Assembly: GCF_001456355.1 (NCBI RefSeq)
Contig: NZ_CP010271.1
Location: 992,001-1,056,000 of the forward strand
Direction: 5' to 3'
DNA length: 64,000 bases
Source: Mycobacteroides saopaulense
GTDB lineage: Bacteria > Actinomycetota > Actinomycetes > Mycobacteriales > Mycobacteriaceae
This document shows, one piece after another, positions 1 through 64,000 of the stretch. Position 1 is the stretch's first letter; each line of letters opens with the position of its first letter. Position numbers and translations under genes: made by a program. The notes beneath the pieces were generated by a model that was given only the letters and a program-made list of their open reading frames with translations, made no database searches and was not told the origin of the DNA.

Positions 1-2303
1 CCGTCGGCCATGTCATGGAATGTCGCTGCGGTGCCGCCGAGTTCGATCTTGGCGTCCTCGAGTGGGGTGCCCTTGACCGCCTCGATAGCCGCCTGCTTGA
101 TCGGCTCGATATGTGAAAGTCCTTCGGGCGACGTGGGATCGCCGCGGTGCGAGATGATCATGCGCAGGGTCTTGCCGTCCGGCGACAGGAACATCTTGAG
201 GCCGCGCTTGAAATCGGGGTTGTCGAAGATCTCCGGTGGCAGATAGAAGGAGTCGTCGTTCTTGGCCTTGTCGAACGCCCGGCCCATGGCCGTCGAGTCC
301 TTGCTCGTCTCGTCCTGCAGGTCGTACATGCCGGCCATGGTGCTGTGCATCGTCAGCATCATGTTCTGCATGGATTCCATGAGCGGGATCATGTCGCGCA
401 TGTCCTGGACCATCTTGGGCATGATGACGTCCATCTGCTCCATGGAAACGATCATGCCGTCCATGTTCTCGGTCAGTTCGTCGATCTTGTCCAGCACCTC
501 GAAGATCGACCGGAAGGCCTGACACACCGGGATGTCGAAGCAGTGCTTCTCCCAATAGAAGTAGTTCTTGATGGGGCGGAACCAGTCGTCGAAATTCTCG
601 AGGCTGTCCCGCATGTCATGGATAGTGCCCTGCAGGGTGTGCATGTCACCGATCATCTGGTGCATGATGCCGGTGAGCTCGGTCATGTTGGCCAGCATCT
701 TCTTCATGGTGTTGACCATGACGCCCATCTGGTCGGCCTGGACCTTCATATCGGCCATGCGGTCCTTCATCAGCTTCAGGTTCTGAATCTGGCCGACGCC
801 CTGGGCGCTGATGAGGAACGGGATGGAGCTGTGTTCGATCGGGGTGCCCTGTGGGCGGGTAATGGCTTGCACGCGTGCGATTCCCGGCACGCGGTAGACG
901 GCCTTGGCCAGCTTGTCGATCACCAGGAAGTCCGCGGAGTTCCGCATGTCGTGGTCGGACTCCAGCACCAGCATTTCAGGGTTCATCCGGGCGGGATCGA
1001 AGTGCCGGTCGGCGGCCTGGAAGCCCTGATTGGCCGGGATGTCCTTGGGGATGTACTTCTTGTCGTCGTAGCTGGTCTTGTATCCGGGCAGCGCGGCCAG
1101 GCCGATGATGGCGATGGCCATCGAGGCCGCCAGGATGGGGCCGGGCCAGCGCGTGATGGCGGCACCGATGCGGCGCCAGGTGCGAATGCGCATGGCGCGC
1201 TTGGGCTCGAACAGGCCGAACTTGCTGCCGATGGTGATCAGCGAGGGGCCGACGGTGAGTGCGACGGCCACGGCGGTCAGGACCGCGACGGCGCAGGGCA
1301 CGCCCAGGGTCTGGAAGTACGGCATGCGGGTGAAGCTCAGGCAGTACATGGCGCCCGCGATCGTCGACCCGGTGCCCAAGATGACATGTGCTGTGCCATG
1401 GAACATCTCGTAGTACGCGGCCTCGCGATCGAGTCCGTTGACTCTGGCTTCCTGATATCGCCCGATCAAGAAGATGGCGTAGTCGGTTCCGGCGGCGATG
1501 ACCAGCACCACCAGTAGATTCACCGCGAAGGTGGACAGCCCGATGATGTGGTTGTCGCCCAATACCGAGATCATTCCGCGTGCGGCGCCCAGCTGGATGC
1601 CGACCATCAGAAGCACCATCAGCACGGTGAAGAACGATCGGTAGAAGAACAGCAGCATCACGATGATGACGATGAATGTCAGCCCGGTGATCTTGATCAT
1701 GCTGCTGTCACCGGCATGGCCCATATCGGCCTGCAGTGCAGCGGCTCCGGTGACATACACCTTGAGACCGTCCGGCATGGGCTTCGGGTTGCCGTGCTCG
1801 TCCGTGGTGAGGTTCTTGACGATGTTGCGGACGGCTTCGATCGATTCGTTGGCGAGCGTCTCGCCCATGTCTCCGGACAGGTTCACCTGGACGTAGGTGG
1901 CCTTACCGTCGGTGCTTTGTGCGCCGGACTCGGTAAGCGGATCGCCCCAGAAATCCTGAACGTGCTGAACGTGTTTGGTGTCGGCGCGCAGCTGCGACAC
2001 CATCTCGTCGTAGAACTTGTGCGAGCCCGGGCCTAGCGGTTGGTCGCCTTCGAGCACGATCATGGTGACGCTGTTGGAGTCGGACTCCTGGAAGAGCCGC
2101 CCCATGTTCTTCATGGCCTTCATGGACGGCGCATCGGAGGGGCTCAGTGAAACGGCGTTCTCTTGACCGACCTGTTCCAACTGGGGTGCAGAGAGCGCGA
2201 GGATGACAACCAGTGCGGCCCAGGCGATGACGATGGGGACCGACAGGCGTCGGATCCATTTGGCCAGGAAGGTGGGTTCCCCGTGTGCGTGCGCCCCGCT
2301 CAT
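1..2303 (-). CDS. MmpL family RND transporter, 3' end cut off by window
   Basis: This is an inner-membrane transporter of the MmpL branch of the RND superfamily, which exports lipids, siderophores or drugs across the mycobacterial envelope. The reading frame opens at the ATG of position 2303 (MSGAHAHGEPTFLAKW) and runs without a stop to the window edge, giving 767 residues of a protein that is usually 950-1000. A first membrane helix lies at residues 20-40, then a periplasmic porter domain, then a helix cluster containing GTDYAIF, the Asp-Tyr pair that relays protons in MmpL proteins. A Met-rich helical segment around residues 500-650 fits the long second periplasmic domain. The start overlaps the MmpS stop by 4 bases (ATGA), so the two are translationally coupled. 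The substrate cannot be read from sequence. The divergent TetR gene suggests an inducible efflux role. Confidence 0.95.
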   Translation of the reverse strand, partial: MSGAHAHGEPTFLAKWIRRLSVPIVIAWAALVVILALSAPQLEQVGQENAVSLSPSDAPSMKAMKNMGRLFQESDSNSVTMIVLEGDQPLGPGSHKFYDEMVSQLRADTKHVQHVQDFWGDPLTESGAQSTDGKATYVQVNLSGDMGETLANESIEAVRNIVKNLTTDEHGNPKPMPDGLKVYVTGAAALQADMGHAGDSSMIKITGLTFIVIIVMLLFFYRSFFTVLMVLLMVGIQLGAARGMISVLGDNHIIGLSTFAVNLLVVLVIAAGTDYAIFLIGRYQEARVNGLDREAAYYEMFHGTAHVILGTGSTIAGAMYCLSFTRMPYFQTLGVPCAVAVLTAVAVALTVGPSLITIGSKFGLFEPKRAMRIRTWRRIGAAITRWPGPILAASMAIAIIGLAALPGYKTSYDDKKYIPKDIPANQGFQAADRHFDPARMNPEMLVLESDHDMRNSADFLVIDKLAKAVYRVPGIARVQAITRPQGTPIEHSSIPFLISAQGVGQIQNLKLMKDRMADMKVQADQMGVMVNTMKKMLANMTELTGIMHQMIGDMHTLQGTIHDMRDSLENFDDWFRPIKNYFYWEKHCFDIPVCQAFRSIFEVLDKIDELTENMDGMIVSMEQMDVIMPKMVQDMRDMIPLMESMQNMMLTMHSTMAGMYDLQDETSKDSTAMGRAFDKAKNDDSFYLPPEIFDNPDFKRGLKMFLSPDGKTLRMIISHRGDPTSPEGLSHIEPIKQAAIEAVKGTPLEDAKIELGGTAATFHDMAD

Positions 2304-2722
2304 GCGGACTTCACAAAGCAGTAGACGTAGGCGCTCACCTCGTTGGTATACCTCTCGTCTTTTTTCTCGTCATTGGCCGTGATGCGGCAACCCAGCCCGT
2401 CGGCATTGCGAGTTTGCGCCAGGATGTTTCCCGTCATCGACGGTGCCGTCGTGACGATCTCAATCGACCACGGTAGCGTCGCCCCATTGATTTGGTGGGG
2501 CTCCCCTTCCTTGTCGATGTAGTTGATGTCGGCAATGGTCCCGGGTGGGCCGAAGATCTCGTAGACCACATGCTTGGGCTTGGAGTTGTTCTTGTCGTCG
2601 GTCATGCTGCCGGCGTAGGTGGGCAACTGGTGGGAGCCGAAGATGCCGCGGATCCGCCACACCGCGAAGCCCGCGATGGCCAGGACCAGCACCATCACCA
2701 ACGGGATCCACGCCCGCTTCAA
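2300..2722 (-). CDS. MmpS family accessory membrane protein
   Basis: This is a 140-residue partner of the MmpL transporter. It has one N-terminal membrane anchor (KRAWIPLVMVLVLAIAGFAV) followed by an extracytoplasmic beta-sandwich domain with two late cysteines (GLGC and YVYC). Both the KRAWIPL signature and the HVVYEIFGPPGT segment are typical of MmpS4/MmpS5. The first conventional start codon in frame is the TTG at 2720-2722, but it has no ribosome binding site at a useful distance. Four codons upstream an ATT (2732-2734) lies 7 nt after AAGGGG (2742-2747). From memory, MmpS5 of M. tuberculosis begins MIGTLKRAWIPL, so that ATT falls exactly at its initiator position. The true start may therefore be ATT. 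It heads the mmpS-mmpL operon. Confidence 0.93.
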   Translation of the reverse strand: MKRAWIPLVMVLVLAIAGFAVWRIRGIFGSHQLPTYAGSMTDDKNNSKPKHVVYEIFGPPGTIADINYIDKEGEPHQINGATLPWSIEIVTTAPSMTGNILAQTRNADGLGCRITANDEKKDERYTNEVSAYVYCFVKSA

Positions 2723-2858
2723 TGCGCCAAAAATCGCAGGACCCCTTCACCCGTTGCTGTAGATCACGTCGCTTGCTGCGGACTAGCTGGACAGCGGTGC
2801 TTCACACCGGGCAGCAGGATGAGCTGTTGACCGAAAAACGTATGAAGCATCTATTTCT

Positions 2859-2879
2859 TAACGCATAGCGTGTGCGTTA
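2859..2879. promoter_or_regulatory. Candidate TetR operator between mmpS and tetR
   Basis: An inverted repeat with perfect 7-bp arms (TAACGCA at 2859-2865, TGCGTTA at 2873-2879) lies in the divergent intergenic region. A third copy of the half-site, TGCGTTA, is at 2925-2931. TetR-family regulators usually bind such dyads in the intergene they share with their target, so this is the likely operator for mmpS-mmpL. Confidence 0.6.
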
Positions 2880-2929
2880 CAGGGAACCTACCAGTGGGTA
2901 AGGGTGCCCGCAAGTCACACGCCGTGCGT

Positions 2930-2941
2930 TATCTTGAGATA
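2930..2941. promoter_or_regulatory. Short dyad abutting the tetR start
   Basis: TATCT-TG-AGATA is a perfect 5+5 inverted repeat ending 1 nt before the tetR ATG at 2943. There is no room for a ribosome binding site, so tetR may be translated from a leaderless transcript. The dyad could be an autoregulatory half of the operator region. Confidence 0.35.
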
Positions 2942-2942
2942 G

Positions 2943-3605
2943 ATGACATCGCTGAGTTTTCGTCGCGCTCGTTCGGAGGAGAACAAGCGTCAACGTGCGG
3001 CAACGATCGTGGAAGCCGCCCGTGCGATGGCGCTTGAGTCCGGTGTCGCGTCGGTCACTCTCACCGGTTTGGCCAATCGTGCGGGCGTCCATCACTCCGC
3101 GGTGCGTCGCTACTTCAGCTCCCATAAAGAGGTGCTGCTGCGGCTCTCGATGGAGGGCATGGCGGCGTTGGCGAAGTCCGTGTGCACCGCGTTGGACGGT
3201 CCGCAGGATCGGTCGCCCGCCGACGTCGGTGCGGTCCTGTCGGGCGCCCTCATCGCGGCACCGTTGTTCTGCGACCTGTTGGGCAGTCATTACCTGCATC
3301 TGGAACACGAAGTGGAGATCGATCACGCTCGTGAGGCGCAGCGCGTCAACCAGGAAGCCGCGATGACGATCGTGGAGGCGATAGAACGCGCGGCACCGGC
3401 ATTGGACCGCAAGGGCGCCCTCGACATCGTCACGTCGGCCTTCGCCCTCGCCGGGCTGTTGTGGCAGTTCGCGCATCCGCCGGAGGGTCTCGAACACGAT
3501 TACGGCGACGAGCCCGGCATTCCGGACGATTGGGACACCGATTTCGCCAGTACGCTCACGCGGCTACTCACCGCGACATGCATCGGGGCGGCGAAGAAGC
3601 CTTAG
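2943..3605 (+). CDS. TetR family transcriptional regulator
   Basis: This is a 220-residue regulator with an N-terminal TetR helix-turn-helix at about residues 18-65, including SVTLTGLANRAGVHHSAVRRYFSSH and then KEVLLRL. A helical ligand-binding domain follows, as usual for the family. It is transcribed divergently from mmpS-mmpL with inverted repeats in between, so it most likely represses that efflux or export operon until a ligand is bound. The ATG at 2943 gives the normal N-terminal extension before the recognition fold. Its stop overlaps the stop of the convergent MarR-acetyltransferase gene by 3 bases. The inducer is unknown. Confidence 0.9.
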   Translation: MTSLSFRRARSEENKRQRAATIVEAARAMALESGVASVTLTGLANRAGVHHSAVRRYFSSHKEVLLRLSMEGMAALAKSVCTALDGPQDRSPADVGAVLSGALIAAPLFCDLLGSHYLHLEHEVEIDHAREAQRVNQEAAMTIVEAIERAAPALDRKGALDIVTSAFALAGLLWQFAHPPEGLEHDYGDEPGIPDDWDTDFASTLTRLLTATCIGAAKKP

Positions 3606-4504
3606 GCCTCGGGGCCGGCGTCGAGGCGCTTCTGGAACCAGTGGTGCGCGTACTTCTCGTCGTTGAACGGGGCGACCTCCTGGTAGCCCGCCGAGCGGTA
3701 CATCGCGATCGCTTCGGTGAGTGCGCGATTGGTGTCCAGGCGAATCGTGTGGGCGCCGTGGGCCCTCGCCTGCCGCTCCAGCTCGGTGAGAATTCGTTTC
3801 CCGAGTCCCATCCCGCGCACGTGGGGGGAGATCCACACACGTTTGATTTCGGCGGTGCCGGTGTTCGGATGCAGCTTCAGCCCGGCGCAGCCGACGGGCT
3901 CCTCGTGCAGGGTCGCGACCAGAAACAGGCCGGCGGGAGCGCAGAGTTCGGTATCACCGGCAGGGAGGGTGAGCGCCGGATCGAATCCGTCCTCGAATCT
4001 GGCCGAGATCTCCTCGAAGTACGCGCGAATGCAGTAGCGGGCCTCGGGGGAGCGGGTGTTCATGACGCCGATCTGCACCTGCGAGGCCACGAAGAGCCGT
4101 TCCACCTCGGCCATGGCGTCGGCGAGCCGTCGTCGTTGGTTCGCGCTCAGCGGTTCGAGGATCGAATGTGCCAGGTCGTCCGAGCGGCGGTCCAGCTCGG
4201 CCAGTTCGGCGGTACCAGTATCGGTAAGCCGTGCGGTGCGCACGCGGGTGTCGCTGTCGGCGGCGGTCACCTCGATGAGCCCGGTAGCTTCCAGTGCCCG
4301 CAACAACCTGCTGAGATACCCCGAGTCCAGGCCCAAACGGGCCCGCAATTCGCGGATGTCGCATCCTTCGGCGCCGATTTCCCACAGCACGCGCGACTGT
4401 CCGAGCGGGCGGTCGCGGGCGAGGTATTCGCTCTCGAGGACTCCTATTCGTTGCGTGACGGTTCTGTTGAAGCTACGCAGGCCGTCGACCAGGGCATCGG
4501 TCAT
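3602..4504 (-). CDS. MarR-type regulator fused to a GNAT acetyltransferase
   Basis: This is a 300-residue two-domain protein. Residues 1-145 form a MarR-like winged helix (GLDSGYLSRLLRALEATGLIEV, then a wing with DSDTRVRTARLTDTG). Residues 150-295 form a GNAT N-acetyltransferase with the acetyl-CoA loop VRGMGLGKRIL. Such MarR-GNAT fusions are widespread in actinobacteria and combine DNA binding with acetyl transfer to a small molecule or protein. The gene starts at the ATG of 4504. A perfect CTGAC/GTCAG dyad lies immediately upstream, which suggests autoregulation. The acetyl acceptor is unknown. Confidence 0.88.
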   Translation of the reverse strand: MTDALVDGLRSFNRTVTQRIGVLESEYLARDRPLGQSRVLWEIGAEGCDIRELRARLGLDSGYLSRLLRALEATGLIEVTAADSDTRVRTARLTDTGTAELAELDRRSDDLAHSILEPLSANQRRRLADAMAEVERLFVASQVQIGVMNTRSPEARYCIRAYFEEISARFEDGFDPALTLPAGDTELCAPAGLFLVATLHEEPVGCAGLKLHPNTGTAEIKRVWISPHVRGMGLGKRILTELERQARAHGAHTIRLDTNRALTEAIAMYRSAGYQEVAPFNDEKYAHHWFQKRLDAGPEA

Positions 4505-4508
4505 TTAC

Positions 4509-4522
4509 CTGACTTTAGTCAG
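4509..4522. promoter_or_regulatory. Candidate MarR operator
   Basis: CTGAC-TTTA-GTCAG is a perfect inverted repeat 4 nt upstream of the marR-GNAT start and within the divergent gap to ispE. Its size and position fit MarR-family autoregulation. Confidence 0.5.
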
Positions 4523-4593
4523 AGAAAGCCGCGATGTCTGCACTGTGTGATGGGTGAGCACCATTCGGGTCGTCAGAACGTACCCTCAGGGGC

Positions 4594-5538
4594 GTGTCCG
4601 AGACCGTCTCCGATTGGGTGCCCACCGGCGCGGTGACCGTTCGGGCGCCCGGCAAGGTCAACCTGTACCTGGCCGTGGGTGATCTCCGCGAGGACGGCTA
4701 TCACGAGCTGACCACGGTTTTCCATGCCGTATCCCTGGCCGATGACGTGACCGTGCGTGATGCCGACGTGTTGTCGGTCGACGTGGTCGGGCAGGGCGAG
4801 GGAACGGTGCCCACCGACGAACGCAATCTTGCCTGGCAGGCCGCCGAGCTCTTCGCCGATCACGTCGGACGCGCGCCCGACGTCTCGATCTTCATCAATA
4901 AGGACATCCCCGTCGCCGGCGGTATGGCCGGGGGGTCCGCCGACGCGGCCGCCGTCCTGGTAGCGATGAACGAGCTCTGGCATGCCGGCGTGCCGCGCCG
5001 CGATCTGCACCACCTGGCTGCCCGGTTGGGCAGCGATGTCCCGTTCGCACTGCACGGCGGGACCGCCCTGGGCACGGGTCGGGGAGAACAGCTGGCCACC
5101 GTCTTGGCGCGCAACGTCTTTCACTGGGTGTTCGCCTTCGCCGATGGTGGTCTGTCGACGCCCGACGTCTTCCGGGAGATCGATCGGCTGCGAGAGAACG
5201 GTGATCCGCCCCGGCTCGGTGAGTCCGACGAGTTACTGGGTGCCCTCGCCGCCGGTGATGCGCGCCGGCTGGCGCCACTGCTGGGTAACGAGCTGCAGGC
5301 CGCGGCGGTGAGTCTGAATCCCGGCCTGCGTCGGACGCTGCGAGCGGGGGAATCCGCAGGCGCCCTCGCGGGAATTGTCTCCGGCTCCGGACCCACCTGC
5401 GCGTTTTTATGTACCTCGGCCGAGGACGCGTTACAGGTGAGCGCCGAGCTGGCCGGTGCGGGTGTGTGTCGGACGGTTCGGGTGGCCAGTGGGCCCGTGC
5501 ACGGCGCGCAGGTTATCCAGGGACGCAGCGACGGCTAG
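4594..5538 (+). CDS. ispE: 4-diphosphocytidyl-2-C-methyl-D-erythritol kinase
   Basis: This cytosolic GHMP kinase phosphorylates CDP-methylerythritol in the MEP pathway of isoprenoid synthesis, which feeds polyprenyl phosphates and menaquinone in mycobacteria. The 314-residue protein has the substrate motif [14 protein letters not shown] near residue 17, the ATP-binding loop [15 protein letters not shown] near residue 107, and the C-terminal [12 protein letters not shown]. The GTG at 4594 is the furthest upstream start and gives [12 protein letters not shown] before the conserved core. An internal GTG at 4618 is an alternative, since the ribosome binding site is weak. In M. tuberculosis the same gene (Rv1011) precedes pks16, as here. 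Confidence 0.97.
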
Positions 5539-5569
5539 ACACGCCGAACGGCGCGACACGCCGAACGGC
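5538..5569. repeat. Two tandem 15-bp copies after ispE
   Basis: GACACGCCGAACGGC occurs at 5538-5552 and again at 5555-5569. Each copy contains the small dyad GCCG-AA-CGGC, so the pair can form alternative hairpins. It begins on the ispE stop codon and may act in termination. No T-run follows. Confidence 0.5.
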
Positions 5570-5770
5570 CTGATCACAGTGGGTTTGGTCGGTGATTAAG
5601 AAAAGCCTAAGATGCTAGCGGATCATAAGAAGGCATCCGGACTGTCACCTGAACGATATGAATCCGCTGCTACAAGGCTTGCGCGCGCCTAACGCGCGTC
5701 ACGGCACAAGTGGCGGACCATCTCATACGGACCGATGCGGACTGCGTGACACGCCCTCGAGGGAGGCAAT

Positions 5771-7420
5771 GTGAGCAGGTTTACCGACGAGCTGTACGCC
5801 AACGCGCTGTCCAGCGCCAAGGGCATGGTCACCGGCGAACCCGATACTCCCGTTCGGCACACCTGGAAGCAGGTGCACGAACGAGCCAAGCAGATCGCCG
5901 GTGGACTCGCTGGAGCCGGGCTTGGTCCCGACGATGCGATCGGCATGTTGGTCGGCATGCCCGTCGAGATCGCCCCGGCGATCCAGGCCGTGTGGATGCG
6001 CGGCGCGTCGCTGACGATGCTGCACCAGCCGACCCCACGCACCGATCTGGCGGTGTGGGCCGAGGACACCCTCAAGGTCGTCGACATGATCGGCGCCAAG
6101 GCCGTCATCGTGTCCGCCCCCTTCGACGCTGCCGCTCCGGTGCTGGAGGAGAAAGGCGTCATCGTCGTACACATCAAGGACCTGTGGGACGCCGACGCGA
6201 TCGAACCCCTTGAGGTGGACGAGGATTCCGTGGCGCTCATGCAGCTCACGTCCGGCTCGACCGGCTCTCCCAAGGCTGTCAAGATCACTCACCGCAACCT
6301 GTACGCCAACGCGCACGGCATGTACGTCGCGTCCAAGTACAAGCCCGACATCGATGTGATGGTCAGCTGGCTGCCGTTGTTCCACGACATGGGCATGGTC
6401 GGCTTCCTGACGGTGCCGATGTTCTTCGGTGCCGAGCTGGTGAAGATCACCCCGATGGACTTCATGCGCGATGTTCTGTTGTGGGGCAGGCTGATCGACA
6501 AGTACAAGGGCACCATGACGGCCGCCCCGAACTTCGCCTATTCGCTGTTCGCCAAGCGTCTGCGCAACCAGGCAAAGCCGGGCGACTTCGATCTGTCGAC
6601 GCTGCGCTTCGTGCTTTCCGGCGCCGAGCCGGTGGACCCCGCCGTGGTCCATGACCTGTGTGATGCCGGAAAGCCGTTCGGGTTCCAGGCCTCTGCGATG
6701 GTGCCCGCTTACGGTATGGCGGAAACCGCGCTGGCCGTGTCCTTCTCGGAGGTCGAGGCCTCTGGTCTGGTTGTCGACGAGGTCGACGCCGATCTGCTGG
6801 CCGCCCTGCGTCGCGCCGTTCCCGCCACCCGCGGAAACCTGCGCCACCTGGCCACGCTCGGCCCGCTGTTGCCCGGTATCGAGGCGCGGGTTGTCGACGA
6901 GGACCTGAACGTGCTGCCGCCGCGCGGTGTCGGTGTCATCGAGTTGCGTGGCGAGTCGGTGACACCCGGGTACGTCACCATGGGTGGCTTCCTGGCCGCG
7001 CAGGACGAACAGGGCTGGTACAACACCGGTGACCTCGGCTACCTGACCGAGAAGGGTCACGTCGTGGTCTGCGGTCGCGTCAAGGACGTCATCATCATGG
7101 CGGGCCGCAACATCTACCCGACCGATATCGAGCGTGCCGCCGGTCGCGTCGACGGTGTGCGGCCGGGTTGCGCCGTCGCCGTGCGCCTGGAGGCCGGAGT
7201 CGACCCCAAGAACCAGCGCGAGACCTTCGCGGTTGTGGTGGAGTCCAACGCATTCGAGAACGCCGACGAGGTTCGCCGCATCGAGCAGCAGGTTGCGCAC
7301 GAGGTGGTGGCCGAGGTCGATGTGCGGCCGCGCAACGTGGTGGTGCTCGGACCGGGCAGCATCCCGAAGACGCCGTCGGGCAAGCTGCGGCGTTCGACCT
7401 CGGTGGCCCTCGTCATCTAG
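5771..7420 (+). CDS. pks16: Acyl-CoA synthetase / acyl-AMP ligase of the Pks16 type
   Basis: This 549-residue adenylate-forming enzyme activates a carboxylic or fatty acid with ATP. Signature motifs are [16 protein letters not shown] (A3 phosphate loop, about residue 160), YGMAETAL (A5), TGDLGYL (A7), [20 protein letters not shown] (A8), and [10 protein letters not shown] with the catalytic lysine near the C-terminus. The name pks16 is historical: the protein has no polyketide synthase domains. Gene order ispE-pks16-pth matches Rv1011-Rv1013-Rv1014c. The GTG start at 5771 follows GGGAGG at 5761-5766. The gene is convergent with fabH. The acyl substrate is not evident. Confidence 0.9.
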
Positions 7421-7449
7421 GCGACATCATCGTGGTGTGAACCGCGAAC

Positions 7450-7495
7450 GTAACCGCACGCACCGAATCCGCGAGAAACGTGTGCTTGTGGTTAC
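7450..7495. terminator. Imperfect stem-loop between convergent pks16 and fabH
   Basis: GTAACCGCACGCAC (7450-7463) can pair imperfectly with GTGTGCTTGTGGTTAC (7480-7495) across a 16-nt loop. It sits in the 125-bp gap where two genes end, the expected place for a bidirectional terminator. No U-tract is present, which is common in mycobacteria. Confidence 0.35.
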
Positions 7496-7545
7496 ATTGG
7501 CGCGCCGAGGTGCCGGGTCAGTACCCAGCGCGGCGCGGCGGCCGA

Positions 7546-8568
7546 TTACTCGAACGGCACAGGCGGCATCTTGACCACCTGGGCGGCATAGCTGAGTCCG
7601 GCGCCATACCCGATGAGTAGTGCCGTGTCGCCCGGCTTGGCCGCTCCGGTGGACAGCAGCGTCTCCATGGCCAACGGTACCGACGCCGCCGAGGTGTTAC
7701 CGGTGTGCTCGATGTCGTTGGCAATCACCGCATCCGGACGCAGATGCAGATTCTTGGCCAGAAGTTCGTTGATGCGGGTGTTGGCCTGATGTGGGACGAA
7801 GACGTCGATCTGCTCGGGGCCCACCTTCGCGGCCTCCATGGCGCGCTGTCCGACCTTGCCCATTTCGAAAGCGGCCCAACGGAACACGGAGGTGCCCTCG
7901 ATGCGCAGGTAGGGGCGCGGGCCTTCCGGGTCGGGCGCTGCCGCAAAGTCCATCCAGTCGATGTCCTGACGAATGGCATTGGCCTGGCTGCCGTCGCTGC
8001 CCCATACCGTGGGTCCGATGCCCTGTTCGGCGGTCTCGCCGACGACAACCGCGCCGGCCCCGTCGCCGAAGATGAAACAGTTGCCGCGGTCGGTCATGTC
8101 GAGTGCGGGGGAGAGCTTTTCCGAGCCGATTACCAACACCTTGCTGGCGCTGCCGCCACGGATCATGTCGGCGGCCACGCCCACCGCGTACCCGAACCCG
8201 GCGCAACCGGCGGAGAGGTCGAATGCCGGGACGCCCTGAGCGCCCAGCGCGGTCGCGACGGCCGGGCCGGACGCCGGCGTCTGCAGGTAATGGGTGCTGG
8301 TGGCAACGATTACCGCGTCGATCTCTGCGCTGGTGAGCAGCGCGTTGGCGATGGCCCTGCGCCCGGCCTCGATGGCCAGGGTCTGCGCGGATTCGTCGTC
8401 TGCCGCGAACCTGCGGGTCTTGATCCCGGTGCGGGTGTAGATCCACTCGTCCGAGGATTCGATGCGTTCGCAGATCTCCTCATTGGTGACGACGCGTTCG
8501 GGACGATAGGCCCCCAGGCTGAGCAGGCCGATCTTGTTGGCGCCGCTGGTCTCCGCAATCACGGTCAT
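7546..8568 (-). CDS. fabH: 3-oxoacyl-ACP synthase III (FabH)
   Basis: FabH condenses an acyl-CoA with malonyl-ACP and links FAS-I products to FAS-II elongation of mycolic acids. The 340-residue protein has the catalytic Cys in [11 protein letters not shown], the His in [10 protein letters not shown], and the Asn in [13 protein letters not shown]. The start ATG at 8568 ([17 protein letters not shown]) matches the M. tuberculosis FabH N-terminus as I recall it. An upstream ATG at 8611-8613 would add 15 residues and overlap pth, and is less likely. In M. tuberculosis fabH (Rv0533c) is not located between pks16 and pth, so its position here is lineage-specific. Confidence 0.94.
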
Positions 8569-8599
8569 GGAGAGACCATAGCGTCGGGGTGCCAGCGCA

Positions 8600-9187
8600 T
8601 CACCCCCAGGCATGCACCTGATTCTGTGCGGCCTCCAGGCCTAGACGGATCAGGAGCTCTGTTGCGTCGACGCCCTGCTCGCACAGCAGCGGAACCTGCT
8701 CGGTCTCCGCCTTGGCAAAATTCTCCAGCACGAAGGCCGCCGGATCCTTGCGTCCTGGCGGGCGCCCGACGCCCAGGCGAACCCGCAGGTAGTCCTTGGT
8801 GCCCAGCGACTGCGATACCGAGCGCAGGCCGTTGTGGCCGCCTTCGCCGCCGCCGAGCTTGAGTCGCACGGTGCCGAAATCCAGATCCAGCTCGTCGTGC
8901 ATGACGATGACGTTCCCCGGTGGAACCGAGAAGAACTTGGCCAGCGCGGCCACCTGCGGGCCGGAGGTGTTCATGAACGTACGCGGCTTGGCCAGGTTCA
9001 CGGCCCGGCCGCCGAGGCGAATCGTCGTCGCCTCGGCGCCGGACTTCTTGTGAGGCTTGAAGGTCGCGCCGTCCTTGGCCGCCAGCAGATCGGCGACCAT
9101 GAATCCGAGATTGTGCCGCGTCTTGGCGTAGGTCGGTCCCGGGTTGCCCAGGCCGACCACCAGCACGGCGTCATCGGATAGGAGCAC
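8600..9187 (-). CDS. pth: Peptidyl-tRNA hydrolase
   Basis: This essential cytosolic enzyme cleaves the ester bond of peptidyl-tRNAs released from stalled ribosomes. The 195-residue length is typical. Family motifs are [19 protein letters not shown] (with the catalytic His), [18 protein letters not shown] (catalytic Asp), and [12 protein letters not shown]. The GTG start at 9187 lies 13 bp downstream of the rplY stop, so the two form an operon, as Rv1015c-Rv1014c do in M. tuberculosis. Confidence 0.97.
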
Positions 9188-9200
9188 GGATTACTCCGCT

Positions 9201-9848
9201 CTACTCTTCGGTGGAGTCCTCGGCGGCTTCCTCGGCGGGAGCCTCGGCACCTTCGTCGCCGCCACCCTCGGACTCGAGGTCGGCAGCGGTCGGCGCGGTG
9301 ACGACGTTCACGACGAGCGTGTCCGGATCGGAGATCAGGGTGACGCCCTTGGGCAGCTCGATCGAACCGGCGGTCACCTGAGTTCCGGCCTCCAGACCCT
9401 CGACCGACACGGTGAGGCTTTCAGGGATCGACAGCGCCTCGGCCTCGATCTCCAGGGTGTTGGCGTCCTGGGTGACCAGGGTGCCGCTGGCGGCGTCGCC
9501 CTCGACGTGAATGGTCACCTCGACCGTGACCTTCTCGCCCTTGCGCACGACCAGCAGGTCAGCGTGGACCAGGTTGCGGCGGATCGGGTGGATCTCGATG
9601 GTCTTGGTGAGGGCCAGCTGCTCGCGTCCCTCGATGTTCAGGGTCAGCACCGCGTTGGTACCGGAGTTACGCAGCACGGCCGCGAAATCGTGGGCCGGCA
9701 GGTTCAGGTGCTCGGGGGTGGTGCCGTGGCCGTACAGGACCGCGGGAACCTGGCCGTCGCGACGGGCGCGGCGCGAGGCGCCCTTGCCGGTATCCGTGCG
9801 GACGGTCACGTCGAGGTTGTTGCTGGTGGGGGCGTTCTTCTTGGACAT
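9201..9848 (-). CDS. rplY: 50S ribosomal protein L25 (long CTC form)
   Basis: This 215-residue ribosomal protein binds 5S rRNA. It has the N-terminal L25 domain ([26 protein letters not shown]) and the C-terminal CTC-type beta domain, followed by an acidic Glu/Ala tail that is common in actinobacterial L25. The frame stays open upstream, but the ATG at 9848 is preceded by AAGGAG at a good distance and matches the family N-terminus ([16 protein letters not shown]). Confidence 0.96.
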
Positions 9849-10013
9849 CTGGTCAACTCCTTGCGTCTCGTTAACACGGCGCAGGGAGGACATCGCGAGC
9901 ATTCCGGAAGGAAGTCCATGATCCCGTCGATAACGGTGGGAAGACCCACCCTCGCCGTGACAGCCTGCCCAGAGTAGCCGAGCGCGAACCCGAAAGGCCA
10001 ATCAGCGCTGCTG

Positions 10014-10898
10014 TCAGAGCGGAAAGGACACCCCGGTGAGCTGCTCGGACAGGTCCCAGAGCGCCTTGGCGCTCTCGGCGTCCTGAGCTCTGCTGCTGCG
10101 GCCCACCGGCTTGGGGTAGCCCTTGGCCTCGAATGGGCCGTCCGGTCCGATGTAGGTGTCGCCCGGCAGATCCTGGGACGCGGCATAGAGCGTCGGCAGG
10201 GCACCGTGCGCCGCATCCTGCGCGAAGAGATTGCCGGTCTTCAACGCGAGTTCGAAGATCGGGTTTCCGCTGTGCGATTGCAGTTCGGTGGCCGCCACGC
10301 CGGGATGGACGGTGAGGGCGCGCACCGATGATCCGGCCGCGCTCAGGCGGCGCTGCAGCTCCTTGGTGAACAAGAGATTGGCCAGCTTCGAGGCGCCGTA
10401 CGCGCCCGCGCGGGTGTAGCCGCGACGTTCGTAGTTGAGGTCCGCCAGGTTGATCTTCCCGGCCCGGTGCGCGACGGACGACACCGCGATCACCCGGTCG
10501 GTGATCTTGGGCAGCAACAGGTTGGTGAGCGCGAAGGCGCCGAGATGGTTTGTGCCGATTTGGCTTTCGAAGCCGTCGACGGTCTTGGCCCGCGGCACCA
10601 TCATGATGCCCGCGTTGTTCACCAGGATGTCGGCGCTCTCGACGGTATCGGCGAAGGCTCGCACCGAAGCGAGGTTGGCAACGTCGACCTGGCGCACCTC
10701 CGCGCTTCCGGTGATCGACGCCTTGGCCGCGTTTCCCTTCTCGGTGTTGCGCACGGCCATGATCACGTGTGCGCCCACGCGGGCCAGCTCGCGCGCGGTC
10801 TCCAGGCCGAGCCCGCTGTTGGCCCCGGTGACGACGACGGTGCGGCCCTCAAACGACGGGAGTTCGGCGGCACTCCATTTGGCTGTGGACTTGGTCAC
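10014..10898 (-). CDS. Short-chain dehydrogenase/reductase
   Basis: This 294-residue NAD(P)-dependent oxidoreductase has the Rossmann motif VTGANSGLGLETA near residue 23, the structural NNAGIM near residue 96, and the catalytic Ser and YGASK near residue 170. It resembles the retinol dehydrogenase/WW-domain-oxidoreductase-like SDRs abundant in mycobacteria. The MFS gene stops 10 bp upstream on the same strand, so they may be cotranscribed. The substrate is unknown. Confidence 0.88.
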   Translation of the reverse strand: MTKSTAKWSAAELPSFEGRTVVVTGANSGLGLETARELARVGAHVIMAVRNTEKGNAAKASITGSAEVRQVDVANLASVRAFADTVESADILVNNAGIMMVPRAKTVDGFESQIGTNHLGAFALTNLLLPKITDRVIAVSSVAHRAGKINLADLNYERRGYTRAGAYGASKLANLLFTKELQRRLSAAGSSVRALTVHPGVAATELQSHSGNPIFELALKTGNLFAQDAAHGALPTLYAASQDLPGDTYIGPDGPFEAKGYPKPVGRSSRAQDAESAKALWDLSEQLTGVSFPL

Positions 10899-10908
10899 GA
10901 CAGCGACC

Positions 10909-12243
10909 CTAGGTGCTGGAGGCGTCGTCCACCAGGGTTGGGTGCGCGGCCAGTGCCAGGGGTGGATCCTGTTGCTCCCATGCGTCGGCGTACAGCGAGC
11001 AGCCGAAGACGACGAAACTGGCGGCGATCAGCAAGGACCGCCACACCGGCACCGGCCGCATGACAGCCACCCAGTACGCGATCGCCAAGAGACCTGCCCC
11101 GATGGCAAGCCAGCTGAAGCCAACCGTGCCGACGACGAACCCGGACAGCAGCCCTGCCAGGGCGCCGGCCACCGACATCGCGGCATCCACGCGTCCCTGT
11201 GTGCGCGGCCGGTTCTGGTCGGTGGTGGCATCGGTGACGGCAGTGCTGCCCGCGACGACGCCCAAACTCCAGCCCCACCCCAGCAGGACCAGCGAGACGA
11301 TGGTTCCCGTCAGCGAGTGTCCCTGTGTGACCGCGGCGGCGCCGGCGGCTGCGCTGAGTACCAGTGCCGCGAGTCTGCCGACGGAGCGAGAACCGAAGCG
11401 ATCGACTAGGTATCCCGATAGCGGGGCCGGTAGGTACATCGAGGCGATATGCAACGAGATGGCCAGTCCGGTGGCGGATATCCCGAACCCGTTGTGGCGC
11501 ATATGTACAGGCGTCATCGTCATCATGGCCACCATGAGTGCCTGGGCGCCGCAGATTGTCACCGCCCCGAACCACACTCCGGGACCTGTCGTCGGGGCAG
11601 GCGGCTCGCCCGCCTGGAAGGCCTGCGCGCGCGGGAACTTCGGCAGTGTGGTGACGACGATCAAGGCGGCGAGATAGGCCGCGCCCGCCAGCAGAAATGG
11701 GCCGGTCATGGCGGGCAGCTTCCAGCGGGTGGCGATCGCCTCGGCGGTGGGAAGCACCGTGGGGCCCAGCAGGACTCCGGCGGACGTGGTCATGAGCACC
11801 ACGCTGATCGCGAAGGCCTGGCGGTGGGGAGGGGCGAGATCTGCTCCCGCGTATCTGGCCTGCATGGTGGCGGCGCTTCCCGCTCCGTACGCGGCCAGGG
11901 CCAGGAGAAGGATCACCGCGTTCGAGGTGGCTATCGCGAACATCGCTGCCAGGCTTCCGATGGCCGCGGCACCGTAGCCAAACGCCAACCCGGCCCGCCG
12001 GCCCCACCGTTGCGACAGGCTGCCGACGATCGCCGCGGCACCGGCGGTGCCTGCTGTCACGGCGGCATTGGGTAACCCTGCCAAAAGTTCTGTTCCGAAA
12101 GCACTTTGGGAAAGCAGGGCGCCCACGGTGACTCCTGCCGCCAAGCCGGCTCCGCCTATCAGCTGCGAGAGCAGCAGAACCGTCATGCCTCTGCTCGTCA
12201 TGAGCGAGCGGCGAGGTGTCAGCGTCGCCACCGGTCGATCCAT
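10909..12243 (-). CDS. MFS transporter
   Basis: This 444-residue integral membrane protein shows about 12 hydrophobic helices and a loop motif of the MFS type (GSLSQRWGRRAGL, near residue 75; DRFGSRSVGRLA in the second half). It is probably a small-molecule exporter. The ATG at 12243 follows GAGGAGG and overlaps the upstream flavoprotein gene by 25 bp. A second ATG at 12201 would remove the overlap but has no ribosome binding site. Coupling to the flavoprotein gene suggests a shared transcript. Confidence 0.87.
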   Translation of the reverse strand: MDRPVATLTPRRSLMTSRGMTVLLLSQLIGGAGLAAGVTVGALLSQSAFGTELLAGLPNAAVTAGTAGAAAIVGSLSQRWGRRAGLAFGYGAAAIGSLAAMFAIATSNAVILLLALAAYGAGSAATMQARYAGADLAPPHRQAFAISVVLMTTSAGVLLGPTVLPTAEAIATRWKLPAMTGPFLLAGAAYLAALIVVTTLPKFPRAQAFQAGEPPAPTTGPGVWFGAVTICGAQALMVAMMTMTPVHMRHNGFGISATGLAISLHIASMYLPAPLSGYLVDRFGSRSVGRLAALVLSAAAGAAAVTQGHSLTGTIVSLVLLGWGWSLGVVAGSTAVTDATTDQNRPRTQGRVDAAMSVAGALAGLLSGFVVGTVGFSWLAIGAGLLAIAYWVAVMRPVPVWRSLLIAASFVVFGCSLYADAWEQQDPPLALAAHPTLVDDASST

Positions 12244-13388
12244 TCGGCCTCCTCGCGCTGCTTGCGTTCGTGGAGCTCTTCAGAAGGCTCGGTCATCACG
12301 AGTCGGGGGGACGGGAGGGCGAAGAAGTCGATGTGCGCCAGACCGGAACGGTGCGCTCCGACCTCTACGAAGCACTCGCCGCGGCTCTGGAACTGATGGT
12401 CAGAATCGGTCCGTGTGCCGCCCAGATGGTCGATGATCTGGGACGCCACTGCTGCGGCTTGTGATTTGGCGAATGTGGCGGCCTTGGGTACAAGCTTGCC
12501 GGAAGGCGCTGCGACGGATGCGATGTCTCCGAGTGCCCACACTCCCGGCCATTGCGTTGCAAGCGTCGCGTGGTCGGCCGGAATCCACCCTCGGTGATCG
12601 CCCACCGCGAGCGCGGGTTCGTGTGGTGGGACGAATACCAGGAGATCGAACGGCTCGCTGACACCGTCCGCGAAGAGAATTCGCCGCTCGTTCGGGTGTA
12701 TGGCTGTCGGCGCCCGATTTCCGTGGAATCCGACGCCCGCGGTTTGCAGCATGTCGATCATCTGTGCCCCCACGACCGGGCCTGCCGAGACCAATGGATG
12801 AGGCTCGGGCGTGTACATGTCGATGACAACTCGTTCCCGGATACCGGCCTCCGAGAACAGATCCGCGGCAAGGAGGGCACCCTCGACGGGAGCGACCGGA
12901 CATCTGTACGGAGTGCTCGTCACGAGGAAGACCACCCGGCCTTCGGTGAACGAGTCCAGTGCATGATGCGCCTGCCGTGCCGCGGCGGGTTCGTAGAAAT
13001 GCACGGCGCTACCGGACTCGTAGGCTTCCGTCAGGCCAGGCAGCAGCCCGACATTGTTGCGCGCACCGGCTGCGACCACCAGGGCGTGATACCCGAGTTT
13101 CTCGCCGGTATCGAGCATCACCACTCGGCTTTCGGGATCCACGGCCGCGACCGCGGCACCTATCCGAAGGACGCCGTCGAGGGCCTTTGGCGATGGCGTC
13201 ACCGCGACGTTCTCGGGTGTGCGCCAGCCGCGCATGATCCAGGGCAGCGATAGGCCCTGAGTGTGGGAATTAGCCTCGTCGATGACGACCACGCGATGTC
13301 CGAGTCCCTGCACGTCGAGTGCTCGCAGCTTTTCGATGACACTCAGTCCGCCGATTCCGGCGCCGATCACGACGATTGTCTTGGGCAT
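12219..13388 (-). CDS. FAD-dependent oxidoreductase, sulfide:quinone reductase-like
   Basis: This 389-residue flavoprotein has an N-terminal FAD-binding motif (IVVIGAGIGGLSVIEKL), a central TPYRCPVAPVEGALLAADL segment carrying a cysteine, and a C-terminal GDIASV FAD ribityl motif. This architecture is that of the sulfide:quinone oxidoreductase and flavocytochrome c sulfide dehydrogenase group. The divergent ArsR-rhodanese gene supports a role in sulfide or persulfide metabolism. The ATG at 13388 starts directly at the Rossmann strand (MPKTIVVIG). Quinone reduction is inferred from family only. Confidence 0.85.
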   Translation of the reverse strand: MPKTIVVIGAGIGGLSVIEKLRALDVQGLGHRVVVIDEANSHTQGLSLPWIMRGWRTPENVAVTPSPKALDGVLRIGAAVAAVDPESRVVMLDTGEKLGYHALVVAAGARNNVGLLPGLTEAYESGSAVHFYEPAAARQAHHALDSFTEGRVVFLVTSTPYRCPVAPVEGALLAADLFSEAGIRERVVIDMYTPEPHPLVSAGPVVGAQMIDMLQTAGVGFHGNRAPTAIHPNERRILFADGVSEPFDLLVFVPPHEPALAVGDHRGWIPADHATLATQWPGVWALGDIASVAAPSGKLVPKAATFAKSQAAAVASQIIDHLGGTRTDSDHQFQSRGECFVEVGAHRSGLAHIDFFALPSPRLVMTEPSEELHERKQREEAEWIDRWRR

Positions 13389-13525
13389 GGCGGCGGCCGC
13401 CTCCTCGTGGCTCAGTGTCCGGTTGGCCCGGGCGGGTCTATCGACGACCAGGCGGCGGGTCGTGTAGGACGAAGAAGAAAGTTCATGCGAACCTCCGACT
13501 GACCGCCGTAGCCATTGATACCATA

Positions 13526-13543
13526 TTCCAAGGATGATTGGAA
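13526..13543. promoter_or_regulatory. Candidate ArsR/persulfide-sensor operator
   Basis: TTCCAA (13526-13531) and TTGGAA (13538-13543) form a perfect inverted repeat with a 6-nt spacer, just upstream of the ArsR-rhodanese start and in the divergent gap to the flavoprotein gene. Position and symmetry fit an ArsR-family operator controlling both directions. Confidence 0.55.
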
Positions 13544-13550
13544 GATACTC

Positions 13551-14201
13551 ATGACCAGCCCGCTTCGCCGTTCTCTGCACGACCAAGTAGCCAATGTGGG
13601 CAAGGGCTTGGCGAACGGAAAACGTCTGGAGATCCTGGAGCTGCTGACGCAGGCGGAACGCTCCGTAGAGGCGATCGCGGGTTTGACCGGGTTGGGTATC
13701 ACCTCGGTGTCGAGCCATCTGCAGATCCTCAAGCATGCCGGGCTCGTGATCGCCCGGCGTGAAGGTGTGAAGGTCTTCTATCGGATCAGTGGTCCGGAGG
13801 TGGCCGCGTTGCTGGTGGCGACGCAGGCCGTCGCCAATCAGCACATCGCCGCGGCGACCGATGCGGCGCGCTCATTGCTCGGTGAAGGCGTCGAGGCGAT
13901 TAGTCCGGACGAGCTGATCGAGCGCACGCAGAAGGCGGAGGTGATCCTGCTCGATGTCCGGCCTCGCGAGGAGTACGAGGCGGGGCATTTGGACGGTGCC
14001 ATCAACATCCCGCTGGGGGAGCTCAGCGAGAGTCTTCGGGATCTGCCGCCCGGCGCGAATATTGTCGCGTACTGCAGGGGGAGGTATTGCGCGTTGGCGC
14101 CGGAGGCGGCGCGCCTGTTGGCCCTGCGTGAACGCAGTGCCGCTTATCTCACCGAAGGCATGCTCGAATGGAATGCCAGGCAACGCGATCTGGATTCGTG
14201 A
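13551..14201 (+). CDS. ArsR family regulator with C-terminal rhodanese domain
   Basis: This 216-residue fusion has an ArsR winged helix at residues 10-85 (GLGITSVSSHLQILKHAGLV) and a rhodanese domain at 120-205 with the active-site loop YCRGRYCALAPEA. ArsR-rhodanese proteins sense reactive sulfur species and control sulfide-detoxification genes. Here the divergent target would be the SQR-like flavoprotein. The ATG at 13551 is preferred over a TTG at 13515, which would run through the operator dyad. The two loop cysteines (CRGRYC) could be the sensing pair. Confidence 0.88.
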   Translation: MTSPLRRSLHDQVANVGKGLANGKRLEILELLTQAERSVEAIAGLTGLGITSVSSHLQILKHAGLVIARREGVKVFYRISGPEVAALLVATQAVANQHIAAATDAARSLLGEGVEAISPDELIERTQKAEVILLDVRPREEYEAGHLDGAINIPLGELSESLRDLPPGANIVAYCRGRYCALAPEAARLLALRERSAAYLTEGMLEWNARQRDLDS

Positions 14202-14208
14202 TTGACGC

Positions 14209-14574
14209 TCAGCGCGTGTGCGCCTTTGGTCCGTCTTCTTCGAGGAGGGTGGGAGATGCGAGTTGGGGAGATAGTGAGCATCCCCAGATGTCCATGGCGT
14301 TGAAGACCGGTCGTAGTCGTTGGCCTGCGGCGGTGAGTTCGTATTCGACGCGTGGGGGGATCTCGGCATAGACCGTGCGGGTGAGTAATTCGTGTTCCTC
14401 GAACCGCCGGAGCCGGGAGGAAAGGGTGTGCGGGCTTATGCCGGGTAGTGCCTGGCGCAGCTGCGTGAAACGCCGGGGCCCGGACAGTAGCTCTTTGATG
14501 ATCAGAGTTGCCCATGGGCCGTCTAGTACCGCGAGGAATCGGGTCACCCCGCAGTCGGGAAGCTCGGTGGTCAT
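14209..14574 (-). CDS. HxlR family transcriptional regulator
   Basis: This 121-residue winged-helix protein is of the HxlR/DUF24 type. It has the N-terminal cysteine followed by the signature LDGPWATLIIKELLSGPRRFTQLRQALPGISPHTLSSRLRRFEE, which I split as LDGPWATLIIKELLSGPRRF and ISPHTLSSRL. HxlR proteins often respond to aldehydes, quinones or thiol stress through that cysteine. It is divergent from the NmrA-like reductase gene with two dyads between them. The ATG at 14574 is chosen from homology. An ATG at 14622 would cover one dyad. Confidence 0.87.
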   Translation of the reverse strand: MTTELPDCGVTRFLAVLDGPWATLIIKELLSGPRRFTQLRQALPGISPHTLSSRLRRFEEHELLTRTVYAEIPPRVEYELTAAGQRLRPVFNAMDIWGCSLSPQLASPTLLEEDGPKAHTR

Positions 14575-14602
14575 GAGGGCATGATAGTGCGTCTTCTGTA
14601 CT

Positions 14603-14621
14603 TGATTCACATTTTGAATCA
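14603..14621. promoter_or_regulatory. Dyad in the hxlR/nmrA intergene
   Basis: TGATTC-ACATTTT-GAATCA is a perfect 6+6 inverted repeat 29 nt upstream of the HxlR start. It is a candidate autoregulatory operator. Confidence 0.5.
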
Positions 14622-14693
14622 TCGTCTCTGTGCTGTGGCAACGCCATATGCAGGATGGTCGGCCCGGCGCCATTGGTGCAGTTGATGTAATCG

Positions 14694-14708
14694 GTGCATT
14701 TAATGCAC
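14694..14708. promoter_or_regulatory. Perfect 15-bp palindrome before the NmrA-like gene
   Basis: GTGCATT-T-AATGCAC has perfect 7-bp arms about a single central base and ends 9 nt before the ATG at 14718. A regulator bound here would block ribosome access or initiation. It differs in sequence from the dyad at 14603-14621, so two different proteins may bind this intergene. Confidence 0.5.
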
Positions 14709-14717
14709 TATTGGGTC

Positions 14718-15593
14718 ATGACATTCAACAACACCCCAGTGATCAAGGTGCATGGCACCTCCGGTGCCCAGGGCGGGCCAGTGGTAGCCAAGCTTGAGCA
14801 GCTCGGCTATCGCCCTGTCGGTTTGGCGCGTGAGGCCACGATGGGCGGCTCGGGTCAGGCGGTGGATCTTTCCGATGTCGACTCGGTTCGCAAGGTGTAC
14901 GCCGATGCCGATGCGATTTTCGTGCAAGTTCCACTCGGCGACGGACCCACTCGGGCCCGCCAGTTCCGCACCATCGCCGCGGCGCTGGAAGGCACCTTGG
15001 TACGGCGGATTGTGATCACCGACAGTGCTGCTACGGGGGACCCGGCGGCATATGCGCCCGACGGCCCCGAACCGGCGCTGGCCGAACTGGTCAATGTTGC
15101 CGAGAGCCTCGGCATTTCGCATGCGGTGATCCGCAGCAAGATATTCCTGGAAAACCTGCTGCTGCCGGCCGTTCAAGGTCCCCTGGGGGAGAAGAACTCA
15201 CTCGAATACCCCTTCGCACCCGACTTCAAGGTGTCCTGGGTATCGCACGAGGACGTGGCCGCGGTCGCGGCGCACCTGCTGACCGAAAGTCGCTACGAAG
15301 GTGAGGTACACGTCGGTCATCTGCCCGGGATCACGGGACGGGGCCTGGCCATCAGCGTTGGCCGGGCACTGGGGCGCGAAATCACCTACCGGGAAATCTC
15401 TCCGGCGGAGTGGGGCGCCCGCAACCTGCCGCTCTTCGGTGAGGCCCTGGCGCAGATGCTCGACCAGATGTACACCCAGCTAGCCACACAAGACAGCCAC
15501 GAAATCCCCGCCGAGAAAGACGCTGGCCACCGCCTTGGCATCTACCCTCGCGACCCCCAGGCCTGGGCACAGAGCCACCTGACCAACAACTGA
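14718..15593 (+). CDS. NmrA-like NAD(P)-binding reductase
   Basis: This 291-residue atypical SDR of the NmrA/azoreductase-like group has a modified glycine motif near its N-terminus (VHGTSGAQGGPVV) and a Rossmann strand ADAIFVQVPLG. Such proteins act as NAD(P)H:quinone or azo reductases or as redox sensors. The HxlR-NmrA divergent arrangement is common and suggests induction by electrophiles. The ATG at 14718 (MTFNNTPVIKVHG) lies behind the palindrome. An upstream ATG at 14703 (reading MHYWV) is also in frame but sits inside the palindrome. The NTF2-like gene follows by 10 bp. Confidence 0.8.
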   Translation: MTFNNTPVIKVHGTSGAQGGPVVAKLEQLGYRPVGLAREATMGGSGQAVDLSDVDSVRKVYADADAIFVQVPLGDGPTRARQFRTIAAALEGTLVRRIVITDSAATGDPAAYAPDGPEPALAELVNVAESLGISHAVIRSKIFLENLLLPAVQGPLGEKNSLEYPFAPDFKVSWVSHEDVAAVAAHLLTESRYEGEVHVGHLPGITGRGLAISVGRALGREITYREISPAEWGARNLPLFGEALAQMLDQMYTQLATQDSHEIPAEKDAGHRLGIYPRDPQAWAQSHLTNN

Positions 15594-15603
15594 AGGAGAG
15601 GCA

Positions 15604-15993
15604 GTGACCACCAGCGAATACCGGCCGGCAACCACGGCCGAGGGGCACCCGGCCGCGTGGGCATCGGCATTCAACACGCTCGATCCGGCCAACACCGACA
15701 AATTCAACAGCGAGGACACCATCTTTATCCCAGAGCCCGGCTACGTGCTCAAGGGACCGGGTCCGCTGCGGGCCGCCATGCAGGAATTCATGAACCTCGG
15801 CCTACCCATCCAAGAACGCATCCGGCACGTCTACGAAAGCAACGGGATAGCACTTGTCATCGTCGACTGGAAGGTCGAAGGAGAAGCCAACGGCGAGTAT
15901 GTATCTCTGTCCGGTACCGGCGCCGACGTCATCCAGCGCGGATCAGATGGGCGCTGGCGCTATTTGATCGACAACCCGTTCGGCACCGCGTAG
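15604..15993 (+). CDS. NTF2-like (SnoaL-type) small protein
   Basis: This 129-residue protein has the alpha+beta barrel pattern of the NTF2/SnoaL superfamily (HPAAWASAFNTLD, VLKGPGPLRAAMQEFM, GRWRYLIDNPFG). Members are small isomerases, hydrolases or binding proteins, and function cannot be assigned. The GTG start at 15604 follows AAGGAG, 10 bp after the NmrA-like gene, so the two are in one operon. Confidence 0.8.
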   Translation: MTTSEYRPATTAEGHPAAWASAFNTLDPANTDKFNSEDTIFIPEPGYVLKGPGPLRAAMQEFMNLGLPIQERIRHVYESNGIALVIVDWKVEGEANGEYVSLSGTGADVIQRGSDGRWRYLIDNPFGTA

Positions 15994-16024
15994 GGCTTAC
16001 TGTCGAAAGCCACGCCCGCGGTGA

Positions 16025-16678
16025 CTATCGCTTGGTGATCTTCAGGCCGCCGGTGAGGGCGGCGACATCGCCTGCCAGGGCCGCGGCCTGCGTCTCGGTG
16101 GTCGTCACCGTGAGCTGCGCCAGGTAGTGCAGCGGCCCGTCCGGGACGATGACATCGCGGTTCCATGCGTGCACCCGCACGTTCTGGTTGTCATAGGTGC
16201 CCTCGATCGCGGCCGACGGATACCCCTGGAAATCGTCGAGGGATGAGGCGATCTTCCGAAAGTTCGGGGTGTTCTGGGCGTCGGTGAAGCCGTGTTCGGT
16301 GATCGCCTTGCGCGCGTCCAAGGTGCCCTCCAGCTTGATGAGGTACACCACCGCGCTCGGTGTTCGTCCCTGATCGGCGCCGCTCGGCTTATCGGCTATC
16401 AGGTAGGCCGGATCGAGCGCGCCCAGGTTCTCCCAGCCTTCGGGCAGAGGTATCCCGATGCGCACGTTCGCCGGGTTATCCGGTGATACCGGGGTGACCT
16501 TGACACCCAGGCCCTGCAGATACTCGTTCATCGATATCGGCTTGGCGGCAGTTGGTGCCGGCGAGCTGCTCGATGTCGAGCTGTTCGATGAAATGGCTTG
16601 TGGTTGGGCTTGTTTCGAATCGCATCCGGCCGTCGCGAGCGCCACCAGGCACCCGGCGACCAGCGCGGCGCTACGCAT
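16025..16678 (-). CDS. lpqT: LpqT/LpqN family lipoprotein
   Basis: This 217-residue exported lipoprotein has a signal peptide with the lipobox ATAGC at residues 15-19, a Ser/Thr/Pro linker, and a globular domain that starts near PISMNEYLQGLGV and contains IPLPEGWENLG. It matches LpqT of M. tuberculosis (Rv1016c), which lies between rplY and prs there. Its start overlaps the prs stop by 8 bases, indicating coupling. Molecular function of the family is unclear. Confidence 0.92.
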   Translation of the reverse strand: MRSAALVAGCLVALATAGCDSKQAQPQAISSNSSTSSSSPAPTAAKPISMNEYLQGLGVKVTPVSPDNPANVRIGIPLPEGWENLGALDPAYLIADKPSGADQGRTPSAVVYLIKLEGTLDARKAITEHGFTDAQNTPNFRKIASSLDDFQGYPSAAIEGTYDNQNVRVHAWNRDVIVPDGPLHYLAQLTVTTTETQAAALAGDVAALTGGLKITKR

Positions 16679-17657
16679 TCCCGTCGAAAAGTCCTGTCAC
16701 CGAACCGTTCTCGAAGACTTCGCGGATGGTGCTGGCCAGCAGCGGTGCGATCGAGAGCACTGTCAGCTGGGGGAAGCGCTTCTCCTCGCCGATGGGCAGC
16801 GTGTTGGTGACCAGCACCTCGCGGGCTCCACAGTTGGCCAGACGCTCGGCGGCGGGGTCGGACAGCACGCCGTGGGTGGCGGCGATCACCACGTCCTTGG
16901 CGCCGGCCTCGTGCAGCAGCCCGACCGCCCCGGCGATGGTGCCACCGGTGTCGATCATGTCGTCGGTGATGACGCACGTCTTGCCGGTCACGTCACCAAC
17001 GACGCGATTGGCCTTGACCTGGTTGGGAACTCGCGGGTCGCGGGTCTTGTGGATGAAGGCCAGCGGTACACCGCCGAGGGAGTCGGCCCATTTCTCGGCG
17101 ACGCGCACGCGCCCGGAATCGGGGGACACCACAACCACGTCTTCGCCATTGCTCACGTAGTGCTCGGCGATGTAGCCGCACAGCAGCGACTGGGCGCGCA
17201 TGTGGTCCACGGGTCCGTCGAAGAAGCCCTGAATCTGATCAGTGTGCAGGTCGACGGTGACGATGCGGTCGGCGCCGGCGGTCTTGTACAGATCGGCCAC
17301 CAGGCGGGCCGAGATCGGCTCGCGGCCGCGGTGCTTCTTGTCCTGGCGGGCGTACGGGTAGAAGGGCAGGATCGCGGTGATGCGCTTGGCGCTGCCGCGC
17401 TTGAGGGCATCGATCATGATCAGCTGTTCCATCAGCCAGGTGTTCAGCGGCGCCGGGTGCGACTGCAGGACGAACGCGTCGCAGCCGCGTACCGACTCCT
17501 CGAACCGCACGAAGATCTCGCCATTGGCGAAATCGCGGGCGGTCTGCGCAGTCACCTGGACGTCGAGCTCCTTGGCGACCTGTTCGGCCAGCTCCGGGTG
17601 CGCGCGCCCCGAGAACAGCATCAGATTTTTGCGGTTGTCCGTCCAGTCGGTGCTCAC
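16671..17657 (-). CDS. prs: Ribose-phosphate pyrophosphokinase
   Basis: This enzyme makes PRPP from ribose 5-phosphate and ATP for purine, pyrimidine, His and Trp synthesis, and in mycobacteria also for decaprenyl-phosphoryl arabinose. The 328-residue product has FPYARQDKKHRGREPISA (ATP and flexible loop region), the divalent-cation motif TVDLHTDQIQGFF, and the PRPP loop VITDDMIDTGGT. The GTG at 17657 gives the conserved N-terminus (STDWTDNRKNLMLFSGRAHPELA). Upstream in-frame sequence does not look coding. Confidence 0.97.
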   Translation of the reverse strand: MSTDWTDNRKNLMLFSGRAHPELAEQVAKELDVQVTAQTARDFANGEIFVRFEESVRGCDAFVLQSHPAPLNTWLMEQLIMIDALKRGSAKRITAILPFYPYARQDKKHRGREPISARLVADLYKTAGADRIVTVDLHTDQIQGFFDGPVDHMRAQSLLCGYIAEHYVSNGEDVVVVSPDSGRVRVAEKWADSLGGVPLAFIHKTRDPRVPNQVKANRVVGDVTGKTCVITDDMIDTGGTIAGAVGLLHEAGAKDVVIAATHGVLSDPAAERLANCGAREVLVTNTLPIGEEKRFPQLTVLSIAPLLASTIREVFENGSVTGLFDGNA

Positions 17658-17840
17658 GGCGCAGCTAGTCCTCTTGGGTTGATAATTTCGGGCTTCAGGA
17701 GGACGGAGTCGGGTACCGACCCGTCGGGGTAATGGTACGGACCTTTCCCCGGTGACCGGGAGCGGGTTGCCGGAATTTGAACGCCAGATGTCCAAACCCG
17801 GCTCTTACCGAGGGCGAGCAGCCACGTTCACCGCCGGTGA

Positions 17841-19280
17841 TCAGGAGTTCTTCGCGGCTTCCTCGGCGGCCTTGGCCGCGTCGCTGCCCGGACGCTTCTG
17901 TGCCACCCAGCCCTCGATGTTGCGTTGCGGACCGGCGGACACCGCCAGCGCGCCCGGCGGCACGTCCTCGCGGATGACTGTCCCGGCACCGGTGTACGCG
18001 CCGTCGCCCACGGTCACCGGCGCTACGAACATGGTGTCCGAGCCGGTCTTCACGTGGGAGCCGATCACGGTGCGCCGCTTGGTCTCTCCGTCGTAGTTGA
18101 CGAACACGCTGGAGGCTCCGATGTTGCTGTGTTCACCGATGTCGGCATCGCCCACGTAGGTCAGATGCGGCACCTTGGTGCCCCGCCCCACCGTGGAGTT
18201 CTTGACCTCCACGAACGCGCCCAGCTTGGCGCTCTCGCCGGTCACCGTGCCCGGCCGCAGGTAGGTGAACGGTCCGATGACCGACCGTGCGCCGATGGTG
18301 GAGCCCTGGCCGTGGGTGCGGATGACCGTGGCCGAGTCCCCGACGGTGACGTCGATCAGGGTGGTGTCCGGGCCGATGTGGCAGTGGCCGCCGATCGTGG
18401 TGGCCGAGTGCAGCTGGGTGCCGGGCGCGATGGTGGCGTCCTGACCGATTCGAACGTCCACGTCGATCCAGGTGCTGGACGGGTCGATGATGGTGACCCC
18501 GTTGCGCTGGTGGTGGCGGATGATCCGGCGATTCAGCTCGGCGCCGAGCTCGGAGAGCTGCACGCGGTCGTTGACGCCCGCCACCAGAGCGCTGTCGTCA
18601 ACATGGTTGGCGTGCACGACTTTTCCGCTCTCGCGGATGATCGAGACGGCGTCGGTGAGGTAGAGCTCGTGTTGTGCGTTGTCCGAGCGCAGCCGAGACA
18701 GTGCTGCGTGCAACGGCGCGATGTCAAAGGCGTAGACGCCGGCGTTGACCTCGCCGATGGCACGCTGGCTGTCGGTGGCATCGGTCTGCTCGACGATCGC
18801 GATCACCTCACGGTCCTGGGTGCGCAGGATGCGTCCATAACCGGTGGGATCGGCCAGCGTGGTGGTCAACAGCGTGGCGGCGGCGGGCTCGCTCTTATGG
18901 CTGCCGATCAGTCCGGCCAGGGTGTCGCCGTCGAGCAACGGGATATCACCGGAGGTGACGATCACGGTGCCGGCGAAGTCTGCCGGCAGGGCCTGTAGTC
19001 CGCAGGCCACCGCGTGCCCGGTGCCGAGTTGCTGTTCCTGGACGGCGATGTCGATCTTCCGGCCGAGTGACTCGGCGAGGATGTCGACCGCGGTGGCGAT
19101 GCGTTCGCGGTCGTGTCCCAGCACGATCACCAGATGTTCGGGATTGACGCTGGCCGCTGCGTACACCGAGTGCGCCAGCATGGAGCGGCCGCCGAGGGTA
19201 TGCAGCACCTTGGGGATGTCCGAACACATGCGGGTGCCGGCACCCGCGGCCAGCACGATTACTGCAGTGCTGTCTGGCAT
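17841..19280 (-). CDS. glmU: Bifunctional GlcNAc-1-P uridyltransferase / GlcN-1-P acetyltransferase
   Basis: GlmU makes UDP-GlcNAc for peptidoglycan and other envelope polymers. The 479-residue protein has an N-terminal pyrophosphorylase domain ([11 protein letters not shown] at residue 8; lysine in [11 protein letters not shown]) and a C-terminal left-handed beta-helix of hexapeptide repeats ([18 protein letters not shown] onward), with the acetyltransferase site near [15 protein letters not shown]. The start is the ATG at 19280. A 183-bp gap separates its stop from prs. The tRNA-Gln lies upstream on the same strand. Confidence 0.97.
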
Positions 19281-19360
19281 TGCTGTTCCTTACTGCTCCG
19301 ACCGAGGGTCACTCGGACGAGCCTCGGTCGTCGGCTCGCTCGGTCAAGCCTCACTCGCTG

Positions 19361-19432
19361 CTCCGTCGCCAGGACTCGAACCTGAACTATCTGAACCAAA
19401 ATCAGAGGTGCTGCCGATTACACCACGACGGA
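19361..19432 (-). tRNA. tRNA-Gln (anticodon TTG)
   Basis: On the minus strand the 72-nt cloverleaf has acceptor pairs TCCGTCG/CGACGGA, anticodon arm TCTGA-TTTTGGT-TCAGA with anticodon TTG, and T arm CAGG-TTCGAGT-CCTG. CCA is not encoded. The location upstream of glmU matches the M. tuberculosis tRNA-Gln (glnU). Confidence 0.95.
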
Positions 19433-19531
19433 CTGTTACAGAATGAAGACTGTAGTCGACCACCGGGCGAGGCTTACCCGAGCGACTCGGCAGGCTGACG
19501 CGAGGCTCGTCCCACGAAAGAGTGATGGCAC

Positions 19532-20176
19532 ATGGCGGTACCTAGTAGGCCGGATGGCTCCGGGCGGACTCCCCGCGTCCGGATGGCTGGCTCTGAACGG
19601 CGCCGCCAGCTGATCGACGTAGCGCGGTCTTTGTTCGCCGAGCGTGGATATGAGGCCACCTCCATCGAGGAGATCGCGCAACGCGCCGGGGTGTCCAAGC
19701 CTGTGGTGTACGAACATTTCGGCGGTAAGGAGGGGCTGTACGCGGTTGTGGTCGACCGTGAGATGTCGGTGCTGCTGGACGGCATCACCTCGTCGTTGAC
19801 GAGTTACCGCTCACGGGTGCGGCTCGAACAGGTGGCGCTGGCTCTGCTGAGCTACATCGAGGACCGCACCGACGGCTTCCGGATCCTCATCCGGGACTCA
19901 CCGCCGGGTGTCAGCTCGGGGACCTACTCGAGCCTGCTCAACGACGCGGTCAGCCAGGTGTCGAGCATTCTGGCGGGCGACTTCCAGCGTCGCGGTCTGG
20001 ACGCGGAGATGGCGCCGCTGTATGCGCAGGCGCTGGTGGGGCAGGTGTCGATGACGGCCCAGTGGTGGCTGGATGCTCGTGAACCGAAGAAGGAAGTGGT
20101 GGCGGCGCACATCGTCAACCTGTGTTGGCACGGTTTGAAGCATCTGGAAGCAGATCCGCAGCTACACGAGGAATGA
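19532..20176 (+). CDS. TetR family transcriptional regulator (Rv1019-like)
   Basis: This 214-residue protein has a TetR DNA-binding domain at about residues 20-70 (SIEEIAQRAGVSKPVVYEHFGGKEGLYAVV) and a helical C-terminal domain. It sits between glmU and mfd as Rv1019 does in M. tuberculosis, where the regulator is reported to be autoregulated. The ATG at 19532 is used. An ATG at 19583 would also keep the complete DNA-binding domain. It is immediately upstream of, and codirectional with, the six small exported-protein genes, which are possible targets. Confidence 0.9.
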   Translation: MAVPSRPDGSGRTPRVRMAGSERRRQLIDVARSLFAERGYEATSIEEIAQRAGVSKPVVYEHFGGKEGLYAVVVDREMSVLLDGITSSLTSYRSRVRLEQVALALLSYIEDRTDGFRILIRDSPPGVSSGTYSSLLNDAVSQVSSILAGDFQRRGLDAEMAPLYAQALVGQVSMTAQWWLDAREPKKEVVAAHIVNLCWHGLKHLEADPQLHEE

Positions 20177-20249
20177 CCCCTCGCGCAGGAACATCTGCGC
20201 TCCGCGCACCGTTGAACCAGTGAGTGGCTGGTGAAGGAGGTGGTCGGTC

Positions 20250-20483
20250 ATGACGGGGATTCGCCTGGGCCTGGGGGGCGCGGTGGCGCTCACCCTCGGC
20301 GTGATGGTCGCCCCCACCGCGGCGGCAGACAATTGCTCCGGCCCGCTCACCGCGCGGGTGTGTGTCAAGCCTGGCAACGCCGAGTTGCATTCCACACCCA
20401 ACCGGGAGTTCATCCCCGAGGTTCCGCAGGCATCGCCGTGGCTCGTCGTCGGCGGTACCGGCTCGGGTGTTTGGATTCCGTGA
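20250..20483 (+). CDS. Small exported protein, PGDAE family copy 1
   Basis: This 77-residue protein has a signal peptide (MTGIRLGLGGAVALTLGV, cleavage after PTAAA) and a mature part of about 50 residues. Two cysteines (NCSGPLTARVC) are followed by the family motif VKPGNAELHSTPNREFIPEVPQ. An AAGGAGG ribosome binding site lies 9 nt upstream. I do not recognise a named family. The motif recurs in the next five genes. The mature peptide is small, Pro-rich, and could form one disulfide. Confidence 0.8.
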   Translation: MTGIRLGLGGAVALTLGVMVAPTAAADNCSGPLTARVCVKPGNAELHSTPNREFIPEVPQASPWLVVGGTGSGVWIP

Positions 20484-20512
20484 TCGAACCTGCACGCAGG
20501 GTGAATCAGTGC

Positions 20513-20522
20513 GTGACATGCG
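20513..20522 (+). promoter_or_regulatory. Upstream element shared with copy 4
   Basis: GTGACATGCG lies 55 nt before the copy 2 ATG. The same decamer is at 21289-21298, 53 nt before copy 4. In both leaders it is followed by a CCTA-containing AT-richer stretch, then GGGGTTGA, then CGAGGTG as a ribosome binding site. The conserved arrangement suggests a duplicated promoter or regulator site. Confidence 0.45.
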
Positions 20523-20576
20523 CCGATCACCTAGAATTTAAGTCGTTGGGGTTGACCACGAGGTGAGGTGTTTGTC

Positions 20577-20876
20577 ATGACGACGTCAGTAGTTGTGCGA
20601 TGGGCCGTGGCCGGTGCTGCCGCGGTCGCGTTGGGCGCCTTGCCCGTATCGCTGGCCTCGGTTGCCGCGGCGGATCCGGAGTGTGCGGACCCCGCCATGT
20701 GTCAGGCCGGGCCGCCGGCTCCCGAGGATTGCAACGGCGGACCCGACGACATGGTGTGCACCCGTGCGGGGGATGCGGAACTGCATTCGTCGCCGAACCC
20801 GGCGGACATCCCGCAGGTGCCGCAGGCCGAGACTCCGCCGTGGATGGTTTTCGGTAACCCCGGTATGGGCCGCTAG
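20577..20876 (+). CDS. Small exported protein, PGDAE family copy 2
   Basis: This 99-residue protein has a signal peptide ending near SVAAADPE. The mature part has four cysteines (CADPAMC, DCNGG, MVCTRAG), then the motif AGDAELHSSPNPADIPQVPQ and the tail PPWMVFGNPGMGR. The ATG at 20577 follows GAGGTG. A GTG at 20568 would add three residues. It shares CxDPAMCQA and the PPW tail with copy 4, so these two form a subfamily. Confidence 0.8.
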   Translation: MTTSVVVRWAVAGAAAVALGALPVSLASVAAADPECADPAMCQAGPPAPEDCNGGPDDMVCTRAGDAELHSSPNPADIPQVPQAETPPWMVFGNPGMGR

Positions 20877-20920
20877 CCGGTAGACACCGGGGCACACCAC
20901 CCCTGATGGTTGCTTTCCGA

Positions 20921-20951
20921 TCCTAACGAGTCTAACTTTGACTCGTTAGGA
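20921..20951. repeat. Strong inverted repeat between copies 2 and 3
   Basis: TCCTAACGAGT (20921-20931) pairs perfectly with ACTCGTTAGGA (20941-20951) across a 9-nt loop. The 11-bp stem lies 28 nt before the copy 3 start, so it may be a terminator for copy 2, an operator, or a structured leader of copy 3. No T-run follows. Confidence 0.65.
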
Positions 20952-20979
20952 AATCTAAGCATCTAAGGGGTGTTGTTCC

Positions 20980-21219
20980 ATGCCTGGGCTTCGGCATGCC
21001 ATGGCGGTGGCAGTAGCGGGGCTGCTTGCGGTGGCTCCCGCCGGTGTCGGTTCGACGGATTCGGCGAGCGTCGCTCGCGGTGGACACGGGCACTGTGTGG
21101 AGCCGCGGACGGGGTCTGAAGTCTGTGTGACTCCGGGCGATGCGGAGCTGCGTTCGTGGCCGGATCCGGCCGACCTGCCGACGCCGCCGGACGTTCCGGT
21201 GCGACCTGACAACCTGTGA
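20980..21219 (+). CDS. Small exported protein, PGDAE family copy 3
   Basis: This 79-residue protein has a hydrophobic N-terminal segment (MAVAVAGLLAVAPAGVG) consistent with a signal peptide. The mature part has HCVEPRTGSEVC and the family motif VTPGDAELRSWPDPADLPTPP. It keeps the Cys pair spaced as in copies 5 and 6. A strong hairpin precedes it. It is the most divergent copy at the Ser-Thr-Pro position (SWP). Confidence 0.72.
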   Translation: MPGLRHAMAVAVAGLLAVAPAGVGSTDSASVARGGHGHCVEPRTGSEVCVTPGDAELRSWPDPADLPTPPDVPVRPDNL

Positions 21220-21350
21220 GTCTGTTGATGTGGGAGACGCCTGAGCCGACCCTGGCCGGTTGGTTCGAAAAAGCTGTGAACTAGCTGTGTGACATGCGAA
21301 AAACGCCTACAGTCAGACCCTGGGGTTGATTGATAGGCGAGGTGTTGTCC

Positions 21351-21605
21351 ATGACGTCAACGTTGATGCGATGGGTAGTTGCCGCAGCATCCGCGACCGC
21401 CTTGGTCGTCATGCCTGCGGTGCTGGCGCCGGCGGCCGGAGCAGAAGAACCGTGCTCGGATCCGGCCATGTGCCAGGCGCCGGTGCATGAGGACGCGGAA
21501 TTGCAGTCGAGGCCAAATCCGAATGTGGTTCCGCAGGCTCCGCAGAGCGGCATGCCGCCGTGGCAGATGATCAATGCACCCGGGGAGGCGCGTAATCATC
21601 CCTGA
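21351..21605 (+). CDS. Small exported protein, PGDAE family copy 4
   Basis: This 84-residue protein has a signal peptide ending near PAAGAEEP. The mature part is about 55 residues with CSDPAMC, a reduced motif HEDAELQSRPNPNVVPQAPQ that lacks the preceding Cys and Pro-Gly, and the tail MPPWQMINAPG. The ATG at 21351 follows GCGAGGTG. The leader resembles that of copy 2, indicating duplication of gene plus promoter. Confidence 0.76.
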   Translation: MTSTLMRWVVAAASATALVVMPAVLAPAAGAEEPCSDPAMCQAPVHEDAELQSRPNPNVVPQAPQSGMPPWQMINAPGEARNHP

Positions 21606-21667
21606 GCGATGCTGTGAATCGGCTGGGAAGCAGTGTGATTCGCGGCGAACCGGCTTATCGTCTTCGC

Positions 21668-21967
21668 ATGATGTTTGTGCTGGTACGGCGCGCGGCACTG
21701 CTGGTGGCCGCCACTGTCACGGTTGGTGTGCCGTTGGCCCTCGGCGTATCGCACGCGGATCCGCCATGCGCGCCCGGTGCCGAGCATTGCGCGTTGCCCA
21801 CCGCTGTCGTTCCGCCGGCCGGCGGGCACGAGAAGTGCGGGGAGCCCAAGCCCGGCGAGCAGGTCTGTACCGAGCCCGGTGACGCCGAAATTCACTCGAC
21901 ACCCACCGCCCACATCCCCGCGCCTCCTTTGACGGTTGCCCCGACCAAGGGCGGTGCCGCGCTCTAG
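21668..21967 (+). CDS. Small exported protein, PGDAE family copy 5
   Basis: This 99-residue protein has a signal peptide with arginines (MMFVLVRRAALLVAATVTVG) ending near VSHADPP. The mature part has CAPGAEHC, EKCGEPKPGEQVC, then the motif TEPGDAEIHSTPTAHIPAPP and PLTVAPTKG. Four cysteines suggest two disulfides. The start could be the ATG at 21668 or 21671. It pairs closely with copy 6. Confidence 0.78.
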   Translation: MMFVLVRRAALLVAATVTVGVPLALGVSHADPPCAPGAEHCALPTAVVPPAGGHEKCGEPKPGEQVCTEPGDAEIHSTPTAHIPAPPLTVAPTKGGAAL

Positions 21968-22000
21968 ACGTAGGTGCGTTCCGGCTCCTACGGTGGAGTC

Positions 22001-22312
22001 ATGCCGTTGTCGCTGACGCGCGCCGCGGTGTCAGTAGCAGTGACGAGCCTCGTGATCGGAGGCTCGATGGTGATCGGTGCGTCCAATGCCGATCCGTGCA
22101 CACCTGGTGCGGCCACGTGTTCCTTGCCGTCGACGTCCGAGACGCCGTCGACAAGTGGTCGTCCGAGCTGCCGGGAGTCTGCTCCCGGTCAGCAGGAGTG
22201 CTCAAAACCGGGAAACGCGGAGATTCATTCGACGCCTGATCCCGCCCATGAGCCCACGCCGCCGTTGACGGTCGAGCAGACCAAACCGGCCCCCACTGTT
22301 CACTGGCCCTAA
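22001..22312 (+). CDS. Small exported protein, PGDAE family copy 6
   Basis: This 103-residue protein starts at the ATG of 22001 (MPLSLTRAAVSVAVTSLVIG) with a signal peptide ending near GASNADPC. The mature part has CTPGAATC, a Ser/Thr linker, SCRESAPGQQEC, then the motif SKPGNAEIHSTPDPAHEPTPP and PLTVEQTKP. Its stop overlaps the end of the convergent lysA-type gene by 4 bases. Copy 5 shares CxPGAxxCxLP and PPLTVxxTK. Confidence 0.78.
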   Translation: MPLSLTRAAVSVAVTSLVIGGSMVIGASNADPCTPGAATCSLPSTSETPSTSGRPSCRESAPGQQECSKPGNAEIHSTPDPAHEPTPPLTVEQTKPAPTVHWP

Positions 22313-23655
22313 CGCGCGCCACAGTCCCGCGAGAGTAGATCGGCGATCGTCTCGCGGCGTACCAGTTCGCGTACTCGTCCGTCGCGCACCGCGAGTACCG
22401 GGGGACGTCCCACCAGGTTGTAGGACGAGGCCATGCTGTGGTTGTAGGCGCCAGTGCACGCAACGGCCAGCACATCGCCCGGGCGTACATCCGAGGGCAG
22501 GTTCACGTCCCGGGCGATCTCGTCGCCGGATTCGCAGTGTCGTCCGGCCACCGTCACCAGTTGAGGCGGGGCCGAGGTGTGTCGGTTCGCCAGCGCGACA
22601 CTGTATTTCGCGTCGTAGAGAGATACGCGGGGGTTGTCGCTCATGCCGCCGTCGACGGCCACGAAGGTGCGCCCGCCGGGCTGGGTCTTGACCGACACCA
22701 CGCGATAGAGCGTCACCCCGGCGCGTGCGGAAATGGCACGGCCGGGCTCCACCACGACGCGCGGACGCGGGAAGCGCTCGGCCGCGCAGGCGGCGTCCAG
22801 GGCATCGTCGATGAAATCGGCCAGCTCGGCCAGGTCGAGCTCGGGGTCACCCGAACGGTAGGGAACGCCGTGACCGCCGCCGATGTTGAGCTCGCCGAGG
22901 ATCACGCCGTGCTTGGCCCGGATATCGGCCATCGCGGCGATCATCCGGCGGATGGTCTCGCCGTAGAGCGCACAATCGGTCACCTGCGAGCCGATGTGGC
23001 AGTGCAGGCCCACCAAGTTCAGCAGCGGCTGGTCCAGCACGCGGCGGACGGCGTCGGAGGCGTGCTCACCGTGCAGTGGAAATCCGAACTTCTGGTCCGT
23101 GACACCCGTCGTCACCGCGGAGTGTCCGTGGATGTCGATATCGGGGGTCACGCGCACCAGCACACGCTGACGTTTCTTGAGCCGAGTCGCCAGGAACATG
23201 ATCTCGGTAGTGGAATCCACCACGATCCGGCCCACGCCGACCGCAGCGGCGTCGCTCAGCTCGTCGGGGGTCTTGGCGTTGCCGTGCATGATGATTCGTT
23301 CCGGATCGAACCCACCCGCGAGTGCCGTGGCCAGCTCGCCCGAGGAGCAGACATCCAGGGACAGGCCTTCCTGCGCCACCCAGCGCGCGACATCAGCCGT
23401 CAGCAGTGCCTTGCTGGCATAAGCCACCTCGATCTCGCGCAGGGTGCTGCGGTAGTGACGGGCGCGGTGGCGAAAGTCCGCCTCGTCAAGCACATAGGCG
23501 GGAGTGCGGAATTGGTCCGCGATTTCCGAGAGCACTGTCTCTCCGACGCACATCCGGCCCTGCTCGTCCAGGTGTGTGGTGACCGGCCATACGGCCGGGT
23601 CGACGCGTGGCCGCGCCACATTGTGTAAGGACGGCAGGAGGTCCAGAAGTGTCAT
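22309..23655 (-). CDS. lysA: Diaminopimelate decarboxylase-family enzyme
   Basis: This 448-residue PLP enzyme has the alanine-racemase/ornithine-decarboxylase group IV fold. It shows the Schiff-base lysine in VAYASKALLTADVA, HCHIGSQ, the glycine loop GGGHGVPY, the EPGRAI phosphate-binding segment, and CTGAYNHSMASSYN near the C-terminus. LysA converts meso-diaminopimelate to lysine. M. tuberculosis has lysA in the thrA region and none at this site, so this may be a second copy with another diamino-acid substrate. The ATG at 23655 (MTLLDLLPSLHNVARP) is preferred; the open frame upstream is not coding. It is divergent from mfd. Confidence 0.85.
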   Translation of the reverse strand: MTLLDLLPSLHNVARPRVDPAVWPVTTHLDEQGRMCVGETVLSEIADQFRTPAYVLDEADFRHRARHYRSTLREIEVAYASKALLTADVARWVAQEGLSLDVCSSGELATALAGGFDPERIIMHGNAKTPDELSDAAAVGVGRIVVDSTTEIMFLATRLKKRQRVLVRVTPDIDIHGHSAVTTGVTDQKFGFPLHGEHASDAVRRVLDQPLLNLVGLHCHIGSQVTDCALYGETIRRMIAAMADIRAKHGVILGELNIGGGHGVPYRSGDPELDLAELADFIDDALDAACAAERFPRPRVVVEPGRAISARAGVTLYRVVSVKTQPGGRTFVAVDGGMSDNPRVSLYDAKYSVALANRHTSAPPQLVTVAGRHCESGDEIARDVNLPSDVRPGDVLAVACTGAYNHSMASSYNLVGRPPVLAVRDGRVRELVRRETIADLLSRDCGAR

Positions 23656-23762
23656 GCATCCACCGTGCTCCTGCGGCGACCGCACGTGGCATTTCTTGAC
23701 GTTGCCTTGACGGTGATGGGCCCGATTTTGGCGAGATCTGGGCGCCGTAGAATGAGGGCACC

Positions 23763-26700
23763 ATGACTGTGACTGCCCCGCCTCTCGCCGGGGTGATCCG
23801 GACAGCTTTGCGGGATCCCGCATTCGATGTGCTTGCCCCGGCCATTGCCGCCAAGACCGGCGTTGATCTGACCGCGCCGACCTGCGCCCGTGCCTTCGTC
23901 GTGGCGGGTATGGCCGATGCGGGCGATGCACCCGTATTGGTTGTGACGGCCACCACCCGCGAGGCCCAGGACCTCGCCGCCGAACTGCGTGACGTGTACG
24001 GCGACGCGGTGACCCTGCTGCCCTCCTGGGAGACGCTCCCGCACGAACGGTTGTCACCCGGAGTAGACACCGTCGGTGCGCGACTGCAGGTGCTGCACCG
24101 GTTGGCGCACCCGGAGGATTCCCGGATGGGGCCGGCGCTGCGTGTGGTGGTGACCACCGTGCGCTCGCTGTTGCAGCCGATGTCCCCGGAGCTGTTCGAT
24201 CTGGAGCCGGTGGAGCTCACGGTCGGGGCCGAGCTGGAATTCGACGGGTTGATCGCGCGCCTGGTCGAGCTCGCCTACACCCGGGTGGACATGGTGGCCG
24301 GACGTGGCGAGTTCGCGGTGCGCGGGGGCATTCTCGATGTCTTCAGTCCCACCGCAGACCATCCGGTGCGTGTCGAGTTCTGGGGCGACGAGGTCAGCGA
24401 GATGCGCTACTTTGCCGTCGCCGATCAGCGATCGATTCCCGAGCTGGAGGTCACCTCCGTACTCGCGATGCCCTGTCGTGAACTGCTGCTGACTGACCAG
24501 GTGCGCGCCCGTGCGGCCGAACTTGCCTCGGCGGCCGGAGTTTCCGGCAGCACGGAAGGCGAGCACCGCCTCGGCGCCGGGGTGGGGGAGATGCTGGCCA
24601 AGCTGGCCGACGGTATGTGCGTCGACGGAATGGAATCGCTACTGCCCGTGCTGCATTCGGGCGAGCTCACCATGCTGGTCGACCATCTGCCCGATAACGC
24701 GCCCGTGCTGGTCTGCGACCCCGAGAAGGTGCGGACCCGTGCCGCGGACCTGGAGCGCACCGGCAGGGAGTTTCTCGAGGCGTCGTGGTCGGTCGCGGCG
24801 ATCGGTGCCGATGCGCCCATCGATGTTGCCGCGCTGGCCGATTCGGGATTCCGTGAACTCGGCGACGTCAAGCGCACGGCCGGTGAGGCCGGGCATCCGT
24901 GGTGGTCACTGAGCCCGTTGAGCATGGACGACGACCAGGCGGTCGGCCTGGCGGTGCGGCCGTCTCCGTCCTCGCGTGGCCACAAGGAGGGCGCGGCGGA
25001 GATCTTCGCGATGTTGCGTGCCCACGTGATGACGGGCGGACGTGCCGTGGTGGTGGCGGCCGGAGCCGGTACCACCCATCGGATCATCGAGCAGCTGGCC
25101 GAAACCGAAACCCCGGCAACACTGCTGGAGCCTGGCGCGGAGCCGGTCGAGGGTGTGGTCGGCGTGCTGCGCGGACACCTCACCGACGGTGTGGTGCTGC
25201 CGGGGGCCAACATCGTCATCGTCACCGAGACCGACCTCACCGGCAGCCGGGTCGCTGCCACCGACGGCAAGCGGCTCCCGGCCAAGCGCCGCAACCAGGT
25301 TGATCCACTGGCCCTGACCGCCGGCGATCTCGTCGTGCACGACCAGCACGGCATCGGACGGTTTGTGGAGATGGTGGAACGCACCGTGGGCGGTGCCCGC
25401 CGCGAATACCTGGTGCTGGAGTACGCGTCGAGCAAGCGCGGCGCTGCCGCCGGCGGGCAGAGCGATCGTCTCTATGTGCCGATGGACTCCCTGGATCAGC
25501 TGTCCCGGTATGTGGGCGGCGAATCTCCCGGGCTGAGCCGTCTCGGCGGCAGCGACTGGACCAACACGAAGACCAAGGCACGCAAAGCTGTTCGTGAGAT
25601 TGCCGGTGAGCTTGTCGCGCTGTACGCCGCGCGCCAGGCCGCGCCCGGGCACGCCTTCGCGCCGGACACCCCATGGCAGCGGGAGATGGAAGACGCCTTC
25701 GGGTTCGTCGAGACCGTGGACCAGATGACCGCCATCACCGAGGTGAAATCCGATATGGAGAAACCGGTTCCGATGGACCGGGTGGTGTGCGGCGACGTGG
25801 GCTACGGCAAGACCGAGATCGCGGTGCGTGCGGCGTTCAAGGCCGTCCAGGACGGCAAGCAGGTCGCGGTGCTGGTGCCCACCACGCTGCTGGCCGACCA
25901 ACACCTGCAGACGTTCACCGATCGCACCGCAGGCTTCCCGGTCAAGGTGGCCGGTCTCTCGCGCTTCACCGATTCGACCACCTCGAAGCTGGTTGTCGAG
26001 GGAATGGCCGATGGCTCAGTCGATATCGTCATCGGCACGCACCGGCTGCTGCAGACCGGCGTGCGCTGGAAGGACCTCGGGCTGGTGATCGTCGACGAGG
26101 AGCAGCGCTTCGGCGTCGAGCACAAGGAGCACATCAAGGCACTGCGCACCCACGTGGACGTTCTCACCATGAGCGCGACCCCCATTCCGCGCACCCTGGA
26201 GATGAGCCTGGCCGGCATCCGTGAGATGTCGACGATCTTGACTCCCCCCGAGGAGCGCTACCCCGTGCTCACCTACGTGGGCCCGCACGACGACAAACAG
26301 GTGGCGGCGGCTCTGCGGCGCGAATTGTTGCGCGATGGTCAGGCCTTCTACGTGCACAACCGGGTGAGCAGCATCGACCGGGCAGCCGCGCGAATACGCG
26401 AACTGGTCCCCGAGGCCAGAGTCGTTGTGGCACACGGTCAAATGCCTGAGGAGATGCTGGAGCGCACCGTCCAGGGATTCTGGAACCGGGAGTACGACAT
26501 CCTGGTGTGCACCACCATCATCGAGACCGGCCTGGACATCTCGAACGCCAACACGCTGATTGTGGAGCGGGCCGACATCTTCGGGCTGTCGCAGCTGCAT
26601 CAGCTGCGCGGTCGTGTCGGCCGCAGTCGCGAACGCGGATACGCCTACTTTCTGTACTCGCCCGAGGTGCCGCTCACCGAGACCGCCTACGACAGGCTTT

Positions 26701-27422
26701 CGACCATCGCGCAGAACAATGATCTGGGTGCCGGTATGGCGGTGGCCATGAAGGATCTCGAAATCCGCGGCGCGGGCAACGTGCTCGGCGTCGAGCAGTC
26801 CGGTCACGTCGCCGGGGTGGGCTTCGATCTGTACGTGCGACTGGTCGGGGAGGCCGTCGAGGCATACCGCGCCGCCGCAGACGGGAAGACCGTGCAGACT
26901 CCGGAGGCTGCGTCTTCTTCGGAGGTGCGCATCGATCTGCCGGTCGACGCGCATCTGCCCACGGACTACATCGGCAGCGACCGATTGCGGCTCGAGGCAT
27001 ACCGCCGTCTCGCGGCCGCTGCGGACACCGCACAGATCGGTGCGGCCGTGGAGGAGCTCACCGACCGTTATGGGCCGCTGCCCCTTCCGGTGCAGCGATT
27101 GGTCGCCGTCGCCTCGCTGCGGTTGCTGTGCCGCGAGATGGGTATCACCGATCTTTCGGTGGTCGGCACCAACATCCGAATACAGCCGTTGCCACTTCTG
27201 GACTCGGCGCAGTTGCGGCTGAAGCGTTTGCACCCGGCCGCTCAGTATCGCGCGACGACTTCCGTTGTGCAGGTTCCTATCCCGCGCTCCGGCGATGGCG
27301 GTGTGGGCTCGGACCGGATTCGCGATTTGGAGCTCGTGCACATGATCGTCGATCTGCTGCTTGCATTGTCGGGGCGCCCCGCGGGCAGTGTTGATATAAC
27401 ACCAGTGGAGGTGAGCAAATGA
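23763..27422 (+). CDS. mfd: Transcription-repair coupling factor
   Basis: Mfd removes RNA polymerase stalled at DNA lesions and recruits UvrA. The 1219-residue protein has a UvrB-like N-terminal region ([21 protein letters not shown]), an RNA polymerase interaction domain near residues 500-560 ([17 protein letters not shown]), a RecG-like helicase with Walker [17 protein letters not shown] at about 680, [12 protein letters not shown] at about 777 and motif [11 protein letters not shown], and a C-terminal TRCF domain. The ATG at 23763 is used. It overlaps mazG by 4 bases (ATGA). Confidence 0.97.
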
Positions 27423-28408
27423 CCGTCATACTCGTCGACCCCCGCCATCCGTCCATGGTTCCGGTCGAGGCAGTCGGTTTGCTCGCCGGCGATCTGCAAT
27501 ACACCGAGGAACTCCCGGTCCGGCTGGCGTGGACGCTGTCGACCGCGCGTCCGGTGTACATCGGGGAGGATGCGCCCGCGCTGCTGTCCTCGGACCGCGA
27601 CCACCCGGAGGTGCGGGCGCGAATCCAGGCAGGAGCCAAGGTCATCGAACCGCCCGCGCGTCAGGGTGAAAAGCTCATCGACGCGGTGGCAGTGATGGAC
27701 AGGCTGCGGACCAACGGCCCGTGGGAGAGCACCCAGACCCACGATTCGTTGCGGCGCTACCTGCTCGAAGAGACCTACGAGCTGTTCGACGCCGTGCGCA
27801 CCGGTGACGCCGACGAGTTGCGTGAAGAGCTGGGCGATGTGCTGCTGCAGGTGCTCTTCCACGCCCGCATCGCCGAGGACGCCCCGGAGCACCCGTTCAA
27901 CATCGACGATGTGGCCGAGACGCTGCTGAAGAAGCTGGGCAACCGCATCCCGGTGATCTTGGGTGCCGGTGGCGACTCCACTTCGATCTCGCTGGAAGAG
28001 CAACTGGCGCAATGGGAAGAGCGCAAGGCGCAGGAGAAGGATCGCGACTCCTGCCTGGACGGCGTCTCCAGCAGCCAGCCCGCGCTGGCGTTGGCGCAGA
28101 AGGTGCTCGGCCGGGCGACGGCCGCGGGCCTGCCCAGGGAGCTGATCCCCGCGCAGCTGTTGTCGGTCACCATAGACCTCGATGGTGACGCCGAGAATCT
28201 CTTGCGCGCAGATGTTTTGGAATTCATGGACACGATCCGGCGCGCCGAGAAGAGCATCTTGGCCGCACGTTCTGGAGCGGACAACGCCTCCGGCTTGGCC
28301 AGTGCCGATCTGCGTGATGTGGATGCCGGAGAATGGCGCGAGCACTGGCTGAAGAATCCGGTTGAGGAGCCTGCTGGGGAGAACTCCGAGGCACCCGCCG
28401 AGCGCTAG
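27419..28408 (+). CDS. mazG: Nucleoside triphosphate pyrophosphohydrolase
   Basis: MazG hydrolyses NTPs, including oxidised or non-canonical ones, to NMP and PPi. The 329-residue protein has the single actinobacterial MazG domain with [12 protein letters not shown] (EExxE-type) and [18 protein letters not shown] (ExxD-type) metal-binding helices around residues 115-150. The start ATG overlaps the mfd stop, as in Rv1020-Rv1021. The Efe operon follows after a 95-bp gap. Confidence 0.95.
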
Positions 28409-28468
28409 GCGGGGCGGCGCGATCGGGGACTTTGTGCCCGATCTCGCGGGACTATCGCCGCACAGTAT

Positions 28469-28503
28469 TTGCACAGTTGTTAGGTGCGCCATACCTTATC
28501 TGC
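28469..28503 (+). promoter_or_regulatory. Iron-regulated promoter with IdeR-like box
   Basis: A -35 TTGCAC (28469-28474), a 17-bp spacer and a -10 TACCTT (28492-28497) place transcription start at about the GTG of 28504, which predicts a leaderless mRNA. The 19-bp element at 28480-28498 (TTAGGTGCGCCATACCTTA) matches 13 of 19 positions of the IdeR consensus as I recall it (TTAGGTTAGGCTAACCTAA) and covers the -10. IdeR with iron would repress here. Confidence 0.65.
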
Positions 28504-30558
28504 GTGGTGTTATCGGATGCCGTCCCCAACCTGCTGATCGGCCTGAGAGAAGGCCTCGAAGCAGGGCTTGTGGTCAGCATCCTGCTTGCCGCTGTGCACC
28601 GCTCGCCGCTGGCGGCCGAACGGCGCCGCGTCACCGCCCCGGTCTGGCTGGGAGTGCTCGGTGCGCTGGCGGTGTCGGCCAGCTTCGCGGCGGTGCTCAC
28701 CTCCACCACCGGCTCGCTGGGCGCACACGGCCAGGACATCGTGGGTGGCCTGTTGAGCATCCTTGCCGTCGGATTGGTCACCGCGATGATCTTCTGGATG
28801 TCGCGCACGGCCGCCAACTTGTCCGGGGAGTTGTCCGGCAAGGTCGAGCACGCCCTGATTCTCGGTGCGGGTGCGCTGGCGTTGACCGCGTTCCTGGCGG
28901 TGGCCCGTGAGGGGCTGGAGACCACGCTGTTCTTCTGGACCGCCGCGAAGGCGGCGGGGGAGACCGCCGGACCGGTGATCGGCGGGGCCATCGGGCTCGC
29001 GATCGCGGTGGCGTTGTGCTGGCTGCTGTACCGCCGCGCCGTCAAGCTCAACCTCAAGGTGTTCTTCACACGTACCGCGCTGATACTCATCGTGATCGCG
29101 GCGGGCATCCTGGCCTACGGAATCGGAGATTTACAGACGGCGGGTTGGCTGCCCGGGCGATCCTGGTACGCATTCGATCTGAGCCAACACATTTCGGCGG
29201 ACTCCTGGTGGGTCACCATCATCACCGGCATCACTCAGCTCACCCCGCGCATGACCGTGCTGCAGGTGCTGGCCTGGGTCGGGTACCTGATCGCGGTGAT
29301 CCCCGCGTTCCTGCGCGCATCACGCCAGGCCCGTCCGGCCGCCGCCGCACCCGAACCGGACGCTGAACCTTCGGCATTCGCCCGGCTGATCGGTCGGCGG
29401 CCGATCGTGGTGGCCGCCGCCATCGTGGTGGTGCCGGCCGTGGTGGCCGCCGGGGTCATCGCGATTCTGCCGTCGGCCAGTCCCGATGCCGATACGCGCG
29501 TCACGGTGACCGCCGCGGGGTGCGCAGACGACTGGAAGTCCGCCGGGGTCGGGGTGCAGACATTCTCTGTCGTCAACAAGTCGGGCAAGACCGGCGAGAT
29601 CAACCTGGTGGATGCGAGCAATGGGGTGGTGGGTGAGATCGAGACCCTCGGACCGTCCACCAGTGCCACCTTGACGGCGACGCTGTCGGACGGCACGTAC
29701 AAGTTCGTCTGTCTGATGGCCGGGGAACCTGCCAGATATTCGGCGATCCAGCAGGTAAGCGGGAAGTCCGTGCCCGGCGCACCGCAGCCCGTCGTGCGGG
29801 TGACCAAGGACGACCTCACGGCGCCCATGGCGTCTTACCAGCGCTACGCCGACAATCTCCTGGGGATGCTGGGGGCGCAGGTACGGGTTCTTCGCGGCGA
29901 CCTGGTTTCGGGCAATGCCGAAGCGGCCAAGAATGATTGGCTGCCGACGATCCTGACGTGGAATCGAATCGGCGCTGCCTACGGCAGTTTCAAGGACTAC
30001 GGTGATGCCATCGCCGGGCTTCCGCATGGGCTGCCCGGAGGCGTGAACGATCCCGATTTCAAGGGCCTGCGCCGTCTGGAATACGGGCTGTGGCACGGGC
30101 AGCCGCCGTCGGCATTGGTGCCGGTGGCCGACGAATTGGTGGCCACCATCGACAAGCTGCGGGCCAACCTTGCCGATGTGATGACCGAACCGGCCGACCA
30201 GACCAAGCGTCCGCACGAAATCCTGGAGGACACCCTGCGGTTTCAGCTGATGGGTTACACCAACCAGGGAGCCGGCACGGAGTACCCGGAGGCCGCGGCA
30301 GCCGTCGAGGCCACTCGTGCGGTGCTGGAGCAGTTCTCCGTGCTGATCAACCCGCGTGCACCAAAGTTGTTGACGCAAATCAATTCCCAGCTCGATGTGC
30401 TTGACGGCACGCTCAAGGCGACGCAGCAGGGCGGGCACTGGCGTCCGCTGGCGCAGGTGCCACTGAGTGGTCGTCAGGCGGTCGATGCCGCGTTGGGGCA
30501 CGTGCTCGAGACGCTCGCCTCGGTGCCGCTGCTGATCGAACTTCCGCCGAGCCGTTGA
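28504..30558 (+). CDS. Fused EfeU-EfeO iron transport protein
   Basis: This 684-residue fusion combines an FTR1/EfeU permease (residues 1-290, about seven membrane helices) with EfeO domains outside the membrane. Two REGLE motifs (residues 15-19 and about 135-139) are the iron-coordinating signature of FTR1. A further helix near residues 300-325 leads to a cupredoxin-like domain (from DTRVTVTAAGC) and an imelysin/M75 domain. The usual HxxE metal motif of that last domain appears as RRLE near residue 523, so the His is missing. The GTG at 28504 or 28507 starts next to the IdeR box and gives the family N-terminus (NLLIGLREGLEAG). efeB follows after 17 bp. Confidence 0.9.
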   Translation: MVLSDAVPNLLIGLREGLEAGLVVSILLAAVHRSPLAAERRRVTAPVWLGVLGALAVSASFAAVLTSTTGSLGAHGQDIVGGLLSILAVGLVTAMIFWMSRTAANLSGELSGKVEHALILGAGALALTAFLAVAREGLETTLFFWTAAKAAGETAGPVIGGAIGLAIAVALCWLLYRRAVKLNLKVFFTRTALILIVIAAGILAYGIGDLQTAGWLPGRSWYAFDLSQHISADSWWVTIITGITQLTPRMTVLQVLAWVGYLIAVIPAFLRASRQARPAAAAPEPDAEPSAFARLIGRRPIVVAAAIVVVPAVVAAGVIAILPSASPDADTRVTVTAAGCADDWKSAGVGVQTFSVVNKSGKTGEINLVDASNGVVGEIETLGPSTSATLTATLSDGTYKFVCLMAGEPARYSAIQQVSGKSVPGAPQPVVRVTKDDLTAPMASYQRYADNLLGMLGAQVRVLRGDLVSGNAEAAKNDWLPTILTWNRIGAAYGSFKDYGDAIAGLPHGLPGGVNDPDFKGLRRLEYGLWHGQPPSALVPVADELVATIDKLRANLADVMTEPADQTKRPHEILEDTLRFQLMGYTNQGAGTEYPEAAAAVEATRAVLEQFSVLINPRAPKLLTQINSQLDVLDGTLKATQQGGHWRPLAQVPLSGRQAVDAALGHVLETLASVPLLIELPPSR

Positions 30559-30575
30559 CGAGGGAGCCGGGCAAC

Positions 30576-31802
30576 ATGGATGTCAACCGCAGGAGTTTCA
30601 TACGGGGCGCCGCCATCGGTGCCGCCGGCACGGCCGTGACGGGCGCGGTGCTTGCCAAGGGAGCCGAGGTCGATGCGAACGCCGCAGCGGTGGCCGTGCC
30701 CCCGAGTCGATACCCGTTCCACGGGGCCAAACAATCGGGAATCCTCACCCCTGCCCCGGCCGAGAAGCAGAATTTCGCGTGCCACGTGGCTTTCGATGTG
30801 ACGTCGCAGACCAAGGATGCGTTGGCGGGCGTCTTGCGGAAGCTGACCGAACGGGCACGGTTTCTCTGCACGGGCGGCACGCCGCCCGAACTCGGTGTGG
30901 GGCAACCGCCGGCCGACAGTGCGGTGGTCGGTCCGGTGGTCGAGGCCGACGGGCTCACGGTGACGGTTGCCGTCGGGTCGAGTCTCTTCGACACCAGATT
31001 CGGCCTGGCCGAGCGCAAGCCCGCCAAACTGAAGCCCATGACCGTGTTCCCCAACGATTTTCCGGACCCGGCCTGGTCGCACGGGGATCTGTTGGTTCAG
31101 TTGTGTGCGCACAACCCGGATACGGTGCATCACGCCCTGCGCGACATCACTCGCGCGGTGCGCGGGCATCTGCAGATGCGGTGGCGTATAGAGGGGTACA
31201 ACTCACCTCCGCGCCCGTCCGGAACGGGCCGAAACCTCTTGGGGTTCAAGGACGGTACCGCGAACCCGGTGTCAAGCGATGCCGAAAAGCTGATCTGGGT
31301 GGGCGATGGCGAACCCGCCTGGACCGCGGACGGCACCTACATGGTGGTGCGCCTCATCCGGATGCTGGTCGAGTTCTGGGACCGTGTGTCCATCAACGAA
31401 CAGGAACGGATGTTCGGCCGGCGCCGCGACAGTGGTGCGCCGTTGGACGGCAACAATGAATTCGATAACCCCAACTACACGACTGATCCTGAAGGACAGA
31501 CCATTCCGTTGGACGCACACATCCGGCTGGCCAATCCGCGCACTGCGGAAACCGACAACCAGCGGCTGGTCCGGCGTTCCTACAACTACGACCTGGGCGT
31601 GGAACCGAACGGGAACATGCAGTCGGGACATGTCTTCGTGTGTTTCCAGCAGGACCTCGAGCGCCAGTTCGAAACCGTGCAGAACCGGTTGAACGACGAG
31701 CCCCTCGTGGACTATGTGCAGCCGTTCGGTGGCGGGTACTTTTTCGCCTTACCGGGCGTCACCGATGAGAACGACTGGTACGGAAGGGCCTTGCTCGGCT
31801 AG
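30576..31802 (+). CDS. efeB: Tat-exported DyP-type peroxidase EfeB, first copy
   Basis: This 408-residue heme peroxidase is of the dye-decolorizing family and partners EfeUO in ferrous iron or heme-iron uptake. A twin-arginine signal (VNRRSFIRGAAIGAAG) predicts Tat export with bound heme. The DyP motif GFKDGTANP lies near residue 222, followed by conserved Arg and His positions. The ATG at 30576 places the RR pair at residues 5-6. Its TAG stop shares the bases CTAG with the stop of the convergent second efeB. Confidence 0.93.
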   Translation: MDVNRRSFIRGAAIGAAGTAVTGAVLAKGAEVDANAAAVAVPPSRYPFHGAKQSGILTPAPAEKQNFACHVAFDVTSQTKDALAGVLRKLTERARFLCTGGTPPELGVGQPPADSAVVGPVVEADGLTVTVAVGSSLFDTRFGLAERKPAKLKPMTVFPNDFPDPAWSHGDLLVQLCAHNPDTVHHALRDITRAVRGHLQMRWRIEGYNSPPRPSGTGRNLLGFKDGTANPVSSDAEKLIWVGDGEPAWTADGTYMVVRLIRMLVEFWDRVSINEQERMFGRRRDSGAPLDGNNEFDNPNYTTDPEGQTIPLDAHIRLANPRTAETDNQRLVRRSYNYDLGVEPNGNMQSGHVFVCFQQDLERQFETVQNRLNDEPLVDYVQPFGGGYFFALPGVTDENDWYGRALLG

Positions 31803-33070
31803 CCGAAGAGTGCCTGGCCCCAGTATTCCTTGGGGCCCAGGCCCGGCGGGCAGGCGAAGAGGGCCGACCCGGTGTGCAGGATGTACTCGTTGAGAGCATC
31901 CTCGGTGGCCAGCTTGCGCTGCATGGGAATGAACTGGGTCTGTGGATTGCGCACGAAGGCGATGAAGAACAGTCCCGCGTCCAGATGCCCGAAACCGTCC
32001 GAGCCGTCGGTGAAGTTGTAACCGCGGCGCAGGATCTCGATGCCGCCCAGCTCCTCGGCGGAGGCCAGCCGCACGTGCGCGTCCACGTCCAGCAGCGGTT
32101 CGCCGTCCGGCTTGTCGCCGGTGAAGGCAATGGGCGCGAACTCGTCGGTCTGACCGATCGGCGCGCCGGATCCTTTGGTACGCCCGATGACTCGTTCCTG
32201 CTCGTTGAGTACCGTGCGATCCCAGCTCTCGATCAGCATCCGGATGCGCCGCGCCACCAGGTAGGTGCCGCCGGTCATCCATTCGGGATTGTCGCCCTTG
32301 CCCACCCAGACACTGGCCTCGACCTTGCCGGTGTCCTCGGCCTTGATGTTGCGGGTTCCGTCCTTGAAGCCGAACAGGTTTCGCGGGGTCACCTGCGATC
32401 GGCTGGTGGACGAGGTGCGGCCGAAGCCCAGCTGTGACCACTTGACCGCGACGGTGCCGAAACCCACCCGGGCAAGATTGCGGATCGCGTGCACTGCGAC
32501 CTGTGGGTCGTCGGCGCAGGCCTGGATGCAGATGTCGCCGCCGCAGCGCGCGGGGTCAAGCTTCTCGTTGCGGAATTTCGGCAGCTCCTGCAGCGGTGCC
32601 GGCAGCTTGTCGGCGATACCGAACCGGTCCACGCCGTCCTTGCGGAAGAAGGACGGGCCGAAGCCGATCGTCAGCGTCAGCGCGGAGGCGGCGAGGTCGA
32701 GCGCCTCGCCCGTATCCGTTGGCGGGGCATAGGGATTGCCGTCCACTGCACCGCCCGGTGTGGTCTCCTGGCCCTGGGTCATGCGTTCGGCCATCTCGGT
32801 CCACTGGCGCAGCATGGCCTGAACCTCGCCGCGGGTGGCGTTGGGCATCACGTCGAAGGCGCAGAAGTGCATCCGGTCCTGAGCCGGGGTGACGATCCCG
32901 GCCTGGTGCTCGCCGCGGAACGGGACCTTGGTGTTTACCGGACCGGTGCTGGCCGCGCTCGCACGGCCGCCCAACACTCCTGCCCCGGCCGCCCCGGCGA
33001 CGGCGGCGGTGACCCCCGCCGCGCCCAGCAGCTTGCGGCGGTTGATTCCACTACCGGCTGGCGATGACAC
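31799..33070 (-). CDS. efeB: Tat-exported DyP-type peroxidase EfeB, second copy
   Basis: This 423-residue homologue of the convergent efeB has its own Tat signal (GINRRKLLGAAGVTAAVAG) and the DyP motif LFGFKDGTRNI near residue 232. The GTG at 33070 overlaps the efeO stop by 20 bases and puts the twin Arg near residue 11. The frame continues upstream to 33112 without better signals. It closes the three-gene operon efeU-efeO-efeB. The two EfeB proteins differ throughout, so the duplication is not recent. Confidence 0.93.
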   Translation of the reverse strand: MSSPAGSGINRRKLLGAAGVTAAVAGAAGAGVLGGRASAASTGPVNTKVPFRGEHQAGIVTPAQDRMHFCAFDVMPNATRGEVQAMLRQWTEMAERMTQGQETTPGGAVDGNPYAPPTDTGEALDLAASALTLTIGFGPSFFRKDGVDRFGIADKLPAPLQELPKFRNEKLDPARCGGDICIQACADDPQVAVHAIRNLARVGFGTVAVKWSQLGFGRTSSTSRSQVTPRNLFGFKDGTRNIKAEDTGKVEASVWVGKGDNPEWMTGGTYLVARRIRMLIESWDRTVLNEQERVIGRTKGSGAPIGQTDEFAPIAFTGDKPDGEPLLDVDAHVRLASAEELGGIEILRRGYNFTDGSDGFGHLDAGLFFIAFVRNPQTQFIPMQRKLATEDALNEYILHTGSALFACPPGLGPKEYWGQALFG

Positions 33071-34205
33071 CCTGCACCTCGCTGACCTCCTTGGACAACG
33101 CGTCGATGGCATGTGCCAGCTCGATGCGCTGATCCTGGGTCACCGTGTCGTAGAAGACAAATCCGTCACCCTTGCGGTACTTGCCGAGCAGGGTGTCGAC
33201 CTCCTTGAAGCGCTTGTCGATGGCCTGTCCCAGTTCGGGTTTGCGCTCGTCGAGGATCGGCCGCACGGTCGCGACCGCGTTCTGCGAGCCGTCGACGTTG
33301 GCCTGGAAGTCCCACAGGTCGGTGTGGCTGAAGGTTTCTTCCTCACCGGAGATCTTGGTCCGGGCCACCTCGTCGAGCAGAGTCTGCGCCCCGCCGGCGA
33401 TCTTGGTGGTGTTGATGTCGAAGTCCTTGGCCCGCACGCCGTCCGAGAGCTCCTTGATGTCCTTGAGCAGCTGATCGGCGATCGCGTCGGTATCGGGCTG
33501 CAGGCCCGTCACCCACAGATCCTTTTCGATTCGGTGATAACCGGTCCACTTCTCGCCGGGTTGAAGATCTGCCTCGCGCAAGTCGATTCGCGGGTCCAGG
33601 TCATTCGGGAAGGCCTCGGCGACGGGCTCGATCCGTTCGTAGTACACGCGGCTGGTCGGGTACTGCGCCTTGGCGGAGGCGATGTCCTTGGCCTTCACCG
33701 CCGCGACGAACTTCGCGGCCGCCTCGCTCAGGGCGTCGACCTGGCTGATCACGTAGCCGCGGTAGCGGTCCGTGGCGTCCTTGAACTTGCCCTCGGCGTC
33801 CAGCTTCACCGCGGTACCGGTGATCGTGAAGTCGCCGCGGATGCCGTCGCCGATCATGCCGGGCTTGCAGGCGGTTTGATATGTGCCCGGCTCGGTGAAC
33901 TGCACGATGAGCTTGCGGCTGATGCCCGCGCCGATGTTCTCGACCTCGCCGAGCGCACGGTCGCCCTTGTCGTAGACATAGAACTCGGTGACCTTCGAGC
34001 CGTTGTTGGTCACGTTGAACGTGACGGGGCCCGTGGTGCCCTCGGTCTTTGACACCTCGCAGCTGGAGTCGGTGGCGGTGACGGTGATCTCCTGGCCGGC
34101 GCCCGCGGCACCGCCCTGGGTGGGTTCCTTGGGGGTACAGCCGGCCAGTGTCGCGCCGGTGGCCAGCGCAAGTGCGGCGGCCACGTAGGCAGGTGATGTT
34201 TTCAT
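33051..34205 (-). CDS. efeO: EfeO iron-binding lipoprotein with cupredoxin and M75 domains
   Basis: This 384-residue exported protein has a lipobox (TLAGC, Cys at residue 22), a cupredoxin-like domain with cysteines in SSCEV and TACKPGMIGDG, and an imelysin/M75 domain carrying the HxxE metal motif (GYHRIEKDLW, near residue 222). EfeO captures periplasmic iron for the EfeU permease. Start and stop overlap its neighbours (4 bases with efeU, 20 with efeB), so translation is coupled. Unlike the fused copy next door, its HxxE motif is intact. Confidence 0.94.
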   Translation of the reverse strand: MKTSPAYVAAALALATGATLAGCTPKEPTQGGAAGAGQEITVTATDSSCEVSKTEGTTGPVTFNVTNNGSKVTEFYVYDKGDRALGEVENIGAGISRKLIVQFTEPGTYQTACKPGMIGDGIRGDFTITGTAVKLDAEGKFKDATDRYRGYVISQVDALSEAAAKFVAAVKAKDIASAKAQYPTSRVYYERIEPVAEAFPNDLDPRIDLREADLQPGEKWTGYHRIEKDLWVTGLQPDTDAIADQLLKDIKELSDGVRAKDFDINTTKIAGGAQTLLDEVARTKISGEEETFSHTDLWDFQANVDGSQNAVATVRPILDERKPELGQAIDKRFKEVDTLLGKYRKGDGFVFYDTVTQDQRIELAHAIDALSKEVSEVQGVIASR

Positions 34206-35098
34206 CCAGCGGTCCTCTCGGGTTGGGCTTCGGTAGTGGTGGTAGACGCCGCCGGCTGAGCAGCCACCGGACGGAGGAACAGACCGAGCACGATCACCAG
34301 GTAGATGACCCAGCCGGCAAGTTGCAGCACCGTCGGAGTCGGTGTCACGTTGAAGATCCCGCGCAGCAGCTCCCCGTACCAGGCGCTCCAGTCGAACCAG
34401 CCGGTGATGTCAAAGGCCTTGTGCGACAGGCCGGGAAGCCAGCCGACGGTCTGCAGGGCGCCGATGCCGTAGGACAGGATGCCCGCGGCCACCACCACCA
34501 GGAAGGCGCCGGTGTACTTGAAGAACTTGCTCAGGTTGATCTTCACGGCGCCGCGGTACATGCCATAGGTCAATGCCGTCGCGATCGCGACGCCGGTGAC
34601 CAGTCCGGCCAGGGGCCAGGCGGTTTCGGCCTTGGCGTAGCCGACCATGAACAGCGCCGTCTCGACGCCCTCGCGCCCGACCGACAGGAACGCCACGGTC
34701 AAGACCGCCAGTGCCCCGGTCTCCAGGGCCTGTGCCATGCCGTGGCGTAACTCTCCGGCGATGCCGGCCGCGGCGGTACGCATCCACAGCACCATGGCGG
34801 TGACGATGGCGACCGCGACCAGCGAGGCCACCCCGGCGATCGCCTCGGCGCCCAGGTCACTGATGGTGTTACTGCCGAAATGGATCGTCAGGAAGATGAT
34901 CAGGGTCATCGCGATGGCACCGGCCACACCCAGCCACACCCAGCGCAGGGCGTCACGGCGATTGGACTTCACAAGGAACGCGATCAAGATCATCACGACG
35001 ATCCCGCATTCGAGCCCTTCGCGTAGTCCGATGAGACCGCTGCTGAAGTATTGCGAGAAGTTCGTCGGCCCGTCGGCTAGGACGCCGATACTGCGCAT
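34202..35098 (-). CDS. efeU: EfeU ferrous iron permease (FTR1 family)
   Basis: This 298-residue inner-membrane permease has seven predicted helices, with the two glutamate motifs REGLE (about residues 25-29) and REGVE (about 138-142). EfeU moves iron inward after capture by EfeO and EfeB. The ATG at 35098 follows AAGGAAAAGG. An IdeR-like box lies 48 nt upstream. It leads the operon efeU-efeO-efeB, convergent with the fused copy of the same system. Confidence 0.94.
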   Translation of the reverse strand: MRSIGVLADGPTNFSQYFSSGLIGLREGLECGIVVMILIAFLVKSNRRDALRWVWLGVAGAIAMTLIIFLTIHFGSNTISDLGAEAIAGVASLVAVAIVTAMVLWMRTAAAGIAGELRHGMAQALETGALAVLTVAFLSVGREGVETALFMVGYAKAETAWPLAGLVTGVAIATALTYGMYRGAVKINLSKFFKYTGAFLVVVAAGILSYGIGALQTVGWLPGLSHKAFDITGWFDWSAWYGELLRGIFNVTPTPTVLQLAGWVIYLVIVLGLFLRPVAAQPAASTTTTEAQPERTAG

Positions 35099-35126
35099 GT
35101 CCAGGGTCCTTTTCCTTCATGGGACT

Positions 35127-35164
35127 TTGGCTAGCCAATGCTTGCCAAGGTGCGGCTGACCTTA
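35127..35164 (-). promoter_or_regulatory. IdeR-like box and palindrome upstream of efeU
   Basis: CAAGGTGCGGCTGACCTTA at 35146-35164 matches 13 of 19 positions of the IdeR consensus and closely resembles the box of the other Efe operon. A 12-bp perfect palindrome TTGGCTAGCCAA (35127-35138) lies between it and the efeU start. Iron repression is the expected behaviour. Confidence 0.6.
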
Positions 35165-35271
35165 CCTGAAACCCGGGGGCGTGGGCGTCGGCACAGCATC
35201 GGCTGCGTGGGCAAGTGCCCAGCGCATGCAACGATGGAAGGCAATCCATCGCACCGTCTAGGAGTTCCGTC

Positions 35272-37414
<2,143 letters not shown>

Positions 37415-37436
37415 CGGTTGGAACTGAGGCCGAGCT

Positions 37437-38075
37437 ATGGCGGAACCCAGGCGCCGCCCCGCGTCCGGTAGGTCGCGGGGGCCGGCTCCGGCCGCGCGTA
37501 AACGGACGCCGGTCAAGCGTCCGGCGCAGAAGGTCGTCAGGGGTCCGGCCCGCAATGGCCCGGCAGCACCGGCCAAGGCGGCCAAGAGCGGCGGGGTTAC
37601 CGATGCGGTGGCCGCATCGATCGAACGCAGCGCCGAGCATCAGTCCGAGCAGCGCTTGGGCTCTACCGCGCGGCGAGCCGCCATCCTGGCGGCGGTGGTG
37701 TGCGCGCTGACCTTGACCGTGGCGGGTCCGGTGCGCACCTACTTCTCGCAGCAGGCCGAGAAGAACCAGCTCGCGGCCGCGGAAGCCCAACTGCGCGACC
37801 AGATTGCCTCGCTCGAGGACAAGAAGCGCCGACTGGCCGACCCGGCCTACATCGCCGCTCAAGCGCGCGAGCGGCTGGGATTCGTGATGCCCGGTGAGGT
37901 GCCCTTCCAGGTGCAGCTACCCAACACCCCCGTCGACGCCAGGCCGCAGGGACAGGGGCCCGTGGACAACGGCAACCCTTGGTACACCAACCTGTGGCAC
38001 AACATCGCCGACTCGCCGACGGACATACCGACCGCGCCGCCCGCCGTGCCCGCACCGACAGCTCCGCGCCCGTGA
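37437..38075 (+). CDS. ftsB: Septum formation initiator FtsB/DivIC family protein
   Basis: This 212-residue divisome protein has a basic, Ala/Pro-rich cytoplasmic N-terminus (1-75), one membrane helix near 80-98 (AAILAAVVCALTLTVAGPV), a periplasmic coiled coil (KNQLAAAEAQLRDQIASLEDKKRRL), the AYIAAQARERLGFVMPGE motif typical of the family, and a Pro-rich tail. FtsB links FtsQ and FtsL to septal synthesis. Its stop overlaps the next gene (GTGA). Confidence 0.93.
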   Translation: MAEPRRRPASGRSRGPAPAARKRTPVKRPAQKVVRGPARNGPAAPAKAAKSGGVTDAVAASIERSAEHQSEQRLGSTARRAAILAAVVCALTLTVAGPVRTYFSQQAEKNQLAAAEAQLRDQIASLEDKKRRLADPAYIAAQARERLGFVMPGEVPFQVQLPNTPVDARPQGQGPVDNGNPWYTNLWHNIADSPTDIPTAPPAVPAPTAPRP

Positions 38076-38554
38076 TCTCTGACGACGACATTGCCGCGGT
38101 CACAGCGCAATTGGGCCGGGCACCGCGAGGGATGCTGGAGGTCTCCTACCGTTGTCCCAACGGTGAGCCCGCCGTGGTGAAGACCGCCCCACGGCTGCCC
38201 GACGGCACGCCGTTCCCCACGCTGTACTACCTGACGCATCCGGCTCTCACCGCCGCGGCCAGCCGACTGGAGTCCGGCGGTCTGATGCGCGATATGACCG
38301 AACGCCTTGCCGCTGATGAGGATCTGGCCGCCGCGTATCGGCGGGCACACGAGAGCTATCTGGCCGAGCGCGATGCCATCGAGTCGCTGGGAACCAGCGT
38401 GACCGCGGGCGGCATGCCCGACAGGGTCAAGTGCCTGCACGTGTTGATCGGGCACTCGCTGGCCGCGGGCCCGGGGGTAAATCCCTTGGGGGATGAGGCA
38501 ATTCGTGAGCTGGCGGGCACCATGCCGGGCGTGCTTCCCGAGGTGTGGGAGTGA
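38072..38554 (+). CDS. DUF501 protein (Rv1025-like)
   Basis: This 160-residue protein of the DUF501 family is of unknown function. Typical segments are GMLEVSYRCPNGEPAVVKTAPRL (with a Cys), FPTLYYLTHPALT, and GGMPDRVKCLHVLIGHSLAAG. The GTG at 38072 overlaps the ftsB stop, and its own stop overlaps the ppx GTG, so ftsB, DUF501 and ppx are translationally coupled. The order is conserved across actinobacteria. Confidence 0.92.
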   Translation: MISDDDIAAVTAQLGRAPRGMLEVSYRCPNGEPAVVKTAPRLPDGTPFPTLYYLTHPALTAAASRLESGGLMRDMTERLAADEDLAAAYRRAHESYLAERDAIESLGTSVTAGGMPDRVKCLHVLIGHSLAAGPGVNPLGDEAIRELAGTMPGVLPEVWE

Positions 38555-39495
38555 CTCGTGTCGCCGCCGTCGATTGCGGTACCAACTCGATTCGTCTGCT
38601 GATCTCGGATATCGATGACGCCGGACGGTTGTCCGACGTGCACCGCGAGATGCGGATCGTGCGCCTGGGTCAGGGTGTCGACGCGACGGGGGAGTTCGCG
38701 CCGGAGGCCATCGAGCGGACTCGGGTCGCGCTGGCGGCGTATGTCGGGCTGATGAAATCACTTGAGGTGCAGCGGGTTCGTATGGTCGCCACCTCGGCTG
38801 CCCGCGATGTCTCCAACCGCGAGGCGTTCTTCGCGATGACCGCTGGGCTGCTGGGAGATGTGGTGCCCGGCGCCGTCGCGGAGGTCATCACCGGCACCGA
38901 AGAGGCGGCGCTCTCGTTCGCCGGCGCGGTGGGCGAGCTGGACGCGGCGGCGGGGCCCTTCGTGGTTGTCGACCTTGGTGGGGGGTCCACCGAGACGGTG
39001 ATCGGCGATGCCGATGGGGTGCAGGCCAGCTTCTCGGCCGACATCGGCTGCGTGCGGCTCACCGAGCGGTGCTTGCACTCGGACCCGCCCACCGCCGACG
39101 AGATCGCTGCGGCACGCGATGCGGTGCGGGCTCAGTTGGCGCGGACATTCGCCGTCGTGCCGGTGCAGGGCGCGCGAACCTGGGTGGGGGTCGCGGGCAC
39201 CTTCACCACGCTGGCGGCCCTTGCCCATCGGCTGGATGTGTACGACCCGGCCGCGATCCATCTTTCGCGGGTGCCGCTGGGGCGTCTGGCCGAGGTGACG
39301 TCCTCGCTGATCGCGATGCCGCGCGCCGAGCGGGCTGCCCTGGGGCCGATGCATGAGGGGCGCGTCGACGTGATCGGCGGTGGCTCCATCGTCGTGGAGG
39401 AATTGGCGCGTGAGTTGTCTGACCGTGCCGGGATCACCGAGCTGGTGGTCAGTGAGCACGACATCCTGGACGGCATCGCGATATCTTTGCGGTAG
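38551..39495 (+). CDS. ppx: Ppx/GppA family exopolyphosphatase
   Basis: This 314-residue member of the ASKHA phosphotransferase fold hydrolyses polyphosphate or (p)ppGpp. Motifs are VAAVDCGTNSIRLLI (phosphate 1), the Glu region GTEEAALSFAGAV, VVDLGGGSTETVIG (phosphate 2), and VIGGGSIV. It corresponds to Rv1026 of M. tuberculosis by position. The GTG at 38551 forms the GTGA overlap with the upstream gene. Confidence 0.94.
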   Translation: MTRVAAVDCGTNSIRLLISDIDDAGRLSDVHREMRIVRLGQGVDATGEFAPEAIERTRVALAAYVGLMKSLEVQRVRMVATSAARDVSNREAFFAMTAGLLGDVVPGAVAEVITGTEEAALSFAGAVGELDAAAGPFVVVDLGGGSTETVIGDADGVQASFSADIGCVRLTERCLHSDPPTADEIAAARDAVRAQLARTFAVVPVQGARTWVGVAGTFTTLAALAHRLDVYDPAAIHLSRVPLGRLAEVTSSLIAMPRAERAALGPMHEGRVDVIGGGSIVVEELARELSDRAGITELVVSEHDILDGIAISLR

Positions 39496-39530
39496 CTCGC
39501 CTTGACCTCACCCTTTGTGAGCTGAGTCAC

Positions 39531-39699
39531 AGTTGACAGTCTTAACTCTCCCTGACTTGACGTATGAGAGAAATCAACTGACAGTTGAGATATCAACTCG
39601 ATCTCATAACGGTGAGTTGAGTGACGCAGCGTCGCGTACGAGCCCGGATCAGCAAAATGTTTGATTAGGTGCGGAAGGTTTGGTTTCCTCGTGTCAACT
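39531..39699. promoter_or_regulatory. Cluster of AGTTGA/TCAACT half-sites
   Basis: The hexamer occurs at 39531 (AGTTGA), 39574 (TCAACT), 39583 (AGTTGA), 39593 (TCAACT) and 39615 (AGTTGA), and again at 39694 (TCAACT) inside the next gene's start region. The central three build two overlapping perfect dyads: TCAACT-GAC-AGTTGA and AGTTGA-GATA-TCAACT. This is a multi-site operator for an unknown regulator in the ppx-hydrolase gap. Confidence 0.6.
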
Positions 39700-40581
39700 T
39701 CCATGTCGAAGGCCGAAGTACGCGAAATTGGGGTCTCGGAGACGGGTTTCGTACGACGGTCGGACCCGGATGGTGCCGCGGTCGCCTACCGGACATACGG
39801 GCGCGCCCGGCCGGGCGTCGCCGACGTGGTGCTGGTGCACGGCAGCTTGCAGAACTCGACCGTGTGGTCCAAGCATGGGTACATCGCGCAGCTCTCCCAG
39901 CAGTACCGGGTGACCACCATCGACGTGCGCGGGCACGGCGCCAGTGAGAAACCCGACCATCCCGGCGGCTACGCCATCGCCTCGTCGGCGCGGGATGTCT
40001 GCGCCGTACTGGATCACCTGGACATCCATCGGGCGCACTACCTCGGCTACTCGCTGGGCGGACGGATCGGCCTGACCCTGGCGGCCACTGCCCCGGAGCG
40101 GCTCACCTCGCTGGTGGTGGCGGGGTCTTCGCACCGCCCACAGCGCGGCGCGGTCGACGTGCTGATCTTCCCGAATGCCGTGCGCGTGGTTGAGGAATCC
40201 GGACTTGCGGCATTCGTCGACGGGTGGGAGTCGCATCGCGGTCAACAGATGGGGTCGGGCTTCCGGGCGACGATCGATGCGCTGGGGCAGCGCGGACTGG
40301 CGGCCTTGCTGCGCCAATGGGACGACGAACCGGGTGTCGCGGAAGAGGCATTGCTTCAGATCGACACGCCCACACTGTTTTTCGCCGGTTCCGAGGACCC
40401 GATGCGGCTGGCCGAGTCTCGGGAGGCCGCGGTGCGTATGCCGCGCGCCTACTTCGCCCTGCTCGACGGCTGCAACCATGGCCAGACGGTGACCATGCGC
40501 GAGCGCATCCTGGACCGCGCCGAGGCGTTCTTCCGGCTGTCCGAGTTCTCCGACATCGAGAAGCTCCGGGTGGCCGGATGA
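39691..40581 (+). CDS. Alpha/beta hydrolase
   Basis: This 296-residue alpha/beta hydrolase-fold enzyme has the oxyanion segment VLVHGSLQNSTVW, the nucleophile elbow GYSLGGR, the acid in FAGSEDPMR, and the catalytic His in DGCNHGQT. It could be an esterase, peroxidase-like or C-C hydrolase. The substrate is unknown. The start is either the GTG at 39691 or the ATG at 39703. The TSUP transporter follows with a 4-base overlap, suggesting that the two handle one compound. Expression is probably controlled by the half-site cluster upstream. Confidence 0.87.
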   Translation: MSTSMSKAEVREIGVSETGFVRRSDPDGAAVAYRTYGRARPGVADVVLVHGSLQNSTVWSKHGYIAQLSQQYRVTTIDVRGHGASEKPDHPGGYAIASSARDVCAVLDHLDIHRAHYLGYSLGGRIGLTLAATAPERLTSLVVAGSSHRPQRGAVDVLIFPNAVRVVEESGLAAFVDGWESHRGQQMGSGFRATIDALGQRGLAALLRQWDDEPGVAEEALLQIDTPTLFFAGSEDPMRLAESREAAVRMPRAYFALLDGCNHGQTVTMRERILDRAEAFFRLSEFSDIEKLRVAG

Positions 40582-41438
40582 CCGAACGCCCCGGCTTGGG
40601 GACTCTCGCTCGTATCGGGGTACTGGGCGGCGTATCGGGCGGGCTGCTGGGTGGTGGCACCGGCGTCATCACCGTTCCCTCGCTGGCGCGGGCGACCACG
40701 TTGACCCGGGCCGTCATTCACGGCACCTCGACGCTGCCGAACGTCTCGGCGGCGATTGCGGGCAGCACCGTCTACGCGTTGCACGGGGCGAAGGTGGACG
40801 TGGTGGCCGGGGCCGGTCTGATGGCGGGCGGCGTCATCGGCGCGGTGGTGGGTGCCAAGCTGGTGGCGCGAATCCCGGAATGGATTCTCAAGGCGCTGTT
40901 CGTGTTCGTGCTGCTGGCCACCGCCACCAAGCTGTTGTTGAGCGCTGCGGGCATAGACCCCTCGGCGGGCGAGGCGCTGCTGCCCGAAAGTGTGCTTGCC
41001 CATGTCCCCGCGGTGATCGCCATCGGGGCCGTCGTCGGATTCGTGGTGGGCGCCTGGTCGGCCGCGCTCGGCCTCGGTGGCGGGCTGCTCACCGTGCCGG
41101 CGATGTTGGTGCTCTTCGGCTCCGATCTGCACGTGGCGGAGGGCACCTCGTTGATGGTGATGCTGCCCAACGCGCTCGTCGCGGCGACCACGCACCTGCG
41201 GCAGGGCACCGCCGACGCACCGATCGGATTTCGGTTGGCGGCATTTGCCTTGCCGGGCACGGTGATCGGTGCGCTGTTGGCGCTGGCGCTCAATGCCCGC
41301 TGGTTGGCGCTGGTGTTCGGTTCCTACCTGGTGTTCATCGCCGGCCGGGAGATCGTCCGGGCCGTCAGGAATTCCCCTGGGCGTAGGACGAAGAAGCCAG
41401 ATGCGGCGCTGGCGCCTCAGGTGTGTGTCGGCGGTTGA
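40578..41438 (+). CDS. TSUP (TauE/SafE) family membrane transporter
   Basis: This 286-residue protein has about eight membrane helices in two repeats, each with the glycine-rich TSUP motif (GGVSGGLLGGGTGVITVP and GAWSAALGLGGGLLTVPAM). Family members export sulfite, sulfoacetate or other organic anions. The ATG at 40578 overlaps the hydrolase stop. Its 3' end overlaps the convergent membrane-protein gene by 74 bp, so the last 24 codons lie over that gene's end. Confidence 0.88.
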   Translation: MTERPGLGTLARIGVLGGVSGGLLGGGTGVITVPSLARATTLTRAVIHGTSTLPNVSAAIAGSTVYALHGAKVDVVAGAGLMAGGVIGAVVGAKLVARIPEWILKALFVFVLLATATKLLLSAAGIDPSAGEALLPESVLAHVPAVIAIGAVVGFVVGAWSAALGLGGGLLTVPAMLVLFGSDLHVAEGTSLMVMLPNALVAATTHLRQGTADAPIGFRLAAFALPGTVIGALLALALNARWLALVFGSYLVFIAGREIVRAVRNSPGRRTKKPDAALAPQVCVGG

Positions 41439-42552
41439 TCTGCTGAAGCCCGTGCGAGACATCCAGGAGCCAGCGCAGTTCTTGCTTGCGGTTCGCACCG
41501 GGAACCTCACCGATGATCTTGGTACCCGAGCATGTTTCATTACGCGGCGCGATGCGTTGTTGTTCGATGGCCGAATGGATCTGGCGGGCCGCCGAGGTGG
41601 AAGAGGTGTCCTCGGCGATGTACGGGCGGATGGCACTCAGGCCGTCGCGAATCTCCACGATCCTGCGGTAGAGCCGGTAGTTGTGGTCGCCGATCGCGGC
41701 GCTGGGCGGGGCCAGTGCGATCTGGGTGTTGCCCTCGTACAGCGCGGTCCACAGCGGTTCGAGCTGGCGGTGCCACCGGTAGGTCTGGATGCGTTGGCGA
41801 ATCGAGGAGATCAGCTGTGAGAAGGACGGCCCCGCAAGACCTATCACGATGAGGATCTGGCCGATCGTGGCGGCCAGCGGTGCCAGCCGCTGCCAGGAAT
41901 AGCTGTCGTTGGTGATCATGCCGTAGATCGCCGAGTGGGCCCGCATGATGCAGAACGCCAAGCACATGGTGGCCCCGGCAGCGGTGAGCAGCATGCTGCG
42001 CCGTAGCCACGCCACGTCGTGAAAACGGGCGTACTGCAGGCACTTGATGATGATCAGCAGGGCGCCCAGGCCGTAGGTGATCAGATAGATCAGCATGTAG
42101 GCGACCCAGGCGGGCTTGTTGCCGTGCGATGCGTAGAAGTCCTGCGGCAGTTCGGAAGTGGGTGCCACAAACCAGCAGAGAGTCAGGGCGGCGCCGATGG
42201 CCACCGCCATCCAGACCCAGAGCCGTGCGCGCTGCACCGCGCGCGGGCCGGATTCACCCCAGAAGGTGATGACGGTGAGAACGCATGCGGTCCATGCCAT
42301 ACCGCCGGACAGGTTCAACACGAGCCGGCCCATGTTGTGTACACCGACCAGGTTGTCGAACTTCTCGTACAGGGGCGGGGTCGCCAGGGTGACGGCGATC
42401 CCCTTGAACAGGAACGACAACAGCAGCGCCACGGAGGCCGGCGGCCGTACCCGCGAGCGCAGCATGGCGGCGGCGACCACCGCAACGGCGCCAAAGCTGA
42501 AGACGGCCGCTACCGAATACGCAGCGGCAGAGTCTTCGAAAACTGACGTCAC
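41365..42552 (-). CDS. Seven-helix membrane protein, MAB_1171c-like family
   Basis: This 395-residue protein has about seven hydrophobic helices in residues 10-260 and a soluble C-terminal region from about 265 on (QRIQTYRWHRQLEPLWTALY, then NYRLYRRIVEIRDGLSAIRPY). I recall a database family named after MAB_1171c that fits this layout and is called a putative transporter, without experimental function. The GTG at 42552 overlaps the peptidase stop (GTGA), so it is coupled to the XRE and M78 genes. The combination of XRE regulator, ImmA/IrrE-like peptidase and this membrane protein recurs in actinobacteria. Confidence 0.8.
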   Translation of the reverse strand: MTSVFEDSAAAYSVAAVFSFGAVAVVAAAMLRSRVRPPASVALLLSFLFKGIAVTLATPPLYEKFDNLVGVHNMGRLVLNLSGGMAWTACVLTVITFWGESGPRAVQRARLWVWMAVAIGAALTLCWFVAPTSELPQDFYASHGNKPAWVAYMLIYLITYGLGALLIIIKCLQYARFHDVAWLRRSMLLTAAGATMCLAFCIMRAHSAIYGMITNDSYSWQRLAPLAATIGQILIVIGLAGPSFSQLISSIRQRIQTYRWHRQLEPLWTALYEGNTQIALAPPSAAIGDHNYRLYRRIVEIRDGLSAIRPYIAEDTSSTSAARQIHSAIEQQRIAPRNETCSGTKIIGEVPGANRKQELRWLLDVSHGLQQINRRHTPEAPAPHLASSSYAQGNS

Positions 42553-43067
42553 GGCGCCGCCGGCAGGCCTTCCAAGGTCAGCGATGCCAAGATCCGTCGC
42601 AGGTTGGCATTCGTGACGGCGATCGGACGGTGGCTGTCGGGGCTGACGCGCTGTCCCATCATCGAGGCCAGCATTTCGGCCTCGACTTCCTGATCGTCCA
42701 GATAGGTTTCGCGGCACAGGACTTCGGCCAGCTCGCGCTTGCTCGACCCGGTGTGCCCACACATCACGTGGCTCAGCTCGTGCAGGATGATGTGCTCGCG
42801 ATGCATGGTGGTGGTGTCGCTGTCGTACACCACGTAGTCGGTGGCATCGGTGCGCACCAGCAAGCCGTGTACTCCACTGCCGGACAGCGAGTAGGGGACC
42901 AGCTGGATGTCGCGCTGGCTGAGCTCGCTGGCGCGGGCGCGGATGTCTTCGACGGTGGTCAGCGACTCAAGCCCAAGGTCGGCGAGCTTGCGCGCACACT
43001 GCTGGTGCATCGCCTGAAGCTGGCGAGTGGACCGCAGATCGGTTGTCACACAACGCATCTTCGGCAT
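42549..43067 (-). CDS. ImmA/IrrE-like (M78) metallopeptidase
   Basis: This 172-residue protein has the zinc-peptidase motif ILHELSHVMCGHTG (HExxH as HELSH) near residue 92. ImmA/IrrE peptidases cleave a partner repressor, usually an XRE protein encoded next door, as in ICEBs1 ImmA-ImmR and Deinococcus IrrE-DdrO. Here the XRE gene ends 2 bp upstream. No helix-turn-helix is fused to the peptidase. The ATG at 43067 (MPKMRCVTTDL) is used. A conserved Glu further on (QEVEAEMLASMM) would be the third ligand. Confidence 0.85.
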   Translation of the reverse strand: MPKMRCVTTDLRSTRQLQAMHQQCARKLADLGLESLTTVEDIRARASELSQRDIQLVPYSLSGSGVHGLLVRTDATDYVVYDSDTTTMHREHIILHELSHVMCGHTGSSKRELAEVLCRETYLDDQEVEAEMLASMMGQRVSPDSHRPIAVTNANLRRILASLTLEGLPAAP

Positions 43068-43069
43068 GA

Positions 43070-43549
43070 TTACTGCCCGTTGCTGACCGAGTTGTCCACC
43101 GTCGGCAGGCCCTGGAGTGCGCGCACGTGGTCAAGCACCGCGGCGACGGTCTCCAGGCTCTGCTTGTTCAGGCCGATCGCGCGCAACGCGATCAGCTCCA
43201 CCTCGTCCCGCGTGGTCTCGTCCAGGGCGCCCAGTCGCTCGTCGAGTGAGTAGGTGCGCTCGGGATCGGTGAGTACCGAGAGCGGAACACGGAAGAAGTC
43301 GGCGAGTGCGCCGAGCAGGTCGATGGCGGGGCGGGCGCGCTTACCGGTGCGCAGCGCCGACAGATAGGCGCCGCCGACCTTGATGCCGGGGTGGGCCTTC
43401 TTGATGCCGTTGGCCACCTCGTCGTTGGTCCACATGCGCCCGTCGGGGCGCCGATGGGACTGGAAGAGCGCGTTGATGCGGTCAGCGAGATTCGCATCGG
43501 CCGTTTTGGCGTCCTGGATAGGCGCCGTCGGCGGGCTCGTGGTGGCCAT
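43070..43549 (-). CDS. XRE-type helix-turn-helix regulator
   Basis: This 159-residue DNA-binding protein has a helix-turn-helix at about residues 20-85 (MWTNDEVANGIKKAHPGIKV, then AYLSALRTGKRARPAIDLLGALADFF), followed by a helical C-terminal segment. The layout resembles the XRE proteins paired with secretion or M78 genes in mycobacteria. It is probably the substrate or partner of the adjacent peptidase. The ATG at 43549 is chosen because the frame upstream looks non-coding. A TCAAC/GTTGA dyad lies 62 nt upstream. Confidence 0.83.
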   Translation of the reverse strand: MATTSPPTAPIQDAKTADANLADRINALFQSHRRPDGRMWTNDEVANGIKKAHPGIKVGGAYLSALRTGKRARPAIDLLGALADFFRVPLSVLTDPERTYSLDERLGALDETTRDEVELIALRAIGLNKQSLETVAAVLDHVRALQGLPTVDNSVSNGQ

Positions 43550-43611
43550 TGCATAAGTGAAACACCGATGTCGCGCGCCCTCAACGTGGGGAGGTGCACT
43601 CTCGGTGTGAT

Positions 43612-43626
43612 TCAACGCACAGTTGA
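43612..43626. promoter_or_regulatory. Dyad upstream of the XRE gene
   Basis: TCAAC-GCACA-GTTGA is a perfect 5+5 inverted repeat that includes an AGTTGA half-site (43621-43626). The hexamer is the one repeated in the hydrolase promoter at 39531-39620. It may be bound by the XRE protein. Confidence 0.45.
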
Positions 43627-43634
43627 GCCGTGAG

Positions 43635-45476
43635 TTAGCCGTATATGCCGGCGAGGTACTCCGCCTGGCAGGCCCGGCGGGCGAGTTTTCCGCTGGTGGT
43701 GCGGGGTATTGCGCCTGCGGCGACGAGTCGGACGTCGGCTACCGGTAGTGCGTGGGTGCGGGATATGGCGGCGCGGATGGCGTCGGTGACGGGTGCTTGT
43801 TCGACGCGGCCGGATCCGGGTGCGCGTTCGGCGACGATCACCAGCCGTTCGCTGGTGTCGGCGATGGCGGCCTCGGCGAGCTGATTGGCCGCGACCGAGA
43901 AGGCCGCGACGTACCCGGAGCGCACGGCCGGGGAAGCGTCCGACGCGGTCGCCTCGATGTCCTGGGGGTAGTGGTTGCGTCCGTCGATGATGACGAGGTC
44001 CTTGATGCGGCCCGTGACGTAGAGACTGTTGTTCAGGTACACCCCGAGATCCCCGGTACGCAGCCACCGGCTGTGTTCGGCGGTTCCGGTGGCGTGGCTG
44101 TTGTTGTCCAGGCGCGAGTGCAGCCGGTTGTGGAAGGTCGCCTGCGTCTCGCGGGCGCGGCCCCAGTAGCCGCGGCCGATGTTGTCGCCGTGCAGCCAGA
44201 TCTCACCGATTTCCCCTTCGGGCAGTTCAGCTCCGGTGCGCGGGTCGACGATCACCAGCCACTGGCTGGAGATCACTTGACCGCATGAGACGTGGGGCAC
44301 GGCAGTGGGGTCGTCGGCGGACACGGGCACGGCACGGTCCTCGGCGAGCTGCGCGCGATCCAGGTAGATCAGGCTGGGGCATTCGTCGGGCGCGATGGTG
44401 GCGACCGAGAGCGTGGCCTCGGCCATGCCGTAGGACGGTTTGATGGCCGACGGGGGAAATCCGTAGGGGCCGAAGGCTTCGTTGAATTTCTCGATCGCCG
44501 AGATGGTGACCGGTTCGGATCCGTTGAGCAGGCCCGCCACATTGCTCAGGTCCCAGGTCTGTCCCGCGGGTGGGCGGCCGCGCTGTGCGGCGAGTTCGAA
44601 CGCGAAGTTCGGTGCCGCCGCGAAGACGCGGCCGTAGGCGGATTCGGTGGCCAGTTGCTTGATCCACCGACGCGGGCGTCGTACGAACGCCAACGGCGAC
44701 ATCAGGGTGATGTGGCCGCCGCACAGCGGGGGAAACAGGATCATGATCAGACCCATGTCGTGATACAGCGGCAGCCAGCTCACGCTGCGAATGTTCGTGT
44801 CCAGGCCGCCGGCCAGGATCATCTGCAGCACATTCGTACAGGCCGCGCGGTGCGTGATCTCGACACCGGCCGGGATGCGCGTAGAGCCCGACGTGTACTG
44901 CAGGTAGGCAAGGTCTTCGGTGTCGAGTTCGGCGGCCACGAACGTTGCGCCCACCGAGTCCGGAACCGCGTCGATCGCGATGACTCGCGGGCGGCGCTGG
45001 CGCGCAAGCTTGCGCAGGAACGCGTTTACCGATTCGGCCGCGGCGTCGGTGGTCAGGATGACCGACGGGGTGGCATCGGAGAGCACCGCGTCGAGGCGTT
45101 CGGTGTGGCCGGGCAGCTCGGGGGCGAACAGGGGGACCGCGATGTTTCCGGCCTGGATGGCGGCGAAGAACCCGATGACATAGTCGAGGCCCTGGGGCGC
45201 CAGGATCGCGACGCGATCACCCGGCTGTGTGACCTGTTGCAGGCGTGCACCGATGGCGCGCATGCGGGTGTTGAGGGCGTCCCAGCTCAATTCGATGGCC
45301 ACGCCGTCGTCGTCGCGGGTGAAGTCGAGGTAGCGGTAGGCGGCGGTGGAGCCGAACTCGGCAATGTTGTGCTCGAAGTTCGAGAGCAGAGTCGTGCCGG
45401 GAGGCAGATCAATCGAGCCGTCGGTGTCGAGGTAATCCTCAATCCCACGTTGGCGAACCGCTAGACCATCTGACAT
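43635..45476 (-). CDS. Fatty-acyl-AMP ligase (FAAL type)
   Basis: This 613-residue adenylate-forming enzyme shows YTSGSTRIPAGVEITH (phosphate loop near residue 170), WLPLYHDMGLI, YGMAEATLSV, TGDLGVYLNN and GRIKDLVIIDGRNHYPQDIE, with a C-terminal TTSGKLARR lysine. The long length and the DMGL(I) region fit FAALs, which load fatty acids on PKS or NRPS carrier proteins as acyl-AMP rather than acyl-CoA. No PKS is visible nearby. The ATG at 45476 follows GGGAG. It is 85 bp upstream of the XRE gene and may share its transcript. Confidence 0.88.
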   Translation of the reverse strand: MSDGLAVRQRGIEDYLDTDGSIDLPPGTTLLSNFEHNIAEFGSTAAYRYLDFTRDDDGVAIELSWDALNTRMRAIGARLQQVTQPGDRVAILAPQGLDYVIGFFAAIQAGNIAVPLFAPELPGHTERLDAVLSDATPSVILTTDAAAESVNAFLRKLARQRRPRVIAIDAVPDSVGATFVAAELDTEDLAYLQYTSGSTRIPAGVEITHRAACTNVLQMILAGGLDTNIRSVSWLPLYHDMGLIMILFPPLCGGHITLMSPLAFVRRPRRWIKQLATESAYGRVFAAAPNFAFELAAQRGRPPAGQTWDLSNVAGLLNGSEPVTISAIEKFNEAFGPYGFPPSAIKPSYGMAEATLSVATIAPDECPSLIYLDRAQLAEDRAVPVSADDPTAVPHVSCGQVISSQWLVIVDPRTGAELPEGEIGEIWLHGDNIGRGYWGRARETQATFHNRLHSRLDNNSHATGTAEHSRWLRTGDLGVYLNNSLYVTGRIKDLVIIDGRNHYPQDIEATASDASPAVRSGYVAAFSVAANQLAEAAIADTSERLVIVAERAPGSGRVEQAPVTDAIRAAISRTHALPVADVRLVAAGAIPRTTSGKLARRACQAEYLAGIYG

Positions 45477-45506
45477 ATCCCACTCCCGACTCACGATGAA
45501 AAACAC

Positions 45507-46088
45507 TACCTGCGCTAACTAAGTAAAACCTTTGTCCGCAGGTGACCCGTCGTACGAGAAGCGTGCGGCAACTTCCAACGTCGACGATCGCGCAGTCTGG
45601 TGACGAATCAACACCAGAATTCGACGAATTCTGGTGTACTCCAAGGGGTATCACTAACCGCTTGAGAGTTTCAATGTGATCCAGAGGTGTGTCGTGCGGC
45701 GGTGTGATCTTGGCCGTACGACGTGCCATGGTGGTGGGGGAGTCCGCCCAACACCGCCGACGAGATTATTCGTGTCCGCCCCGCTGCGGAGGATGCGGGC
45801 CACTCGATTTGGCACCTCCCTGTACGCGTTGAGCGGTATTCCGGAGATGCTCTGAGGGTGATGGACGCAGGCGTTTCAGCTCACTGCCTCCAGTACCCGC
45901 AACATGTGAATCAATGGTGCTCTGCTGGTGGGAGTGGGAAGGATCTTGAAACGTCTAGCGATGTTCTGTACCGGGTGAACATTCTTTGCCAGCGTGACTC
46001 GCGCCACCTCTAGAACTGGCATATGCTGGCATGATTAGTGTGCCGCAATGCATGGCATAGTTGCGAGTGTTGGGAAGGTGAACTGCCG
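45507..46088. other. 582-bp non-coding region holding a large palindrome
   Basis: No convincing gene is visible. A 96-codon open frame (45723-46013, plus strand) has no ribosome binding site and no family resemblance. The region holds promoters for the fatty-acyl-AMP ligase (leftward) and the toxin-like gene (rightward), plus the 27-bp palindrome. A ribosome binding site GGGAAGG ends 11 nt before the GTG at 46089. Confidence 0.5.
45611..45637. repeat. 27-bp perfect palindrome
   Basis: ACACCAGAATTCG (45611-45623), a central A, and CGAATTCTGGTGT (45625-45637) form a perfect inverted repeat with 13-bp arms. It lies 134 nt upstream of the fatty-acyl-AMP ligase start. The length is unusual for chance. 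It could be an operator, a recombination site or a cruciform. Confidence 0.9.
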
Positions 46089-49000
46089 GTGAGTCCTGTG
46101 GGCCGTGATGCGAGCGACGCGACAACAGTCCTAACGTGCCGTGACCTGACCCATTCCAGCGAACCGCAGCCCGCACCCGCTGCTACCGGGTCGGTGCCCT
46201 TGGGAGCCGACGGGGGTCGGCGGATCGCCGCTGTTGCTGCCGGGCTGGTGTTGGTGGTGGCGGCGGTCGCCGGTCTGCATGGCTTGTACCGAGCCGGTAG
46301 CGATGTTGCGGCGTGGGGTGTCTGGAGTGTGCTGCTACTGGCGGGCATGACCGCGCTCGGGGGCGGGATCAAGCTGGCCATGTGGGGGTTTAGGCCGATG
46401 ATCGCGGCAGTGTCCGCTACCGGTAAGGAACGGTTGTCTGAGCCGGTGCAGGCCTTCGCGGCTGCCCTCGGGGTGATTGCCGGGGCGGTGGGCATGTGGT
46501 GGACCTTGCGGGGCGGCTGCAACGCATGGTGGCAACACCTTTCCGGCGCACCGGGCTGGACACTGCTACTCGGTGTCGGGCAGATGGCGGTGGCGGTGCT
46601 CGCGGGGGCCGCGTTGTTCACGGGTGGTAGGTACCTGACCGGCTTGAGTAAAGAAGTGTTGACCGATGTCGGAATGCTCGGTGCACGCGGCCGCGCTTCT
46701 AGTGCCGAAAATGCAGGAGCACACCGTCACACTGCTGCCAGCAGCTCCGGCGGTGACGAGAAGCTGTGGCACCCAGGGTTGTTGGCGGCGTTGATCGCGG
46801 GCGGGGCCGGGTTGGTGCTGTTGGCCGCTGGGATCACCCCGAAGTTGTATGTGTGGATCGCCGGCCCTGACGTGTTTCCCGCAGTGACTGCGATCGCAAT
46901 AACGTTGGTGTGGGGGATCGGGTCGAATCTGGGTTGGTGGAAAGGCCTGGGCGGCCTGTACGCGTGGGCTACGGATGCTTCCCAGAAAGCCTCAGCGGTC
47001 GCCGGTGTTGTTGCGCTACTGATGTTTTCCGCTGGTGGTTTGGGGTTGGGCTGGTTCACCCCGGCCACGGTGCCGCAGGCCCGTGCGGCGTGCCCGCCGG
47101 ATTGCGGTGGCCCGGGCGGTAGCGATGGTCCTCCCGGGGGTGGACAAATGTTCCAGCCCCCGAGTCAGGGTGGGCCGCAGATGCCTGATTATCAGGGCGG
47201 TATCAATCAGCCGCCGATGGATCAAAACAGCTCGATTTCGATCTACAACACGCAAGCCCCCTCAGTAGGTAACACCAGCGGCTCCCAAGGCGCGCAGCAA
47301 GGGCCTCAGCAAGGTTGGGATCAGCCCGCACACGGCACCCAGCCTCCGGACTATCAAAACGCGACCCCCTACACCCAAGGTCCGGGGCGTCCCAACCCCG
47401 ATTACAACCCCGGCGGCCAGCCCAACTCGGGATCGCAAGGCGCACAACCCAACCAGGGCGCTCAACAACCGCCGGCCAACCAAGGCAACCAAGGCGCTCA
47501 ACAGCCCCCGTCGCAGAACAGTGGGCAACAGCCACCGCAAGAAAACACCGGGCAGCAGCCGCAACAGTCCGATCAGCAGCGCCTTGATGAGTTGACCCGG
47601 CAGTTGCAGGACCAACAGCAGCAGTCCACCCAGGACCGCCAACGTATTGATGATCTGACCAAGCAACTCCAACGGCAGCAGGGGCAGCAGAAGAACGGCA
47701 ACCAGAAACTGCCCAAGGCTCCGAGCAAAGACAAGAAACAAGACGACAAAGACCAACAGGACCAGGACGACCAATCGGGCAACAATGACCTGTCCGCGTT
47801 GTTGATGGGTGCAGCCTCCACGCGACGCCGCAAACAGGACGACCAACCCCAGCCCAACCAACAGCAAGTGCAGGGGCCAGATACCCAAGCCCTAGCCCAA
47901 GACGGGGCGCAGCTGGGCCAATCGTTGCCCGGAGACATCGCCAACACCGTTTCCGATTCGGTAAATCTGGGGCAGTCGGCGGGATCAGCGGCACAAAACT
48001 TCGGGTCCGCCGCTCAGGCTGGCGCGTCGCTCGCTTCGTCGGCGCAGTCGGGTGCGGTCAATCCGATGGACGCCGTCGCGGTCGTGCAGGGCATCTCCGG
48101 GGGGATCAGCGATACCGCTGACGCCGTGGGGTCGGGTGCGTCGATTGCCTCCACCTGGCTGGGTGAGGCCGGTCAAGGTACTCAGTTGGCCGCTGATGCG
48201 AATCCGCAGCTCAAACCCCAGGCCGAGCAGATCCAGCAGCTCACGAAGGCTGGTGGGCAGGTTGCGGACCTCACGGGCAAAGTCGCAGGCGGCGTCTCCC
48301 AGGTATCTGGAATGGTCAACACCGCTTCAAGTCTGGGCACATCCGGCATACCCGACACCTCCGGTGCCACCGACGCGCTTTCGGGGACCGCTACTGCCGT
48401 CAACGGACCCTCCGACATCCCCACCTCACCAACACCGCCTGCCCCGTCTGCGCCACCGCAATCCTCATCGAGTGTGCAAGCGCTCGACAGTACGACAACC
48501 CGGGCACCGCACCAACCTGACTCGGTTGACCCGTCGAAGGGGCGTGCGCCGTCGCCTGGAGAGCCAGGGTTTATCGGGCCGGTCGCGGTGGATCAGCCAC
48601 CCGGCCAGGTACCTGTGTCTTACCCGGTTGGGAGTTCGTCATGGGAAATCCCTGGACATCCCGGGATTCAGGTGATCCGAAGTACGGATCTTAATGGGTC
48701 TCTGTTGAATTTCACCGTATCGGGCAGGGGGGCAGCTAGGCCATTTACGGATAGTGCCGGTAAGCAGTGGGTGGAGACGGCTGATAATAAGAATCGAACG
48801 GTTTGGGTTTCGCCCGATGGCTCCTTTTTTGATGGCCCGTTTGTAGGTCCCCCCAGTGGCCATACCGTGACACAGCCAAGCCTGAAAGATCTAGACAATT
48901 GGGTATCAGAAAAGGGGCAGGGCGTTGCTGATTTCTTTTTCCCACTCGAAGATATTTATAAGGGTGTCACTAATTGGCAGGACGCTTCCACTGGTGAAAA

Positions 49001-49409
49001 TATCACTACCACCGTGCAAATCCTGGGCATGCTTCCCGGAGGCGGCATAGTTGGCAAGTTTCTCGGCAAAGGTGGCCAATGGGTTACTCGCCTCATTAAG
49101 CCTGCCGAACGGGCGGGGGGCTCAGTAGGTCGGTTGACCATAGAAAATATCATGACAGATCCAAAATTGCTCGCTGGCCGCACTCCCCAAGAGGTTGAGT
49201 CTGCCCTGGGTAATGTTCCAGGATGGCGCGTTGAATCCTTGGGTAAAGGTGGCTCAAAGGGAGAGGGATGGGTATTTCGGGAGTATACGGAAAAGGGGAA
49301 CCCTACGGGGAAAATGCTACGCTGGCATCCCGGTGGAGGGCACCACGGACCTGACCCATACTGGCGCGTGATAGGGCCAAACGGAGATTTGGGAGGAGTG
49401 ATCAGATGA
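46089..49409 (+). CDS. Polymorphic-toxin-like multidomain membrane protein
   Basis: This 1106-residue protein has four recognisable parts. Residues 40-330 carry about seven hydrophobic helices. Residues 340-600 are rich in Gln, Pro, Asn and Gly and end in a Gln-rich coiled coil (QRLDELTRQLQDQQQQ). Residues 620-760 form a small-residue helical region (LGQSAGSAAQNFGSAAQAGA). A Pro-rich linker leads to a C-terminal domain from about 840, ending in VFREYTEKGNPTG, MLRWHPGGGHHGPDPYWRV and GGVIR. A long variable carrier with a short C-terminal domain followed by a coupled small gene is the layout of a polymorphic toxin. Base composition falls visibly from about 48.65 kb. The GTG at 46089 follows GGGAAGG. 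Nuclease activity is inferred only. Confidence 0.75.
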   Translation: MSPVGRDASDATTVLTCRDLTHSSEPQPAPAATGSVPLGADGGRRIAAVAAGLVLVVAAVAGLHGLYRAGSDVAAWGVWSVLLLAGMTALGGGIKLAMWGFRPMIAAVSATGKERLSEPVQAFAAALGVIAGAVGMWWTLRGGCNAWWQHLSGAPGWTLLLGVGQMAVAVLAGAALFTGGRYLTGLSKEVLTDVGMLGARGRASSAENAGAHRHTAASSSGGDEKLWHPGLLAALIAGGAGLVLLAAGITPKLYVWIAGPDVFPAVTAIAITLVWGIGSNLGWWKGLGGLYAWATDASQKASAVAGVVALLMFSAGGLGLGWFTPATVPQARAACPPDCGGPGGSDGPPGGGQMFQPPSQGGPQMPDYQGGINQPPMDQNSSISIYNTQAPSVGNTSGSQGAQQGPQQGWDQPAHGTQPPDYQNATPYTQGPGRPNPDYNPGGQPNSGSQGAQPNQGAQQPPANQGNQGAQQPPSQNSGQQPPQENTGQQPQQSDQQRLDELTRQLQDQQQQSTQDRQRIDDLTKQLQRQQGQQKNGNQKLPKAPSKDKKQDDKDQQDQDDQSGNNDLSALLMGAASTRRRKQDDQPQPNQQQVQGPDTQALAQDGAQLGQSLPGDIANTVSDSVNLGQSAGSAAQNFGSAAQAGASLASSAQSGAVNPMDAVAVVQGISGGISDTADAVGSGASIASTWLGEAGQGTQLAADANPQLKPQAEQIQQLTKAGGQVADLTGKVAGGVSQVSGMVNTASSLGTSGIPDTSGATDALSGTATAVNGPSDIPTSPTPPAPSAPPQSSSSVQALDSTTTRAPHQPDSVDPSKGRAPSPGEPGFIGPVAVDQPPGQVPVSYPVGSSSWEIPGHPGIQVIRSTDLNGSLLNFTVSGRGAARPFTDSAGKQWVETADNKNRTVWVSPDGSFFDGPFVGPPSGHTVTQPSLKDLDNWVSEKGQGVADFFFPLEDIYKGVTNWQDASTGENITTTVQILGMLPGGGIVGKFLGKGGQWVTRLIKPAERAGGSVGRLTIENIMTDPKLLAGRTPQEVESALGNVPGWRVESLGKGGSKGEGWVFREYTEKGNPTGKMLRWHPGGGHHGPDPYWRVIGPNGDLGGVIR

Positions 49410-49735
49410 CGTCAGAGTCTGATAGTTGGCTCAACAATTTTATAAAAGTTATTGAGAGACTGGCGGCACCCGCTAAAGAGCAAATCGACTATATAAACGG
49501 ACTTGATATTCCGGTCGACGAACTTGCGCTTGAATTTGACTCGTTATACCTTGTCGATCGACTATCTCTAACGAATGAGCAGCTGGGTTATTCAAATCAA
49601 ATCGATCGGCTTCTGGACGACCTATCAAATGACGACGACAAAGGGCAGTGGTCTCGTGAAGGGCTAATTTCAGACTTGCGTTGGGGTGAAATCCGAAGAA
49701 CAGCCGACCTACTCCTCGCCTCGCTAAGAAGGTAG
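49406..49735 (+). CDS. Candidate immunity protein
   Basis: This 109-residue acidic helical protein (LNNFIKVIERLAAPAKEQID, DELALEFDSLYLVDRL, LIRR-like C-terminal helix) resembles no family I can name. Its ATG overlaps the toxin stop (ATGA), and its codons are markedly AT-rich relative to the backbone, as in the toxin's C-terminal domain. Position and size fit a cytosolic immunity protein against the preceding toxin domain. Confidence 0.72.
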   Translation: MTSESDSWLNNFIKVIERLAAPAKEQIDYINGLDIPVDELALEFDSLYLVDRLSLTNEQLGYSNQIDRLLDDLSNDDDKGQWSREGLISDLRWGEIRRTADLLLASLRR

Positions 49736-50179
49736 AACGGATGCTGTGTACGGTCGATAGCAACGAGTGTGAGGACCGCGGAGACTGAGTCTTTTGGCCT
49801 TATGGATGTGTCGGGTATTCCAGTGGTTGCCGGTGCTCGCGCGCTATCTTGGTCGCCGCACGAAGCGTGAGTACCCGGACCAGCTGAACCAGGGGCCCTC
49901 CGGCTCGCCGCCGTTTCCATGCCAGCATCCCGGTCGTAGAGCTGATTGCGCACCTGCGCCAGCAGATCACCGCGTTGCGCCAGATCGCAAGGAGTGTGTT
50001 CCCAATCCCGGCTCCCTGAGACCTGCCAGCGGCAGAAATTGCGAGTAACGCTACCGGAGTTTCGGCTGAAGGGTTCGAAAACAGTAGGCTCTGATGAGTT
50101 CAGGTCAGGCGCGTGGGGCTAAAGCGTCGGCTACGGTACGACAGGTACTAGAGGCTCGACAATGGCTCTGACCCGCGAA
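49736..50179. other. 444-bp region without a recognised gene
   Basis: No complete gene is supported. A short stretch around 49898-50019 reads in one plus-strand frame as HASIPVVELIAHLRQQITAL and then RQIARSVFPIPAP before a stop, which looks like a decayed gene end. The region otherwise separates the toxin/immunity pair from the tRNA. Confidence 0.4.
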
Positions 50180-50253
50180 GCCCCCATAGCCCAATTGGCA
50201 GAGGCAGCGGACTTAAAATCCGCCAAGTGTCGGTTCGAGTCCGACTGGGGGCA
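50180..50253 (+). tRNA. tRNA-Leu (anticodon TAA), short variable arm
   Basis: The 74-nt cloverleaf has acceptor pairs GCCCCCA/TGGGGGC, discriminator A, anticodon arm GCGGA-CTTAAAA-TCCGC with anticodon TAA, and T arm GTCGG-TTCGAGT-CCGAC. The variable loop is only 5 nt (CAAGT), whereas leucine tRNAs normally have a long variable arm. CCA is not encoded. Decoding of UUA is inferred from the anticodon. Confidence 0.9.
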
Positions 50254-50399
50254 CCGAGCACGAGGCGGTAAGGCACTGATCGGTTGGCCGTTTCAATCCG
50301 GACGCACCCACGCCTTTCGATTTCCTGTACAGCGGACTCGTCACAGTCATACATTGAGCCGTGGAGCCAAAACGGCTCTCGAGCCGACCCACGAAGCTG

Positions 50400-51605
50400 A
50401 TGCCAGCAGCGCAGGCACCGTCGTTGCGGGTTCTGGTCGTCGGCGCTGGTGTCGGCGGCATCTCCGTCGCGCGGGGGCTATTGCGCGACGGCCATGACGT
50501 CGCCGTCTACGAGCAGCGTCCGGATGTGCAGGCCGGTGGCGGCGCGGTGACCATCTGGTCCAATGGTGCGACGGTGCTGCGGCAACTGGGTGTGGACATG
50601 GACCGGGCCGGCCAGCAGCTGTCCACCGTGCGGGTCATGATGTCGACGGGACGCCCGCTGGCCACTTTGGACGTGGCCAGCATCGCCGAGCGGCTGGGCG
50701 AGCCGGTTCGGATGGTCCCACGCCATGTCCTGCTTGAGCGGCTGTTGAAAGGCTTTCCGGCGGAACGCATCCGGTGTAATGCCCGGGCCGTCGGCGTTGT
50801 CGGCGACCGCGACGGGGCGCGGGTGGAATTCGCGGACGGCAGCGTGGCCGAGGCAGACTTGGTGATCGGGGCCGACGGTAGACATTCGATCGTTCGCGAT
50901 GTCGTCGGCGCAGACCAGGCGCAGCCGACCGGCTGGTGCAGTTGGCAGGGACTGACAACCCTCCCGGACGGAGCCGATGAGCAGGTCGCCTTCGTCGTCA
51001 TCGGTGAGCACGCAAGCCTGGGCCTGTGGCCGGCCGGAGGCTCCGAGGTGCAGTGGTGGTTCGACCTGCCCTGGTCGTCAGGCTTTGTCCGACCGGCCCG
51101 CCCGATCGACATGATCCGGTCCACGTTCGCCGGGTGGTCCGGGCCCGTCGATCGCGTACTCGCCACGCTCACCGACGATGATCTGGCGCATTCGCCCTAC
51201 CCCCATTTCCGCCATCCCATTCCCCGGCCGGGCCACGGTGTGCTGACCCTGCTCGGCGATGCGGCCCACACCATGCCGCCGACCCTTGCACAGGGGGCCA
51301 ACCAGGCGCTGCTCGACACCATGGTGCTGTGTAAGGCGGTGTCGGAATTCCAACGCGGTGCCAACACCGACCTGCCCGAAGCGCTGCGCTGGTATGAGAA
51401 GACCCGTCGGCGCCGCGCCGCGGCGGTGTCTCGCGTTGCTTCGCTGCAGGTTTCGCACGGTGAGGCCGTACTGAGAACGGCGGCGATGGTCTCGGACCGG
51501 TTCATGACATGGGCGCTGGCGACGTTCCTGCAGTCGGTGAGCCATCGTCGGATGGCCGCTGACATCAGCCGAGGCCATGCCGCCGACACTGCCTGCCGGC
51601 CGTGA
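50400..51605 (+). CDS. FAD-dependent monooxygenase
   Basis: This 401-residue aromatic-hydroxylase-type flavoprotein has the FAD Rossmann motif VLVVGAGVGGISVARGL, the DG motif VIGADGRHSIVR, and the GD motif LLGDAAHTMPPTLAQGANQA. Such enzymes hydroxylate aromatic or quinone-like substrates with NAD(P)H and oxygen. The ATG at 50400 starts close to the Rossmann strand. It is overlapped by the DUF4389 gene, forming a three-gene coupled operon with a methyltransferase. The pathway is unknown. Confidence 0.87.
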   Translation: MPAAQAPSLRVLVVGAGVGGISVARGLLRDGHDVAVYEQRPDVQAGGGAVTIWSNGATVLRQLGVDMDRAGQQLSTVRVMMSTGRPLATLDVASIAERLGEPVRMVPRHVLLERLLKGFPAERIRCNARAVGVVGDRDGARVEFADGSVAEADLVIGADGRHSIVRDVVGADQAQPTGWCSWQGLTTLPDGADEQVAFVVIGEHASLGLWPAGGSEVQWWFDLPWSSGFVRPARPIDMIRSTFAGWSGPVDRVLATLTDDDLAHSPYPHFRHPIPRPGHGVLTLLGDAAHTMPPTLAQGANQALLDTMVLCKAVSEFQRGANTDLPEALRWYEKTRRRRAAAVSRVASLQVSHGEAVLRTAAMVSDRFMTWALATFLQSVSHRRMAADISRGHAADTACRP

Positions 51606-52195
51606 TGGCCGACGCCGTCCGTGTGCGCGGCGCGATCGACGCGCCCTCGCGCTGGCTCTTCATCGTCAAGTGGTGCGTGTTGGCGGTCCCGCACTACCCG
51701 ATACTGATCGTCCTTTACGCGATGTATCCGGTGCTGACCGTCGTCGCCGGCATCGTGATCTTGTTCACCGGGCGATATCCGCGGGGCATCTTCGACTTCA
51801 ACGTCGGCGTGCTGCGCTGGTCCTGGCGGGTGATGAACTACCGGTTTCCGATGAACAGCACCGATAAGTATCCGCCTTTCACGCTCGCCGCGCGGCCCGA
51901 CTATCCCGGCGAACTCGATGTCGACTATCCGGAACGACTCACGCGTTGGGCCGTGTTGGTCAAGCTGGTGCTGGCACTGCCGCAGATCATCGTCTGCTGG
52001 GCCATGGAGCCACTGCTGCAGACTTTGGCCGTGATTTCCGCGGTGCGGTTGTTGGCCAGAGGCGCGGTGTCGCCCGGCATGTTCGACCTGCTCATGGGAA
52101 TCGTCCGGTGGCGTTACCGGGTGGCCGTGTACGTCTCGCTGATGTGCGACGAATATCCGCCGTTCCGGATGGACGTGGGTGGCGGTGGCGCATGA
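51605..52195 (+). CDS. DUF4389 membrane protein
   Basis: This 196-residue protein has three or four hydrophobic segments and the repeated DUF4389 pattern RYPRGIFDFNVGVLRWSWRV and PGMFDLLMGIVRWRYRVAVY, each followed by a Tyr-Pro-Pro-Phe motif. DUF4389 proteins have no known function. The ATG at 51605 shares a base with the monooxygenase stop. A GTG at 51602 is an alternative. Its stop overlaps the methyltransferase ATG. Confidence 0.83.
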   Translation: MADAVRVRGAIDAPSRWLFIVKWCVLAVPHYPILIVLYAMYPVLTVVAGIVILFTGRYPRGIFDFNVGVLRWSWRVMNYRFPMNSTDKYPPFTLAARPDYPGELDVDYPERLTRWAVLVKLVLALPQIIVCWAMEPLLQTLAVISAVRLLARGAVSPGMFDLLMGIVRWRYRVAVYVSLMCDEYPPFRMDVGGGGA

Positions 52196-52815
52196 AGCAC
52201 CGTAATCCGTTGTTCCCGTATATATATGGGCTCGGCATGCCGATATTCGACCGGCTGTTCTATCGCCGATACCGACGGCAGGCGATGAGTCTGGCGACCG
52301 GCCGGCTGCTGATCGTGGGCCTGGGCCCGGGCACCGACCTCATGTTTGTGCCGCCCGCGGTGACATCGGTCGCGGCGGTCGAGCCGGAGGCGGCGATGCG
52401 CCGGATGGCTGGCGCCCTCGCGCGCCGCTGCGGCGTAGACGTCGACATCCTCGACGGGGTCGGAGAGTCGATACCATTCCCGGACAACAGCTTCGACTCG
52501 GTGCATGTCGGTCTGGTGCTGTGCTCGGTCGACGATGTGCCGGCAACCCTCGGCGAGATCAGGCGGGTGCTCGCCCCCGCAGGCAAGCTGATCGTCCTTG
52601 AACATGTTCGGGGGGACGGCTTGATGGGGCGGTTCCAGGATCTGATCGCCACGCCGTGGTCGTGGCTGGCCTCCGGATGCGAGCCGAACCGCCGGACCGT
52701 CGAGGCGATTGCCGCCGCCGGATTCGATACCGGGGGACTGCGCAGCGTTCGGCGAACTTGGGTGCCGCCGCCGTGCACACCTCACCTGCAAGGCGTCGCC
52801 ACTGTCATCGAATAG
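52192..52815 (+). CDS. SAM-dependent methyltransferase (UbiE-like)
   Basis: This 207-residue class I methyltransferase has motif I LLIVGLGPGTDLMFV, the acidic strand VEPEAAMRRM, and SIPFPDNSFDSVHVGLVLC followed by LAPAGKLIVLEHV. The sequence resembles UbiE/METTL7-type enzymes. The ATG at 52192 overlaps the DUF4389 stop (ATGA). With the monooxygenase upstream, it may methylate a hydroxylated product. Confidence 0.86.
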   Translation: MKHRNPLFPYIYGLGMPIFDRLFYRRYRRQAMSLATGRLLIVGLGPGTDLMFVPPAVTSVAAVEPEAAMRRMAGALARRCGVDVDILDGVGESIPFPDNSFDSVHVGLVLCSVDDVPATLGEIRRVLAPAGKLIVLEHVRGDGLMGRFQDLIATPWSWLASGCEPNRRTVEAIAAAGFDTGGLRSVRRTWVPPPCTPHLQGVATVIE

Positions 52816-52830
52816 TGCTGTTCGGCATGG

Positions 52831-55362
52831 TTATTCGATGCTGATGGCTTCGATGATGTTGAGTCGCGCCGCACGTCGCGCGGGCGGAACCGAGCCCAGC
52901 AGGCTGATCGCCAGCGCGCCCGCGGTGAAGACCAGTGCCATCGGGCTCGGCTGGAAGGTGACATCGAAGTTCATGATGGTGCCGCTAACGAGGCTGAAGA
53001 GCCACTGATCGACCATACCGACCAACAGGCCTACGACGCCGCCCACAAGGCCAATGGCCGCCGCCTCGGCAAGAACCATGCCCAAGGTGTACCGGCGGCT
53101 GGATCCCATCGCGCGCAGCACACCGATTTCCCGGCGGCGTTCCAGTACCGAGAGCGTCAACGTGTTCAGCAGTGCGACCGCAGCGACGAACACCACGATG
53201 ATCCACACGGCATTGGCGATCAGCATGCTTTGGTGCAGAGGGGCTTCCAGGCCGGCCAACGCGGTGCGGCCGTCGTACACGTAGTTCGGTGCGGGCACGG
53301 CGCCGCGCACCCCGGCCAGCAGCCGTCCTGGATCTGTATCGTCGGTGGCCGTGATTTGCAGTGTCGTCGTGCCCGGGCGGTCGAACCATGCCCGCATACG
53401 TTCCAGGCTCATCCCGACGGTGCCGATGACCGTCGAGAAGTAGGGCACCAGGGCCAGCACGGGCGTGCGCTGGGTGCCGTGGGGCGTTTGCAATTCCAAC
53501 TCCTCGCCCACCCGGACGCCGAGAGTCTTGCCCAGGTTCTGTGAGAGCACCACACCCCGTCCGGCGAGCACGTCATCACGAACCCGTTCGTCCAGCGCAT
53601 GGAAAAGCGGGTCGTGGGTGCCGGGGGAGAACCCGTCGAGCATCACCCGCGTGCCGCCGACGACGGCGAATCCGGCAGCACCTTCGACCACCTTCGCGAC
53701 ACCCGGCACCGCCGCCACCTTCTCGGTAAGACCTTGCGGCAGAAGGTCAGTGGGATAGCGATCGGGCGAGTCTGCGCTCACCCACACATCGGCATCGGCG
53801 ACCGGCGCGAAGATGTCACGTGCGGATCGGATCATGTCGTTGTTCGTCCCGGTGATCACCACGGTGGTGACCACGGCGATGAGCACTGTCATCACCGTGG
53901 CCCACACTCGCCGTGGTGCGCGCTGGACCGTGGGCGCCGCCAGCGCCCCGGGCGAACCGAACATGCGGGCCACTGCCGCCGTCGCGCGGACGATGGGTCC
54001 GGCGAGCGCGAAGCCCAGCGCGATCTCGGCGACGAACAGGGCGGCGATCGCGACAAAGGCGAGCGACCCCGGTTGGTAGAACACGGTCAGCATCGATGCC
54101 GACAAGACCGCCACGGCCACGACCCCACTGGTGATGCGCACCCAACGAGGCACGTTGTCGGCCACGGAAACCCCAACGGGCGCCAGCGCCTCGATCGGTG
54201 ACACCTTGTACACCTGCCGCGCGGCCATCGCCGAGGCCGCCACGCTGGTCAGGACCGTCGCGGCGACGGCGGCCGGGACCGCGTAGTCGGGCAGCCAGTA
54301 CTCGATGCGGGCTTCGAGTCCCTGGGTGACCGTCGGTGGCAAGCGGCCAATCGCCTTTCGGCCCAGTAGTATTCCGAGGGCCGATCCGATGGTGCCGCCA
54401 ATCAGCCCGAGGATCGCGGCCTCGGCGAGCATGTCGCGAACGATCGTGACGCGGCGCCCGCCGATTGCGCGCAGCATCGAGATGACCGGGCGGCGTTGGG
54501 CGATCGCCATGGTCATCGTCGTGTAGATCAGGAACGCCCCGACCACCAAGGCGACCGCCGCGCCCATCAGGGCCATGTAGTTCATGAGCTTGACGCCGTC
54601 GCCGGCCCGCACCGCCCGCAGGCTCGGGTCGGCGACGATCGCCCGGCCCTTCACGGCGGCCGTGACCCCATCGCGGACTGCGGCCAGATCTGCGCCCGGC
54701 GTCGTGGTGACCAGAATGGAGTCGAGCTGACCTTGCCGTCCGGTGACTTGCTGCGCCAACGGCAGCGGGGCCAGCACATAGTGGCCGCCGTTGAGATCAG
54801 CGAGTTGCTTGCCCTGGAGCACCCGGTCGACGGTGACCGAACCCGAGCCGAGCCGGAATGTGTCGCCCTTGGCATGGCCGACGGACGGTCCGATCTGGAC
54901 ACCGGCGGCTTCCCGTGACGGCGCGTCGACCTTCACGCCCACAGCATCTTTCAGGGCGCCTTCCAACGCGGCGCTACGGTCGTCGGCACCGAACAGCAGA
55001 ACCGGTTCGGAATCTGTGGCTGCGGACATCCGGATCATCGGCGCCGCGGCCGCCACGCCGGGCACTGTGGCGACATCGGCCAGCACCGCCTCGGGGAACC
55101 CCGCGTCGGTGATGCCCGACACCTCGAGTGCGGCGATGCCGGCAACCCCGTCCGCCAGCCGGTTGACCGATCCGGTGATCGACCCGAAGATGCCGAATAT
55201 CGCCACGAGATACATTGCAGAAACGGCCATTACGGCGATCGAGGCGACTGTGCGGCGGCGGTGCACGGTCAGTTCGCGCAGGCTGAACACACGGAGCCTG
55301 CTCGCCGCGGCGGCAATAGTGGCTCCGGGGCCGTGCTTCTCCTCGCGTCCGCGGCCACTCAC
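52831..55362 (-). CDS. FtsX-family ABC transporter permease
   Basis: This 843-residue permease has an N-terminal membrane helix, a large extracytoplasmic domain, a four-helix FtsX core, and a second repeat of the same arrangement with a helix block at the C-terminus (residues about 720-843). It is of the type that exports lipids or lipoproteins, or drives mechanotransmission, rather than solute import. Its start overlaps the ATPase stop by 4 bases. The substrate is unknown. Confidence 0.9.
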   Translation of the reverse strand: MSGRGREEKHGPGATIAAAASRLRVFSLRELTVHRRRTVASIAVMAVSAMYLVAIFGIFGSITGSVNRLADGVAGIAALEVSGITDAGFPEAVLADVATVPGVAAAAPMIRMSAATDSEPVLLFGADDRSAALEGALKDAVGVKVDAPSREAAGVQIGPSVGHAKGDTFRLGSGSVTVDRVLQGKQLADLNGGHYVLAPLPLAQQVTGRQGQLDSILVTTTPGADLAAVRDGVTAAVKGRAIVADPSLRAVRAGDGVKLMNYMALMGAAVALVVGAFLIYTTMTMAIAQRRPVISMLRAIGGRRVTIVRDMLAEAAILGLIGGTIGSALGILLGRKAIGRLPPTVTQGLEARIEYWLPDYAVPAAVAATVLTSVAASAMAARQVYKVSPIEALAPVGVSVADNVPRWVRITSGVVAVAVLSASMLTVFYQPGSLAFVAIAALFVAEIALGFALAGPIVRATAAVARMFGSPGALAAPTVQRAPRRVWATVMTVLIAVVTTVVITGTNNDMIRSARDIFAPVADADVWVSADSPDRYPTDLLPQGLTEKVAAVPGVAKVVEGAAGFAVVGGTRVMLDGFSPGTHDPLFHALDERVRDDVLAGRGVVLSQNLGKTLGVRVGEELELQTPHGTQRTPVLALVPYFSTVIGTVGMSLERMRAWFDRPGTTTLQITATDDTDPGRLLAGVRGAVPAPNYVYDGRTALAGLEAPLHQSMLIANAVWIIVVFVAAVALLNTLTLSVLERRREIGVLRAMGSSRRYTLGMVLAEAAAIGLVGGVVGLLVGMVDQWLFSLVSGTIMNFDVTFQPSPMALVFTAGALAISLLGSVPPARRAARLNIIEAISIE

Positions 55363-56096
55363 CCTGGCGCCACTGACATCTCATCGGAACCGAGCCGACC
55401 GTCCTGCAGGGTGATGATCCGATCGGTCGCCGCGGCGGCGTCGCCGTTGTGGGTCACCATCACCACCAGGCGGCCGGCGCCCTCCTCGTGGGCGACCTCG
55501 GCGAGCAGAGCCAAGATGGCGGTACCCGTATGGGAATCCAGATTCCCGGTGGGTTCGTCGGCGAGGATCAGGGGCGGGTCCATCATCATGGCCCGCGCCA
55601 CCGCGACGCGTTGCATCTCGCCGCCGGACAGTTCGGCCGGCCGGTGTTCGGTCCGCTTACCGAGGCCGACCCGGTCCAGCAGCGCAACCGCGTCGGCTTT
55701 CACCTTGCCCAACCGGATGCCGTCGAGCAGCTTCGGCACTGCCACGTTCTCCCACGCCGACAGCGTCGGCAGCAGGTTGAAGAACTGAAAGACGAACCCG
55801 ACCCGGTGATGGCGGAACTCCGACTGTTGTTCGTCACGGAGCCTGCCGATCTCCTCACCGTCGAAGGTGATCGATCCCGAGTCGGGGGAGTCCAACGCCC
55901 CGAGCAGGTGCAGCAGTGTACTTTTCCCTGCGCCCGATGGCCCGACGATCGACACGAATTGGCCGCCGTCCAGGCGCAGGCTGATCTCGTCGAGTGCGCG
56001 CACCTTCTGCCCACCAACCTTGTACTGGCGCACTACATTGCGCAGTTCGATGGTCAGTTCGCGCTGGGGCGTATCGGCGTTGTCCAGTTGTCTCAA
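55359..56096 (-). CDS. ABC transporter ATP-binding protein (LolD/MacB type)
   Basis: This 245-residue ATPase has Walker A GPSGAGKSTLLHLLG, the signature AELSGGEMQRVAVARAM, Walker B LILADEPTGNLDS and the H-loop VMVTHN. The LDS after Walker B is characteristic of the LolD/MacB/FtsE group paired with FtsX permeases. The ATG at 56096 is used. It is the first gene of the two-gene operon. Confidence 0.93.
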   Translation of the reverse strand: MRQLDNADTPQRELTIELRNVVRQYKVGGQKVRALDEISLRLDGGQFVSIVGPSGAGKSTLLHLLGALDSPDSGSITFDGEEIGRLRDEQQSEFRHHRVGFVFQFFNLLPTLSAWENVAVPKLLDGIRLGKVKADAVALLDRVGLGKRTEHRPAELSGGEMQRVAVARAMMMDPPLILADEPTGNLDSHTGTAILALLAEVAHEEGAGRLVVMVTHNGDAAAATDRIITLQDGRLGSDEMSVAPG

Positions 56097-56214
56097 GGTG
56101 GCCTCCCACGAGACCGGGTTACCCGGCGCGCGGGGCGCGGTCGGGATATGCGGAGCCTACTCCCGGCGCCCTCGCCACATGTGGGCTTGTGTGGGTTCAT
56201 GCAAGATTGGTGCC

Positions 56215-57537
56215 ATGCCGCAGGAACTCACCGCCGAACAGGCCGCTGCACTGTTGGAATCAGCCGACACGCTCGGTATCCCGCTGGGCCCCGGCCAGCC
56301 TCCGGCATTCTTGCGCGCGCTCGGCGTACGCAAGGACTGGACGGATCTGCGGGTGTACGGCGCGCTGCTGGCGGTGGGCACCGAACTGTTTTCCCGGCCG
56401 GGGGTGCACTACCTGTCGGGGTTCTTCGGTCCGCTCGAGCGTGCACTGCGGGACATGGGGGCCGATATCGAGTTCGCGGCGGCGGACTTCCGCCGGTTCG
56501 GGCCGCTGCTTGAGCGCCAGTCGCCTCGGGTGATGACGACCGTCGCGACGCCGCCCGATGCCGACGGCTGGTGCTCCCTCTCGCTGCACGCGGGCGGGAC
56601 GATCGGTGAATTGCGGCGCGCGGGAGCCGATCCGGAGCGACTGCTCATTGTCGAAGTCTCGCAGGGATATCCGCGCACCTTCGGCGTCGGGGAGCAACAT
56701 CGCCACGCACTGCACGTCGACGAGATCGATGTCTTGGTGTCCTCGACGGACGCGCCGCTGGCGCTGCCCGGGGGCGATGCGGCACCGTCGGATGTCGATC
56801 GCGCCATCGCCCAGCACGCCGTGGCTTTCATCGGTCCGGGGGCCACGTTGCAAACCGGAATCGGGGCCATTCCCAACCAGATTGCGACGTTGTTGGCGGA
56901 GGGGGACGGCGGCGGCTATGGGCTGCACAGCGAGATGTTCACCGACGGCTGCATGCAACTGCACCGCGCGGGCAAGGTCACCAACACCGGCAAGGGACAG
57001 TACGACGGCGTGAGCGTCACGACCTTTGCCTTCGGATCACCAGAGCTTTACCAGTGGCTCGACGGCAATACCGATGTCGCGTTCCTGCCGGTGGAGATTG
57101 TCAACGCGCCCGAGGTGATCGGCGCCAACAACGACATGATCTCGATCAACGGCGCGCTCTCGATCGACATCCAGGGACAGGTTGTCGCCGACACCATCAA
57201 CGGAGGACAGTTCAGCGGAATCGGTGGTGCCGAGGATTTCGTCGCCGGGGCCGGGCTGGAACTGTCGGATCGTTCTCTGATCTGTCTGCCCTCGACCTTC
57301 GAAAAGGACGGCCTGCTGCAGTCGCGCATCGTGCCGTGGTTCGGTCCGGGTGCCGTGATCACCACGCCGCGTCACCAGGTCGATGTGATCATCACCGAGT
57401 ACGGTGCCGCGGAGCTCGAAGGCGCAACGGTCCGGGAGCGCGGCGAGGCGCTGGCGGCAATCGCCCACCCGCAGTTCCGCGATGACCTGCTGGCGGCCGC
57501 CAAGCGTGCGGCGAACGGTCGCTCGCCCGTCAGTTGA
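56215..57537 (+). CDS. Acetyl-CoA hydrolase/transferase family protein
   Basis: This 440-residue member of the CoA-transferase family I (acetyl-CoA hydrolase, 4-hydroxybutyrate CoA-transferase and relatives) shows FIGPGATLQTGIGAIPNQIA, GLHSEMFTDG with the probable catalytic Glu, and the glycine-rich C-terminal NGGQFSGIGGAEDFVAGA. It moves CoA between acyl groups, or hydrolyses it. The ATG at 56215 starts the family-like N-terminus (MPQELTAEQAAALLESAD). The acyl donor and acceptor are not evident. Confidence 0.87.
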   Translation: MPQELTAEQAAALLESADTLGIPLGPGQPPAFLRALGVRKDWTDLRVYGALLAVGTELFSRPGVHYLSGFFGPLERALRDMGADIEFAAADFRRFGPLLERQSPRVMTTVATPPDADGWCSLSLHAGGTIGELRRAGADPERLLIVEVSQGYPRTFGVGEQHRHALHVDEIDVLVSSTDAPLALPGGDAAPSDVDRAIAQHAVAFIGPGATLQTGIGAIPNQIATLLAEGDGGGYGLHSEMFTDGCMQLHRAGKVTNTGKGQYDGVSVTTFAFGSPELYQWLDGNTDVAFLPVEIVNAPEVIGANNDMISINGALSIDIQGQVVADTINGGQFSGIGGAEDFVAGAGLELSDRSLICLPSTFEKDGLLQSRIVPWFGPGAVITTPRHQVDVIITEYGAAELEGATVRERGEALAAIAHPQFRDDLLAAAKRAANGRSPVS

Positions 57538-57547
57538 GTCTGGACCC

Positions 57548-58186
57548 TCAGCCCTGCTGCACGGTGTTGTTGTTACCCGACTTGCTGACATCGGGTTCCC
57601 CGGAGTGATACGTGACCCGGTTGTCGAAGCCGGAGACGCCGATCTTCACCGCGGTGTCCACGGTCACCGCGTTCTCGACGCCGGATACCGTGAGGGTGTC
57701 GCAATTGCCCAGTATCTCAACGGTATTGGACACTCCGCTGACGTTGACCGAGCATTCGTCGCAGTAGACCGCCACCTGCTTATGCGTACCGGAGACGCTG
57801 AAGGTCGAGCCGGGGGGCACGAATGTGGGGCCGGGGGCCACGGTGGTCGACAGGGTCGCCCGGGTCCGCGTGGGAATCTTCACGACGGTCGATCTGGTCG
57901 GCCACGTGGTCATCGGCTCCGAGCTTGTTGGGACATCCTGCGGGAGTGTGGGTTTGGCGAGGTAGAAGGCGAACCCGGCGACCCCTGCCGTGACGAGTGC
58001 GAAGAACACGATGAATCGCCGGCGAAACTTGCGGACGGTAGAGCGTGGTATCGGTGCCGTCGTGCCATACACCGGAGGCGGATAGGGGCTCTGGCCGGGG
58101 ACGCCCAGCTCTGATGTCCGGGCTCGCTCGCTCAGTGAGCGTTCCAGCTCCCGGATTCTGGCTTCGGGGTCACCATCCGGCTCCAC
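57548..58186 (-). CDS. DUF3060 membrane-anchored protein
   Basis: This 212-residue protein has a cytoplasmic N-terminus, a membrane helix near residues 58-76 (FIVFFALVTAGVAGFAFYL), a Thr/Pro linker and a C-terminal beta-repeat domain (VSGTHKQVAVYCDECSVNVS, then VSGVENAVTVDTAVKIGVSG) typical of DUF3060, which is common in mycobacteria and of unknown role. The domain carries three cysteines. It is convergent with the CoA-transferase. Confidence 0.82.
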   Translation of the reverse strand: MEPDGDPEARIRELERSLSERARTSELGVPGQSPYPPPVYGTTAPIPRSTVRKFRRRFIVFFALVTAGVAGFAFYLAKPTLPQDVPTSSEPMTTWPTRSTVVKIPTRTRATLSTTVAPGPTFVPPGSTFSVSGTHKQVAVYCDECSVNVSGVSNTVEILGNCDTLTVSGVENAVTVDTAVKIGVSGFDNRVTYHSGEPDVSKSGNNNTVQQG

Positions 58187-58233
58187 TCACCGATGGTCGC
58201 ACACCGGTGCCCCCGCAGCGATAGCCTTCGCAT

Positions 58234-58473
58234 ATGAATGATGCGGGGGATCGGCCGGCCAGCGTGCGCTGCACGCAATGCGGCACCGAGGGAGCAGAGA
58301 TCGGATTTCTCAACGACAGCGGTCAGTACGCCGCCGGGCATGTTCGGTGGATGCAAGGCCCGCTCAAGATCGGCTTCTTCGGTGCGAAAGGCAGTGGCGG
58401 CCGTCGCGCCATCGAGGCGTGGCGGTGCCCGAAGTGCGGGCATCTGGAGCTGTTCGCGGGTAAATGGTTGTAG
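58234..58473 (+). CDS. Small zinc-ribbon protein
   Basis: This 79-residue protein has two CxxC knuckles, CTQCG near residue 13 and CPKCG near residue 68, separated by a Gly-rich segment with MQGPLKIGFFGAKG. It would bind one zinc. No partner is known. It lies 10 bp before the VOC gene. Confidence 0.78.
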   Translation: MNDAGDRPASVRCTQCGTEGAEIGFLNDSGQYAAGHVRWMQGPLKIGFFGAKGSGGRRAIEAWRCPKCGHLELFAGKWL

Positions 58474-58483
58474 CGTTTCGGCC

Positions 58484-58873
58484 ATGGGGTCCACGGAGAT
58501 TGTCGCCGCCGAGCCGCAGCTGTTCGTCAGCGATCTGGAACGCGCCGTTGCGTTCTACGTCGACAAGCTCGGATTCGAAGTGGCCTTCACTTACGGCGAG
58601 CCCGCCTTCTACGGCCAGGTGCGGCGCGGCGGGGCCAGTCTGAATCTGCGCAAGGTCACCGGTCCGGTATTCGACGGCAATTTCCTTGCCACGGAACATG
58701 ATCCGCTTGCCGCGACCCTCACCGCGTACAAGCTGGGTCCGCTGCACGACGAGTATCGGGCCGCGGGTGTGGACTTCCATCAGCCGCTACAGACCGAGGA
58801 GTGGGGCAGCGTCACCTTCATCGTGCGGGACCCCGACGGCAATCTGATCCTGTTTTCGGGTGCAGAGGCCTGA
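58484..58873 (+). CDS. VOC (glyoxalase/bleomycin-resistance) superfamily protein
   Basis: This 129-residue protein has the VOC pattern with two beta-alpha-beta modules (LFVSDLERAVAFYVDKLGFEVAF and EWGSVTFIVRDPDGNLILFSG). The segment LFVSDLERAVAFYVDKLGF marks the first module; the C-terminal DPDGN and a terminal Glu-Ala follow. Family members bind metals and small hydrophobic substrates or antibiotics. Start ATG at 58484. Confidence 0.85.
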   Translation: MGSTEIVAAEPQLFVSDLERAVAFYVDKLGFEVAFTYGEPAFYGQVRRGGASLNLRKVTGPVFDGNFLATEHDPLAATLTAYKLGPLHDEYRAAGVDFHQPLQTEEWGSVTFIVRDPDGNLILFSGAEA

Positions 58874-58908
58874 AGAAAGCCTCGCCGAGAGAGCCATAGG
58901 AGACCACA

Positions 58909-59292
58909 ATGGGCGGCATGCAATTGCCAAACTCGTTCGAAGGGCTCGCGACCGACGACGGTAAGTCCGTCGTCTACGGCGAGCCGTACACGACGGCAGA
59001 CGGAACCATGGTCATCACTGTCGCCAAGGTGCGCAGCCGGGGCCGCGGTCCGGAAGGTGAACCCTTGGAGACGCTCGCCAGGCCGTTGGGTGTGTTCGTC
59101 GTCAAAGACGGGGACGCGCAATGGCGCCCGGCCTTCAACGCCGATCGGGCCTCGACCTTGGGCATACTCACCGGCCTGCTCGCGGCGGTGTTGGGACTGG
59201 CGGCCATCATCCGTCGGCCGCCCTGGCCCGATCTCACGCTGCCGGGTTGGTCGCCCGCGGAGAATCCGCAGTGGGGCCGCCGCGGGCGCTGA
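58909..59292 (+). CDS. GerW (YtfJ)-like membrane-anchored protein
   Basis: This 127-residue protein has a short N-terminal domain resembling GerW/YtfJ (SVVYGEPYTTADGTMVITVA, then KVRSRGRG) and a membrane segment near residues 85-103 (TLGILTGLLAAVLGLAAII). The C-terminal tail is Pro/Trp-rich. The function of the non-sporulating homologues is unknown. The start is the ATG at 58909, and an ATG at 58918 is also possible. Confidence 0.72.
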   Translation: MGGMQLPNSFEGLATDDGKSVVYGEPYTTADGTMVITVAKVRSRGRGPEGEPLETLARPLGVFVVKDGDAQWRPAFNADRASTLGILTGLLAAVLGLAAIIRRPPWPDLTLPGWSPAENPQWGRRGR

Positions 59293-59322
59293 CTACTCAG
59301 CGCGCCCGCCGCAGCCCGTCCG

Positions 59323-59937
59323 CTACTTCTGGGTGACGGTCTCCTTGAAGGTTCCATCGCCCTGGTTCAGCCAGGTGATGGTGCCCTTCTGGAATTCGCC
59401 GATCCAGCCGCCCTTGGCGACATCGGGTCCGCCGGCCGTCTCTTCCTCGTCGGCGGTGGGGAAGCCGAGCGTGCCACCGGCTCCGCCCTGCGCTGTGTAC
59501 ACCTTCAGGATTTCGCCCTGCACCAGGTGCGCGCCGGTGGACGGCGAACTGAAGATGGTGCCCTTGGCGAAGGCCTGCACCGTGCCATCGCCCACCTTTT
59601 CGGGCTGGCCCGTCGGCAGGCCGAGCTTGGCCTCACCACCGGCCTTGGTGTACGCCTCGGCGACCGGCGGCTCCAGCGTCACATCGCCCACTCCCGGCAC
59701 GTTGACGGTGGACGGCGCACCGGCGACCACGGACGACACCGCGCTGCTTGCCGACGAGGCCGCGCTCGACGCGGCGCTGCCACCAGCGCTAATGGCCGAC
59801 GATGCCGCACTCGTCGCGCTGGATAGCGACTCCTTGGCGGCGTCTTTGTCCTGCTGTGAACAGGCGACAGCTACCGCTGCGGAAATCGCAACGATGGAGA
59901 CCGCGCCTGCTGCTCGTTTCATCAGATTGGTATCCAT
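59323..59937 (-). CDS. LGFP-repeat lipoprotein
   Basis: This 204-residue exported protein has a signal peptide ending in the lipobox AVAVAC, a Ser/Ala-rich linker with coiled-coil-like repeats (SAASSAASSASSAVSS), and two LGFP-type repeats (AKLGLPTGQP, TLGFPTADE). LGFP repeats are found in cell-wall proteins and mycolyltransferase-linked proteins and are thought to anchor to the wall. The ATG at 59937 (MDTNLMKRAAG) is preferred over an upstream ATG at 59967. Confidence 0.83.
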   Translation of the reverse strand: MDTNLMKRAAGAVSIVAISAAVAVACSQQDKDAAKESLSSATSAASSAISAGGSAASSAASSASSAVSSVVAGAPSTVNVPGVGDVTLEPPVAEAYTKAGGEAKLGLPTGQPEKVGDGTVQAFAKGTIFSSPSTGAHLVQGEILKVYTAQGGAGGTLGFPTADEEETAGGPDVAKGGWIGEFQKGTITWLNQGDGTFKETVTQK

Positions 59938-60095
59938 GAATTGAACGTAACAATGTAAGCGTGGCAATTAGGTGAGTTTTTCGATGTTCACCAATTGTCG
60001 GGAGAACGGCCATTAATTCGCCGAACGCATACCGCATGCACACAAATGGCTCTGAATATGTGCGCCAGGTATGCGCTCGGCGATAAAAGGAACGG

Positions 60096-60572
60096 TCAGG
60101 AAGCCGGCGTCAGCTCGCAGACGTAGTCGCCGACGTCGATGTGCACCTCGGCTGCCTCCGGCACGGTGGGCGTGGGCACGACGTTGAGCTGGAACTGCTC
60201 GCGACCGAAGTCGTCGGTGGTTCCGGGCCACTGCTCCTGCAAGATGTCGCTGATCAGACCGGCCACGGCGGGCTCGGTGACGCGGTAGGTCTCGGCCTGG
60301 CAGAACTTGGAGTACACCTCGGTGACGCGGATACGCGCCTTTTCGATGGGCAATGTGCCCAGGTCCTCACCGGTTTCGGGGTCGCGCACGGCGGTCCCGG
60401 TGGCGCCGATGACCGAGAAGATCATCCCGACCTCGACACCGGCGTCATCACCCTTGTTGACCAGCACCGAGTAGCGGTCGACGATATCGGCGACCTTCCC
60501 GATGATCGGGTCTACGGGCTCGGGCTCCTGCTCACCAGCCGATTGCTCCACCGGCGTCGTCTCTTCAGGCAT
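60096..60572 (-). CDS. Hypothetical small beta-rich protein
   Basis: This 158-residue protein is acidic at its N-terminus (MPEETTPVEQSAGEQEPEPV), followed by a domain rich in beta strands (IIGKVADIVDRYSVLVNKGD, DLGTLPIEKARIRVTEVYSK). I do not recognise a named family with certainty. The pattern VGMIFSVIG with GDDAGVEVG resembles small OB- or FlgT-like folds. The ATG at 60572 overlaps the end of the upstream membrane-protein gene by 8 bases, so the two are an operon. Confidence 0.7.
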   Translation of the reverse strand: MPEETTPVEQSAGEQEPEPVDPIIGKVADIVDRYSVLVNKGDDAGVEVGMIFSVIGATGTAVRDPETGEDLGTLPIEKARIRVTEVYSKFCQAETYRVTEPAVAGLISDILQEQWPGTTDDFGREQFQLNVVPTPTVPEAAEVHIDVGDYVCELTPAS

Positions 60573-61152
60573 TGCCCACGCCAACGGTGTAGTTGTTCGG
60601 GCGTGCCGCGGACTCGATTTTTTGCCGCTCGGGCTGTCCGGCGTTCTCCGCCGTCGAGAAATCGGTCTTGGCCTTGGCCACCGCGGTGCTCGACACATTC
60701 TCGGACTCGCGCAGGGCCTGGAAGGCGTGGCGCAAAGTCAGACGGCTGATCGTCAGCGCGAGGTTGAGGGCGCTGGAGGCAGACTGCTTGTTGCCCTCGT
60801 TGAGATCGTTCGAGGCGGCCGCCAGGTGCTTGTCCACGTCCATCATGCCCTGCAGCGTCACCATCGTCGCGTACGCAGACTGCCCGACATTGCGGTCAAG
60901 CTTGTTGCTCTGCTGAATGCGGTGATAGAGATCGGCAATCAAGATTCCGGCGACGAGTGCCAGCAGTGGCGTGACGATCCCCTGTACGAATCGTGCGAGT
61001 TCGGTATCGCTCGCCGTGAAGCCGACAACCGCTGCGACGATCGTTGCGACAATCGCCGCAGCGACGATCGTCCAATGAACCAGCGTGGGCTTCGCGGGAA
61101 GCTGATCTGAATTTGCCAACGTCGTTACCGTCCGTTCGGTGAGTGGACACAT
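60565..61152 (-). CDS. Hypothetical two-helix membrane protein
   Basis: This 195-residue protein has two membrane helices (residues 25-45 and 58-75) and a mainly helical C-terminal part (NLALTISRLTLRHAFQALRE). No family is recognised. The frame begins with an ATG at 61152 near the Cys-Pro-Leu start. A later start would remove about 9 residues. It is coupled to the downstream hypothetical gene. Confidence 0.68.
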   Translation of the reverse strand: MCPLTERTVTTLANSDQLPAKPTLVHWTIVAAAIVATIVAAVVGFTASDTELARFVQGIVTPLLALVAGILIADLYHRIQQSNKLDRNVGQSAYATMVTLQGMMDVDKHLAAASNDLNEGNKQSASSALNLALTISRLTLRHAFQALRESENVSSTAVAKAKTDFSTAENAGQPERQKIESAARPNNYTVGVGNA

Positions 61153-61313
61153 TCACTGCATCCGTGACCCCATGAGCACTGACCGCAGCATGCTAACACC
61201 GCGCACGGGTTCGTCCAAGGTCAGGTTACGCGCAGCACTCCATGTTTGCTAAGTGGCTTTGCTGGAGGGTGCGAACGGGGCGGATCTACCGAATTTTGTT
61301 TAATCGCAAAGGA

Positions 61314-61760
61314 TTATCCGCACTGCTGCTCGGCCGCGGCGTTCGTCGCCACGATCACCGCGGCTTGCCGATCCGCGGTCAGCTCGTGCCAGGTCTTGTG
61401 AAAGGTTCCGGGACCCACCTTGCCGGTGCTCTGGATGGACTGCAGGTACCCCTCCACGAGCTGGGCGGGGCCGTCTTCCTTGCCAGTCATCCAGTCAGCC
61501 GCCGCGCGGCACGCCTGGTAGTACTCCTCCTCCAGAGAACTGGGTGCGGCGTCTACAGACGTTGTGACGCCCGCGGGGGACAGTCCGGAGCCGGAGGCCG
61601 GAGGCTGCGCGGCGGGCGTCGCGAGGGTGGTGGTGGCGTTGGAGACCGCGCTCGGGGCCGCCTTGTCTGCGTGGTCGTCGGACTTCGACGTGCACGCCGC
61701 ACCGATCAACGGGACGCAGAGGGCCATCAAGGTCGCGGCGATGCGAGTTTGGACGGTCAC
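61314..61760 (-). CDS. lpqV: LpqV-like lipoprotein
   Basis: This 148-residue exported lipoprotein has a signal peptide ending in lipobox LIGAAC, a long Ser/Ala/Pro linker, and a helical domain containing two cysteines (YYQACRAAADWM and AAAEQQCG). It precedes cysteine dioxygenase as lpqV (Rv1064c) does in M. tuberculosis. The GTG at 61760 gives a compact signal peptide (VTVQTRIAATLMALCVPLIG). An ATG at 61796 would add 12 residues. Confidence 0.83.
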   Translation of the reverse strand: MTVQTRIAATLMALCVPLIGAACTSKSDDHADKAAPSAVSNATTTLATPAAQPPASGSGLSPAGVTTSVDAAPSSLEEEYYQACRAAADWMTGKEDGPAQLVEGYLQSIQSTGKVGPGTFHKTWHELTADRQAAVIVATNAAAEQQCG

Positions 61761-61939
61761 CACTCCAAAGTAGCAAGTACCTACCAGCGGCAACATTTAC
61801 TCAGTCAGAGCTTTTGCTCGGAGGGGAAAACCGCTGGAAAACGCCGGTACCATTTCACCTGTGATGGGACACAGGGGTTTTCAGGGGTGTTGTCGCGGCT
61901 AGCCGCGACCACCCTGCCCCTGCCATCGATTGAGCCTTC

Positions 61940-62500
61940 ATGACCACTGCATCTGTCCTGGATCTGCGCCGCCATTCCTCCGCCGGATCCTCGCCCACCC
62001 GACTGCGGCTTCCGGACCTACTCCGCATCACCGATGAGGGTGCCGACGACGCCCTGCACGGCCGTTTCGACCACCTGCTGCCCGCCGGGGGCCTGCCCGT
62101 CGACGAGCGCTGGGCCACCCGCATCCACGCCGACGACGAGCTCGACGTCTGGCTGATCAGCTGGGTCCCAGATAAGTCCACCGAATTGCACGACCATTGC
62201 GGATCGTTGGGTGCGCTGACCGTGCTCAGCGGGGCGCTGCACGAATATCGCTGGGATGGAAGCCAACTGGTGCGCCGTCGGCTCGATGCGGGCGATCAGG
62301 CCGGGTTCCCGCTGGGCTGGGTGCACGACGTGATGCGCGCGCCAGAGGCCCCGATACGCATCTCCACCGGCCCCACGCTCAGCGTGCACGCCTACTCGCC
62401 GCCGCTCACCGCGATGTCGTACTACGAAGTGACCCAGGCCAACACGTTGCGGCGTAGCCGCACCATCCTCACCGACGAGCCGGAGGGGCCCGCGGCATGA
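61940..62500 (+). CDS. Cysteine dioxygenase family protein
   Basis: This 186-residue cupin of the cysteine dioxygenase family oxidises cysteine to cysteine sulfinate with a non-heme iron. Iron ligands are suggested by ELHDHCGSLGALTVLSGALH and the later LSVHAYSPPLTAM. It corresponds to Rv1065 by position. The next gene overlaps by 4 bases (ATGA). Confidence 0.87.
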   Translation: MTTASVLDLRRHSSAGSSPTRLRLPDLLRITDEGADDALHGRFDHLLPAGGLPVDERWATRIHADDELDVWLISWVPDKSTELHDHCGSLGALTVLSGALHEYRWDGSQLVRRRLDAGDQAGFPLGWVHDVMRAPEAPIRISTGPTLSVHAYSPPLTAMSYYEVTQANTLRRSRTILTDEPEGPAA

Positions 62501-62877
62501 CGATCCACGATCTACTGGCCACGGCGCGCGGTCGCCTGCGGCGTCTGCCCGCCGACGAGGTGCCGACGGCGTTGGGTCGCGGCGCGTTTCTGGTCGACAT
62601 TCGCCCCGCCGCGCAACGTGCCGAAGAGGGCGAGGTGGTCGGTCAAATAGCGGAAGCCCTCGTCATCGAGCGCAATGTCCTGGAATGGCGCCTGGACCCG
62701 GAAAGCGACGCCAGAATCCCGCAGGCGGGCAATCACGACGTGGAATGGGTCATCCTGTGCCAGGAGGGCTACACCTCCAGCCTGGCCGCTGCCTCACTGC
62801 AGGAGATCGGCCTGTACCGCGCCACCGATGTCATCGGCGGGTACAAGGCGCTCAAGGACAAGGGCATCCTGATCTAG
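62497..62877 (+). CDS. Rhodanese-like domain protein
   Basis: This 126-residue single-domain rhodanese has the putative active Cys in VILCQEGYTSSLAA and the strand FLVDIRPAAQRAEEGEV. Rhodaneses transfer sulfane sulfur. Coupling with cysteine dioxygenase (ATGA overlap) suggests a joint role in cysteine or sulfur oxidation. It corresponds to Rv1066. Confidence 0.87.
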   Translation: MTIHDLLATARGRLRRLPADEVPTALGRGAFLVDIRPAAQRAEEGEVVGQIAEALVIERNVLEWRLDPESDARIPQAGNHDVEWVILCQEGYTSSLAAASLQEIGLYRATDVIGGYKALKDKGILI

Positions 62878-62940
62878 CTCCCTGCCGTGGGCCCCTGGCA
62901 CGACGTTCGGATGGCGCCGCACAGGCACGTGTACGCACTG

Positions 62941-63029
62941 CCCGCGTCTATGCGACAACGATCCGGCCGAGCTGGTCCACAACGAGCTGGCCGAGCTGGT
63001 CCGCTCTGCGGTTGTCGCATAGAGGCGGG
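62941..63029. repeat. 19-bp inverted repeat with internal direct repeats
   Basis: CCCGCGTCTATGCGACAAC (62941-62959) pairs with GTTGTCGCATAGAGGCGGG (63011-63029) with one mismatch. The 51-nt interior holds two copies of GGCCGAGCTGGTCC (62965 and 62989). It lies between two convergent genes. It may act as a bidirectional terminator or be a dispersed repeat element. Confidence 0.85.
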
Positions 63030-63061
63030 CACCAACGGTGTGCGGTCAAGAACGCCCGGCT

Positions 63062-63559
63062 CTAGCCGAAGTCCCCCGCGTCACGGCGCAGATGAGTCAG
63101 TACCGACACCAGCGTGCGGGTGCGTGACGGCGAGAGTCCGATCTGTGCGAACACCTTGGCGTTCAGATCGGCGGTCGCCACCGCACCGAGATCACGCCCG
63201 GCGTCGGTGATCTCGACCAGCGTGCCGCGACCGTCGGCAGGGTTGGGCACCCGGCGCACCAGCCCCGCCTCCTCCAGGCGATCCACCGTGTTGGTCACCG
63301 AGGTGGGGTGGACTTGAAGGCGTGCACTGGCTTTGGCCATCGGCATGGAGCCCGATCGGCTGAAGGACAGCAGCATCAACATCTCGTACCGGGAGAAAGT
63401 CAGACCATGCGGGCGCAGTACATCCTCGACACGCGCCAGCATGATCTGGTGGGCCCGCATCACCGACGTGACGGCGGCCATCCCGTCGGCGACATCACCC
63501 CAGCCGTTTTCTACCCAGTGGCGATGGGCATCGTCGACGGGATCGAACGGCAGGGTCAT
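63062..63559 (-). CDS. MarR family transcriptional regulator
   Basis: This 165-residue protein has a MarR winged helix (RLQVHPTSVTNTVDRLEEAGLVRRV, then a PNPADGRGTLVEITDAG wing). It starts at the ATG of 63559, 4 bp after the echA stop, and so is cotranscribed with the enoyl-CoA hydratase gene. It may sense an acyl-CoA or aromatic ligand. The convergent inverted repeat lies just past its stop. Confidence 0.9.
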   Translation of the reverse strand: MTLPFDPVDDAHRHWVENGWGDVADGMAAVTSVMRAHQIMLARVEDVLRPHGLTFSRYEMLMLLSFSRSGSMPMAKASARLQVHPTSVTNTVDRLEEAGLVRRVPNPADGRGTLVEITDAGRDLGAVATADLNAKVFAQIGLSPSRTRTLVSVLTHLRRDAGDFG

Positions 63560-63563
63560 GGGC

Positions 63564-64000
63564 TCAGCGGTGAATGAAGTTGGCGGGGCGCTTCTCGACG
63601 AACGCGGCCATACCCTCGGACTGGTCAGCGGTGCCGAACGCCGAGTGGAAGATCCTGCGCTCGAACAGCAATCCCTCGGCCAGGCTGGACTCGAAGGCGC
63701 GATTGACGGCTTCCTTGGCCATCATCGAGGCCGACAGCGACATCTCGGAGATGGTCTTGGCGACAGCCTTGGCTTCGTCGAGCAGGCTCTCGGTGGCCAC
63801 CACCCGCGAGACCAGGCCACTGCGCTCTGCCTCGGCGGCGTCCATGTTGCGGCCGGTGAGGATCATGTCCATGGCCTTCGCCTTGCCGATGGCGCGGGTG
63901 AGCCGCTGAGACCCGCCCATGCCCGGCAGCACGCCCAGCTTGATCTCGGGCTGCCCGAACTTGGCGTTGTCGGCGGCGATGATCAGGTCGCACATCATGG
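63564..64000 (-). CDS. echA8: Enoyl-CoA hydratase, 5' end beyond window
   Basis: This crotonase-fold enzyme hydrates 2-enoyl-CoAs in beta-oxidation. Only the C-terminal 145 or so residues are inside the window. [36 protein letters not shown] and the terminal [12 protein letters not shown] match EchA8-type hydratases. In M. tuberculosis echA8 is Rv1070c, close to the Rv1065 genes seen here. Confidence 0.87.

Follow-up and report, generated by a model that had tools for sequence, protein, structure and literature searches.

In the window, by which we mean the whole 64,000-nt stretch of Mycobacteroides saopaulense contig NZ_CP010271.1 analysed here, a long carrier gene is directly followed by a small gene. 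The carrier opens with GTG at 46089 and ends at 49409 (1106 aa) in a frame that is open from 46038, and this start is backed by homologues beginning at matching residues (VS.V.RD), for example L011 and a prophage gene annotated in L080. The carrier stop and the next start overlap as ATGA at 49406-49409, with GGGAGGAG shortly upstream of the ATG, so that the 1106-residue carrier and the ATGA-coupled 109-codon gene described in an earlier note on this DNA are both confirmed. The features discussed below are as follows.

46089-49409, plus strand: carrier with its tip, 1106 aa (open reading frame and homologues)
46224-47051, plus strand: membrane unit of about seven helices, residues 46-321 (hydropathy; low-confidence model; conserved in 35 rows)
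47079-47108, plus strand: ARAACPPDCG, probable signal-peptidase site and then the stalk start (A-x-A-x-CPPDCG in 35 of 35 rows)
47088-48368, plus strand: Gln/Pro-rich stalk, then an Ala/Ser/Gly-rich part, to about residue 760 (alignment; PHROG matches)
47187-47405, plus strand: stalk core common to short prophage proteins, residues 367-439 (tblastn, 21 phage records)
49011-49067, plus strand: hydrophobic segment before the tip, TVQILGMLPGGGIVGKFLG (peak hydropathy 1.13; region in common with carrier L017)
49125-49406, plus strand: tip, candidate toxin domain, residues 1013-1106 (no other genome searched has it)
49406-49735, plus strand: candidate immunity gene, 109 codons (ATGA overlap; homologues next to another carrier and joined to Imm35)
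45740-50167, no strand: cassette directly before tRNA-Leu, its left boundary within 45719-45740 and its right one at about 50167-50179 (congener flanks)

Along the carrier gene GC falls from 0.670 in the membrane part and 0.630 in the stalk to 0.557 over 48501-49406 and 0.546 in the last 94 aa (GC3 0.729, 0.696, 0.530 and 0.500, respectively), and the small gene has a GC of 0.462 and a GC3 of 0.450. The drop in composition reported earlier for the C-terminal domain and the small gene is real, but it is not limited to them, as about 45350-46100, upstream of the carrier gene, is also low (0.54-0.59). The tRNA-Leu lies at 50180-50255, and the 4.4-kb cassette is absent in four of six congener regions, where the flanks are joined with 40-69 bases between them. 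The insertion edges share no 11-base direct repeat, and one 11-base inverted match was found.

Membrane unit and stalk

Eight hydropathy peaks are seen in the membrane unit, two of which overlap and are therefore counted with the rest as about seven helices; the carrier model, which is of low confidence and poor for the membrane unit, contains seven helices at least 20 residues long. This agrees with the approximate number of seven given before. The motif A-x-A-x-CPPDCG behind the unit is invariant in all 35 carrier rows, and the carrier is predicted to have the arrangement that signal peptidase I looks for, in which a hydrophobic helix has A-x-A behind it on the outer face. The same stalk lies behind plain signal peptides in eight shorter proteins of the M. 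saopaulense genome, and in one case (L136) such a signal peptide is followed by ARADCPPDCGG. The occurrence of stalk and motif behind plain signal peptides favours Sec export and release by signal peptidase. Matches of the carrier to PHROG profiles fall at residues 299-468 and 307-516. The stalk had been described as Gln/Pro-rich and coiled-coil; the first part of this description stands, and the second was judged by eye. The membrane units have no Pfam match to the TrbL/VirB6 conjugation profile, these families being very divergent. Residues 601-631 match PSMbeta with E 0.001, which is below the cut-off; 5 of 27 carriers have such a match, and we mention it as a lead only.

Exchangeable tips and the genes behind them

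Of 396 genus genomes searched, 14 have the carrier, which also turned up in 4 phage records and 3 plasmid records. The 27 complete carriers can be aligned as far as about residue 760, and the tips beyond differ, taking in nucleases, a papain-fold toxin, wall hydrolases (Amidase_6, SLT, GH19) and glycine-zipper ends. Twelve of 29 scanned tips reach the Pfam cut-off, in ten families (tip counts exclude L008r, which has an internal TAG, L064r, L068r and L086, which have early stops, and L013 and L024, which lie at contig ends). It had been proposed earlier to check whether the C-terminus is invariant, and in our comparison between species and paralogues it is not: a conserved N-terminal part precedes C-termini that are unrelated from genome to genome, among the copies of a single genome, and at one orthologous site, which holds three unrelated complete tips. 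The stalks of two carriers of one genome agree at a rounded identity of 1.00 in five successive 150-base windows, after which the tips are unrelated, and L012 and L089 have tips 95% identical on membrane parts 65% identical. We examined 13 genomes, that of the window and twelve selected for carrying the carrier, and found members of the stalk-and-tip family in 11 of them, a single genome having as many as ten stalk loci. In the prophages L080 and L081 the carrier sits mid-genome, before the terminase genes.

The gene behind the tip has an N-terminal hydrophobic segment at all five loci with a wall-acting tip, L007r being placed in this class by a below-cut-off match, vs none of the eight with a cytosol-acting tip (Fisher P = 7.8e-4; duplicates L089, L090, L056 and L026 left out). 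Loci whose tip has no Pfam class were uncounted; here the next gene has such a segment at L015, L016, L023, L062r, L063 and L082 and lacks it at L025, L080 (uncounted together with L081), L087, L088 and in the window, and no ORF of at least 60 aa lies close behind the L019 carrier. Hydropathy ahead of the tip splits the wall and cytosolic classes completely (P = 0.0016), and by this measure the window tip falls with the cytosolic class. Families of tip and immunity protein agree with published pairings, such as Tox-REase-5 with Imm52, and where two carriers have the same tip they have the same next gene (L012/L089, L083/L090). The glycine-rich hydrophobic tips of group B have small multi-helix proteins directly behind them, except at L061r, one of the five loci, where the first next gene does not encode a membrane protein. 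Judged by sequence, the family has three hallmarks of polymorphic toxins, namely exchangeable C-termini, a tip-specific downstream immunity gene (except at L019) and polyimmunity.

The region before the window tip is 31% identical to that of carrier L017 over 256 columns. The tip itself has no recognised family in profile searches, and viral contigs, phages, plasmids and PDB sequences gave no relative of it; its single-sequence model (pLDDT 78.7) gave fold matches that were weak and below the tool's meaningful level, in a comparison of listed folds in which the PT7-type toxin fold (8owu) was considered. A search of 396 phylum genomes gave 11 with a match at E <= 0.01, one of them the window's own and the other ten short or weak; we regard these ten as chance, and L070, L072, L073, L075 and L078, read in three frames, gave none that was convincing. 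The window tip is perhaps a nuclease.

The small gene at 49406 is real, because homologues about 50% identical occur in two other genomes. One homologue lies, as a tandem gene in G151, behind another carrier's own next gene, and in the congener G206 a homologue is fused to an Imm35 domain, which makes the gene very probably an immunity gene, as the earlier note had suggested. Neither viral contigs nor phages gave a match to it; it has one weak match among plasmids (Streptomyces), and in the phylum set it is found in 1 of 396 genomes, the window's own.

Interpretation and alternatives

The sequence comparisons establish a modular build, exchange of tips, agreement of the tip with its next gene in both compartment and family, and insertion of the cassette. 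We consider it likely that the locus is a toxin-immunity module of the polymorphic kind, built on a carrier of which we found no published description. The idea of a toxin/immunity module with exchangeable tips was already put forward in the earlier note, and it gains support from the unrelated tips on a conserved carrier and from the immunity-type small gene. The gene product is probably a membrane-anchored stalk with a toxic tip aimed at other bacteria, with the antidote gene behind it, and the family with the same stalk and different tips looks like a set of overlooked bacterial weapons.

In the mechanism we infer, which takes in cleavage, display or release, entry, toxicity and the target of the tip, the membrane unit would sit in the inner membrane with its last helix acting as an internal signal peptide, and signal peptidase would cleave behind A-x-A, freeing the stalk (starting ACPPDCGG) on the outer side. 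By way of the stalk an exchangeable tip would reach, or enter, a neighbouring bacterium, probably a related one. Tips that act on the wall would do so outside and be countered by exported or lipoprotein immunity proteins, and cytosol-acting tips, with a hydrophobic segment ahead of them, by cytosolic ones; the window tip would be of the latter kind, perhaps a nuclease, with the 49406 gene as its antidote. Tip and immunity gene may be exchanged jointly via recombination in the conserved stalk, and the cassettes may spread on prophages, plasmids and small islands.

It is possible, if doubtful, that the membrane unit serves actively in export or processing, as has been proposed for PrsW fusions, and is more than an anchor with an internal signal peptide. 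PrsW peptidases have acidic active-site residues in the membrane. The PrsW profile has no match in the membrane units up to E 10, no Glu or Asp before the CPPDC motif is invariant in the 35 rows, and the stalk also stands behind plain signal peptides; on the other side, the conservation of the unit (mean column identity 59%, 35 rows) exceeds the needs of an anchor, and PrsW fusions, as far as the relevant part of their description goes, share its order of parts (Zhang 2012, PMC3482391). Export by a type VII (ESX) system seems very improbable to us. The polymorphic toxins of M. abscessus prophages all carry a WXG-100 motif and are believed to be exported by ESX, according to the part of Dedrick 2021 (PMC8092301) that deals with them, and some of their tip families recur here; the carrier, however, has no WXG-type Pfam match over its whole length (E up to 1), nor do four membrane units (E up to 10), and a membrane unit or plain signal peptide precedes the stalk. 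These results bear out the earlier note, in which the carrier was not recognised as one of the mycobacterial ESX-type toxins.

The tips could also serve a wall-remodelling or display family, with enzymes that open the cell's own wall in phage release, plasmid transfer or growth and with the lipoproteins behind them as regulators instead of immunity proteins against rivals. Wall-hydrolase tips occur in several carriers, some short stalk proteins are wall hydrolases too (Amidase_2; GH19 below the cut-off), and the two plasmid carriers examined both have tips that resemble wall hydrolases (L083, GH19 by Pfam; L082, SLT-like by eye). Still, we find this explanation unlikely, as nucleases or papain-fold toxins make up eight other distinct tips, all with a cytosolic next gene, known immunity families stand behind several tips, and tips are exchanged at one site. 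The genus includes opportunistic pathogens, and a toxin against animal or protist cells might be envisaged. Prophage toxins have been tied to growth in a host in the portion of Dedrick 2021 (PMC8092301) concerned with it, but wall-acting tips, tip-matched immunity genes, an immunity-gene array and the Imm35 fusion fit bacterial targets, and a non-bacterial target is to us the least probable alternative of all.

Mycobacterial antagonism outside type VII secretion is little known. If our preferred reading of a stalk-displayed toxin aimed at bacteria is true, a toxin would be offered across the mycobacterial envelope without ESX, many new toxin-immunity pairs would be at hand, the window's own pair being without a recognised family, and the stalk-and-tip family would represent a ready-made, testable system on chromosomes, prophages and plasmids.

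Comparison with known systems

Contact-dependent toxins of the CdiA/RHS type have a long carrier, a hydrophobic stretch before cytosol-acting tips, and tips swapped with their immunity genes. The window-type carrier is likewise long, with a hydrophobic segment before cytosolic tips and joint swapping of tip and immunity gene, whereas it has no FHA or RHS repeat match in profile searches, a low-complexity stalk and a mycobacterial envelope as its setting. Staphylococcal TspA is a membrane-depolarising LXG toxin with a type VII carrier and a membrane immunity protein; the group B tips and the small multi-helix proteins behind them resemble it, but they ride on a membrane unit and stalk. The WXG-100 cassettes, whose toxins of about 50 kDa have the WXG-100 motif at the N-terminus, and which include an ESAT-6-like partner and are sited by attachment sites, are alike in host group, variable tips (Tox-REase-5, Endo-NS2), carriage on prophages and an immunity gene directly behind, some of these being lipoproteins, and they differ from the window-type carrier with its membrane unit, stalk and mid-genome position in prophages (Dedrick 2021, PMC8092301, in its account of these cassettes). 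PrsW-fused polymorphic toxins, for which release by proteolysis has been proposed, also combine a multi-helix N-terminal membrane domain with a C-terminal toxin, but our carrier, without PrsW profile or invariant acidic residue in the membrane part, has a signal-peptidase-like site in place of its own protease, and a long Gln/Pro stalk (Zhang 2012, PMC3482391, in the passage on such fusions). We see about even chances that the family is a delivery class outside the routes that the part of Zhang 2012 (PMC3482391) on delivery lists, in which a membrane unit or plain signal peptide would export an envelope-spanning Gln/Pro stalk with swappable tips for neighbours, independently of type VII secretion, with as many as ten stalk loci per genome and with dispersal on prophages, on plasmids and as small insertions beside tRNA genes.

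The carrier and its variable tips

The earlier note had described a 1106-residue carrier followed by an ATGA-coupled gene of 109 codons, and both reading frames are present in the window, which lies in a genome (G000) of one 4.65-Mb contig:

46089-49409: carrier ORF, 1106 aa, GTG start
49406-49735: small gene, 109-codon ORF, overlapping the carrier stop by ATGA

A Pfam/NCBIfam scan of both found no family at its cut-off in either. GC content is 0.67 for the membrane part and 0.63 for the stalk, against 0.56 for 48501-49406 and 0.46 for the small gene; the compositional drop noted earlier is thus real, but not confined to the C-terminal region and the small gene, as the stretch preceding the carrier gene is also low. 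At the Ala/Ser-rich end of the stalk (47889-47981) there is a weak, below-cut-off match to PSMbeta, present in 5 of 27 carriers, and this stretch is perhaps a membrane-active helix.

Twenty-seven complete carriers were aligned, 21 large and 6 of the shorter group B, which has glycine-rich hydrophobic tips. The N-terminal part and stalk are common to all, and the consensus dissolves beyond about residue 760. Between the window and carrier L011 identity is 82% in the membrane part, 88% in the stalk and 21% over the last 200 aa (26% for shuffled sequence). The second carrier copy of the window genome and those of G087, G151, G279 and G302 share at least 1.9 kb of upstream DNA at 87-95% identity in 10 of 10 pairs, and therefore occupy one orthologous site; locus L012 has parts of this upstream region in a different arrangement. 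Three of the five carriers at the site are complete (L007r, L055r, L062r) with mutually unrelated tips, the other two being broken or truncated. The exchangeable C-termini on a conserved N-terminus that had been proposed for the window are thus borne out both across the alignment and at a single site. Two carriers of G151 were compared in 150-base windows: five successive windows in the stalk have an identity of 1.00 (rounded), the tips beyond are unrelated, and this pattern is the mark of recent recombination. The reverse case is also found: the tips of L012 and L089 are 95% identical and their membrane parts 65%.

When 29 tips were scanned singly, 12 reached a Pfam cut-off. The families are Tox-REase-5, Tox-REase-7, Endonuclea_NS_2 (twice), GH-E, Colicin-DNase with WHH, Gln_amidase (twice), Amidase_6, SLT and GH19 (twice).

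Genes behind the carriers

By a fixed rule, the next gene was the first ORF of at least 60 aa starting -25 to +130 bases from the carrier stop. All 5 wall-acting tips (one of them, L007r, classed by a Pfam match below cut-off) have a next gene that encodes a hydrophobic segment at the N-terminus, whereas none of the 8 cytosol-acting tips has one (Fisher P = 7.8e-4). In group B, four of the five tips counted as distinct (L065r and L066 are alike and thus not independent) have a next protein with three hydrophobic segments, and at L061r such a gene stands second instead of first. No ORF of at least 60 aa was found close behind L019.

A family scan of ten next genes paired Tox-REase-5 with Imm52 (E 4.5e-17), one Gln_amidase tip with Imm35 (2.6e-5, below cut-off), one NS_2 tip with a YezG-like immunity protein (5.4e-5, above cut-off), the other with SUKH (5.2e-5, below cut-off), and Tox-REase-7 with weak HEAT repeats (0.0019, below cut-off); the next genes of L014 and L055 gave no family at E better than 0.01. 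Tox-REase-5/Imm52, Tox-PL1/Imm35 and Tox-REase-7/HEAT are among the pairings in Zhang 2012 (PMC3482391), Tox-PL1 being, on our reading of the names, Pfam's papain fold toxin 1.

The small gene of the window very probably encodes an immunity protein. Of the 13 carrier genomes, 3 have homologues, one being the window's own. In G151 the homologue directly follows the next gene behind L055r, a different carrier. The G206 homologue is the second half of a 213-aa ORF (50% identity to the window's small protein across 104 aa), and the first half of this ORF matches Imm35 above cut-off (E 1.7e-10) and shares 49% identity with the next gene behind carrier L020; such immunity-domain fusions are called polyimmunity proteins in Zhang 2012 (PMC3482391). 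A more distant homologue lies on a Streptomyces plasmid, with no recognisable toxin beside it.

The stalk and its predicted export

The membrane unit, of which the structure model is poor, has about seven helices; with the loops richer in K/R presumed to face inwards, the carrier C-terminus would lie outside. Past the last helix the motif A-x-A-x-CPPDCG is invariant (35/35 rows), and from this helix into the stalk two PHROG families of unknown function were matched (E 5.4e-27 and 9.4e-22). Phage records with the stalk core number 21, the four carrier records among them. In the 8 examined of the other 17, the stalk proteins have 312-493 aa, with a plain signal peptide (by eye), the stalk core and variable ends; the annotation of one is metallopeptidase, and that of the lipoprotein-like gene behind it is inhibitor of this peptidase. 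Of ten stalk loci in G000, two include the membrane unit and eight are short:

G000:C1 near 965782, 1426968, 1660567, 1700201, 2341693, 2345771, 2682220 and 4585555: eight short stalk proteins (L130-L136), each with a plain signal peptide

Their ends vary (amidase, GH19-like, HNH-like, unknown), and behind six of the eight genes stands one that by eye is lipoprotein-like. Among ten short stalk proteins scanned with Pfam, seven from G000 and three from prophages, four gave E <= 0.01 (above cut-off for Amidase_2, below it for GH19, GmrSD_C and metallopeptidases). The stalk can thus begin behind a plain signal peptide. In one of the short proteins of G000, L136, ARADCPPDCGG directly follows the signal peptide, from which the shared motif is most simply read as a putative signal-peptidase site.

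The two neighbouring short stalk genes that make up L135 (2341693 and 2345771) have by eye the same stalk over a long stretch and different ends, as might be seen after recent copying. Six of the eight short prophage genes (L102-L109, from M. abscessus and M. chelonae) have in their vicinity a gene for one of a set of related small proteins. Most of these are lipoprotein-like, their conserved end is HP.R.FTVCTE, and they are possibly an accessory part; a similar gene lies behind L130.

Distribution, mobility and relation to known systems

Those relatives of the carrier that have a species name are Mycobacteroides, and the others Mycobacterium strains. Searches for the membrane part matched 2 of 148 genomes of relatives and 14 of 396 of the genus; a search of 298 genomes of the order with a 35-row profile matched the window's own and no other. 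Scanned with a pattern, genome contigs yielded 17 carrier loci, several per genome. The membrane part is also in 4 of 50,697 phage records and 3 of 72,556 plasmid records, all from M. abscessus (the phage records being prophages), and in five viral contigs. The window's last 288 aa (148 genomes) and last 94 aa (13 carrier genomes) were each found in its own genome and no other. Decay is frequent in the carrier family, L008, L064 and L068 in G087 and G302 being broken or truncated. On plasmids, L083 (pGD54) has a GH19 tip by Pfam and L082 (pGD21-1) an SLT-like tip by eye, and a lipoprotein-like gene lies behind each; a gene for a MobF relaxase is about 9 kb from L082 on pGD21-1.

The window's cassette is an insertion of about 4.4 kb (45740-50167), whose flanks are continuous in four of six congener regions, with 40-69 bases in its place; G087 has a different insertion at this site, and G279 gave no left-flank match. 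Beyond the adjacent tRNA-Leu, the gene next to it in the window is 2-13 kb off in five of nine other genomes and adjoins the tRNA directly in three; in G279 the tRNA alone was matched. The tRNA-Leu(TAA) (50180-50255; L091-L096) is an insertion hotspot: the window genome and G087 have insertions upstream of it, and five further genomes have inserts of 2-13 kb behind it, in some cases with partial repeats of the tRNA.

The prophage toxins reported for M. abscessus are of another build: in Dedrick 2021 (PMC8092301) every polymorphic toxin of its prophages has WXG-100 motifs and lies near an attachment site, and its main text does not contain "transmembrane" or "membrane protein". The MabR prophage paper (PMC9434293) likewise has WXG-100 cassettes, the one toxin cited in a review of secretion in M. 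abscessus from 2022 (PMC9308005) is that of the prophage, and Zhang 2012 (PMC3482391) gives at least eight routes, PrsW included. Among the titles and abstracts listed for open-licence papers, none describes a membrane-unit/stalk carrier. We conclude, from sequence comparison, that the window module is a predicted polymorphic toxin system of a known kind on a carrier for which no description was found among those papers.
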